A stretch of DNA of 64,000 nucleotides, taken from contig OX457026.1 in NCBI GenBank assembly GCA_949752745.1, positions 71,985,091 to 72,049,090 of the forward strand, in the 5' to 3' direction. Below, piece by piece: positions 1 through 64,000 of this stretch (position 1 is its first letter; every line of letters starts with the position of its first letter). The notes under the pieces are model-generated. The model did not search any database. It was not told the origin of the DNA and worked only from the letters and a program-made list of their open reading frames with translations. The position numbers and the translations under genes were made by a program. The stretch is from Protula sp. h YS-2021. Lineage: Eukaryota; Annelida; Polychaeta; Sabellida; Serpulidae.

Positions 1-232
1 GCAGGAGATTGGCTATTTCCAGTAAAACAGCTTTCCTACTCTTCACCTTTTACAGAATTGTGCGTCTATTATGGGAAGGCCAATGAAAATGTTCTAAATG
101 TATTTATCAACATAATGAACGCACTTTCAGGGCAAGTAAAACTGCATTCGGTTCACCTTCAAAGCTTTCGCTATTATGGTACCTGATTCAAGTAAACAAG
201 TTAAAAACTCGCTCTTTTTCAGACAAACATAC

Positions 233-312
233 CTTCAGCAAGGTTCCTTTGTGGGGATTCCAAAGTTTAAGCGATTTATCACTACCGCATGATAAGCAAT
301 AATTCCCATCGA
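233..312 (-). CDS. WDR83: WDR83 (MORG1) exon 2, partial gene
   Basis: WDR83 is a seven-bladed WD40 scaffold known from ERK signalling, EGLN3/PHD3 binding and spliceosomes. This exon encodes 26 complete codons containing 'DGNYCLSCGSDKSLKLWNP', almost identical to the first WD blade of human WDR83 as I remember it. It starts after a good acceptor (polyT then ACAG, AG at 314-313) and ends at AAG|GTATGT (donor 232-231). Its first two bases complete a Val codon begun in the exon at 10239-10161, so the phases match exactly. Exon 3 is not visible in bases 1-232 and must lie beyond the window, so only the first ~53 residues are present. The next intron is phase 0. Confidence 0.9.
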
Positions 313-320
313 CTGTAACA

Positions 321-1792
321 GAAAACAAAAAAATAGACTGGAAACTGATATAGTATACTCGAAAAACATTTTTTATCCCAGTTAACCTCACCGAATGCTG
401 AAAGTTTGATATATGTTTAAAATGAAACGCTTGCTAGACGTCCATTTTACATGCACAAATTTTGTCATCAGATACGAAATTCTTAATACATTTTACTAGA
501 AAATTATTATATTTCAATGAAAAAAAAGTTTTAATATATTTTAGGTTTTACACATGTTAAGGTTTTTATTTGCCACATTATATAACTGCATTTCAACAAA
601 TATATTTCATATGCCGATAAGTCTGGTTACGTATTAGTTAATCACATTTTTGAAGAGGACGAGAGAGGGTATGTAACTTGACTTGTTAGTATCTTAATCA
701 CTGAAACAGGTTATACTGTACGTCTATGTATCTGATCTCGAAGGTGGTCGCGACAAATAGGTTTACCGGGTCTGTATGGTGGTCACTAAATCACTAATTC
801 CCTACTTCACTGGTGATTTTTTTTTTCTCTGCTAACCGTCACTCCTCCCTCACCAACACCCCCATCCCCAACCACCTAATGTAGGTTTCGACTGTAAACG
901 TAAAGCTAACCTTTTACCCAACGTTACGGCAAGGGTCTGTGCCCTGAATGTAGTTTTCGCCATGATATATTTATTGTCTTCGTACCTTCCCATCGACCAA
1001 AAAGCACACTAGAAAGGCATTCTTCATAACTACCGGTGAGAGGGGGTGGATGAGCCGGAGAGAACATTTTGGTGCCAAAATGATGAGCTGCTTGTCAAAA
1101 CACAAGATATCTAAACACTTCCTTCTACGGGGGAAACAATGACAGGAAAAAACTGTCAAAAATCAACACAATAACTCAACAAAACTTATATAAACATAAG
1201 TAAAACTTAGCTTTTAAATTGTCAATAAAAATCGTGAAACGTCCACTAAACGTACTGCATTTTATTGGACAGGGTTTAAAGTAACGCAGACTTTAAACAT
1301 ATGTGTTGCTTCAATAATTTTGACAGCTGATAACTTATTGATAACTATACGAAAAATAGCTTTTTTATCTCTTTTAACTCATTCTTAGTGCTACAAATCT
1401 TCACATTTCGGAGAAATTCTCAATTTCTCAGTGTTTGTATCATTGAAAGTAAATTGAAAAAAGCAAAGAAGCTTTTAAAATGCATATTAAAATGAGATTT
1501 CAGGTTCAATACATTTTACATTTAAGCGAAAACTGGGTATTGCGCGAAAAATTTAATCGATTATTTATCAGTATAAAAGAAGATAAATTGCAGCACACTG
1601 TTCTCTTTTCACAATTTATACATACGCTAATTTTGACAAAATTTCGTAAAAAGGAACGCCACGATTTTTGCTTTGTGTGCCTGCAAAGCGATGCGAGGCA
1701 AAACAGCGCTGTACCTGTATAATATTCGACACTCTTTCTGGATGCATATATCGCCCCCCTCCCCCCGTTTTTGCCCAACAGCCAACCTCTAT
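321..1792. other. WDR83 intron 1, part left of the BEL element
   Basis: This is AT-rich intron sequence. I find no exon, RNA gene or complete repeat. Open frames here (for example 971-1159 minus and 1480-1722 plus) have no recognisable domains and no splice context. A pyrimidine-rich stretch lies at about 1753-1771. Confidence 0.6.
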
Positions 1793-1797
1793 GTAGT

Positions 1798-2162
1798 TGT
1801 AGTAAATATGAAGAGTTAATTGATTATCAATGATGTGAGTATTGAAATATTTGTGGTATATAATGTTAAGTTAACATCCCCAACCACGTGGATATTTATT
1901 TTATACCTGACATCCCTTTATTTCTGGCGTTTCCCATTTGCCACATGCTATTCTGCCGCGCTTGTCAATAGTTTTCAATATTTCACACTATGTTTGTTTG
2001 ACATCGGTTTAATGATTTATTTAGTACGAGTTTTGGTATGAATCTGATCTTTTGGAAGAGTTTGTGGCGAAATAAATACTCTGTCTGATTTGGATTCAAT
2101 TTGAATTTAACTCCGTTGCAAAACTACTAAGGCAGAATCATTTTGATTCCATTTATCCCACA
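1798..2162 (+). repeat. BEL 5' LTR (365 bp), promoter deleted
   Basis: It begins TGTAGTAAAT and ends TATCCCACA. It matches the 3' LTR except for two substitutions near 2015-2021 and a missing 47-bp block at about 2005-2008. The missing block contains the TATATAAA box retained in the 3' LTR. An AATAAA lies in the second half of both LTRs. Confidence 0.95.
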
Positions 2163-2225
2163 AAAGTACAAAATTAATGCAAAAAATTGGAACTGAAATA
2201 AATTAAAATGTGAACAAAACTCAAA

Positions 2226-3626
2226 ATGCCAATAGTTGAGCCTGACATCGCAAGCTTCAAAGTGACAGAGCTCAAGAGAATTTTAAGTGAAAAAGGACTA
2301 AAAACGTCAGGAAATAAGTCTGAACTAGTGCTGCGGTTGCGTGAGTACTATTCCACTAAAGAAGAAGATGTACAAGAACCAACGGAGGATCTGCAGGATT
2401 CTATTCTGCCCCACGACAGTGCTTCCCAGACAAGCAGCTCAACGAGTAGCGCACGTGCTCGAGCTGCTGCCCGTAAAGCCAGTTTAAAAGCCAAATTAGA
2501 AGCCTTAAAAGAAGAGGAACGAATACGCGCCGAACTAGCGGAGAAAGAAGCCCAACTTCGCTTTCATCAGCTTCAGACGGAGATCCAAGCTGTTTCTGCC
2601 GAGGAGCAGGTGTTTGCCGAATATGCAGAAGCTGCAGCTCCACAAGCCGCTATAGAAGGGAATGCTCCAGCTATTTCGCCTGAGCCCCCGCGTGTAAATT
2701 CAAATACGGCACAGGCTGCTACGATGCAAAGCATACATCCTCCTGATGTTCGCAGTAAGTTATCAGTTCCTACATTGACCACAACCGCACTGAATCCGGA
2801 TGCGCTAAGGTACGTGCCCAACTATCAAGTTTCGCCACAGAAGAACGATCTACCTCAGCTTTGCGATCCGGAAAGCAATCAAGTGCTTACACTTCAAAAC
2901 AACACCGGTGACATCAGAGCACAACAGCAGATGTTTGATATATTGAGTTTACCGAAGCCAGAGCTCTCTTCGTATGACGGTAACCCTATTGAATTTCATT
3001 TCTTCATGAATTCATTTGACACTTGCATTCATTCAACCAGCATAAGTGATGCCGCAAAACTAAATCGTCTTTTTCAACTGTGTAAAGGGAAAGCTCTAAA
3101 AGTCATCAAGTCATGTGCTCTTATGGATCCAGTTATGGGTTACTTAAAAGCTAGATCGCTTCTGCAAGAGCGCTTTGGTAATGACTATGTTATCTCAGAA
3201 GCATGGGTTACAAAAATCACGAGTGGTCCGCCAGTCAAGAAAAATAGCAAGGAGTCCTTGCAGGAATTTTCAGATGACGTTAGAAGCTGCACTGAGACTT
3301 TACGAGCCATGGGTCATTTGGACGAGGTGGACTCACGAGTGAGGCTAGTACAACTGGTAGAGCGGCTGCCTTACTACTTACAGGGGCGCTGGAGGAAACA
3401 AGCAATTGATGAATACGACAAAATAGGAAGATATCCAGGTACTGATGAATTTCTCAAGTTCTTAGAGAAAGTCTCACGCGAGGTTAGTGATCCGGTCTTT
3501 GGTATTCAGGAAGCAAAAGAAAGTAAAGGCTGTGGGAAGAAAATTAAGGCCTCAAGTTTCCATGTAGATGCAAAAGGAGGTAACGAATCAAATATCTCTA
3601 CTGCAAAAATGCTGCGTTGCCTGTAA
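2226..3626 (+). CDS. BEL Gag with N-terminal SAP domain
   Basis: This is an open frame of 466 codons starting 64 bases after the 5' LTR. Residues about 8-43 form a SAP motif (FKVTELKRILSEKGLKTSG then KSELVLRLREYY), a DNA/RNA-binding helix-extended-helix fold. Residues about 78-135 are Ala/Glu/Lys-rich and probably coiled coil. Residues about 235-425 resemble the DUF1759-type Gag core of BEL/Pao elements (PKPELSSYDGNPIEF, later LLQERFG). The frame stops at 3626, where the zinc-knuckle region continues in the next frame. The overlap lies around an A5 run near 3606, so a single-base indel is more likely than a real Gag stop, because BEL elements usually have one Gag-Pol frame. Confidence 0.9.
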   Translation: MPIVEPDIASFKVTELKRILSEKGLKTSGNKSELVLRLREYYSTKEEDVQEPTEDLQDSILPHDSASQTSSSTSSARARAAARKASLKAKLEALKEEERIRAELAEKEAQLRFHQLQTEIQAVSAEEQVFAEYAEAAAPQAAIEGNAPAISPEPPRVNSNTAQAATMQSIHPPDVRSKLSVPTLTTTALNPDALRYVPNYQVSPQKNDLPQLCDPESNQVLTLQNNTGDIRAQQQMFDILSLPKPELSSYDGNPIEFHFFMNSFDTCIHSTSISDAAKLNRLFQLCKGKALKVIKSCALMDPVMGYLKARSLLQERFGNDYVISEAWVTKITSGPPVKKNSKESLQEFSDDVRSCTETLRAMGHLDEVDSRVRLVQLVERLPYYLQGRWRKQAIDEYDKIGRYPGTDEFLKFLEKVSREVSDPVFGIQEAKESKGCGKKIKASSFHVDAKGGNESNISTAKMLRCL

Positions 3627-5952
3627 TGAAAAGCCCATGTTGCACCAATATGACGTGTTTAAGAAGATGCCTGTTGTTCAGCGTCTAAAATTTGCCAAAG
3701 ACAAGCAACTCTGTTTCAACTGCTTAAAAGAGGCTAAGCATTCAGCAAAAAACTGCAGATTTGATCGAAAGTGTGGCATCGACGGCTGCACCATGAAGCA
3801 TTCTAGGCTGCTTCACCATGCCTTCAAATCCAAAAGGAAAGATTCGCCGAAAGTGGAAGATACTGGTACGCAAGATGACTCCCTCGTCTTGAATACACAA
3901 GCTGGGTCCTACCAGAGTTCAAAGGTCGTATTGCCCATCGTGTCTGTACTTGTAAAAGGTAAGGACACCGAAAACATTGTCAAAACCTACGCTCTACTAG
4001 ACTCTGGTAGCAATAAGACATTTTGTTCTGCAGCCCTTCTAAATGACCTCGGAATTGAAGGTAAGCAAACCAGTCTCAAGATTTCTACCTTAAATGACGG
4101 AAAAGAAGTGCCTGTAGAAAAGGTCAACTTATCAGTTTCAAGTGTTTCAAAAAACTGTGCAATCGAGTTGTCAGAGGTGTACGCTTTGAAAAAATTTCCG
4201 TCGCTTGTATCGAGTACTGCTTTTAGCACAGACGTTGACTGTTGGGATCACTTAAGAGATCTGGAAGTTCATGTAAATGATGGCATAAAGGTGACGCTAC
4301 TCATTGGTCAGGATAATCCTCAAGCTTTGCTGCCATTGGAGCTGGGGCGTGGCTCAGTTGGTGAGCCATATGGAGTACGGACACCTCTGGGATGGACTAT
4401 CAACGGTCCAGTGCAAACAACAGAAGATGACACAGGTGTGTGTAACTTTGTCAATTGTGCCATCAATGCTAAGCGTCTCGAACAACAAGTCGAACAGTTT
4501 TGGAAGCTTGAGAACAGTGCTTTATCTGCTACTGAGCTATCTCTTAATGATAAGAGAGCATTGCAGATATGGAACGACAGTGTACATCTACGAGGTGATC
4601 ATTACGAGCTAGATGTTCCATTCAAATCGAAAGAGCCACAACTGCCAAACAACAAGTGTGTTGCTGAAAGGCGATTGCCTTACCTGGGGCGAAGGCTAAG
4701 TAAGGATGACCACCTCTTATCAAGGTATAAAAATGAAATTGAAACACTACTGAAGAAGGGTTACGCGGAAAAGGTTTCGGATCCTGAAGGGCCACTGGGG
4801 CTTACCTGGTATATACCACATCATGCTGTGCTGAATGTCAACAAGCCCGATAAGGTGAGAATAGTTCATGATTGCGCAGCTGAATATCGCGGAACCTCAT
4901 TAAACAAGGAAGTTTTACAAGGTCCTGACTTGACAAACAGACTACTTGGCGTTCTGTTACGATTCAGAGAGAGCAAGTATGGTATGATGGCTGACTTTGA
5001 AGCAATGTTTTTCCAAGTGAAGGTAACACCACATCACAGAGATGTACTCCGGTTCCTTTGGTGGCAGGAAGGGGATCCAAAAAAGGCGCCAGAAGTCTAC
5101 AGGATGACGGTTCACCTATTCGGTGGTATCTGGTGTCCAAGTATCTCCAGTTATGCGTTGAAGAAGACTGCTGAAGAGTTTCAACAAAGGTTTGACAAGC
5201 AAACTGTAGATGCTGTACTACATAATTTCTATGTTGATGACTTGTTACAGTCAGTTGTTTCAGAGAGTGCTGGCATCCACATGGCTAAAGAGCTTCGAGA
5301 CCTGTTGTCGCTGAGGGGTTTTAACTTAACGAAATGGGTCAGCAACAGTCGAAAGATCATCGAGTCGATACCGAAAGACTACAGGGCCAAAGGAATACAA
5401 AATCTAGACCTGCAGCAATCCACGTTGCCGGTTGAAAGAGCGTTAGGTGTGGAATGGGCAACTGAAGAAGATGTCTTCCGCATTACGGTGAGACAGCCCC
5501 AAAAAGATCCGATGTATACTCGTCGAGGCTTGCTTAGCGTCGTGTCATCCTTGTATGATCCACTGGGTTTTGTTTGTCCTTACGTACTTCTAGCAAAGAA
5601 GCTGTTTCAGAGTGAATGCAAGTTGAAGAAGGGCTGGGATGACAGGCTGGAAGATACAACGATCAAATCATTTGATTCCTGGCTGCACAATCTGGACATC
5701 TTCAGGTACTTGCAGATTCCTAGATGCTTCGTCGCAAACGTGAGTTCTGAAGTAATCGATGTCCAGCTACATCACTTCTGCGATGCATCAAGCGAGGCGT
5801 ACGGTATGGTTTCCTACCTGCCTGCTACAGATAGTACAGGTACTGTCCATTGCTCGTTCGTCTTTGGAAAATCAAGACTAGCGCCAATTAAGCAAGTGAG
5901 CATACCTCGCCTTGAATTATGTGCGGCTGTTACAGCAGTTCCAAGTGAATAG
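3568..5952 (+). pseudogene. BEL Pol part 1: zinc knuckles, protease, RT, start of RNase H
   Basis: This is a 794-codon open frame whose true coding content begins about codon 14. In order it has Cys/His knuckles (CFNCLKEAKHSAKNC at residues 49-63, then a CX4CX3HX4H cluster), a retropepsin-like protease with active-site DSG at residues 145-147 (near base 4000; DUF1758-like), a BEL/Pao reverse transcriptase with FYVDD at 5228-5242, and RNase H beginning around HHFCDASSEAYGM (Asp at 5782-5784). The frame ends prematurely at 5952 inside RNase H; the remainder continues one frame over from about 5912. The break coincides with one extra base near 5940. Confidence 0.9.
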
Positions 5953-6463
5953 CATGATCGCAAAGGAACTCACAATTGAAATCAACAACACGTTTTTCTG
6001 GTCTGATAGTACAATCGTGTTGGCTTATATAAACAACTCGGATAAAAGATTTCACACCTTTGTAGCTAACAGACTTACCTTGATTCACGACGGTTCAAGT
6101 CCAGGTCAATGGAGGTACGTGAGTTCACAAGATAATCCGGCGGATGATGCCTCCAGAGGTACCAATGCAAACAAAATGTCTGGCAGATGGCTTCATGGAC
6201 CGATGTTTCTTCAGAATTCCGAGGATGAGTGGCCAAGACATCCAGATGTCTTGAAGGAACTCAACGACGATCCAGAAGTGAAGCACTCAGTGACTAGCTG
6301 TTCAGTTGAAGCGGCGTCTGATCGGGAGCAGACTTCTATTTATCAGCTGCTCCACAGGTTCTCCGACTGGTTAAAGCTCAAACGGTCTGTAACGTGGATT
6401 TTGCGGTTCCTCCTTTGGCTAAAGTCCAAGGAAGTTTGGTTTACTTACAGTGCAAGAGCTTAA
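5912..6463 (+). pseudogene. BEL Pol part 2: RNase H C-terminal half and linker
   Basis: This 183-codon frame continues RNase H (FFWSDSTIVLAYINNSDKRF, then YVSSQDNPADDASRG, both typical of BEL RNase H). It follows a +1 frame change near 5940 and ends at 6463, where coding shifts frame again. Neither boundary has start or stop context expected of a separate gene, so this is one segment of a broken polyprotein. Confidence 0.88.
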
Positions 6464-7805
6464 TGCAGCAGAGTGTGCAATTGTAAAGTATGTCCAGAGG
6501 TCTGCCTACAAAAGGGAAATCAATGGCCTGAAAAAGAATGAACATGTAAGCAAAGGTAGTTCACTATACCACCTAGAGCCCGTACTGATTGATGACATTC
6601 TGAGGGTAGGTGGACGATTGCGGCACGCGAACATCACGGCTGGTTCGATAAATCAAACTCTGCTGCCGAGAGACCACTTTGTATCGAAGCTACTTGTGCG
6701 CTACATTCATGAAGCAAAAGCCAGACATTGTGGAACTGAATATGTCTTGTCTCTACTTCGTACCAGCTACTGGATACCGAAGGTGAGACGCCTTATCCAG
6801 AATATCATGCGCAGCTGTGTTATATGCAAACGATTGTACGGTAATGCAGCAAGTCAGAGAATGTCAAACCTTCCTGCCGACAGGGTTACACCGAATGTTT
6901 CACCATTTGCGAACGTTGGTATCGACTGCTTTGGACCTTTTCTAGTGAAAAGGGGCAGAAGTCATGAAAAGCGGTACGGCTGCGTTTTCAAATGTTTGAC
7001 CATCCGAGCTATTCATCTTGAAGTCCTGCAATCATTGGAGTCTGACGCATTCATTAACGCGCTGATCAGATTCATTTCCAGACGCGGTACCCCTAAAGTA
7101 GTTCGTACAGATAATGGGACAAACTTTGTCGGGGGATCTCGGGAGTTCCTCGATGCTATGTGCCGCTGGAATGAATCAAATAAACTTCAGAAACACTTGA
7201 AACATGATCAGATACAATGGATTTTTAATCCACCTGCTGCATCCCACATGGGTGGGGTATGGGAAAGGCAGATTCGGACAGTTCGTAAAGTCATGAGTGC
7301 GATAACGCGCAACGTTGTGCTGGATGATGAGCGATTAGCGACAGTGTTCTGTGAGGTTGAATCAATCGTCAATAATCGTCCGATTACGCGATGTTCGAAT
7401 GAGCCAAATGACATTGACCCGTTGACGCCAAATCACTTATTGCTTTTGCGCGGAAATGCAGCTCCCCCGGTAGATCGCTTCATAAAATCGGACATATACA
7501 ACCGGAGGTGGAGACATGCTCACTACCTAGCTGATATGTTTTGGCGACGCTGGATTCGAGAATATCTACCTACAATTCAGCATCGTCAAAAGTGGCTGGC
7601 AAGTACTCGCGATTTCTGCGTCGATGATATCGTGCTGGTGATGGATGAAGTGACAATAAGAAATTGCTGGCCTATGGGAAGAGTGGTGCAAGTCAACCGA
7701 GGCAGAGATGGTCATGTTCGATCTGCGGTTGTTCGAACAAAATCAACCAGTCTGACACGCCCTGTGACAAAGCTTTGCCTTCTAGAATCTTGTGATCGAA
7801 GCTAA
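6450..7805 (+). pseudogene. BEL Pol part 3: integrase and DUF5641 tail
   Basis: This 451-codon frame begins with an integrase zinc-binding region (HX3-type His pair in LLVRYIHEAKARHCG, then CVICK). The catalytic core shows GIDCFGPF, the second Asp in RTDNGTNF (near 7110), and a candidate Glu in SHMGGVWERQ. The C-terminus (RWRHAHYLADMFWRRW to PVTKLCLLE) matches the DUF5641 domain that ends many BEL polyproteins. The stop at 7803-7805 is probably the natural end of Pol. The frame break with part 2 lies at about 6430-6460. Confidence 0.92.
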
Positions 7806-8905
7806 AATTGTTTTGCAAAATGATGCGAGCCTAGCGCCGTCATTAAAAGGTGGTGAACACCTAAGCGATCACAGAAGGATGTGCCTAGTATGTTCATGCA
7901 TTCATTTGTGTTGCGTATGTTTAGTCGGTTTTGAAAGTGCATAAAACGTTAATAATAATGCATGCTGTTTGTGGATGTAAGCAATTTGAAATTAAGATTA
8001 ATTAGAATATAGTAATTTCTTACCTTATGAAGTTCAATCTTGTTTGGGTTGCAGTGGTTTGTTTATGTTATCCACAGGCACAATTTAGCGTTTTTTACCG
8101 TTTAATTGTGCCCATGGTATTTTGATGTCATATAATATTCACTAATAATCATGTGTATTCATCCTGGTTCATGAACAGCTAAAAATATTTTCTTTATATT
8201 TTTTAAAGATTTATGTCATAGCCTTTTGCTACGGTAATAACTGATTTTAAACATACAAATCTATTATCAGGTCATTTCTGCTCTAAATTCATGTATAAAA
8301 ATGACACACGTTCTGAAGTGTCAACGTTATAATGTATAACTCCTTCCTGATAAACATATTAATTGTTTCCCATTGTGCATAATGTAAATAGTTTCACGGT
8401 TTCTAATGTTCCTCATGTATGCTTAGGTTTGTTCATACTGATGTCCATAAACAGTACATTCAGTATTTATAATGTTTCAATACATGTATGAATTACTTCC
8501 GTTGTGTTCAACTTCCGCTTTAAAGTTCTACTAAAAAACTTCTTTTGCTTGAAGTTGTGGGAAAAAGATCATGCACAAGTCTTAACACAGCTCGTGGAAA
8601 TGCCTCTGCATTTCTAGTCTTCGCATAGGAAAGGAGCAGTGCCTATGCTAGACCGCACCAAAATATCGGGTTTTCCAATTTTTGCAATGTTTCAACCTAA
8701 CTTCATTATCATAATTAACGATTTGTCTTAGAAATATTTCGTGAAAGTCTTACATGAGATTAGGGGAATATAGCTAGTGACTGGGTTAGTTTAATATTCT
8801 AAATGTCGAAGGGTGTCAAGGTCCTTGTCTGCATGCTTAGAACAACATTGTCATATTTACTGTTAATGGTTTAAATGATCGCGCGAGCTCTCATTTAGGG
8901 GGCGG
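7806..8905 (+). other. BEL 3' untranslated region
   Basis: There are 1.1 kb between the Pol stop and the 3' LTR. No open frame of useful length and no envelope-like signature (signal peptide, cysteine cluster, membrane anchor) is visible on the plus strand. The last nine bases are a purine tract suited to plus-strand priming. Its length is notable for a BEL element. Confidence 0.6.
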
Positions 8906-9317
8906 TGTAGTAAATATGAAGAGTTAATTGATTATCAATGATGTGAGTATTGAAATATTTGTGGTATATAATGTTAAGTTAACATCCCCAACCACGTGGA
9001 TATTTATTTTATACCTGACATCCCTTTATTTCTGGCGTTTCCCATTTGCCACATGCTATTCTGCCGCGCTTGTCAATAGTTTTCAATATTTCACACTATG
9101 TTTGTTTGACATCGGTTAATATATAAAGAATGCCACGTGTTCGGGCGGGCATTCTGTCTTGGTTTAATGATTAATTTTGTACGAGTTTTGGTATGAATCT
9201 GATCTTTTGGAAGAGTTTGTGGCGAAATAAATACTCTGTCTGATTTGGATTCAATTTGAATTTAACTCCGTTGCAAAACTACTAAGGCAGAATCATTTTG
9301 ATTCCATTTATCCCACA
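8906..9317 (+). repeat. BEL 3' LTR (412 bp), intact
   Basis: This is the full-length LTR. It retains a TATATAAAG box at 9120-9128 followed by a GC-rich stretch, all within the 47 bases (between GGTT repeats at 9114-9117 and 9161-9164) absent from the 5' LTR. It is followed by the GTAGT target duplication at 9318-9322. Confidence 0.95.
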
Positions 9318-9322
9318 GTAGT

Positions 9323-10160
9323 AACACCCTTTTACTCTGCGGACCCCCTGGGAATTCCGCAAAAATAGTAATCCTATTAGACAATTACCTTTTAAAATAT
9401 CCCCTGCTCTGTATTACACAACACATAGATCTCCTCAGAGGTCAGCTGTTCCATAACAACGATCGCTCCCCTCATAGCATAAGCCACATCACATTTTGGG
9501 CGTTCCGAATAAAATGCACAAAATTTCGAATACAAGCTAACCGGGTAAATATGAAATAAATGATAGGGAGATTTCGCCTTTATGTCAAAGTTCTCTGGCA
9601 CCAAAGAGCAATCTAGTTTTTAACAATCCATGTGCTACTTTAAAAATTAAATACTAGTTTTAAAAAATAGTTTTACGTTTCAATTTCTTTTATGTTCCGA
9701 GTATGAGCTGTATTCGCTGTATTTCTTCTATATTTTTCTATAATAAGCCAATTCACACTTTGACTTTTGCCGAAAAGCTTTTGCGTTGCGGCTGAATTCA
9801 GTTGAGATAAGCGGCAAAAATAAACAAAATTCTATTTTGCCAGAAACATATTCACATGTTTGGTATTAAAGGGACTGAATAATATGCAAAATAGTTTTTA
9901 AAAGATCAATGATAGCTTTATAAATTTGAAAGTGTGCATGTTGAAGGAAAATTATAATTTTGATGTTTTTCCCTTACCAGGTATCACTGCTTTATAATTT
10001 ATCCCAAAAAATTGCAGTCGAAACAACACCTCCACCGGAAAGACCCGAAGGTGTGAATTGGCTTATTTCTTTCATTTTTTACCCGGTTCCCTCTGAGTCG
10101 AAATTCAAAATTCTTGCCCATTTTATTCGAAACACTGACCACAAATTATCGCTCACTTAC
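9323..10160. repeat. Inverted-repeat element fragment in WDR83 intron 1
   Basis: Bases 9348-9470 match 37245-37375 (shared AGATCTCCTCAGAGGTCA-like core). Bases 9491-9600 (GGGCGTTCCGAATAAAATGC) recur as an inverted, diverged copy at about 10075-10150, and again as both arms at 44748-45050. This suggests a dispersed foldback/MITE-type family. The right arm abuts WDR83 exon 1. Confidence 0.55.
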
Positions 10161-10239
10161 CACTGAACCGAACGGCTCTAACTGCAGACTGTTTGCATTC
10201 AAACGACGAAGTCAGTTTTTCTAATATATTCTGACTCAT
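10161..10239 (-). CDS. WDR83: WDR83 exon 1 with start codon
   Basis: This short coding exon has no long ORF. It opens with ATG at 10239-10237 and encodes MSQNILEKLTSS followed by FECKQSAVRAVRFS, matching the start of vertebrate WDR83 (CKQGAVRAVRFN). It ends at a near-consensus donor, G|GTAAGTGAG, at 10161/10160, leaving one base (phase 1). That base plus TC at 312-311 makes the Val codon of 'VDGNYC'. The two exons are separated by about 9.85 kb, largely a BEL retrotransposon. The ATG is chosen by homology and because it gives a compact N-terminus; a 5' UTR exon upstream of 10239 is not excluded. Confidence 0.88.
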
Positions 10240-13888
<3,649 letters not shown>

Positions 13889-14144
13889 TTACAATGTAAA
13901 AAGCCTAAATAAATTGCAGTTGCACAACGTGGTTTTATTTTTGAAATGGATAACAACTAGAGGGTTGAGCCTTTTTATACTGTACACAGTGAACACATAT
14001 CCATTGTGGTAAAATTGTATTATTTTTGAAATTGGTCAAAAGTTGATCGATCGGCACTTTCTAAAAATGGATGAACATTTACAATTTTGCATCAAGACTT
14101 TTGTCTAGAAAATGCTGAGAAAATACAAGGCCCTCTTTTGACCT

Positions 14145-14148
<4 letters not shown>

Positions 14149-14178
<30 letters not shown>
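14149..14178. repeat. (TA)n microsatellite, ~15 units
   Basis: A short TA run 140 bases upstream of the DUF1647-like coding start, just upstream of a candidate acceptor (AG at 14230-14231). Confidence 0.95.
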
Positions 14179-14179
<1 letters not shown>

Positions 14180-14317
14180 AGGTCTGTTAGGAAAGTGTTA
14201 TTGTAACCATAAACATTTCTTTTATTTTCAGACAAAAGGAAACGAGTACTCTCACTTTGAATACAGCAACACACCATCACTTCAAAAAATGTTAAAATGA
14301 TTTCTGATTAGGCTGAA

Positions 14318-16064
14318 ATGGCTGAACATTCTGCCACTTTCAAAGACATGTTACGAAGTAAAAATTTCCTGATTGCTGTTCTTTTTATCGTTGCAACAAG
14401 CATTTCTATCTGGCTTTTAAGTTTACCGACTCCAAACCTGCGGAATATAATGTCTCAGACGCACAAACAAATCGAAAGTCAAATTGAGAACTTAAAAAAT
14501 ATGAAGATAGAGAATTTTAAAAACATCAATGTGATGAGCAGAAATGAACAGCACTATGAGGAAAGAGAGCTGACGCTGGACGAGACGTACCTGGAGCTGC
14601 TTGGATTCACACACACCCCTCATTTATATCCAGGGGATGTTGGTCACGAGGACGCGATTCCTGTCGTTATAACTGGAGCAACAAATAAGAATTATCGCAC
14701 AGCCATTGAAGTGATCAATTCGGCCAAGAAGTATCTAGAAGGAAAAGAAGTGGTGGTTTTTGACCTGGGGATGGGTTCTTACGAACTTGTATCGGTATGC
14801 TTTATTGTATTTTATTTTTCTGTGTAATTTCTGTACCAATTCAGCCTTTATTGCTTTAAATTTAATTGACAATCTTTGCAATAATTATCGAGTGTTTACC
14901 TCCAAAGAATGTTAACTTTTATTAAAGCACTGCCAAGAAGTAACATGCAATATGTGTGGGCTGTTGTTTGTAAGGTATTCACTTCTGGGATCGATTCAAA
15001 CTATCCTTTAATCTGGCAGTGTCTATCCCGAATTTTCGTGAGGCAGTGTGGTTTTCCTTGCAGCTGAAGAAGCATTGTAACGTGACATTTAACTGCTCGG
15101 TGCGATCACTTGACTTCGACAAGTTTCCAAAGCACCTGAAGAATAAGAGCATCAAAGCATACCTTCCCATCGTCATTCAAGTGAGTGTCGGAAGTTATAG
15201 GGACACCATTTAAGTAGTCATTTGAATAAAGGGAACTACTGTAAAGACAGATTTTTTCAGAGTAATTTTAATACCCTGGAAATATTCTTCCCTATTTTAG
15301 GAAATCAGTTTATTACCAAAATACGTTTCTTAAGATGGTTAAAAAATTATTTCTTTACCAAAGTGACTGCAAACAGTGAAACTGAGAAATGAATTGATAA
15401 ATTTTCGCGATTGAGTCTGTATAGCAGTGTCTGACATCTGTAGCATATGGTATCGATTCTTGTTTTTAAAGCATTTGAATTGTGAATTCTTCAGACGGCG
15501 CTTATTGAGTATTCAGCCATAGTCTGGGTGTCGTCGGATTCCGCTGAGCATTTTATAACCGGTTCGCTGTCCGGCGTCTTGACAAGAGCAAATGAAACGG
15601 GTCTCGCAGCGTGGACCATCGAGTCCATGGAGCCCACGTCCGCATACACTCACCCGAAGATGTTCGAATATTTCAAAGCGGACCAGCGTCACTACTACTT
15701 TCACAGAATGGTCAACACGGACCATTTGGTGATTTTCAATACGCTGGATATCCACGAGAATTTGATGTTGCCGTGGGTGCAGTGCGCTCTCACAATCGAG
15801 TGTATCTGTCCAAAAGGAGCGCAGAGTGTTGGCTGCTACCACCAGCGGAAACCAAAATATCTATATTCTGGTTGTCATAAATTTGAAGTGTCAGCCTTCA
15901 ATGTGATACTGGGCCATATGTTCGATTTAGTGGACGACTTGTATATCACCGATGATCTGATATTTGGCTTAGAGACGGCTGTCTCAACAACGGCTGGTTA
16001 CAGCAAAGCTATTCCAAAATCAAAACCCTTAAAGAAATCCAAACTCGTGAGATCAATTTTGTGA
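14318..16064 (+). CDS. DUF1647-like type II membrane protein, 3 exons
   Basis: The exons 14318-14794, 15064-15180 and 15495-16064 join in phase 0 at S|GTATGC, CAG|CTG, CAA|GTGAGT and TTCAG|ACG, giving 387 residues. A short basic N-terminus precedes one hydrophobic segment at about residues 17-35 with no signal cleavage look, implying a type II Golgi/ER protein with a luminal domain. The luminal part has the DUF1647 pattern: VVVFDLGMGSYELVS, then LKKHCNVTFNCS, then IVWVSSDSAEHF, with paired cysteines (CALTIECICPKG) and several N-glycosylation sequons. DUF1647 is expanded in nematodes and molluscs and is suspected to be glycosyltransferase-like, but the reaction is unknown. An acceptor at 14230-14231 suggests an upstream 5' UTR exon. 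A four-codon upstream ORF (ATG at 14289) precedes the start. Confidence 0.8.
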
Positions 16065-17214
16065 GTATTGCGGAAACGATAATGTCATTTTTACTTGCTC
16101 ATCTCCTGTGCAATACTGAGGGTTGACCTCGTTTTTCTAGTCATTTTTACGTGGCGTCACTGAATGTACCAAGTTGTCAGGAGCGATTTGTGTGATGGTT
16201 CAGTCTAGTAAACTCACCGCCTTTATTTAGTCGTTGAACTTTTCGGTTAAACATAATAATTGTGTTTAGGAGGATGTTATAGACAATATACCACTACCTT
16301 TTAGTTGTTACGTACCGGTCAGTATTAAGTGGTTTTTAATGATTGTGTATTTAATGCGGGATTAATTACCAAATAGCATACAAAATCGGAGATGACCAGT
16401 TGCTATATACGTTGCCCGATGGTTTTTTTCTCTGCCGATGTGGAATCAAATTTTGACCTGGTGAAAATTATGGTGAGGTTTCTATATGGGCCAAAATTTG
16501 ATGTTAATAATTTCACGTCGCCATTTTTTTTTTTTTTTTGTATGATTGCTTTTGAGCTACGACGGGAGTTTATATTCAGGGGTAAGACACACGTGCACAC
16601 GGGCGGTTTTTGTTGTGAATCTCGCAAAAATCTGACAAAATATTGAAATTAACATGATCTTGATTTTAATGTGAATGTTTTTTTGAATACTGGAGAGGAA
16701 ATAATACCGCTTTCAAACACACACCGTGATAGTATTATTTGAACATTTGAGTCAGATAGAGGTGATTCTTTTGTCTTGAATCGTTGAAATAAAAGGTGTT
16801 CAAATTCTACAGTTTAGTGTCATCAAGGTATGTTGTTGAGAAATAAATGTTATTGAAGTTAATACCCAAATACTTTCCTTTAGAAGAATGTAAGTATTTT
16901 GCAGATCTCATCAGTAGTTTTTTTATCGGAAAAAGGTATGAAACTAGAAATGTGTCCGTTGGAGCACGCATGGCCCGCCTAAACCATTACATTCTGAAAT
17001 ATATCTATATATATTTTAAAGATGTAAGGCGAAGCATGTTTATCCCATCGACGAATTATCACAATATATCAAGAAGTCCATAAAAATGCAAATAAATCTC
17101 AACGAAACTATATCCAAACTACAGAGAAATCTACCATATAACTTAACGTTATACATGGCCTCTTCGAAATTGGTGAAATGTTTTCATCAGAAAGTTGGCC
17201 ATGCATAGATATAT
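16065..17214. other. Downstream of DUF1647-like gene, no gene recognised
   Basis: AT-rich sequence with poly-T at about 16525-16540. A 3' UTR and polyadenylation region are expected here; AATAAA motifs occur at 16789 and 16841, but I cannot choose between them. Open frames in this interval lack domains. Confidence 0.5.
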
Positions 17215-17750
17215 ACAGATATGTTTTAGATTGATCAAAGCAAAATCCTCGGACAACGCAAGTTTACAAAACCCATAAATTACGCTAACTCTTCGTTCTT
17301 GGCCTATGTTCGGACCTCTCTCACGGACCGACGTCGGCCCTCGGGGTAGGTGCACAACTAGGTCCAATGAGCTTTCGAGCCATATAAATTTCAGGTTGAT
17401 CGAAGCAAAACCCTGGGACAAATTCCGTTTGCAAACCCATAAATTAAGCTTACTATGCGTTTTAGGCCTATCTTTGGACCTCTCTCACGGATCCACGGAC
17501 CGGCCGACGCCGATCCAAAGGGAAGGTGCACAACAAGGCCCCATAAGCTTTCGATTCATCAAAGCAAAACCCTAGGATAAGTTCTGTCTACAAAATCCAA
17601 AAATTAAGCTAAATATGCGTTTTGGGTCTGTTCAGACCTCTCACGAACCGACCGACACCGGCCCAAAAGGGAGGTTCAGAACTAGGTCCCATAAGCTTTC
17701 AATCCATAGCAAAACCCTAAGACAAGTTCAGCCTACAAAACTCAGTCTAT
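17215..17750. repeat. Tandem repeat array, ~160 bp units
   Basis: About three diverged units. The marker GGACCTCTCTCACGGA-like segment recurs near 17312, 17476 and 17634 (spacings about 164 and 158). Each unit contains 'GATCAAAGCAAAACCCT', 'CAAAACCCATAAATTA' and a CCGACC-rich stretch. The layout resembles the core of bivalve pearl/HINE elements. Confidence 0.75.
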
Positions 17751-19587
17751 AAGTGTGCACGCACGCACAACGGGCGAAAAAATTTTTGCCGTTAAAATCA
17801 CCTTATTTCATCACAGAACCACGTTTCCAGGCATTACCTGAAATTTCGATTTTGGTCACGCACGCAAACACGGATAAGTCAATTACTACATGACCTCTGG
17901 CTTTCGCCGGGCGGGCCATAAAAACAAGAAAAAACGAAATAGAAATATGTATCTCGTTTTTAACCTTTATTTGATTTAAATCCCATAAGGCATCATACTT
18001 AAAACAGCACGAAAACAGTCTAGTTAATCTTACGCGCCTTCATATAATCTTTTTCTTAAAGTCTTGTGTGTATGTTAAAGAACGCTAACTAATCTATGTA
18101 CCTGCCACAGACAAACAAAATTTCAAGTTTCAAAAATTCGTACAAGCTCTAAAACGACGTTCTGTTGCACACCTCCTACGTCAGATTTTGCTCATTATAT
18201 GTGAACACACATGTGCATATTACATGCAGCACTTTTTGTTAAAAAAAAACCAAATTTAAAAAGTTCGTAAAACTCCCCAAAACCTGCATTCTGCAGTTCG
18301 GTTACACGACCAATATAGGAGTTGGCTCAATTTGTGCTATGCAGCATATACACGTGCAGTCACCGGTACACATTTTATTACAAATTACTCTGACTAAAGG
18401 CAGCCTCAATAACTACAATTTACTGTTTCGTTTATGCCATCAAAAACCTTCGGGCTACATAAAACTTCACCACTTCATGCAAAACTTAACAACAGAACTA
18501 AAACTCCGGTTTTAACGGTTCTACATCCAACTGTTGTTGTTAGTTCTCTAATTGTTCCAATGTGGAACTGCCATTGTTAGTTCTCTAACGCTATGTTTAG
18601 CACCTCTATTTTTTTTCTAAATATTATTCAGTTCTGCTTATAGAAAGCACTGCGGACACTTCGCGAATATTTGTAGGCCTCGTTTGATTGAGGCTGTGAA
18701 CGGTACTAACAACACACGATCAGCATTAAATACACACAGTTCGTATTCGATAACTCGAATCCTGCTGAACTGAAAATAAATCTTCAAAATATCGCATAAA
18801 CATACTATTTAACAAAAATAAACACAAAGTCCTACAACATGAATTTGTAGTTGCTACACACTACAGCGTGAACTATTAAAAGGTGTATACTTGTTCACAA
18901 AATATACGAAGTAATCAATAATAAATGAAGTAAACCCGAATGTTCACGTACATATCCCCAAACAAGTAGATCCTGTCTAATCCCAACCCTTGACATTTGC
19001 TCAGTTAACGCCCCACCCCCCCCCCGATAATATCTCCCTCCCATATTTGCTTATATATCACCACCAACCCCCATATTTGCTCATTTATCATATGTACAAG
19101 CAACCCCCCCCCCCCCTCAATCTAATACATGAGTGAGCGAAGTATTGTTGTTTACGTTTAGCAAACTCCGCTTAGTGGCTTGCTCCTAAGATCGTAACAG
19201 TACGAACACACACAAGTCCGATTTGAACTAGAAAACCAAATACGCATATGTACATAATTGGTCATTTTGAACTGTACATAATATTTATCGACTATAGAAT
19301 AACTGCAGCGTTTTTAGTATTGCGTATGCTCAAACCGCCATTTACTCCTTTGATGTGATGACCTGTTGCGATGCCTGTGGAATAAAACAAATTGTGACAT
19401 TGTTAATTGTGTTAGTCTGGTAAACAACTTACAAAGATTAAGCCGTTGTCAATTATTTTTCTAAATTTCTTGTGATAAAACATTTTATGACTACATTTTT
19501 TTGGCTGCTTTTTCGGACAAGGGTTTTGTTTGACTTGTAAATGCTGCAGAGTGGCGAGAATCTTTAAAAAATCAAATTGGTTCACTG
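17751..19587. other. Intergenic region 3' of MTHFR
   Basis: Two loosely related ~140 bp segments at about 18120-18250 and 18255-18390 suggest an old tandem element. C-runs of 10-14 bases occur near 19015 and 19105 around repeated 'CCATATTTGCTYAT' segments. It should include the 3' end of MTHFR, but I cannot place a poly(A) site. Confidence 0.5.
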
Positions 19588-22500
19588 TTACCGCTCTCTT
19601 ACCTGTGAGTCATTTTGAACCTCTGTCTCCTCACTTTGTGACGTCAGTGGAAAATCACCATAAAGAGTGCCATGCCTTTCCACCCTGGTCTTCAACATTT
19701 TGTTGACGATTCCAAATAGAGTGGTCTGTTTGGGAAAGTCATTGTCTACGAGATTGACCAGGCAGTAATTCTCTATAATGTAGTTTATGATTTGCCGTGA
19801 TTGTGAGTTCTCTTCATACAGCTTCCCCCACTGCTCTCGCCATAAACCAAACGCCTCATCCTGGAACGCAAAAATACCAATTTTCGCCTGCTTTTTGACA
19901 TTCTTTTTAGTTGGAAGAATCTCGGGTAATGACAGAAAAATATCACTTTTAAATATTTTATTTAAGGGAAAAATTATGAGCTTAGATTCTTTAACGGGAT
20001 TGGGACAAAAATCCACTTGACCATAACCACCCCCGAGTTGAAACCCCTCGCTAGTGCGAATACGAACGTGTCGGCAGAGGCGGGCGGGGCTTTCTAGATA
20101 ATGGCATGAGTGGTTAGTCATCTGGACACCCAACCATAGTTCATAACATATCACTAAATTTCTCTCACAGTTTTCTCCACACTGACAACCCTTTGAGCTA
20201 TACACTGACAACCCATTTTGTTTCCATCAACTTAAGTATGTGTGACATAAAAAAAAAATTTGCCATTGATTCCAGGGGAACGAATCAAATAAAATTCCAG
20301 CGTCATTTAACATACCCTCCAAAACTTGAACGCAATGGGATCAACCACCGTTGGTTGCAGGATCTCTTTGCCCGGGAAAACTCCCCACGTGACCGCTATG
20401 GGCTGATGTTCGTCGCAATTTGTAAAGTCTATTTCATCCTGTAAGAGACAAGAACAATTCTTTTATGCATTAAAACAAGTAAACTACGTTACTTCTTGTA
20501 TTTTTTGCTCCTGAAGAAATATGTAATAGGCAAAACAAAGTACCCGCAAAGACTTTTTTAATATTTTGCACAAAGTGGCAAAGATATAGGATTCTCCAAG
20601 TACCTGAAAAACACTGCGTAGATAAAGCTGACAGCCTTGCTAAAGAAAAAACATCTATAAAAACCCAGTTATTGGAGCTGTCAAATCTTTCAGGCTGCAC
20701 TTTAGGAAAACTTGACTTCTGACGAATAACTGCGCACGCCCTGGTCGAATAACATTCAGAGAAAGACCATGAAATAGTTATTCATGGCTTTTGAACTCTG
20801 ATGCCTTCAGTGCAATTTTCGCCATCACTACACAAAGTCAAGCATTAAATAGAAAGCATTTATTTGGTGCCTCTGTTAATCACATATAGATAATAATATG
20901 TAAGAAATAATAGATACGAACCTTACAGCTGAGTATGTGGTAGTTAACCTGAGGGTTGTAGGCAAGAATCTCCTTTAAAATCTCGACGTTTTCCTTGGAC
21001 GTGAAAAACTCTAAATAAGCCTGGAATAGAATAAAATTTTGTGAGTAAAGGACTAAATAACACAGTAACTACGCACTTCAAAGCTTTCAGCCCTGCACGG
21101 ATAACATTAAGTGCATTGCGCTCAGACAATAATACTTCATGTATGTCACCGGGACCCTTTAGATTGCATTCATTTCTAATGTGAACACAAGGTACCATGT
21201 GCCGCCCGGGACAGACTCGGAAAGACCATAATCTGGCACGCCCACCACCCCTACCCCACTCCCTCCCGGGCATTCGTTATTTTACTGTTGCTTTAAACGT
21301 GATTTCTCAGACATTAAATTCTACCATTTAAAAGAACTCTAAACGTACTTTTTCAATACATGTATTTTACTTTACTTGTATGAACACCACACAACGACTT
21401 CCCATTGAGATATCATCTGAATGAAGACATGCGATCACTTTGTTTTCAAGGACAATAAGACACATATTGCCTTCATATAAAAACCACTCCCCGAAGTTCT
21501 CAGTTGAATGCCCATAATGGAGGATGGAACTGTTGGGCTCTTACTGGAATTAGACTATTTTTACGTTTACTTAGGTTTAATGGATGTGGGAAAACATGCG
21601 TTTAGAATCCCATTGCCTCATTCCATTTTAAATTAAAGCGCGCGGCTTTTACGATTTATACATTCAGATATTTTCTTTGTCAATAAATAAAAGTATCTAC
21701 CCCTAGGTAAAAATCGTTACATTATAACAATAAAAATTACCGTTTCTTGAATATTTCGGGAAATATTTTTGATAAATTTAAGTTAAGAACTGATCGCCCC
21801 GTTTCAAACAACTTTCAGGTTAACACTAACCTCACAATTGCTAACACACATGATTTCATTATGTTCATTATGGCAGATATTACTGAGTTGCAACGAGAAG
21901 AAAAAAACCAGTTTCACAAATGAAATGCTCATTACATTTTGAGCTAGAAATATCTCCGCTGAAAACATGATACAATGATATCAAAAGCATTGTCTAACAA
22001 AAAAAAATATTGTACCAACTTCTCATACAGAGTCAAGCTTTAGTCTATTATTAATATAAAACTTCAATTTCAATCTACCTTTTTATGAACCAACATGGTG
22101 TAGATTCAGGCCTAATAATAAAAATACTTAAAATAAATTTATTGCTGAGTGCATCTCCAACAAGACTTTCTCTAAAACGAGAAGTTGGTTGGTAAATTTA
22201 ACTATTAAACATTGCTTGATACCAAAATCGATACTTGAAATTACCTTCCAACGATACTGAGCATTAGTTCAAGCCAGACACATTTGAATACTGGAACACC
22301 AGAAAACCTGGTATACATAGTCTTGGGTTAGTTCGATACAATACTAAAGTCTCTTTTTTTTAACAGTCAATAATTATTTTAATGATAAATATTAGCTATT
22401 CTAATTCAGCAACAAGCTTTCCTTTTTTATAATTAACACACACATTAAAAATTCAACCAAAAATCACAAATGCAACTAGAACGGCCAGGACCGACATATC

Positions 22501-25500
22501 CCCCGTGGAACCTGCAGCCTATACTTTTACAACAGCCAATGGTTTGTTTCCCAGTTTCTATAGAACATACTTTATATCATAAGCCTACACGTTGAAGCCA
22601 TTCAAAACTAAACTGCAGATAAAAAGCTAAAGAAAAATTTCACTATTCTGTTGCTTATGAATGCAACGCATTATTATATACCTTGTAAGTCATTAAAGAT
22701 ACAAGTCTTTGTATGCATAGTGCTGGACATTTTCGACATGCACAGCCAATTTAAACAGTTATGAAACGACTAGTTTGTTTTTAAACCTTTTGAAGGATCA
22801 GATTTCGTAGTCATTATTTGCATATTTCACAAAGTTCCCCCTAAACTCTGATAAAGAAAGTCCTTAAAAAGTTTCCCTCGATTTTTAGAGTCCAATTATA
22901 GATTTCGCCATTTCAAACCAAATTTGATTTTTCTTTGCAAAAGAAGTTTATAAAATATCACTTTCCAAATTTTGACACCGACGGACGCTCTGACAGACCT
23001 TAGCTACATCCTCCACGGGAGACAAGTAACCAACACATCAATAAAACACATACTGAATGCGAAAATACAACTGAAATGGTAATAATTAAGACGAACCATA
23101 CATGCCGAAACTCCTTTTCTCCACAGCTGCCTCAACCCTAAAGCACAGTGCACGTTTATTTATGCCAAGTTATTTTTTAGCAGACATTTAAAGAACGTGG
23201 CTATTCGATTCCAAATCTTTTGAGATATTTTTTAATCTCAGAATAATATATTCCAGTTTCTTTCTATGTGGAGTAAGTCCAGGATTCTACTTAACATACA
23301 TCTGACTGTGTGATAATTAGCAGAGAGTGACTTACTTTGAGTAAACCTTCAGGTCAACATTTTCGTCACTGGTCAATAATATATTCATGCAGACTCGAAA
23401 TAAGTAAACGTATGGTTTGTTACATAACTTAAGTGGCGTTTTGATTACAATTACAATATCCATCGACTTTTGCGTTCTGGTCAATATTGAAAAATTATTG
23501 ATTTGGAAATCAACCAATCAGATTGCAGCATTCAGCCAAGTGATGTAACAATACTTCGTGTTGACTCAAAATAAGACAATATCTGCCAAATGTACAGCCT
23601 ATCCGGAATTTTTTTTTTAGTCGAAGTTTTGAAGATTACATAAGGTAGTGAAACTCGCAACTTTTTCTGAAGTTGCTTTCAGCATACCAAGATTCGAAGT
23701 AGAATCCAAAGAAATAATAAATGCACACAAACAAAGTCTACGTCACCAACAAAATGTATGACTTCAGCACTGTTCCAGGGTACGTTCACTGAATTAAATA
23801 ATTTTTTTGTTTTGTCCCCTTCACAAAAAAAACAAAAGACGCTGCGGGTCAATGTGGTTAGTAGTAGACCCATATCAATGCCAACGATGCGCACATACAG
23901 TTTAGTTTAGATTAATCACAGTAATAATTTATTCCGCAGTAAAAAATGCCAAAACTATATTTCAATAGAGATGTCAACTAAAGACGCTGTATTTAGCCAC
24001 GAGTTAAACTAAAGACGCTGTATTTCGCCACGAGTTGTTAATGTTCCCAGAACAGTGATGAGTTCATGGCGTAAAGTGCACCGGTGAAATAGCCACGTTT
24101 TGCAAATTATCCCTGACATAGAAGTTGGCATTGTCCCTTCAAGCTTCTGGTAAAATAAATGTGCGATCCCCAACCCCTTTATGAAAGTCAAGACAATTTC
24201 TTGAAGAAAAGGGATTTCAATAAGACAGAAGATATCCCTAGTCTCTCACCTCACTTTACAGTTGTCACTGGACAACATTTTGTTTTGTTGATGACCAAGC
24301 CGCTCTCGCTAGAGATACGTCACGACACTAATCAGCACCGATATTTGCAGGTTAGTGCGCAGAACATCCCCTTTTTAGTGCATATGTTTCTTCAAAAGAG
24401 AGCTGCATATTTTTTGCCTGTAGAGGTACACTGATTCTTCTCCCCAATCGAACTACTGAACTGAAAATTTGTACCGATAATCCAAAATGAAAAGTGAGAG
24501 ACTAGAAAAAGTTGAAAACAAGAAATCATCCAACAACGCGGAAAATCAACTATACCTTCTGGTAAATATAACCGCCCGAGTTACCCCAGCCGAAAACGGG
24601 GTCGGTGGAGGGAACGCCGTTAGCGTTTGGTTGTGAATTCGTTGTGAGAACACCCTGTCTGTTTATGACGCTCAGCTGGTCTGCTATCTGCGCCGTCTCT
24701 TCCGCAATGACGTCATCACTCCAAGGCGTCTGTGTTACCTAAACAGTTGGTGAATCGGTTAAGCTTTTGGAAACCAGGCCCACAGCTAACAACTTCATCC
24801 TTAAAGCGACAAATATTTCATTTTTTAAGTTCTTTTCTTCTAAATTTCAAAATTCCGTCTCTGGAACACTGGGGTATGAAAGCAATGCCAACTAAGCACT
24901 TCGAAACGCCCCTTAACGAAAATACTCATATGCTTACATTCAATTTGGGCGGTCGCAAGAACAGTGTAAAAAACTGGGTAACATGATGTTTTACCATTGC
25001 CCTCATTACCTTGTAGCCCTTGTTGTTCACACCACCACTGATGTAGTTGGCAAACATATTCCACACGTCCTGTTCACTCTCCAGTTCCTCCCCCCACATC
25101 CTCAACAATTCCTCTTTAGGGGAGCTCTTTTTTAAGTAAAATAAGTAGTAATCTTCCAGTTCCCCGAACGAAGCCGAAGACGTGCTCCCCCACCGTCCGT
25201 TCGGATATTCGTCCCAGTCCGATGTCCTAAACACATAACTTTTAGGCCGGGAGCTCCAGAAGATGGGACGCACATCCTCCTTGCACCGGGCATGGTTAGC
25301 CGTGGTTTTCCAGGGCAGGGGACGATGTACTTCATCGCACCACAGGCCCAAGCGTTTTAAAATGGCAATGGTGGCTATTTCACGATTTAATGTATAAAAA
25401 TGTAGGCCGGTCACAATCCCGCTGTCGAGTAAAACTCGGCAATGATCCACGGCTAAATCGACGCCATAGTTTCTTATAGCCTCATCGTTGTCTTTTATCG

Positions 25501-27460
25501 GGTTGATGGCATCGAGAATCTCTTGAGGAACTTCTAATCGCGATAGCTTCACGATATGGCGCAGTGACTGATATGCCTGCAAAGCAAAACACAAACAGAA
25601 TCGCTGAAATACGAACTCGATTTCTTTAGAAACTGGATGTCTTGGAGACGGTTCACTCTGTAACAAACATACTATAAAAATATATCTTCCATGTTTTCTT
25701 TAAAAAAAAAAAACAACGGCTTTAAGATGTGTTTTATTTTTGCAGCTATATAAAAATACACTTGACATGCGAAATAAGAGATAAGTTCGTAATAGGTGTT
25801 TATTTCCAACTTCTGATACTTCAGCTGTTTGTCGGTCTAAATACTTCGCACAAAATAATTAGGCCGAGTATCACCATTATTATCAGCATAGCGTCCACAT
25901 AGCAACGAAGTATAAATGTTTAATTGTTATCTTGAAAACCGTTCACGCCCGCACTCCGAATGCATACGTCACAGACGCTTAAGTTCAAAATAGCTCACTT
26001 ACCACACTGCGTGTGTGTATGTGATGAGGTGATCTCAAAAACTGCCAGTACAAGTGCGTGCGTACTAAATGAACAGCTGTCTTGTTGAAATGACTTACCT
26101 GGATGGGGAGTATTCCTGGAATGATTGGTACGTCAATGCCGATAGCTCTGCAGTCCTTTTCAAATTTCAGGAATGTACGGGGATTAAAGAACAGCTGTGT
26201 GATTATGAAGTCTGACCCAGCGTCCACCTTCTCTTTTAGGTGTATCAAGTCTTCTTCGTAGCTCTGACAGTCAGGGTGGCCGGATGGGTATCCTTTGTTT
26301 ACAAATAAACAAGCACCTCTGACGACAGTTGAAATACGATACATACGATATTTTGGCAGGCTACACCTCGTTAAATGAAACTGTCTTTAAGTTACTTTCA
26401 AATATCCAAACTGTTCAACACACCAATTGATTTTTTTCCATAAGAATTTATGTCCATTTGCACAAACGAATTACACAAACTCTTGGGGATGGAGCCATGC
26501 AGCCAAAATGTTACATTTGACTCTCACACCGCCTAAATACAATTAAACGTTAAAACCTCACGACCTGGAACTCGGTCTTGTTTATTCCTTTATTATACAC
26601 ACTCCGTGAAAAAATTCCCATTGTAGAAACTTCATTGGGTTCTTCCCTGATGATATCGATAAGACATTAACTTGTGTAGCACTTATTACGTAAAGCTGCC
26701 ATTTTCTTACAAGCACCCATGGCATTACAGGTCCGCTCACCTGCCACACAAATGACAAAATAGTTCCCAAATTCGCTCCGAATATGCCGCACCAAGTCAG
26801 TGGCGTAGTTGAATCCATTCTCCTGCTTTTTCCACTCTTCTTCTTGCAAAGGTGGATCTGTCCACAGTGAAATTTGACAACAGTGAACTCAGAAAGCCAC
26901 CAGACTATTCTACCATAAATTTACTGATGAAAGAGCCTGCATAATTAACCAAAACAAAATGAGATATTTACATTTAGAAAAACAATCTGTAATCATACCA
27001 GCGGCAACTACTTATTTCAAGTTATACGAACACATAAAAAGTATCAAAGTAAAACGAATACTCGGAGAAGAAAACAGACCTCCCCTCAGGGCAAGAATGT
27101 TCCTAATGCCCAGTTCTTTGGCCCTATTCAAATGAGCTGTTAGTTGTTCTTTGGTTTGTCCGTAACACGTGATGTGCAGCATGGTCTCAATGCCGCTGTA
27201 GTTGAGCATGGCTGTGGCAATCATGCTGGAGCTTGTTGGCTTGTCAGAAATGGGATCACCAGCCGGATGCCACGTGACGTCACAGAACAGAGGCTTTCCG
27301 GCACCGAAGCGATCGAATCTGAAAGTTTACAAACCAAGTATTACTGGCAGGGACTGCAGCAAAAAGAAACATATCATTATACTTCAACTACATTTGACTT
27401 TTTGCCCAAAAAGTATCTTATGCCGCATTTCTTTCTTTTCTTCTTCTTCTTCTTCTTCTT

Positions 27461-27491
<31 letters not shown>

Positions 27492-27964
27492 TTATTATTA
27501 TTATTATTATCAGTACAAACAAATATGAACTTTTGAAACGTCGTATAAATGTCGGATTTAGTCGCGATTTAGACCTGAAACCGACGTCATTCCAATGTTC
27601 TTTTTCGGCATTTTCCCAAATAATAAATGTTTCTTTTGCAAAGGTTATATTACAAGTATATTATATTATTACAATTTATAATTACAAAATGCATGTTACC
27701 CTCCTAACTATATCAGAATTGTTTTGCTGTGTTTGTTACAGCCATAGGAGAATTCTGACATTGAAAACCCGACGTCGGTTCCATTTCATACAGAACTAAA
27801 ACCTGACGTCGGATTGACATCGGAATCCGACGTCATTCTGACGTTGAAAAAAAGACGTCGGTTCCATTTCATATACAACCAAAACCGGCATATCAGTCCG
27901 ACGTCGGAAACGTCGGGTCATGACGTCGACCCGAGGTCATTCCGACGTCTTAATGTTTTCTGGG

Positions 27965-27997
<33 letters not shown>

Positions 27998-29638
27998 TAC
28001 CATCATCATCATCATTATTATTATCGTCACACATGGTTTAGTTTCCACTCTAACTTTTTATCACCCTTTTATAGTACGTTAAGATTAGCAGGCATTCAGG
28101 TCCCGCCTCCAGGATGAATGGATGTTTCTTGTAGTATAACATTGCAGCTTACCCTTCACACATTCTATTTGCAGATTAACATATGGTAAACTTCCATATA
28201 ATGAACCCTTTTGGGACTGAGAAAAAGGTTCATTTTGCCCAGGTATTTCCTACAGAGGGGTAAAATGTGGGAGAAAAAAATAGGTAATAAGTCTACAAAG
28301 TATGTTCCACCATTGGAAGTTGCTCCTCAATGAGAGGTGTTCTATAATGCAGGTTTTCCCAACTTTTTTACTTTTCCTGGGACATTTTAATATCTGCCTT
28401 GGACTAAATTGTACACATATTCCTAAACGTGTAGTGCTTTAAGTTGTCCAGATTGTGAAATAAAACTGAACACGACAATCGTAGATTGCACATCCCCCGC
28501 CGCGCTCATCTTCACTATGTGTATTATCTTCCCGTTATAGTAAACAACAAAGTCCAAATTGTGAAAAATTACTTTTTCTGAAGAAATCGAAAAATAACCT
28601 AACTTTGCAAAACTACATGTTATATATTTTCTACCTGTATGGTTTTATTGGTCTACGGTGAATAATAACAAAGATACAGCCTGGACAAACTTTTCTGAAA
28701 CACAACAAAGTCTAAATTGTGAAAAATCGCCAAAATTATATTTTTTGAAGAAATCGAAAAATAACATGACATTGCACAACTACACTTTATATACTTTCTA
28801 CCTGTGCGGTTTTATTTGTCTACCATAAATAGTAACAAAGATACAGCCTGGACAAACTTGTTCTGAAAAACGACAAAGTCCAAATTTTCCAAAATCGTCA
28901 AAATTAAATTCTTCTAAGAAATCGAAAAATAACTGACATTGCACAACTACACGTTATATACTTTCTTGCTGTAAGGTTTTATTAATCTCTGAGGAATAGT
29001 AACAAAGATACAGCCTGTACAAAGAGGATTGCGGGACGGACGGACGGACACGAGGCTTTCTAGATCCCCCGCCCTCGGCTAGGGCGGCGGGGGATAACAA
29101 TTCTACAATGTCACACGAATTCACATTTTGCTGAGTAAACTATTTTTAATACTAGTTCAGAGACCCCAGTAAAGGATGCAAAGTGTACCCTCGTTATAGC
29201 AACAAGGTTGTGATGGAGAAATTATATCGCTACATCCGATGTGTCGTAATAAACGATACGTTTGATGAGCGAAAAGCTTAACTGGGACCACAATGATGTC
29301 GCTGCCAGCGCTTTGTCGTTATAACCGACATACTATTCTTACATAATACATATTAATAAAACCCTTTACTCTATTCCTTAAGGTCAGCCATCTGATTACC
29401 TGGAAATTAAATTAACAGCTCCATTCGCCGTCCTTGGTGGGAAAAACTCCAAAGAAAAGAACGGGTCCTTCGAGGCGATTCTGTCGTGGACACGGTCGAT
29501 CAGACTGATATACTTGGTGGCCGGGAAGAACGAGACCGGTGTGCTGGGCCGGGACGATTCGTCCCCACTGCTGGCACAAGCGCCCGCACTCTCCTCATAT
29601 GACGGCTGCAGCCTCGTTTTAAACTTCAACTCCCGCAT
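19588..29638 (-). CDS. MTHFR: Methylenetetrahydrofolate reductase, 9 coding exons
   Basis: The gene encodes the flavoenzyme that reduces 5,10-methylene-THF to 5-methyl-THF for methionine synthesis. Exons: 29638-29400, 27318-27080, 26857-26741, 26292-26099, 25576-25010, 24738-24556, 21020-20922, 20438-20316 and 19860-19588. All phases agree and give 677 residues (human 656). The ATG is preceded by an in-frame TGA at 29674-29672. Residues 1-45 are Ser-rich and keep SSRPSTP, matching the phosphoregulatory region of vertebrate MTHFR. The catalytic barrel spans about 58-360, with catalytic Glu64 in [10 protein letters not shown]. The linker and SAM/SAH-binding regulatory domain follow to the C-terminus ([31 protein letters not shown]). 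The residue equivalent to human Ala222 is Ser225. A strong donor, CAG|GTAAGA, lies 17 bases before the stop at 19588, so an alternative last exon is possible. Intron 3 has a poor polypyrimidine tract at its acceptor. Confidence 0.96.
21021..24555. other. MTHFR: MTHFR intron 6 (3.5 kb)
   Basis: The largest MTHFR intron. It is AT-rich and lacks recognisable exons or full transposons. It contains a 30-bp tandem duplication at 23976-24036. The open frames here have no domain content. Confidence 0.7.
23976..24036. repeat. 30-bp tandem duplication
   Basis: Two adjacent copies of a 30-base unit starting AACTAAAGACGCTGTATTT, differing by one substitution and separated by one A. Confidence 0.9.
27437..27511. 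repeat. (TTC)n followed by (TTA)n
   Basis: About 18 TTC units run directly into about 7 TTA units. This is a homopurine/homopyrimidine mirror tract in MTHFR intron 1. On the minus (transcribed) strand it is GAA-rich. Confidence 0.95.
27578..27948. repeat. GACGTC palindrome-rich minisatellite
   Basis: Eight copies of the 6-bp palindrome GACGTC lie within 370 bases. Two longer units share 'GACGTCGGTTCCATTTCATA' (27770 and 27854, spacing 84). Confidence 0.8.
27964..28024. repeat. (ATC)n/(ATT)n microsatellite
   Basis: A trinucleotide run of CAT/ATC units with a few interruptions, ending in TTA units. Predicted Ser or His runs across it are artefacts. Confidence 0.95.
28492..29095. mobile_element. 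Pearl/HINE-like non-autonomous element
   Basis: The ends carry a perfect 12-bp inverted repeat: ATCCCCCGCCGC at 28492-28503 and its complement at 29084-29095. The core is three diverged tandem units with a 167-168 bp period (marker AAGAAATCGAAAAATAAC at about 28581, 28748 and 28916). A GGAC microsatellite (29032-29050) follows, then a GC-rich hairpin at 29064-29095 with a 3-base bulge. Inverted repeats, a tandem core, a tetranucleotide tract and a 3' hairpin match the described architecture of Helentron-associated elements such as bivalve pearl. There is no coding capacity. It lies in MTHFR intron 1. Confidence 0.7.
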
Positions 29639-31040
29639 GGTTTTGAGGAGAAGCTGCTCTTCAACTGCTGTTCAGCTGGTGTTTAAATCCTAAAACACAC
29701 GAGTTTGCCACATTTCTAGAAGAAGTCACAAGTCAATGTTTTCAGGCACATTATTTTTTTTTTATTTGGGCGTTTCCTGACTTTATTTTAGGGAAATGCA
29801 CAGCCGCCTCAAATTTTCAAGAATACGAAAATATTACTTAAAGTACGATATGAAAAGGGAACTAGACCTATGATCTAAAACTATAATAGCTGTTGACAAA
29901 AGTCTAAATTACTTCAAACTTTTCTTCATTAAAAATAAAATTTTTCCACTGAGATGCATTACAATAGTCGCGTCTCTAGGAAGAAAAGAGTGTATACGAA
30001 TTAAACATTAAAACAAAGTACCATGTTCATAGCAGGACACCATATGCCGGTTGACTCGTATACGCGAAACCGCAGACAAAGCAATCAGACCTCAACGAAG
30101 ATGACTTATAAGATGTTTTCCCCTTAGCTGGTGTCTGTTCCTGATACATCGAGGCCAAAACACTTTTACTGTGTGTGTTATTCATGTACTAAGTGGGTTA
30201 TTGTTTCCGCGAGGCCTTGTTTTTTTGTGTTTGTGTGTGTGTGTTTTTTTTTTTTTTCAAGTAGACGAGATGGCCAAGCGGTTAAGGCGATGAACTGCTG
30301 CTCTATCCGGCTATGCCTGCGCGGGTTCGAATTTTTGTCAAGTGTTTAACATTTCGCTAGCGAAGTGAGGTTCTAGTTTAAAGTAAAATTATGGCAAACA
30401 AATAACAACTCACATATGTTTTCGTCATTTACAAAACAAGGCACTATAGTCAAAGTTAGTCTATTCCGATACAGACTAACTTAGATTAAGGACAATTCAA
30501 CTTGATTCTCTACAGATTTCAATTAGACTGAGCCTCAAAAGTCTATTCCGGAATAAACCGACTTTGTCGAGTGCCTAATTTCGCCTTAAACAAAACATTA
30601 CGTAGATACTTATTTGCTTGATTTATTCTTATTTTAAACAAAAGAATATTATACGAGGAAAAAACTTTACAGCAATGTCTTTCACAGCCAGCGACAACCT
30701 GGGCAAAACATTAGGTTCGAAATACAACAGAAACTTGTCATTGCCAATATCAAAATCTAACACTTTAAGTAGACTGTGCGTACACTCCAATTTAAATATC
30801 TAAATATTCCAGTAGAATATCCGTATAGTCCAATATCAATTGCTACCTCTTTCAGTAGACTATCCGTGCAGTGCATTATAAATAGCCACCTCCTTCACTG
30901 GATTATCCGGTCCAACATCAACAGTTGAGACCCACTGTGTTGACACGGCTAAGGCACAGGGAATTTACCTGACCAGTTTTTTACTTGCGGCTACGTCGTT
31001 ATACCGATCAAGTACACAGCCATCCAGCAAAGAAGAATAA
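29639..31040. other. MTHFR upstream region
   Basis: The MTHFR promoter and 5' UTR (minus strand) are expected directly right of 29638. The 36 bases upstream of the ATG are in frame back to a TGA. No TATA box is convincing. Poly-T and GT-rich tracts lie at 30220-30257. A tRNA-like sequence follows. Confidence 0.5.
30264..30339 (+). pseudogene. tRNA-Ser-like sequence, degenerate
   Basis: It begins GACGAGA and has a good A box region (TGGCCAAGCGGTTAAGG), an anticodon-loop-like CTGCTGC (GCT, serine) and a good B box (GGTTCGAAT). It is about 76 bases, shorter than a normal tRNA-Ser. The anticodon stem, T stem and acceptor stem are mismatched, so it is not a functional tRNA. It is either a pseudogene or the head of a tRNA-derived SINE. 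Confidence 0.6.
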
Positions 31041-31776
31041 GGTAAATAATGAGAACCAGGTTTTGACTGGTTTTTCAAAACCCAAGGGCGAAGCCCGCAG
31101 GTTTTGAATATCCAGTCAAACCTGTGTTCGAATTATTTACCGTTTTTCAATCATTAGTAGGGAACTTTCTCCAAGCAAGAAGTGGTCAGTCAAAACCCCC
31201 CTTTGTTCGCCTGCGAAACTTTGGACAAATGCTAATTCAATTAATAAGTGCGAAATACACCAAAAGCTGCCTTCACGTTATAAAAAGTTGACGTAGAATC
31301 AATTTCATCGACTTTTCTAACAGGCGGCCAAACGGCTAACAACAAAATGGATAATACATAAGATATTGAAAATGGTGCTGATTTTGTCAGTTTTTTTATG
31401 GCGACTTAACACAGGTTCTAAATCAAAGTGATAGTGCTGATTCCACGGACATTTTTATATCACAAATCGAAACAAATCAAGAAAATGTAAATTGTGACGA
31501 TTCACTGGACAAAATTCTGTCACAAATCGATACCGAGGGGAAAAATGATAAACCCGAGAGTGACCGCTGTCTTGACCTGATCGACACAAATATATTTGAA
31601 AACGACACGGAAAATGAGTATCCAAAGTTTGAAGATAACAGTGACTGTGAGGAAAGTACAAGATTTCGTTTCGTGTCGGAGGAAGAGGCATGTGTAAATA
31701 AAAATCAAAATCAAACGGTTTTCTTTTTTATAGCCTCGATTTCAAACAGGTTTTGACTTAGAAATCAAAACCTGTT
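31041..31776 (+). mobile_element. Hairpin-bounded element with Crypton-like coding remnant
   Basis: The left end (31041-31141) is a long imperfect hairpin with outer stem GGTAAATAAT and inner AACCAGGTTTTGACTGG. The right end (31745-31776) is a perfect 12-bp hairpin, AACAGGTTTTGA. Both share CAGGTTTTGA. Between them, the plus-strand frame from about 31384 to 31756 is open without an ATG. It is acidic and contains DSLDKILSQID and TRFRFVSEEEA. These resemble the acidic N-termini of Crypton/tyrosine-recombinase-related proteins of marine invertebrates ('RF..VSEEE'). The catalytic recombinase is absent, so this is a truncated or non-autonomous copy. The assignment is tentative. Confidence 0.45.
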
Positions 31777-32258
31777 ACAACAATAGAAAGTGACCTACTT
31801 ATGATTGAATCCTTGTTGAAAAGTTTTGAAGAATCAACCTTAATCTTACGTGTTGTCACAACAGTTAAGTTGGATGAAAGGTTATGAATGTCATTAAAGG
31901 AATTGCGTTTATCCACCGAAGCCAGGTGCGGACAAAGCTGAAGAGCTGACGACATAGGGAAGCGTAAAGAAAGAAGGGGGAGGGGAGGGGGGAGTCTCAG
32001 ACACTATATAACCCACCTTATCACCTCGTGAAGTTAATGTGGATGAATCCAAATCTTTCAAGGAGCAAAAAAAGAATTACAAAGAAAAAATATCCAGTTA
32101 TCATTTAGATATTTAAAAATTGTCTATCCATTCAACTTTTCGTTAAAAAATGCTATTTTCATGTTGGCTCGGGACCCCGCGTCCGAGACTATGAAGGCCC
32201 GAACGGCCTCCGAAAATAATCTTAAGAGAATGCGATGCGAATTTTTCACGACAGCTCA

Positions 32259-32259
<1 letters not shown>
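31777..32259. other. No gene recognised
   Basis: AT-rich sequence with a short GA-rich stretch at about 31969-31992. I see no supported feature. Confidence 0.5.

Positions 32260-32337
<78 letters not shown>
32260..32337. repeat. (TA)n microsatellite, ~39 units
   Basis: A TA run of about 78 bases. Confidence 0.97.
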
Positions 32338-32340
<3 letters not shown>

Positions 32341-33335
32341 CACGACGGAGCGCTGGCGTAGTCTGAGCGTGCATTTTAAATGGCTAAGCAGAGCTAGACA
32401 TTAAAGCCTGACCGACCTGCCTAGGTAGTTAAAATCTCGGGTCAGACAAGTAGCTCCTGGCCGACTGGGCAGGTAGCTTTCTGGGTGAATGGTTCTGGTG
32501 ATCCGGCAAGTACTAAGTTTAGTCTGGCAGGCAGATCTCTTAACTTGACTGCCGGACCGGGCAGGTGTTAAAAAAAGAATGCAGTGGGCATTGTACCCAG
32601 CTGCCAAGTGAAAACATTACAAAGGTGAAAGGATTTGGTCGGCCTCGTGGCCAAGATGCCTATCAAAAGTACTCACAATGACCTCCATTTTTTTTTTTTT
32701 TGTCAATAACTAAGTTCGAGTGAAAATCGAAAATTGCGGCTTATCTGTAATTGAGCAAAGGTCAAAATAAAAAGGATGTGCAGCTACCCACTGCGATAGG
32801 TCATCGATACATTCATAGCAAAAAAAAATAGAACCGAATTATCATGAAGGGAGTAACTGCCGGCGATGGACGGATAGACAGACAGGCTGTCAACACCAAA
32901 TCTACAGTGCCCCATCAGGGTTAAAGCTCCGTTTAGGGGCTCAAGAGCATATTTGTGTGTGCATTTATTTATTTTGTCAACGAGAAAAAAGTCTTGTTTT
33001 TTATTTAAAATAATTATTTTTTTATTTTAGTAACCAGAAGATAAGATACAAGTTTATTTTCCCCTCGCCTGATTTACATATTCCATATTTCACTTCCATT
33101 CTTTCATTTCGATAAATTTGAAAAGCGCTACGACTGGGGGGAGCAAAGGCGTGGTTACTCGCAAACACTAGGTTACAGGGGGGGGGGGGGGGCTTGACGA
33201 AAAGAGAGAGAGATAGAGAGAGTTCATTGGTTTGGATGGGGCATATAAATTGCAACTGCGACAATGTTGAAAGGACAATTACACGGTCTCGAATTAGAAG
33301 TTAAAAGGGAAATAATTTGTAAAAAAAAAAAAAAA
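32338..33335. other. Intergenic with degenerate repeats
   Basis: Bases 32410-32570 contain repeated CTGGCAGGTAG-like segments, possibly an old minisatellite. Near 32868-32895 there is a GGAC/GACA microsatellite-like tract followed by a short palindrome, possibly another pearl-type tail. A G-run of 14 lies at about 33178-33192. No gene is seen. Confidence 0.5.
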
Positions 33336-33372
33336 AAGAGAGAGAGCTAGAGAGAGAGAGAGAGAGAGAGAA
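33336..33372. repeat. (GA)n purine tract
   Basis: A GA dinucleotide run directly after a 15-base A run. Confidence 0.9.
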
Positions 33373-33428
33373 ATACAAAGAAAAGAAAAAATAAGAAAAA
33401 TAAAAATGAATTATGGGAATTGTACTAT

Positions 33429-33500
33429 TGGGGAATTGTTGGGGGGGGGGGATTGTCGGGGGAAGGGGGAGAATTGACTGGGGGAATTGTCTGGGGGGAA
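33429..33500 (+). other. G-rich cluster, quadruplex-prone
   Basis: Repeated GGGGAATTGT-like units with runs of 4-12 G (plus strand). Four or more G-tracts lie within 70 bases. Confidence 0.7.
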
Positions 33501-36022
33501 CTGTCCTGTTCCCGTTCTCGAATACATATAAGAGCCAACTGGGGACATGTTCACCCGACCGGCCGGTCTTTTTTACCTCCACTTTATTAACTTTTTTATT
33601 ACCCAGCGAATCTAGTGGATTCATTCCATGAAACAGAAAAGATCAAGAAATATGGGAGGAAGGTATCTTTCACATAAAAAAAGATGGCAGTACTACCCCC
33701 CCCCCCCCCCCCCCCTTTCCTTACAGAAGGTCCTCAAAGAACGGGGTTGTCGATTTAGAAAGATGCAAGGACATGTGGCCTAATACCGCCGAAAACTAAA
33801 AGGTCATTAAGCCCCCCTCTCCCACCTCCCTTCCTCTCATCATATTATTGTTGTTTTGTGCATCACCAAAAAAAAGTGTACATGTCCTAAAGAAAAGAAA
33901 AAAAAATGGGTAAGAGCGTTGAATAAAAAAAAACCGAAGAATACTTTTTTTAAAAAAGCATTAATTGGCTTGTATTATTATTATTTTCTTCTAAATGATA
34001 TTATTCTAATAATGTCACTGACAACTAAAACAGCAAAACTTAAATTTCTTTTCTTCTCGTAACGGTCGAGTAACACAATAATTAATATAAAATAATCTAA
34101 ATTCAAAAATTCATCATAAAATATTTTCTTGGATTTCCAAGTTACCACGGATAGGGCCTATCCACTATTGATGGCACCCGATCTATATCATGATTTCATG
34201 GCTATGATAACCCAGATATGAAAAAAAAATAATTACATCAAGAAAAACCATTTTTACGTTAAAAAAAGGTGAGTTTAAAGATAATATTCTTTGAACAAAA
34301 ACATGCTGAAAGACCTGTGTAAGGTTCATTTCAACATCAACTGCTTGAAGAACAATCGCAGTTAAGGAACACAAGACTTGCTTACCTTTGATTTGCTTCA
34401 ATTGACAACAAAAAATAAAACTGTCAATGGAAACTTCTATCCAGCCCGAGCTTTCACTCTTGTGAACTTGACCAGAAAGAGAACTGACTGATGCAGTGTG
34501 TGTGGTACTTATAGTGGCGAACAGCCAATCAAACTCTCTGTTACATTGCTATTTGCAAATAAGAAAGCGTGTGAGCTTACCACGTGCAAAACGCATGGAA
34601 CAATTTTCCAGTGTTTTCAAAAACGTATAGACTGTAATTTTTAAATGTTTATCGCGTTCACAGTATAAAAGTTTTTGACTTCACCACGGAATAGAACAAA
34701 ACAAACCGGATGCACTTTGGGAAAGTGGGAAATCATTCTTAAACCATGGTTGAACCTGGCATCTGTTCAGACAGTGGTTTAATTGGGTTTAGTTGAGTCT
34801 GCGTGGCTTTCATTAATCTGGCTGTGTCTTGTTCATGCAGAAGGATTAAAAGGTATGGTTGAACCAAACCTGTTTAAGTCACTGAATAACAGGAGTATTA
34901 ATCGGCCATTTAAATATAATTAGCTAAAAGACCTTTTCTAAAGGCCTTTGTTGTCTAAGGTGATAAGACCAAAAGAACTACTAATGGTTCTTTTCGGGGA
35001 ATAGAGGGATATAGAGGGAACTTAAAAAAAATACGTTTAAAGAAATCGATTTATTTAAACGTAATAACAACACAGGTTTTACGTTTTAATAGCTCTCTCA
35101 GATTGGTGATGTATCGATTTGCCTCTTCTTTTCAGATAACTATTTATATCGGAAGCAAAGGTTATTACTGCCTCATAATATTCAAGTGTTAAATTAAGCC
35201 GTTTTGTATTACCTGGGTTGTGACTTCGGTAATCTGTGCCATTTCTGAAGACTGCAATTATCAATTACATACATCAGCTCTAATTTATTAATAGAGTTAG
35301 TGTAATATACATCTATAGCTACGTCGTATGAGTACATTGTAAGACCGTAAGTACAGTATTACATGTGACAGAGGATGAAGGGTTTCTATTGAATGATCAG
35401 ATCTAGAAGGAGCGGGAGTAAAACGCATGATAATAATAAACAGTAGATCTAGTAAAAAAAGCACCACAAGGAACCGTTTTCAGTGAGTATAAGGTGGAAA
35501 AAGAAATTTAAAAACTAGACGGTCAGGAAATAATAGAAACACCAACAAACAATAGATTTCCTTTTGATTCTTTGACCACGTAAAACACAGAACAGAATTT
35601 AATCGATTTGGGTTGTATAAAACTTCCCTAACAATGACAGTTGTTTGGTTCTAGCATACTCGCACAATTTTGTATCTGGTTCACTAAGAACGCATTTCTA
35701 TTAGAAAATTTCTGGAAACCTTTGGGTAATTGCTTGCTTTGTATGCCTGTGCTATGAGCCGCATAAATCTGGAAACATGTCTATATGTCAGATGACTACA
35801 TTGATCATGTGACTCATGTTCGTGTCAAAATAAATAAATAAAATAAATGTTACTGCAGAACGCAGGGGCTTTGGAAGAACAACATAAAATTTTTTCTAAT
35901 TATTTTAACTTAAAGTATCCGACAAAAATGATTTCAGACCTTATTTTAGCTGGGTGAGCTTCCAAACTACCAGTGTGTTGAGCGATAATATACATTCGTT
36001 AGCTCGTAGTCAGCTCTTCCTT
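33501..36022. other. Intergenic, no gene recognised
   Basis: It contains a C-run at about 33697-33715, AT-rich sequence and scattered A/T homopolymers. I cannot support an exon on either strand. Confidence 0.5.
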
Positions 36023-36835
36023 TAGTCTTAGATGACTCGTGCGGTCTTCCTATGACAGCAAGAGTCATAGTTCCTACAATAGGAATGTCATTGATGTCAA
36101 TTTTCAAATCCCGGCGCACGACTCGGGCTAACGGCGTTATTTTAGAAAGGGTGCATCACATACGAGTAAATGGCCCAATTATAAATTATGGCGCACATAT
36201 TTTATGGTCAGATAACAATTTTTTACTGAGAAAAATATGTGTTTTCTTGAGATCAGGATATCGAATCCTTCATTTTCGCCCACAACATCAGTGAATACAC
36301 AGTTGCAAAACCACGCTTTACTCTAGTTTGGAGTTTCGCTGAGGTCGAAAATAATGCGCCAGGGTACTTCTCAGTGTGCTTTTAAAGAAAAAGCCCGCCA
36401 GTTCGAGCTTCGGTGTCCTTAAACGTGCGCCGAAAGATCAATTTTCGAGGCTCTGGATCTTTCTAGCAGGCTTTTTTTTAAAGCACGCTGAGAAGTACCC
36501 TTGCGCATTATTTTCGACCTCAGCGAAACTCCCAAACAAGAGTAAAGCGTGGTTTTGCAACTGTGGATTCACTGTTGTTATGGGCGATAATGAGGGATTC
36601 GATATCCTGATCTCAAGAAAACACATATTTTTCTCAGTAAAAAATTGTTATCTGACCATAAAACTTGTGCGCCATAATTTATAATTAGGCCATTTATATG
36701 ATGCACTCCATCTAAAATGACGCCGTTGGCCCCAGTCGTGCGCCGAGATTTGAAAATTGACATCAATGTCATTTCTTATTATAGGAACTATGACTCTTGC
36801 TGTCATAGCAAGACCACAAGAGTCATCTAGGACTA
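36023..36835. mobile_element. Foldback element with ~375-bp inverted arms
   Basis: The left arm (36023-36398) and right arm (36465-36835) are inverted copies with scattered substitutions and indels, separated by a 66-base loop. Outer ends read TAGTCTTAGATGACTC and its complement. Inner ends read GGGTACTTCTCAGTGTGC and its complement. There is no coding capacity. Diverged single-arm relatives lie at 45070-45150 and 47845-48280, so it belongs to a dispersed family. Confidence 0.9.
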
Positions 36836-37640
36836 TGTATTTTAATGTCCGTATACTGGGAAGTTGCTGTGTTTTGTATCAGCAATGTTTGGTTATACCT
36901 CTTCTATCGGTGGTATGTATTTGTTCACGTGTAAGTTGAGGGATATTTCCCTAAAATCATTAAAAACCCATAATTTTGTCCCAATTACTGTCTCATCCTT
37001 GTATATATAGTTCATGCAGTATGTACCCTGTGTGCACCCAAGGCCACATTTTTCATGCCTTGTGTTTCTTAAAATTATACATTAAAGGTGAAAAAAAAAA
37101 CAGGCATCGGCAAGCTGTCAAATGTTTTGTTTATCTTCCGGGTTTGTTCTACCCAGCACGCCATTCGACCGTAGTTATAAAATGGCTGACTTCTGTAGGA
37201 ATCTGTCGATTCTGTATATATCCGTTTACACTGTAGGCCCATTGGAGATTCCGCGAAAATAATAATCAGTAAGTTGGGGGGGGGGGGCTACTTTTTGTAA
37301 TATATGTCCGCTCTGTATTTATACATAACACGTCGATCTCCTCAGAGGTCATCTGTTTTATAACAACGCCTCATTGTTTCCGCATAAATTTACGCATGCG
37401 CATGAGAGGAAAACAAAAGATGTCTGCCTGTGGGAATTTGTGGTTATTGCTAGAACTTTTTTTTTTTTTGTTTTTAGGGAATTTTATTGTGCACAGCCAT
37501 ATTCGAGTATGCGCTGCGTGGGCATAGACAATAAGGAGCACTCACAATACAATATATATATGCATCTTTCACAAACGCGACGTTTTCTAACAATAACTTT
37601 GCTTATCAAAAATCACGATTATGACGGAAACAAACAAACA
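36836..37640. other. Intergenic with repeat fragment
   Basis: Bases 37245-37375 match 9348-9470 beside the BEL element. A G-run of 13 lies at 37278-37290 and poly-T at about 37459. No gene is seen. Confidence 0.55.
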
Positions 37641-37671
37641 TAGCAACTTATAAATGAGTCTCGATCATCTA

Positions 37672-38322
37672 TCAATATATCAAATCCGCTTCTAAGTTTG
37701 AAAACACTTCGCCAAAATAGGTCCATTTTAATTTTAATTTATCTTCAGGTAATGTTTGCATGCCTGCGTAATATCGTAGTTTTGCGTTTCTAATAAACAC
37801 GTTCTCGTGAAAATTTTCCTCATTGACCCTAAACTGATATATATGGTATTTTATTAACAAAGAGAGGTTATCCTCTGTAATATTATCTTTTCCAAGTAAA
37901 AAATCCAATTTCTCAAAATTAAAAGAATTTAGCTTCAATATGCTTAAGCATCTTCTTATAATTTCTCTGGCTTTTTGACAGTCCCAAAAGAAGTGTATTA
38001 TCGTATCCGAGGTGTTACAGTACTTACATGCATCGGATTCTAAAATTTTCCAGTCCTTTTTCTTCTTGTTAGTTGGTATTATATTATGAATGAGTTTCAA
38101 TTGCAGGGCCAAAAGATAGGTTTCTTTAGTGCATTTTCTGCAAAGTAGCAAGCTACGTAGAATCCGTGATTCTTCTAGCATACCTGCATTCGCCCAGAAC
38201 ACAATACTCACCGGAGGCTCTACAATTTTATTTCTCAAGACCATGTGGTAATCTTTACACTTAGCTTTCTTTATGTTGATTAACGAGTCACGTATCTTAA
38301 AAATTGGGTCAGAGCAATCCAC
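37672..38322 (-). pseudogene. LINE ORF2 C-terminal Cys-rich region
   Basis: A 216-codon frame with LLLCRKCTKET, then CKYCNTSDTIIHFFWDC, the zinc-binding CCHC-like motif (zf-RVT type) at the C-terminus of L1/Tx1 ORF2 proteins. It is linked to the upstream segment by a frame change near 38450. The stop at 37674-37672 is probably the natural end of ORF2. Confidence 0.85.
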
Positions 38323-38442
38323 TTTATAATTATCTGTAATGTATCTATTGTTTTCTCTGTTTTAACCATTTGCCGATATATATTTTAAGACCATCGCACA
38401 GTAAAAAATTGACACGCAAGTCATATCTAGCTTGGAGCTCTG

Positions 38443-39293
38443 TCAACGAAAAAACACTTTTTTATCTTTACTTAATAGGTCCTTAATATACAGTATGACT
38501 TTTTCGTGCCAGTGCTTCCAGTAGAGTGACCTGCCGTCAATTGTTATTTCTTTATTGTTCCATAATACACCACTGTATCGGTCTTGGTTATGCAATTCAC
38601 TAAAATAGAGTAACATCTCTTTATAAAAGGAGGATATTTGAAGACTTCCAGCGTCGAAATTCGAGTGCAAAATAAGGGGCAATCCCCCGTATTCGTCAAA
38701 TTCACTATGTATTATGGCATTGCTAACGTTTTTAACCCACAGTCTAGACAACCATGCCAACCTTAATGATTTTTGCATAACAATTAAATCTGGTGATCGA
38801 ATACCCCCTGCATCAAAGTCCCCGATCAAGGATTTATGCTTGATCTTACTGGGTTTATTGGACCACATGAAAGCATTTATCAACGACTGGGCCCGGGCCA
38901 GATCTGCGTGTGCACAAGAGACGTTGCTCAAGCTGTATATTAAATTTGACATTCTCATAGTTTTAGATATGTTAACTTTCCCCAGCAGTGTAAGACCCCT
39001 CTGACTCCATAAATTCAAACGTGTTGCAAGTTTTGTTATCTTATCCAAAATGTTTACTTTGTTACACTTTTCCGTTGCATGACCTACTTCGATACCCAGC
39101 GTATTGAAGCTACCCGAAGCAACCTTTAAATTAAAAACAGGCTCCGGTTTTGTTCGCCATGGCCCTATATATACCAGCAGAGATTTTTCTATGTTAACTT
39201 TCAAACCGGAATATCTCGGAAACGCCTCGTAAGCTGTAACACATAACCGAGAGAGCACACGTCTTTTAATAAACACGTTGCGTCATCTGCAAA
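38443..39293 (-). pseudogene. LINE ORF2: RT motif C to thumb region
   Basis: It begins with the RT active-site FADD (39293-39282), one frame off from the preceding palm segment. It continues through YSGLKVNIEKS, then LGIEVG and LNLWSQRGLTLLGKVNI, typical of L1/Tx1 elements after the active site. The frame ends at 38443 after a frame change in a T-rich run. Confidence 0.85.
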
Positions 39294-39961
39294 AAGAGAG
39301 ATCTTATACTCTGAATAAACAGCGTTGTCGACAATGGACACCCTTGTCTAACACCACGTTGTACTTCGAACCAGCCACACGAATAACCATTATTCATAAC
39401 AGTGCTAGAGATATTATTATAACATGTAGCTACCCATCTCCGAAACGAAACACCAAAATTAAAATATTCCAAAACTTTATGCATGAATTTTCACTCGATA
39501 CTATCGAATGCTTTTTCGAAATCAAAAAGCAAAAGTAGGCCTGTCTGCTGTTTCTTGTTTACTTTATTAATGACATCCTGGATTAGCCTAATGTTTTCTC
39601 CTATGTAGCGTCCCTTAACAAAACCACTTTGATTCTCGTGGACCAGTTTTGGCAAGATATTTTCTGTTCTTATTGCTAAAGTTTTAGTGAGGATTTTGTA
39701 GTCAACATTTGTGAGGGATACTGGTCTCCAGTTTTTAATAAGCTCTGGATTTTTACCACGTTTTTGCAGAAGGGTTATAATACTTCGCCTTTGGGACTGC
39801 GAAAGCTCACCTTGTTCAGTAGCATAATTAAACGTCTGTATTAGCAAGCCCCCTAATTGCGGCCAAAAGGCTTTATAAAAATCCGGACTCAAGCCATCAC
39901 AACCAGGGCTTTTACCGTTCGACATGCGATCCAAAGCCTTTTTACATTCGGCTACAGACAC
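39266..39961 (-). pseudogene. LINE ORF2: RT fingers and palm, nonsense and deletion
   Basis: The segment covers RT motifs 0-B: MSNGKSPGCDGLSPDFYKAF, KNWRPVSLTNVDYKILTK, LFDFEKAFDS and VQRGVRQGCPLS. A TGA at 39493-39491 replaces the Trp usually found after 'FDS.E'. Just after GCPLSTTLFI the usual ~28 residues before FADD are missing, together with a frame change. Confidence 0.9.
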
Positions 39962-41296
39962 AGGGCCTTCACAAAATATTCTATCTTCTTCTGAAAGCTT
40001 TTTTATGCCTCGAGAACTAAAAATTTTATCGAGATCCGTGTTGTTTATATCAGGGTGTGTCGTTTGATATAGTGTACAATGAAATCGCTCTAGCTCACGG
40101 AGGATAAGAATGGGATTTGATATGATGTCATTATTAACTTTTAATCGATCTACTGTTTTCTTATCATAAACTTCTTTTTCCTTGTTATAAAAGTATTTGT
40201 TACTTTTTTCATTTTTTTCTATATATTCAACACACGGCTTCTTGTCCTTTGTAGGTATTAATATCCGAAAGTATGCTTTTACAATTTAGGTATTCAGCTT
40301 CTTCGTCTGGACTTAATTCTGTTTGGCAAAGTTTCGAATAAAGCTTGTCACATTTCAATAGCAAATATTGTTCTAACAGACGCTTTTCCTTAGCAATTTT
40401 CTTCGAGATTTCCATTGATATCGTTAAAATCTCGAATTTAATAAGGTCCCAGAATACTCGCTTATCTTTTGATTTTAAAAATTCTTTTCTATTTTTCTCA
40501 ATGAGGCTTATAATAGCTTGTCTATAGTCTTGATTTAATAAAAGACTATTATTAAGCTTCCAAAATCCTGGACCTCTATCGTACTTAACCTTTTCATCTA
40601 ATTCTAGAGAGATTAGTTTATGATCCGTGTTTATGCTCTCAAAAAACTTTGACTGCTTATGGTTTGCCAACAATTTTTTACTAATTAAAAAGAAATCGAG
40701 CCTGCACATGACTCTTGGTGTATTTCTGGACCATGTGTACATCAGCAGATCCGGATGCTTCTCCCTCCAAATGTCGACTAAATTGTGGGTTTTTATCAAT
40801 TCCTTTAAAGTGCGAGCCGATGTTTGGCTAACTGTTGCCCCAAACTTTTATCTTTCGGCTCCAATGTTAGATTAAAATCCCCTGCCATGATTACATTCTC
40901 CAATGATACCCGAGTCATCAGATTTGCTGAAAGTTGTTCAAAACATGTAACCCTCTCACAATCCAAGTTGGGAGCATAGATATTAACACAAGAATAATAT
41001 ATGTTAATAATTTCTACTTCATTAACGTCAAGTCGCCCTTCTTTATCAGCCAAGTTTTTGCGTACCTTTAAACCCTTCTTAAACAAAGTCATTGTTCCTC
41101 TTGCCTTAGAGGTATAATGGCTAAAAGTTACATTGCCCTCCCATTCTTTTTTCCATTTTTCTTCAATATCCGGAGAACTGTGACTTTCTTTAATGAAGAG
41201 AACATCAAATTCCTTGCGCTTTAGAAAAAAGAAAATCTCTCTACGCATTTTTGCATTACGCAGCCCTGTTACATTTAAGCTATAGTACTTAACCAT
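39962..41296 (-). pseudogene. LINE ORF2: APE endonuclease and linker
   Basis: The first 163 codons (41296-40805) start MVKYYSLNVTGLRN and contain the APE motifs FIKESHS and MAGDFNLTLEP. After a frame change near 40805 the frame 40799-40227 continues the endonuclease (RLDFFLIS, NTDHKLISL) and linker. After another near 40230, coding continues into the RT. The ATG at 41296 is the probable ORF2 start. Confidence 0.88.
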
Positions 41297-42555
41297 TTTT
41301 TATAATATTTCTAAGGTTACATAAGCCACTATGCATATTAATAGATATTTTCGTTTCTAAAATTACGCTTGTCGACTTAATATGACTGTGCTGTTTGAGA
41401 CCAAAAATTATTACAACATAAACATTGACACAAAACCTATGTACAGTAGATAAAGCATAAGCAGAAATGTATGAATCGAGATATGAATCACCAAACATAA
41501 TATGGTTTGGTTAGCGTAAAAAGGTTTTGAGCATTTATATAATTTAATGTAAATGCCATTGTTGAGGTTGCAAAACTTCTATATTAGAACATTAGAGTAT
41601 TTTATTGTTATCTTGATTAATTTAGGTTTGGGTCAATTCGTGGAAAACCTCAAACAGCATACACCTTTGTAGTAAACGGTAACGCATTGCACTGTAAAAC
41701 GGGATAAAGAGAATGCTATGTTTAGACCCAATTGAGGTAACTGCATGTTGGGTTTTCCTATTTAAATACGTAACCTTTTTCTTGCAAAAGAGGGGTTTAT
41801 CGAAAACCCAAACAACACCTATGTAAATAGGCTGAATGTATGCACCTCCCACATGCTCGCTAGTGAATACCATCTAGAAGGCTTTAGAAAACATGTGAGA
41901 AAGGTCGATTTAGTATGGAATTTTGGTCCTTGTAACCGTTCACAAATGCCGCGGAAAGTAACCCACCTGAAATATCCCGCTCACAGAATGCGGCAGAGGT
42001 GATCGGCAGGAGTTAAAAGAACAAAACGCCCTCCCTTTTCTGAAGCCAAATTGATCTCAAAGACGTGAGTTTGTTTTCGCCTTCCTGCATGTTTTATCAT
42101 GCAAGCTGATCACCGTCAAGAATCAATAAATATATTCAAGTTAGTCTACGACATAAATTACAATATTGCTTTCCATAGTACATCAAACTTTACGTACATC
42201 CTACCATTCGTCCATCATAACCCTCACGTGCCTTATTTAATCAATCAATCACCTGGTGTCACATACACACCTTGTTGTTTATCCACTGCGATGGCATTCA
42301 AAGTTATGCGTAGTATCAAATTATGAACTGAACGAGGGGTGTTACCAAAATCTCTGAGGGACCAAACCAACTCCAAGTTAAAAAAAAACTAAAGCGCTCA
42401 AGGAGCCACTCTTTGGCTTAAGGTTAAAGTATTACATACATAATAGCAGATATAATTATAATTAAGCCCGGCATCAAATCAAACATTTGACAGCTGCGTG
42501 GTTACCTTTTCTAAAATGATACCCAGATGATTTTTCCCGTGGAATTGCAAATGGT
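41297..42555 (-). other. LINE inter-ORF spacer
   Basis: There are 1.26 kb between the ORF1 stop and the ORF2 start with no long frame in the element's orientation. It is unusually long for an L1/Tx1 spacer; it could be a secondary insertion, but no boundaries are clear. Confidence 0.5.
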
Positions 42556-44137
42556 CTAATTGAGGGTCGTCCATCCGTTTTCCAGTTGAGAAAAAACTGT
42601 TGAGTTGAGAAACTGTTGTGTGTATGTGACACCAGTTGAGAAAGGATTGCATTCTAATAGGCGTCTTGGAGAAGTTGCAATCAGCTCTTCTTTTAGATGG
42701 TCGTTCTGTGAAAACTTGGCGAGAATTGCCTTCTCCATGATAATAAGGAGACTATTTTGCTCTGGGTTGTTCCTAGCCTGGAGTTTTCTTCCTAGTCGCT
42801 TCACTGCCACTGGGTTTGATTCTCTCATGATAGCCTGTGCTGTTATAAGGTCCCTGCTGTTTCTGGCCTTACAATATTGGTATGCTTGCTCAACACAACA
42901 AAATGTTGTCCCTCCGATAGTAAAATCGGCCTTATAGAAATTGCTTAACGGCGAGAGGTATCCATAGAAGCGCACCTGAGTATCGGTTTTCACAGTGTGA
43001 CCAGTATCTGCCAGCCCGGCCTGATTTATATTGTCTACCGTGTATAACCGTCCCTTAAATTTGAGCTTGTCCCGCACCATTTTGGCATATGGATCAAGAC
43101 GTTTTGCGTTGGGAAGCGACTTTACGAGATAATCGCGCCTTTGTGTGACTGCCTGGGGCACATCCTGTCTTACAAAAATGCCTGAACCTTTGAGAATCTG
43201 GGAATTCTGTAAACTACGGTTTTTTTCTGCCACTGACTTAAATCGTGCCACTATCCCCGCGGGCTTTGATAGATCGCTTTTAAGTATGCGATGAGCGATG
43301 TCTATCGAGTTTGGCATGTTAATATGCATTTTTGTTCGGATTATAGCGTCGAGGACGTCCTTACAGTTCTCACCTTCTCTCTCCTGAACCCCTTCAAAAA
43401 CAAGGTTTACCTTACAGGAATTGGTTTCCAAGCGCTCGATGTCTCCTTTTAGAATCCGATAAAAATCGGCCGCGGAACGTCGCTGATCCTCACACTGCTG
43501 TTTAATTGCCGCTAATTGATTAGCAAGTTCCGCATTACTATTTCCTTGCTGGTCAGCAGGACTGCGGTCTTCCAGAACCTGTATCCTTTTCTCCAGGCTA
43601 TTGTCAAGGCTCTGCATTGAATCCAGCCTTTTACTATTATCCACCGCTGATTGTTGGTAGGTGTCTAACACTGTTGCCAAAGCGTCGATTCTGTCGTTTA
43701 TTTTGCACATTTCAGCAGATAGCTTATTGTCGATAATGTCATTCAGGTTTTCAGTAAGGCTCAGTTCTACCTTTTTAGCAATGCTCAACAAATCTTTTTC
43801 TAATGTTTTCTGGACGTTTTTCGCTACTTTTGTTATAATATCGTCTAAACTATTTTCGAGTTTTTTCTCAAAATAAACTAGCATATCACAGTCTTCCCAT
43901 CCATCCGCTTTAATAGACTGAGTTGTATTTTCACTTCGTTTCCTTTTTGTCTGCCTCACACTCCTTTTAGTCTTTGGACTTTTTCCTTTGGCCTTCTTGC
44001 GAAGATTGTAAGTCGGCTGTAGATTTCACTATTACATCACAAATATCGCTTTGATTATCCTTATCTAGTATGCAATATTCCTGATTTGTGCTTTGGTCAT
44101 CTTGAGATGGTCCCTGTTCCCTGCTTATGTCCGCCAT
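42556..44137 (-). pseudogene. LINE ORF1: coiled coil, RRM-like, CTD, NADAR
   Basis: The frame 43959-42556 gives 467 intact codons; its first displayed codon is GTG, and coding clearly extends upstream. The likely start is the ATG at 44137 (MADISREQG), with a frame change near 44000. Numbered from 43959, residues about 25-165 are Leu/Lys/Glu-rich coiled coil. Residues 175-315 resemble L1 ORF1p RRM and C-terminal domains (VNLVFEGVQEREGE, GIVARFKS, VRDKLKFKGRLYTV). Residues about 329-450 (bases 42975-42610) are a NADAR/YbiA-like domain: RFYGYLSPLSNFY, FCCVEQAYQYCKA, then AILAKFSQN and TSPRRLLE. NADAR enzymes cleave N-glycosidic bonds in nucleotide-like substrates; Glu357 corresponds to the conserved Glu of E. 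coli YbiA. NADAR is not a standard LINE domain. Confidence 0.85.
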
Positions 44138-44170
44138 TATTCCAACTCTGTGTATAGTAATAAAATCCAC

Positions 44171-46395
44171 TCAAAACGTCATAAATTTTGCGTCCATTTC
44201 ATTGTTAAATATAAATTTTATATCCCACACAAAGCACTTATATATTCATATACACACTGGCCTCATTATTATATTAATAGCAACCTCTAACACTACATTT
44301 TTTGAATATTTTCTCTCTACCTAAAAACACGTCTTCACATATTGAAATCGATCCACCAACATTGCTAGAACTTGTTCTTTTATGAAAATATCAAGACATG
44401 TACAGTCTTCAACAACACATTTTCTTTGAAGGTACTCCATAACACTTCATAAATCTAGGTATGTATCTTAATATACTGCAATGTCGCCACAGAGGTGCCT
44501 CAAAGCGAGCGTAGTTGACTTGCATATAGTTATATAGCGAGAATTGGAAGCGATCCGCCGAAACTCAGTAGCGGATGGTTCTTGGAGCTACTCTTCCTTA
44601 CGCTTACTCGGTATATCTTTCTATCAGTACGTCGAAACCCTGTAGCGTACCCTGCTTTGAGCCATGTGCTAAGTACAAGTCTCAAGTGACTTTCCTATGT
44701 AGCCAGGGGTGACTGGTTATGCATCGATCCGGATAAGCCGAATCACGCTTTGGGTGTTTCAAATAAAATGCGCAAGAATTTTGAATTTCGAAAGCAAAAA
44801 CAGCTCATACTAAGAACATACCAGAGATTGAAACTTAAAACGATTTTATAAAACTTTTAATCAATTTTTAAAATAGAATACCGGTTGTTAAAAACACGAT
44901 TGTTCTTTGGTGAAAGAGAAATTTGACATTTAGGCGAAATTTCTGTATCATTTCTTTCATTTCTTTACCCGGTTAGTTTGTGTTCGAAACGCAGAATTTT
45001 GCGCACTTTATTTGGAACGCCCAGTGTGATTTGACTTATTAGATAACAAGCAGTCCTGCATGATCTGCGGTGTTCCTATGACAGCAAATGTCATAGCTAC
45101 TGTACGAGTACAGACGTCAATTTTTTTATCCCGTAGAAGCTCCCAGTCAGCTCTTCCTTAGATAACTTTGTATATCTCTCTGTCAGAGCTACGACGCCTT
45201 CAGTTGTTCCCCTAATAGGGTAGCTTCAAGAAAACCTAACCTAAGGAGACACTCGGGTCAACTTCATATATGTTCTGAGGCAAGAATCATGCATACCAGT
45301 TTCTATATTTGATACATTACTGAAAGTTCATACACACACTAGCCTTTTTGCAGACCAAGCGCAATTTTTAATGGACTGCATATCTTTTACTTCTTCGTTA
45401 ATGTGTAGGAATGTTAGCCTCCACACTCGCCTGTTTAATGTTTGCTTACGTTCCGCGCTTTAAATGTCATGTGTCAGATGACCAATAATTTAGATAAAGG
45501 GACTATTGATTACTTGCAAAATATATATTCAAATCATTAGTGAATTCAAAATCAGGCATAAAATGATTCTGTGCTACCACAGTATTCAACTTCTACTTCC
45601 TGCATACTTTTTGAAATATCGATTCAAAAGTTTTTGGTGGAGAATTACAAGAGTTACTATCACTTTTTCACGTAGTAAACTGTGATGCATGGATGTAAAC
45701 AAATGCCATTGCTTGTTATTTCCGTATTCTGGTTTTGTCCGTATTCTTTTCTTTTAAAAAGGCGTAACACAAGATGTATATCATTGCCGTTGTTCTTTGA
45801 GGGCCTTTGGCAAATGCCAATAAAGACTTCTAGGTCGTTGAAGCTTGCACAACATCGCCACAGAGGTGGATCAGAGCGAGCGCAGTTGACTTGCATATCG
45901 TTATAAAGTGAGGATTTGAAGTGGTAGCCGATCCCCAGTAGCGAGTCGCTTCTTGGAGTTACTTATCTCGGCACACGGCACGGGTCAGTGGCCTTGTTTT
46001 AGAAAGAGTGTATCACTTTTCTAATTTTTCTATTACATATCCTTGGCACCATACCCTGTGAGAAGTACATATATCTCTTACTATTGTAACATAAAATCAG
46101 ACTTCCCAACGAAACCTCGAAAAGGCCTTTATTTTTTTCGACATCCCCTTAAATCCATGAAAAAACCTGAAAACCTTTATTTTTTTCCGGAGGGTTTTGT
46201 TTAACATTGTTTTGAGGGAGAAAAACATATGTTGGCTTTTTTCAGACCAGCCGACTTCGTCAGGATGGTCTAATTATATCAGTAGGAGGCATCCATCGTC
46301 AGTATGTACACATATACATATGTAAACCTCGACGACTTTGATCGAATTCCTTTCAAATTTTACATAAATGTTCCCTAGGAGCTCTCCTCTGGACT

Positions 46396-46428
<33 letters not shown>

Positions 46429-48731
46429 GGTGGCAGTTTTGACGTTAAGTAAGAACTGGGGATCGACTGTAAGTGTATCAAATTTCATTTTTCAAGTTCC
46501 ATCTGTTTCAGAGTAGAAATCGAAAAAAAAAACTGCGCGAAAAGCCAGAAAAGCAAATAATAATATCAAATTTCAAAAATTAAGAAATAAATAAAAAGGA
46601 AAAGGGAGAAACTTGCAGAAATCGTGCAAAAATTAACAGTAGTGACAAATCATTTTTTATTCTATTTTGGCATAATTTTAAAGAAGTTAATGAGTAAGCA
46701 ACATTTATGCCATCTTTTATTCATGTATCAGTTTTCAAGTCGATGTTTGTCCCAAAACTTTCCTCCAAAATAGCACTGAAAACCTTAAAACAACCCGTAA
46801 ATCCTTTATTTTTGTAGGTGGAACCCCTAAAAACCTCAAGTTTTCAAAGCCGCTGGGAAGCCTGTAAAATTATAGTATCATGTTTTGTTCAAGAAAAAGG
46901 TTAATTAAACTCGACAGATTGATCAGCTGTTTTTTTTTTTGTTTGCGTCGCCATCTTGGTTTCTACGAGACCGTTTGTACCGCTTTTGGTGATTGTCTTC
47001 TACTCCTAACTGCTTAAATTATTTAAAAACCTGTAATTTGTGTTCAGTTGCTGTCTGCTTCTTGTATCATAGATATCTTTAGGCTAGTTCAAAACAGTAC
47101 ATAAACGTTTAAGAATAAAACAAAGACGATAGGCCCGTTAATAGATATTTTTATTACCGGCCGCTAATGAGCGTTGAGTGCCAGTAACTGGTGTATCTAG
47201 TTGGTAGATCATAACTGGTGAAAAAGTGTCACATTCCAATTCCACTAAATTAACCAGATGCAACTTTGCTTATCCTGGGATACTAAAGATATAAAAATTG
47301 CTTCCAGCCACAGCATCTGTTCCTCTTCATTCCAGCAATTTCACACTACTGTTATCATTCATTCTCCTCCCCTCCCAGAAGTGGAGACCCGAAATCAATA
47401 AGGACACAAGAATGAGATATTTCACCTGGGAAAGTACATATCATAATAGTGTAACATAAAATTGATAGTATCGTGTGTTGTTCAAGCAAAAAGTTAACAA
47501 ACAAGCCAAGTTGATCAGCTGTTTTTATTGATGTCTCCATCTTGGTTTCTACGACATAGTTTTGTTTAGTCCCAGATGACTTCTGCACTCCGGGACTACG
47601 TTTTACACCGTCTTTGTTGATTGGCTCGCATGTAGACCGTCATTTTATTTCTCAAACTTTGGTTTTGTTCACCATAGAAGCATAATTTATACTTTTGTGT
47701 TTTTATTGCCTATGTGCGAGGAATTTGCTGTGTTTTGAGTTAGCAATGGTACGTGTTTGTTCTGAGTAATTCAAGGTGTCGTTCCCTCAAATCATTAAAA
47801 CCCTTGATTGTCTCCTACTTGTGCGAGGGTTAGTCCTGGATGGGTTCTGATGACAGCAGGAGTGACAGCCCGATAACTGAATTTGCCATTGATGGCGTTA
47901 CTTCAGAAACTGTACATCACATAAATGACTCGCAGGCCTGAATTTTTTTTTCTTTTTCAGGGCATTCGGGCCTCCGGAGATGAAATCCTGGGGCCTATAC
48001 TAATTACCTGCGCTGGACCTCATTTTAAATTATAGTACACAATTTTTGTAATTAAATAGCAATTCTGTACTGTTTTAATGGCTGATCAGGATGTGGAAAC
48101 CCCAGTTATTACCTACAACAACAATGAATATACAGTTGTAAAACCACTCTTTACTCAAGTTTGGGAGTTTGTCGAAGCTGAAAATGATGTGCCATGATTC
48201 TTCTTGGTGTGCATTTTGAGAAAAAAGTCCGTTAATTTGAACCTCGTTGCCCTGGACTGTGCGACGAAAGATCCATAGCGTGGAGAGCTGAGATCTATGT
48301 TTTTAACTGTTATTGCTTTATTGATGCTAAGTGAGTATCACTGTCTAAAGTCTGAAGACTAGAAAGGCAAAACTTATTCGCTGTGTGTACAATGCGGTTA
48401 ATCTTTCGGATTCTCGGTTGTCAACGTAACAAAACATTTATTTGGGTTGCATCAGGCAAAACTTAAACCCTGTGTATACAGTATTGCTAATCCTATGGAT
48501 GTTCGGGTGCCATCACATCAATACATTTATTAGGGGCGCTGTCTAGAATAAGAATAAATTTGACAAATGTGATAAAATTTTTATTTTGTTATTTTACTAT
48601 TTTTTTTTTCTTTATTTTTTCCGTTGCCATTATTTCCACTTGCCATGTTTTCCGTTGCCATTTTTACCTACACCCGTCCTGGCAATGGTTCAAGTATGAC
48701 AGAAATAACGAGCTGATGTTTGAATTGTATT
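44171..48731. other. Transposon-fragment mosaic, no gene
   Basis: Inverted arms at 44748-44800 and 44985-45050 match 9491-9600. A ~110-bp direct repeat is present at 44482-44595 and 45852-45965 (CGCCACAGAGGTG start). Bases 46865-47000 and 47450-47625 are diverged direct repeats (TTGATCAGCTGTTTTT and CCATCTTGGTTTCTACGA). Bases 45070-45150 and 47845-48280 are relatives of the foldback arms at 36.0-36.8 kb. No exon is supported. Confidence 0.65.
46397..46426. repeat. Poly(T) tract, 30 bases
   Basis: An uninterrupted T run within transposon debris. Confidence 0.95.
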
Positions 48732-49513
48732 TCTCCCCCTAAGGGAGACATATATAGCATTTGGTGTGTCCGTCTGTCCGTCCATCGGTCTGTCTGTCTG
48801 TCCGCAGTGAGTTCTTATGAAATTAATGAGTCGATTTTTCTCAAAATATACATACGTATTGGGGTTTAGTCTAGATGATGCCCGTGTTATTATTTTTTTT
48901 TTTCGTTTCCTCAAAAATTCTATTTTTGGCAAATTTTTGAACACAGGGGGGGGGGGGGGGGTTTCGTGCATTTTTTTCACTTTGGCAGGTTATATCTCCA
49001 AAATAGTTTGTTGGATTAGGCTGAAACGTGGCAAGAACAACACACACATAGTGCAAATTTTTACTGCGAAGTTTTTATTAATTTCCGGTGAAAATGTATT
49101 TTTGGCGAATTTTAAAATTTTTGATTTTGAACTTTTTTGCCATATTGTTGCGATATCTCCGAAACGGTTTGTTGGATTAGGCTGAAACTTGGCAAGAACT
49201 CACAAAAAGTGTAAATGTTTACTGCGAAGTTTTTCTTCATTTCCTTTGAAATGTATTTTTGGCGATTTTTTTAATTTTTGAATTTTTACTTTTTTGGCCA
49301 TATTGTTGCGATATCTCCGAAACAGTTTGTTCCATTAGGCTGAAACATGGCAAGAAGAACCCATTTGTAGTGAATATGTTTACTGCGAAGTTTTTCTTCA
49401 TTCATTTTCTGTAAAAATGTATTTTTGGCGATTTTTTCAATTTTTTGGGCTCGCCAATGTTGTATTTTAAGCAAGGATTTTTTTCCACGTGACTGATTCG
49501 GGGGCGGGGGAGA
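48732..49513. mobile_element. Pearl/HINE-like element, reverse orientation
   Basis: An 8-bp inverted repeat, TCTCCCCC (48732) and GGGGGAGA (49506-49513), bounds the region. A GTCC/GTCT microsatellite (about 48768-48804) follows the left end. At least three ~160-bp diverged tandem units follow (marker ATCTCCGAAAC with GGCTGAAACTTGGCAAGAA near 48992, 49152 and 49310). The microsatellite is on the left, so the element is inverted relative to the one at 28.5 kb. Confidence 0.65.
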
Positions 49514-53655
<4,142 letters not shown>

Positions 53656-56600
53656 TCACTCGTTTGGAATGCCGTACTTGTTAGGTCGTGAGGAGATCAC
53701 TGGGAGTGCTTGACCCCTTAAAAACTCCTTCCAGTCGACGATGCTGAAAAAAAAAACAGGTTCGTTATAAAAAAAAAAGGCGCGGATAGAAAGAGCATTT
53801 TAGTCGGTTGGCCATTTGCATGGCTCATCATGAACGGGAGCGGGATGGGTAGGAATATCTTTCAGTTGTGAAAAGCTTTTTTCCTCAATGTTCAATGCCG
53901 AAGTTAATGGTGGAAGGGCTTGAGGGAACTTCAGAAAAGAGTTATTTATGGCGGGATGTGAAGGGGGTTAGGTGAGACCCATATAGTTCATCACGATTGA
54001 TCTTATCTCAAGGTAGTTAAATGTCTAAACTGTATATCAAATATCTTAACTACTCAGATACTAAAACCATCATAACGAGCAAGATAGTCTAAGCAGGAAA
54101 GTGAAAAAATGAAAGTGACGTCACCAGTCGTGATTCTCGTCTGCTTCCATGATGAGGTCAGCATTGGTGCACACGTGACTTGCTATTTGTTTCGTTTCCA
54201 AGTCGGGTTTCATCATGCCAGTGTCGTCAGCCCTGAGAAAATACGTCTAAAAACTACAGTCACAACAATTAAACGCACCATATATAGGATTCCCGCGCTT
54301 TTCGCTAAAAAAATTCTCGGACTTTCCAACACTTCTCAAGAAACCATAAAATTATCAATATGGACCATAAAATTACCAAAACTCCAACGACAAAACGTCA
54401 TAAGTTTAAATTATATTTTCAATTCCCAGGACTTTCCAAGACTCTTTCACAAAATTCCATATATTGCATACTCGCACTTTTCAGTGACGATAGAGTATCC
54501 TACAAATTCCACACAACATTAATAGGCAATAGAATCAGCTGATTGAGCTGTGGCATCACCTTTTAACAAGGCTTTTCTTTTGACTGAGTGTGTCGAGCAT
54601 GGAGTAGAAACTCCTGTAGGCATTCCTCGCCTCCGCCTCGCTCACAGTACCATCGCTGTCCGCATCCAGCATGTCAAACATCAGCTTCGCTGCTCGCACC
54701 TCATTCGCTGTTAAAAGCTTCACTAACTCCAGCTGAAAATGGTTCATTTTCAGAACACAGTAGTTACATAGTTTTTTTGATCATTCTTATAAATCTAATT
54801 GTGAAACAGATTTTCATGCGTTGTGGGGAGCTTTGTCAGGTTAAAATGTCAGAAAAATAGCACGCAACCATCATCTGGTTTTTGTCATTGATGTCACCTT
54901 TTGGTGGGCTGATTGTGAGAAAATAAACTCTCAGTAAACTCTCTGAATTTTAGACACAAAAAATTGATAGCGACTGTAGTAGCGAGCAGAATAAGGAGCA
55001 GACTACAGCGAGTTGCGTGACGTCAAGACACACGGCGTCGTCGTCGTCATGCACCGTAGAACTTTAATTTTAGGTATCCAAAACTTTAATTTTAGGTATC
55101 CAAAAAAAAAAAAAAATTGACACTTTGACAGCAAAAAGTAATTTTTGAGATAAATGATTTGTTGATTTCAAAATATAAATGAAGAAAATCTCATTATGAA
55201 AAATGATATCTAAATAAATTCGAGATCAATAAAAAGACAATAAGTTAGTGAGCTCAAAATTGAAATTTTGCTACCAAATCAAGAATTGAACTTTTTATAT
55301 CCAAAAATAAATTTTAGCTATCATTCAATCATAAACATTTTTTGATATATCTAAGTATTTATTGAAAACAAAAAATGATTTGAGAGATCAAAAGTACATT
55401 TAGACATATCAAAACTATATTACAGATAGAAAAAAATATTTTTTGGTATCGAAATATGAATTTTTGCGATAAAAAATAATTTTCAATATCAATCATTGCC
55501 TAAAAAATGTAAAAACTGGTACTATGAAAATCATGTCGAATTATCATAAAAAATCGCACTTGGCGATATATCACTATGAACGACATCCATTATGCAGGGA
55601 CTTGAAGAACACTATATTGGATTAGGGATGACGGTTTGTGGAGGGAGGGGGGCTTGTTGTATATCTGTTAAAGTTAGTCTGTAATCAATCCGCCATTCCG
55701 GAGAATAGCTAATGGATAGGCATCATAAGTGACAGCACAGCACGTTGTTGTTGAATTTCAATTCTTTGACAACGAAGACGAACCGACCGGCCAGATTGCT
55801 TTTAACATATATACCGTTATACACTGGTGACAGGACACCGAAGTTCGCACCTTATCTTTTCTTCCTAATATCTTCTTGGCTTGGTGTTTCATGAATTCCT
55901 TGTAGTCAACTGATCCACTTTTATCTGCATCAAGCATTTCAAATTGAAACTTGAGTAAATCTTCTTCAAAATCATCCATCGGTTTTCCAAATAACAATTC
56001 GTGTTCTTTTTTCTGGAATTCCATGAATTCGTCAAAGGATATGTCGGCATCTACAAAAATTTCAGGCAAAAACAACATAAACTGCATGCTGTATTCATAT
56101 AAAAAGATCAAATTGGAAAAATCGTGCCCAAACATTATCAAGCGAAAAAAAATTTCAATAGCTTACATCTATTTCAAAATGCTACCTTTCTCCCAAATGA
56201 TAGCAATATTAAAAGAGGATATTTCGACACTTTAAAATCCAAAAATAAAACTTAAATTGCCGCGCAGAGGTGAGATCGGATAGGAGTGAACACTGGCCCA
56301 CTTGTAACTCACCTCGGTTAACGTCCAGCTTGTCAAAATCGTCTGATATTGTTTGCATTTCGTCCGGGGACAAAAGTTTGCATATATCGTCCTAAAAATA
56401 CAGGACCATTCTTAACGCACTTTTAAAACACCAAATATTGACAACATATTTACAGATATTTCTTAAGGCCAAATCATTTAAGGAACAACGAAATGATAAC
56501 AGTCTGGCAGTGCGTCACATTTTGCATTTAGCGTGGCCTTGGTATAAACACTCCTATTGTAAGATAACGCCAACAAAACCACTCTTAGACGCTAAATAGA

Positions 56601-58535
56601 ACAAGATTTGGAAAAGGGTAATTTTTATATGCGCTAGCAAAGTTGAAAACCTGTTCACAAGCTTTAATGTGTGTAGCACATCTATAAAAAATTCATAAAT
56701 TTAAGGAATTGTTTTATTTTATTTTATTTTTTTATAATTCACATAATTCTTTTATGAAAATGCTTTATCGATATGAAAAATTGATGTTCAGTATTTTGGG
56801 GCTAATTTTACCTTCTTTTATTTTGATTCACAGACTTAAAACTTAAAACTTGTACAGTTTTAGTTTTGACAAATATATTAAAAACTTAAGGTAGGAATAG
56901 CATAACATCATTTTCGGAAGTTTTTGGAGTCCTCGAAAATTTCCGAAATTTCTGTCTGTAACATGCCCTTCATATATAAAACACATAGAGAGTGATTTTT
57001 ATGCGATGCATTATTTTCTAAATATATGTAAGAAGTAGTAATCTATCATTTATTTTCTTAAAATTTGGCAGCAAGTGTATTTTTCTTCTCCGCATATTCT
57101 TGGTACTTAAGCAAAAAATATGTTTTAGTATTAGAGACATATCGGCTCCGAGATATTCCCCTTCACAGCCCGAATGAATGGTAAACTTCATTGAGTACTC
57201 TATAACAATAGTTTTTACTCTATTACTTATCCAAGGTCATACATACGCAAGTATCGCAACTCCAGCCTACTGGCGTCTTGGCTCTGTGGACTATCTTCAG
57301 ATCCTGTTCTGTGTAGTGCCTCTGTTCTCTCAGACAGTCAAGATGGAACACTTTGCAGCACACACGGCAGGGGAAGCCATTTACCATGTACGATGTTGGT
57401 TTATTACATAGTGGACAAACGTTCTCATGCTCAACCTGACGTAAAAAGCCGTTTACTGAAAGAAACTCAATTAGCAATTGTTCAATAATTATGATTAATA
57501 CGATGAACAAAAGTTCATGAATTTTGAATACCGAAGGTCGTCATTAAATCTTTCAATAGCGTTAGCGAGTGCATTAGTAACACATCAACCTTTGTGGCAC
57601 ATGAACTGACTATTGCATTCCAGATACGATCTCCCAACTATGGAGTAGCATTTTTCACACCCTGATCGTGCAACAGCCATATCAGCATCTTTACTTTTGA
57701 ACACACACATTTCTTTTCATTTTCCTCCCTCGGATTTATAAAAAAACAGTCGGCAAAGAATACATTAAATGAATAGATAGAGGTAGCATTGTAGTCGATC
57801 TTACACACACATGGAAGGAAGCCTCGTTCTGGACATAACTTCAAGTCGATTTCCATTATTTCTTCTTTATTTGTATGTTGTGTGTAAAAAAATCTTCAAC
57901 GTTTTCAGGCGAATAAGACTCTTCAAGGCATTTCGAACACGAAACATAAAATTACAGCTCATAGAAATCGATGCTCTACTCTTAAAATCACTTCTTTAAG
58001 ACTGAACTTAACTTTAAAAATAAGGTAAATGTCAATTTAGTTGGAAATTAAATTGCATCTCAAAACCATCTCATCAAGCAGCATATTACTACATATACTT
58101 TTTAACGTCATATATGAAGAAGGTAAATTAAAACCTGGTACGCGTTTGAAAAATAAATGTGCTGCAGCAATCAGTTTTTACCTTTTTGGGTACGTCATAG
58201 GCAGATTCGTCCTCCATTTTGATTGGTTCGTCGTATTTTGATTCGACGCCGTGGGTTGCAGTCTCACTGTCTACAAGAAGTCGATCTTTTTTACTCGATT
58301 CTAAAAACTCTAAAATATTTTTCCTGTTTTCTTTCCTGTCCTCTGATAAATGCAGTTGAGAATCGTCAATGGTAGAGCCCTTGTTGCTCGATTCTTTGCT
58401 TCTAGACTCACTCTTTCCTTGACTGGCTGAGAAGTCTTGCTGTCCCTTCCCTAGAGTAAGAAGTGTCGTTGTCACCCCTACCTTTGTTTTCACATGAACT
58501 AACTCTTCTTTCTTCTTGGACGTTCCTGAACCCAT
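53656..58535 (-). CDS. PHF24: PHF24/GINIP-like PHD-finger and EF-hand protein, 6 exons
   Basis: Exons 58535-58182, 57435-57247, 56391-56313, 56050-55851, 54732-54560 and 53743-53656 join in phase and give 360 residues (human PHF24 about 400). The ATG at 58535 follows an in-frame TAA (58550-58548) and gives MGSGTSKKKEE, a textbook N-myristoylation and basic-patch start like the human MGVLMSKR. Residues 1-118 are low complexity. Residues 125-181 form a Cys4-His-Cys3 PHD-like finger (CPLC, FPCRVCCKVFHLDC, GWSCDTC). EF-hand loops lie at 204-215, 248-259 (DADKSGSVDYKE) and 297-308 (DADSDGTVSEAE); a degenerate fourth is at the C-terminus (IVDWKEFL). Vertebrate PHF24 binds GTP-loaded G-alpha-i and modulates GABA-B signalling. 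The last exon (88 bases) was found from its C-terminal pattern and matching phase. The exon 2 acceptor at 57437-57436 is preferred over TTCAG at 57464, which would give an immediate stop. Confidence 0.87.
55062..55560. repeat. AT-rich degenerate minisatellite in PHF24-like intron
   Basis: It starts with two exact copies of a 22-base unit, AACTTTAATTTTAGGTATCC, then continues as ~24-base AT-rich units built around GATATCAAAA/TATC motifs, with an A-run at 55103-55117. It lies between exons 4 and 5. Confidence 0.65.
56392..57246. other. PHF24-like intron 2
   Basis: AT-rich; no exon or repeat is recognised. Confidence 0.6.
57436..58181. other. PHF24-like intron 1
   Basis: AT-rich. The 72-codon minus-strand frame at 57638-57856 has no homology I recognise and no matching splice phases, so I do not include it as an exon. 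Confidence 0.6.
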
Positions 58536-58550
58536 GCTCACCAGTGCTTA

Positions 58551-61500
58551 CGATCGCTGATCGCTCGTTGATAATTGTAGAATTAATTATTTATATTCAT
58601 AAGGACCATTGAATTGATTTTATATTATGCCGTTTAATTTGTTGGTGATATTGTGTGCTCAAGGGCGAGCAGGCTTGACTTCATTACAACAGATCTCCTT
58701 CGGTATAAATAAAGTCTCCTCCACGAGCCAGTCAAGTGTAAGCTTTATATCCTGTTCATCTGAAAGAAAATAAATGGACTAGGTTATATTGAGAGTAAAC
58801 GAAACAACTGCAACGCTAAGACTTGTTCTGTTAAGAATCCGATTTGCTTTTATGCCAATGTTTATTATCACCAAAATAGGTTTCTGATGCCGATAACCTA
58901 TAGTTCAATTTTTCTGATTTAACAGACAATCTTGTTGGGGTCACCACAACCGTAGAATTTACCATCCCATCCCCCAGCGCCTCTCAATCTCTCACCCCCT
59001 TCTCTCACCCTCTTCAGGCACATAATAATCCCTACATCCTTGCCTCGTTCTTTTTTTTTTTTTTGATTATCAAAACTCTTAGTATTCCAAAATTCTCGTC
59101 TTAGCTTAACGCTGAATCAAGGCAAGCTTCGAAATGCCGAAAATATGCCAACGTACAACACCGCACTAGAAACGAAACTTTGTTAAATTCTAAATTTAAA
59201 GTAACATTTAATCCTTCAATGATCTTTAACTAAAAAAATAGTTGAAATAAATTCCAAATATATCTATCAAAGTTTAATTTAGGTACTTTCTCCTACTTTA
59301 GCAAGAAGTTACTGTTTCTTGGAAAATATTGACAGTTTTTAAACAATCAACGGATCTGGTATTTATAAATGCTCAGGTCCTGAATTATGTTTCAGCTTTG
59401 CGACTTACCTGATAAATTACCGAAGAAAAACACATAAATTCTTAGTCCGTACTGCAATAGGCGTGTGTAAGCAAATGCATAAGTCGAGCCGTTCACAGAA
59501 TTTAGCCGACTTCAAAAAGATCTCCTTTTAAGGTGTACCAGCCCAGCTCAGGCCATCAACCAAATTGCCTAGCCTTAAAATGCTGCACCATTAAGTGTGG
59601 GGCGAAAGATTTCTTCATCGAAAGGATCTAAAGGATATCTAAAGAACACCTAAAGGATAGTCTAGAAACAGGCTATTCTAAATTGAAGTACAAGAATTTT
59701 ATTTATTTATTTATTCTTTTTGGTTATCCTTAAAGAAAAATTTTGTACATAAACAATTGGATATAATTTTCTCTGTTTATTACAGTTCTTATACATTTAA
59801 GAATGAAAACCAATATCCAGTCGATGGAGTGATCTAAGACCAATATCTATCAAACAGAAGTACTGCAAATAGCCGAAAGCAAAAAAAGATAAACCTTGAT
59901 TATTAAGTGAGTGTTGCCCCAGTGTACAAGAAAGGAATGCTCATTCACTCTTAAGAGTCTATTCCATAATAACCAGTGTATATGTTTATTTGCTAGAGCC
60001 TAACACTGCCAAATAATGACTTAATAGATCGTATTGTTCGTAAATTGCTTGTAAAGAAGCCACTTTGAGTTAGTTTTCTCACTGCAGAATTGTTTTTTTT
60101 TTTTCCATACGCAGTATGCATTTTTCGGCTCAGGAATGAGTTAAAATAACCAAATGTAACCTACGCTGGATTTGATTCTACGATTCTGTTACTTTATTGC
60201 GCAAGGCCAACAGCTTAAATAGCTAATATCAAAATACATACGATCCTTATTTACTTTTTTCAGTTTTATTTATTTATTTTTTATTTTTTCGCTTATAAAG
60301 TCTAAATATTTTTATCCGGTTTGATCGGATTTTATTTGTTTACTTGTACATTTTTTGCTTGTTATACCTTATTCGCTTATAATAACACGTTTCGGGTAGG
60401 TAATGTCTGGATCTCAAGATAGTTGAATTGTTTCACTTTCAGCTCGGTAAAACAACTTTGAGCACCTCTGTTCATGTAACCAGGTCTTCCAAATCGCCCC
60501 TCCCCCCCCCCCCCCCGCCCCAAAAAAAAAAAAAAACGTTTACCCACCTCTGCCTTCTTCAGTGAAATAAAGCAGGTTACTGTCATTGCTTTGATTAAAC
60601 TATTTGTTTATAATTATCAAAATCAGTTAACTGTGCGCCATGTTTGTCTTGTCGCAAAAAATGGCATCAGCAAACACTTCCCTGTATGTCGTTTATGAAC
60701 GGTCTGACAAATATAGCAGCTATTCTTATGACAACAATTCCATACAGTTAACCTTTCGAACAGATAAGCTTGATAGAGGGAATATCCTGTAGGTATATAT
60801 AAGAGTAAAGAACAGTGTCATTGCGACCGGCTGAAACAACAGCTAAATTGTCAAGATTCACTCAGTAACCGGAACCGTAGAGTTCTGAAAACAAACATTA
60901 AGTTCTGATAACTTTTCAATGTTTCGGTTAACGATTAAAAACTTAAACTGTTTTTTTTTTTCTCACATATATAGTGATATAATGTTTGCAACCTTCACTG
61001 TCTTTTAAGCACATTTCCCACAAGCCTTTTGATACTTGATTGAGTCAAATAATCTTCGCCAATCTTGACTCGCCTGCAAATATTTTTTTTTCGATTTTGT
61101 GAAACTTTTTTTCGATTTCCTAAAGCATTTTGTTACAAAATCGAAAAAATACTTTAGGAAATCGAAAAATTTTTTTTACAAAATCTTGTGTTATTTGTCA
61201 TTGTTATGTAACTGATTATGCAAGGGCTTTTTCGATTCCGTTGAACTTTCTTTTCGATATCGTAATCGGGGAAGAGACAAAAATTTCGATTTTGTAAGAG
61301 TCCCGCCTGCAAAATTCTGCCTAACCAAGATCAGTTTAGGAGTTTACTTCAGCTCATAAAGCGCTGATTCCAAAGCATTTACAAAATTGAGTCGGAAATA
61401 AAATTCAATTATAACGATGAGAAAATTGTTGGTAAAAAACAAACAGAACAATGAACTCACAGGATCTCTCTGTAAACTCTCTACCAAATGTGTAAACAAC

Positions 61501-62367
61501 TGGTTAAAAGTCTAACAACCTCTGTCTTTTCAAAACAGCAGTCTAGAAAAAATTCAAAGCGTTCCCCCTCCAAAAAAATATCAATAGTAATATGCCGGTA
61601 GAGACTAACGCATCTGACCCTCGAAATTCGCACCACAAACTTAGATTTACTTGTCACTGTGCAAATTGTTCCTGTATCAAGATATTTGCCCTCCACCCAG
61701 CTCATCAAACCTGCAATCGTGTGTAGTTTCCCTCCCGAGCACCAGCCCAACTCAATCAAAGTTTTCGGTAATCCGTTAAAATCATCCAATCAATATTTTT
61801 CCAAGTCGATCAAAATGTTGGAAGCATTGAAAAAAAAATAGAATTTGTCAAAATGAAACTCGATATGTAAAAATTTTTAGTGTTTATTTTAAGGAGTGTA
61901 AAGTGTCATTTTTAAATGTTACAGGCGTATGTTGCGTCACATGCTTGCACAATTCTATCAATTTAGTTGAATACGCTGAATTTTAACATTTAAATATTTC
62001 AAAGTCCTCTGGTGTGGCAACATTTTACCGATGATATTCATTTCATAGATATTACAGATATTTTGCTACTTTGATCTTACAAAAAGAAATACTGTATTTT
62101 ACTTGAAAACCGACATTTAAATTCATTTTAAAACAATAAATAGATGTACACACATAATCACGACCATACCCCACCCCACCCCCCCCCATCCCCCATCGTA
62201 CCGCAGTGAAATCAACGAACAATTTAATTACCTTATGTAAAAATGCGTAGAACTTCATAATTTCAAGACATTCAAGAAAATATTTTAGTGAAAACTTTCA
62301 ACAAGATTCAATACTTCGTAAACAGAGAAAAAATACAAAGGACTAGAGCAGTGTGCATAGCCCACAT
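58551..62367. other. Upstream of PHF24-like gene, no gene recognised
   Basis: It includes the promoter/5' UTR of the PHF24-like gene (right of 58535), homopolymer tracts (T at 59050-59064, C and A at 60499-60535) and a hairpin at 61108-61169. A 102-codon minus-strand frame (61789-61481) shows no domain and no splice context. Confidence 0.5.
61108..61169. repeat. 18-bp perfect inverted repeat
   Basis: TTTTTCGATTTCCTAAAG at 61108-61125 pairs with its exact complement at 61152-61169 across a 26-base loop. Further TTCGATTTTGT-like segments lie on both sides, so it may be part of a short palindromic repeat family. Confidence 0.8.
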
Positions 62368-62645
62368 ATTCCCCGCAGGCTCCCCATCAGTTAAACACGG
62401 CCATCAATAGTCAATCAAGAGCTGAAATTTTCCAAATCCAGTTGGTGCATTTTCCTTGGACGAACCTGGCCTATTTACAATGCCGATCTGTGTTTGTTCA
62501 CATAGAAGCTACATACTAAGTTTCATAAAAATCCTTGCAGGAGTTTTTAAGCTATTGTGTTCACAAGCTCTTGATGACAGATCGACAGACAGACCGACAC
62601 ACGGTCGATCGCATATATTCCCCACAGGCTCTACCTGTGGGGAAT
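62368..62645. mobile_element. Short pearl/HINE-like element with terminal hairpin
   Basis: The left end ATTCCCCGCAGG (62368-62379) and right end complement CCTGTGGGGAAT (62634-62645) match at 11 of 12 positions. The right end is a perfect 12-bp hairpin (62617-62645, loop CTCTA). A GACA/GACC tract (62576-62602) precedes it. There is a single core unit rather than an array. It lies just downstream of the stop codon at 62776, on the 3' side of that gene. Confidence 0.65.
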
Positions 62646-62775
62646 AAAATATCCAACTGATGTCCACACACTGTGAATACTGAAAAGGTTGAAGACAAGC
62701 GCTCTAAAGTTGGCGACTGATTGGTCAAATATAAAAACCCCAACGCTTGATTTGGTCATGTGGGTTGTTGACAAA

Positions 62776-63444
62776 TCACAATTCGCCATCACTGGCTTGC
62801 TCAGCTGCAAAATAAATGGGCGGGGTCTCTTTATCAGGCGAACCATCCAGCGAATCAACGTCGAAATTTTCCTTTAAATTTGCATATTTATGATTACGAA
62901 AGGCATCATGAAGAGTTTCTTTTCTTCTCTCTGAGCCTGGATTCGTTATTGGTATAGAACGGTTTACAGAATGCCGCGCAGAAATCCCGTCAGAAGCTAC
63001 TCCCAAATCCAAATCATCTAAATATTGAACTAAATCTTGACTTGAATCTCGAATTGCCGCACCTGTAATCACGGGTGACGTAGAAATCTCTGAAGCTTGA
63101 CCAATATCTGCGATGCCCATGCTTGCATTTAAATCATGGTTATGAGCTGCATCTGCAATAAAGCGATCGTTTGTAACCAAAACAGCTTGTCCCTGTTCAT
63201 AAAAATTTTCCGTCAAATTAGACTGCAAAAGTTGTTTCATATCATTTGAAATGTCCGATTCTGTTTCAGCTGAAGCTGTGTTACGTTCACTGAAAGAACC
63301 CGCGTCTACGTTTAGGTTCAGAGACGTTTGTGGCACCAGTGGGTAGCCGTCATCTACGCCTTCGAATAAAGCTTTGGCCAGGTCCTGTTGTTGCCTTTCT
63401 GCTTCTGCTACATGTGGAAGCTGGTCCGCAGTCACTTCGCCATC
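62776..63444 (-). CDS. Unrecognised acidic protein, last coding exon
   Basis: A 222-codon terminal exon with acceptor GGGAG|GAT at 63446-63445, in phase 0 with the exon at 63943-63844. It is rich in Asp, Ser, Glu and Asn, with no Cys motif or membrane segment. Visible features are a short helical stretch (VAEAERQQQDLAKALFEGV), QDLVQYLDDLDLG, and ETLHDAFRNHKYANLKENF near the C-terminus, which ends SDGEL. Composition suggests a largely disordered protein. I do not recognise the family. The shown start Met in this frame is really a GTG inside the exon, so it is not a start. Confidence 0.65.
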   Translation of the reverse strand, partial: DGEVTADQLPHVAEAERQQQDLAKALFEGVDDGYPLVPQTSLNLNVDAGSFSERNTASAETESDISNDMKQLLQSNLTENFYEQGQAVLVTNDRFIADAAHNHDLNASMGIADIGQASEISTSPVITGAAIRDSSQDLVQYLDDLDLGVASDGISARHSVNRSIPITNPGSERRKETLHDAFRNHKYANLKENFDVDSLDGSPDKETPPIYFAAEQASDGEL

Positions 63445-63843
63445 CTCCCAAAAATAAATAAATTAATAAAAAAATAATAAATACAAAAAAAAATCATTTC
63501 AAAATCGACGCTGAATGTATGACGTTATTTTGCATATCAATGCCACTTATTGCTCCCTAGACCAGCGACTTGAGATTTTTTACATAAAAATGAATACTTT
63601 TAAAGATTACGACGGCAATATACTGTCATTCAAAATTGTTTTTCTAAGTCACTGCCATTTTAAATCTTATTTGTGTTGCTCACGTGACAAAAATATAAAT
63701 ATATAAAATGCCGCCGTTTAATCAAACGCCCGCCAAACTCCATTACCACCCCCCATCCACACCCACACCCACATATGTTGTACCGGCCTACGCCCCAGAA
63801 ACAAAGCGCCACATACACCGCCAGGTTACAGCCAGCATCTTAC

Positions 63844-63943
63844 CTTTGCAGTTCGTGTACTTTGCCCTGAGTCTTGAGCAGCTTCTTTATTGTAGCCGTC
63901 CTTGCCCCACACATTTTTCTTCACTTTCAGTTGCACAGATTCC
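63844..63943 (-). CDS. Unrecognised acidic protein, penultimate exon
   Basis: A 100-base exon between TTTGTAG|G (AG at 63945-63944) and GCAAAG|GTAAGA (donor at 63843-63842). It encodes 33 codons (ESVQLKVKKNVWGKDGYNKE, then AAQDSGQSTRTAK) after one base of a split codon. The other two frames contain stops, and its phase fits the next exon. Earlier exons lie beyond the right edge. Confidence 0.6.
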
Positions 63944-64000
63944 CTACAAACACACGCACCAGTTTTAGGCAAATGGAGACCCCCCTCCCCCCTCCCCCCC

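Follow-up and report, generated by a model that had tools for sequence, protein, structure and literature searches.

Locus of a NADAR-Bearing LINE

The window (the whole 64,000-nucleotide stretch of DNA analysed here, from Protula sp. h YS-2021) carries on its minus strand a LINE copy whose ORF1 encodes a coiled coil, an RRM, and a CTD followed by a NADAR domain. The features of the locus are listed below in order of position.

37446..37458, no strand: first copy of the 13-bp target-site duplication, next to the A-rich end; exact repeat of 44361-44373
37459..44360, minus: full-length LINE copy, ∼6.9 kb, with ORF1, a long spacer, ORF2, and a 3′ end with an A-rich tail (sibling comparison)
37672..39282, minus: more pieces of ORF2; a zf-RVT-like match (E 3.6e-5, below cut-off) lies in 37672-38361
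39491..40285, minus: ORF2 piece, reverse transcriptase; RVT_1 E 5.2e-14, human L1 ORF2p E 9.5e-27
40805..41299, minus: ORF2 piece, endonuclease; best PDB matches L1 endonuclease, E 1.4e-7; Pfam Exo_endo_phos E 0.0016, below its cut-off
41300..42478, minus: ORF1-ORF2 spacer, ∼1.2 kb; 94% identity to sibling L039 over its length
42488..42610, minus: NADAR C-terminal part in a different frame; profile positions 114-155 match, E 2.4e-8 (L009 piece)
42556..44025, minus: ORF1 main open frame, 489 codons stop to stop, 467 from the GTG at 43959
42634..42987, minus: NADAR, in-frame part, residues 325-442; Pfam PF08719 at 336-440, 8bau E 8.7e-7 by Foldseek
42652..42654, minus: Glu436 codon, aligned with E125 of Phytophthora NADAR
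42868..42870, minus: Lys364 codon, aligned with K50 of Phytophthora NADAR
42889..42891, minus: Glu357 codon, aligned with E43 of Phytophthora NADAR
42988..43155, minus: CTD, residues 269-324 (fold comparison)
43165..43407, minus: RRM, residues 185-265; best Foldseek matches human LINE-1 ORF1p
43417..43881, minus: coiled coil, residues 27-181; predicted helices 27-132 and 141-181
43967..44137, minus: ORF1 5′ piece, ATG at 44137, 56 codons and then a stop at 43967-43969; frame differs from the main piece
44361..44373, no strand: second copy of the 13-bp target-site duplication, next to the 5′ end; exact repeat of 37446-37458

The copy was delimited by comparison with its siblings. Between 37458 and 44355 it shares 94.7-97.7% identity with sibling L039, and its 5′ end at 44352-44360 is common to six of the eight siblings compared (L010, L011, L013, L014, L034, and L039); L012 ends at 44256 and L036 spans 41087-43163 only. 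An A-rich end together with a target-site duplication is a trait of APE-type LINEs, and was found here with 13 bp in the window and in L039 with its own, different 17-bp repeat. Given these flanking repeats and the A-rich 3′ end, we concluded that 37459-44360 is a full-length, target-primed insertion of ∼6.9 kb. The ORF2 of the window copy is split over five frames of at least 150 codons (37672-41299), and that of L039 is read in frames of 957 and 257 codons. When compared with PDB sequences only, the endonuclease and reverse transcriptase are nearest to human L1, which places the element among the APE-type LINEs (L1/Tx1 group); we label it "Tx1-like" by analogy with the elements described in PMC12477816.

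The ORF1-ORF2 spacer measures 1.2 kb in L039, 1.25 kb in L040, and 1.55 kb in L041. Spacers of 1.2-1.55 kb are long for a LINE. Because sibling L039 has the same gap, we regard the 1.2-kb gap as a feature of the element; a nested insertion was rejected as its origin, the gap being present likewise in L039, L040, and L041. No blastn match was found between the spacers of different families (window/L039 vs. L040 and L041), none of the four spacers contains a frame of more than 105 codons, and loci L039, L040, and L041 gave no Rfam matches at gathering scores. At 2214-7805 on the plus strand, the window also holds four long frames, overlapping or adjoining, which look like a putative BEL/Pao-type element encoding gag, protease, reverse transcriptase, and integrase.

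The initial annotation had read ORF1 as a 467-codon frame with an L1-like body (coiled coil, RRM, CTD) followed by a YbiA-type NADAR. The frame exists on the minus strand at 42556-43959, running from the GTG at 43959 to the stop at 42556 and open back to 44025. It contains the NADAR match at residues 336-440 and stops short of the whole domain: the window NADAR is broken, since the stretch matching profile positions 114-155 (42488-42610) is read in a different frame. ORF1 is also broken at its 5′ end, where the ATG at 44137 starts a separate frame, ended by a stop codon at 43967-43969. Unlike the window copy, sibling L039 encodes ORF1 in a single open frame of 556 codons.

Fold and Active Site of the Fused NADAR

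The predicted helices and the Foldseek matches describe a coiled coil followed by an RRM and a CTD of LINE-1 fold, i.e., an ORF1p of L1 type, and together with Pfam they bear out the annotated order of body and NADAR. Pfam Transposase_22 (PF02994) did not match the window ORF1 frame at E ≤ 1 and matched one of 27 relatives at E ≤ 0.01 (0.0028); weak Pfam matches on the coiled coil were set aside as coiled-coil noise. Human LINE-1 ORF1p (2ykp, 2ykq, 2yko) shares 17% identity with the protein and differs from it in having no NADAR match on the corresponding part of the model.

The NADAR profile search that had been proposed as a check was significant: PF08719 matched residues 336-440 at E 4.5e-18 and 66.5 bits (cut-off 35.1), and the NADAR motifs named in the initial annotation are present, with the conserved Glu at residue 357. 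The same profile matched all 27 chosen relatives. By Foldseek the domain has the fold of the YbiA-type superfamily (8bau, E 8.7e-7). In a phmmer search of the PDB with the window frame, 8bau (E 4.5e-7) and YbiA 2b3w (E 6.6e-6) were found and nothing else below 0.5; a profile made from 14 NADAR domains cut from relatives likewise found only 8bau (5.4e-31) and 2b3w (2.4e-23) at E ≤ 0.01. The solved NADARs (8bau of Phytophthora, 2b3w YbiA, and 8bat of Geobacter) differ from the present protein in that they are not fused to an RNA-binding body.

Active-site residues were counted in 25 database proteins (fused, with the whole domain) and 24 genome proteins. According to the correspondences given in PMC11543638, E43, K50, and E125 of the Phytophthora protein equal E88, K95, and D171 of E. 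coli C7, and K75 equals K115. The equivalents of E43 and of E125 are each Glu in 25/25 database and 24/24 genome proteins, the K50 position is Lys or Arg in all 49, and all three of these YbiA-subfamily residues are present in the window NADAR. Lys is found at the K75 position in 19/25 database and 24/24 genome proteins. D130 is kept in 22/25 and 23/24, the sole gap in the genome set being the window copy, and the W133 position is aromatic or His in all counted proteins. The Asp at the D171 position that marks DarT1-NADAR antitoxins was not found; 49/49 proteins have Glu of the E125 type. In a broader count over 50 fused proteins, the first Glu is kept in 49/50, Lys or Arg in 49/49, and the second Glu in 45/45 of those in which the residue exists; the one exception among the 50, P0016, is cut off within the NADAR. 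The adenine-side residues of 8bau (Y84, D86, W89, and R93) are mostly replaced in the fused LINE NADARs, in contrast to the Phytophthora protein. With the catalytic residues kept and the adenine-side residues changed, the chemistry looks preserved and the grip on the adenosine end altered, and the substrate or the binding mode may therefore differ.

Distribution, History, and Selection

This kind of fusion is already known, since PMC12477816 mentions that several Crassostrea gigas Tx1 LINE families (Repbase) have ORF1 proteins that appear to hold a YbiA-family NADAR, likewise a LINE ORF1 with such a domain, and suggests a role in RNA processing; the part of that paper concerned gives no LINE counts, selection, or active-site analysis. 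Among the matches listed from open-licence PMC texts, no other report of a LINE-NADAR fusion was found. A catalogue of NADARs in molluscs and other animals (PMC11125620) has, in the portion of its text consulted, no word starting with "transpos". What is new here is the breadth of the ORF1-NADAR join, the selection on it, its structure, and the active-site counts.

The fusion is not unique to the window copy: most related copies carry a NADAR, so that neither outcome named as refuting in the initial annotation (no significant profile match, or a fusion confined to this copy) occurred. In the database, 20 proteins matched the window ORF1 at E ≤ 0.001 and 19 of them have a NADAR (whole or part) behind the body, P0020 being the one without. 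A database search with NADAR only gave 101 matches: 30 have an ORF1 body or CTD upstream, and the other 71 are free-standing, have too short an upstream part, or have one without ORF1 similarity. When a profile of ORF1 minus NADAR, derived from the fused proteins, was used, 12 of its 19 matches carry a NADAR and P0016 a truncated NADAR start; these 13 score at least 152 bits, vs. at most 93 bits for the six without. IMG/VR, searched with the window protein, gave no relative.

In the 863-Mb genome, an RRM+CTD search was evaluated on the best 150 of 152 matches, of which 32 were set aside (they end before query position 135 of 148). The remaining 118 sit at 118 separate places. For 96 of them a NADAR was already among the NADAR-search matches (a count made on the NADAR list minus 21 matches in frames of at least 824 codons and three others); the other 22 places were fetched, and 20 have a NADAR at E ≤ 1e-3, L066 a weak one (8e-3), and L082 none. 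A NADAR thus accompanies 116 of 118 related ORF1 matches (best 150 of 152 listed, 32 set aside). More distant ORF1s without NADAR may exist, because only the best-scoring ORF1s were listed. Confinement of the fusion to the window copy was rejected, as many separate genome places and database proteins carry it. Whether the NADAR is always in frame with ORF1, a question raised in the initial annotation, received a mixed answer: body and most of the NADAR share a single frame in 26 of the 38 loci L001-L038; decayed copies often have the NADAR in another frame than the body. Loci L019-L024 are six copies with an open ORF1-NADAR frame of 599 codons, three of them identical across body and NADAR, and therefore represent a recently active relative.

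Of 2193 first-look NADAR candidates in the genome, 150 matches were scored, so that the genome counts are lower bounds. At least 106 of the 150 have a LINE ORF1 body upstream (53 + 41 + 12 in three rounds). Under stricter limits, 50 of the 53 held outright and one more by separate evidence, and for the other two (C5:15631594 and C3:37903900) the body is represented by no more than the final ∼25 residues of the CTD. Another 21 lie in frames of at least 824 codons, many equal in score, with the content read in L042 alone; 10 resemble the NADAR-TatD protein of L042 (38-96% identity; nine start upstream of the domain), and 13 were assigned to none of these classes. L110 was classed with the NADAR-TatD type by an 81% match, and at L106 a pol adjoins the NADAR-TatD-like match. 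Locus L042 itself contains a Ty3/Gypsy-like pol (RT, RNase H, and integrase; 1-3462) and behind it a 979-codon frame (3489-6425, plus strand) with NADAR at 112-255 and a TatD-type DNase at 706-976; no LTRs were found in the 14 kb searched. Judged by its sequence, this looks like a separate NADAR capture by an LTR-type element. Ectocarpus Gypsy elements are also retroelements with an acquired YbiA-type NADAR, which in their case is placed in Pol of an LTR-type element rather than in an RNA-coating protein, as described in the relevant part of PMC12477816.

In a NADAR tree of 104 rows the fused rows form mainly two groups with free-standing NADARs (P0026-P0089) between them; 20 label changes were counted, at least 11 of them forced by starred branches, with many unlabelled rows being short, possibly cut-off pieces. 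In the ORF1-body tree a single clade of fused rows was not rejected (p-AU 0.275). Distances computed from the body correlate with those from the NADAR (Mantel r 0.81, p 1e-4); when only the 107 of 136 pairs whose bodies share an identity below 0.35 are considered, r is 0.40.

Selection was estimated on the 26 of 38 loci with body and NADAR in one sufficiently long frame (24 unique), using a GY codon model on a fixed protein tree with the frame-shifted tails of four copies masked. Across families, omega was 0.110 for NADAR (153 codons) and 0.096 for RRM+CTD (148 codons); fixing omega at 1 (kappa at 2) lowered lnL by 218 and 252, respectively. Pooled over five subfamilies (Nei-Gojobori; pairs not independent), the ratio was 0.25 for NADAR (codon bootstrap 0.21-0.31) and 0.32 for the body (0.26-0.39), and over the four subfamilies other than that of the window 0.19 and 0.31, the pairs again not being independent. 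In the window's subfamily, NADAR dN/dS was 1.59 (51 nonsynonymous and 9 synonymous differences, 6 pairs) and that of the body 0.38. Purifying selection on NADAR, which the initial annotation had proposed to test, is thus seen across families; in the window's own subfamily no constraint is visible, which fits dying copies or relaxed selection. Among 17 proteins no other region of ORF1p is as well conserved as the NADAR, which has a median pair identity of 0.34, vs. 0.29 for the RRM, 0.26 for the CTD, and 0.15 for the coil. The ORF1-NADAR fusion and the conservation of its domain are, in our judgement, nearly certain.

Proposed Function and Alternatives

Other NADARs hydrolyse ADP-ribose on guanine N2, as stated in the text of PMC11543638, whose reference list includes by title the cloning of CARP-1 from a clam, and whose authors call it an assumption that NADARs erase the marks left by pierisin or CARP-1. 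By analogy with such NADARs, the fused domain is probably an active hydrolase. The ORF1p would then be a two-part protein: an L1-type coiled-coil/RRM/CTD body, which would trimerise and coat the element RNA and so hold the NADAR on the particle, and a C-terminal hydrolase. Host transferases would put ADP-ribose on guanine of the element, in RNA or in single-stranded cDNA at the insertion site, and the NADAR would remove it, protecting the element from host ADP-ribosylation. We give this explanation as a whole, in which substrate and benefit are inferred only, a probability of roughly 0.55; that element nucleic acid is the main substrate has, as a separate matter, slightly less than an even chance. 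The mostly lost adenine-side residues (Y84, D86, W89, and R93), the ratio of 1.59 in the window's subfamily together with the broken window copy, and the ORF1 relatives without NADAR (P0020, P0131-P0136, and L082) all speak against it.

Since NADARs act also on riboflavin-pathway intermediates, as reported in the text of PMC9503650, the substrate does not follow from the fold alone. It is rather unlikely that the hydrolase acts on soluble ADP-ribose, NAD-derived signals, or ADP-ribosylated proteins of host or particle; kept catalytic glutamates beside changed adenine-side residues would suit such substrates, and soluble ADP-ribose derivatives have been suggested as substrates of phage NADARs, but the same source proposes mainly macromolecular marks for the NADARs of eukaryotic RNA viruses (PMC9503650), and a fixed place beside RNA-binding domains would be odd for a soluble substrate. 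We consider it distinctly improbable that the domain works by binding, whether to ADP-ribose, to poly-ADP-ribose at DNA breaks, or to RNA, and in this way aids targeting or RNA folding, with catalysis irrelevant: its position on an RNA-coating protein and the variable adenine-side residues agree with this, yet binding alone does not demand the two catalytic glutamates found in 49/49 proteins. The NADAR is very unlikely to be a functionless passenger caught once or more, as the 1.59 of the window's subfamily might suggest, given the omega of 0.110 across families, the 0.19 pooled over four other subfamilies (pairs not independent), its rank as the best conserved region of ORF1p (0.34, 17 proteins), and its presence in 116 of the 118 matches (best 150 of 152 listed, 32 set aside). 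Chance similarity or an assembly artefact, to which the frame breaks of the window copy might point, can be dismissed, since the same join occurs at many separate genome places and in database proteins and L039 has one open 556-codon frame.

Removal of ADP-ribose from the element's nucleic acid remains our preferred reading. Only tentatively do we extend it to an entire lineage of animal LINEs, in which an eraser acting on the element's own RNA or cDNA would be an inherent function retained over long times; this would imply that hosts mark retroelement nucleic acid as a defence, and that the Ty3/Gypsy-like pol with NADAR-TatD acquired the same tool independently.

Transposon ORF1s may make up many of the NADAR genes that have been counted in animal genomes, which bears on metazoan NADAR surveys: in the present genome at least 106 of 150 matches are linked to a LINE ORF1, and a further 31 either lie in long frames or are similar to the NADAR-TatD protein of the Gypsy-like element. 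If the domain is active, ADP-ribosylation of nucleic acid by animals against retroelements becomes directly testable.
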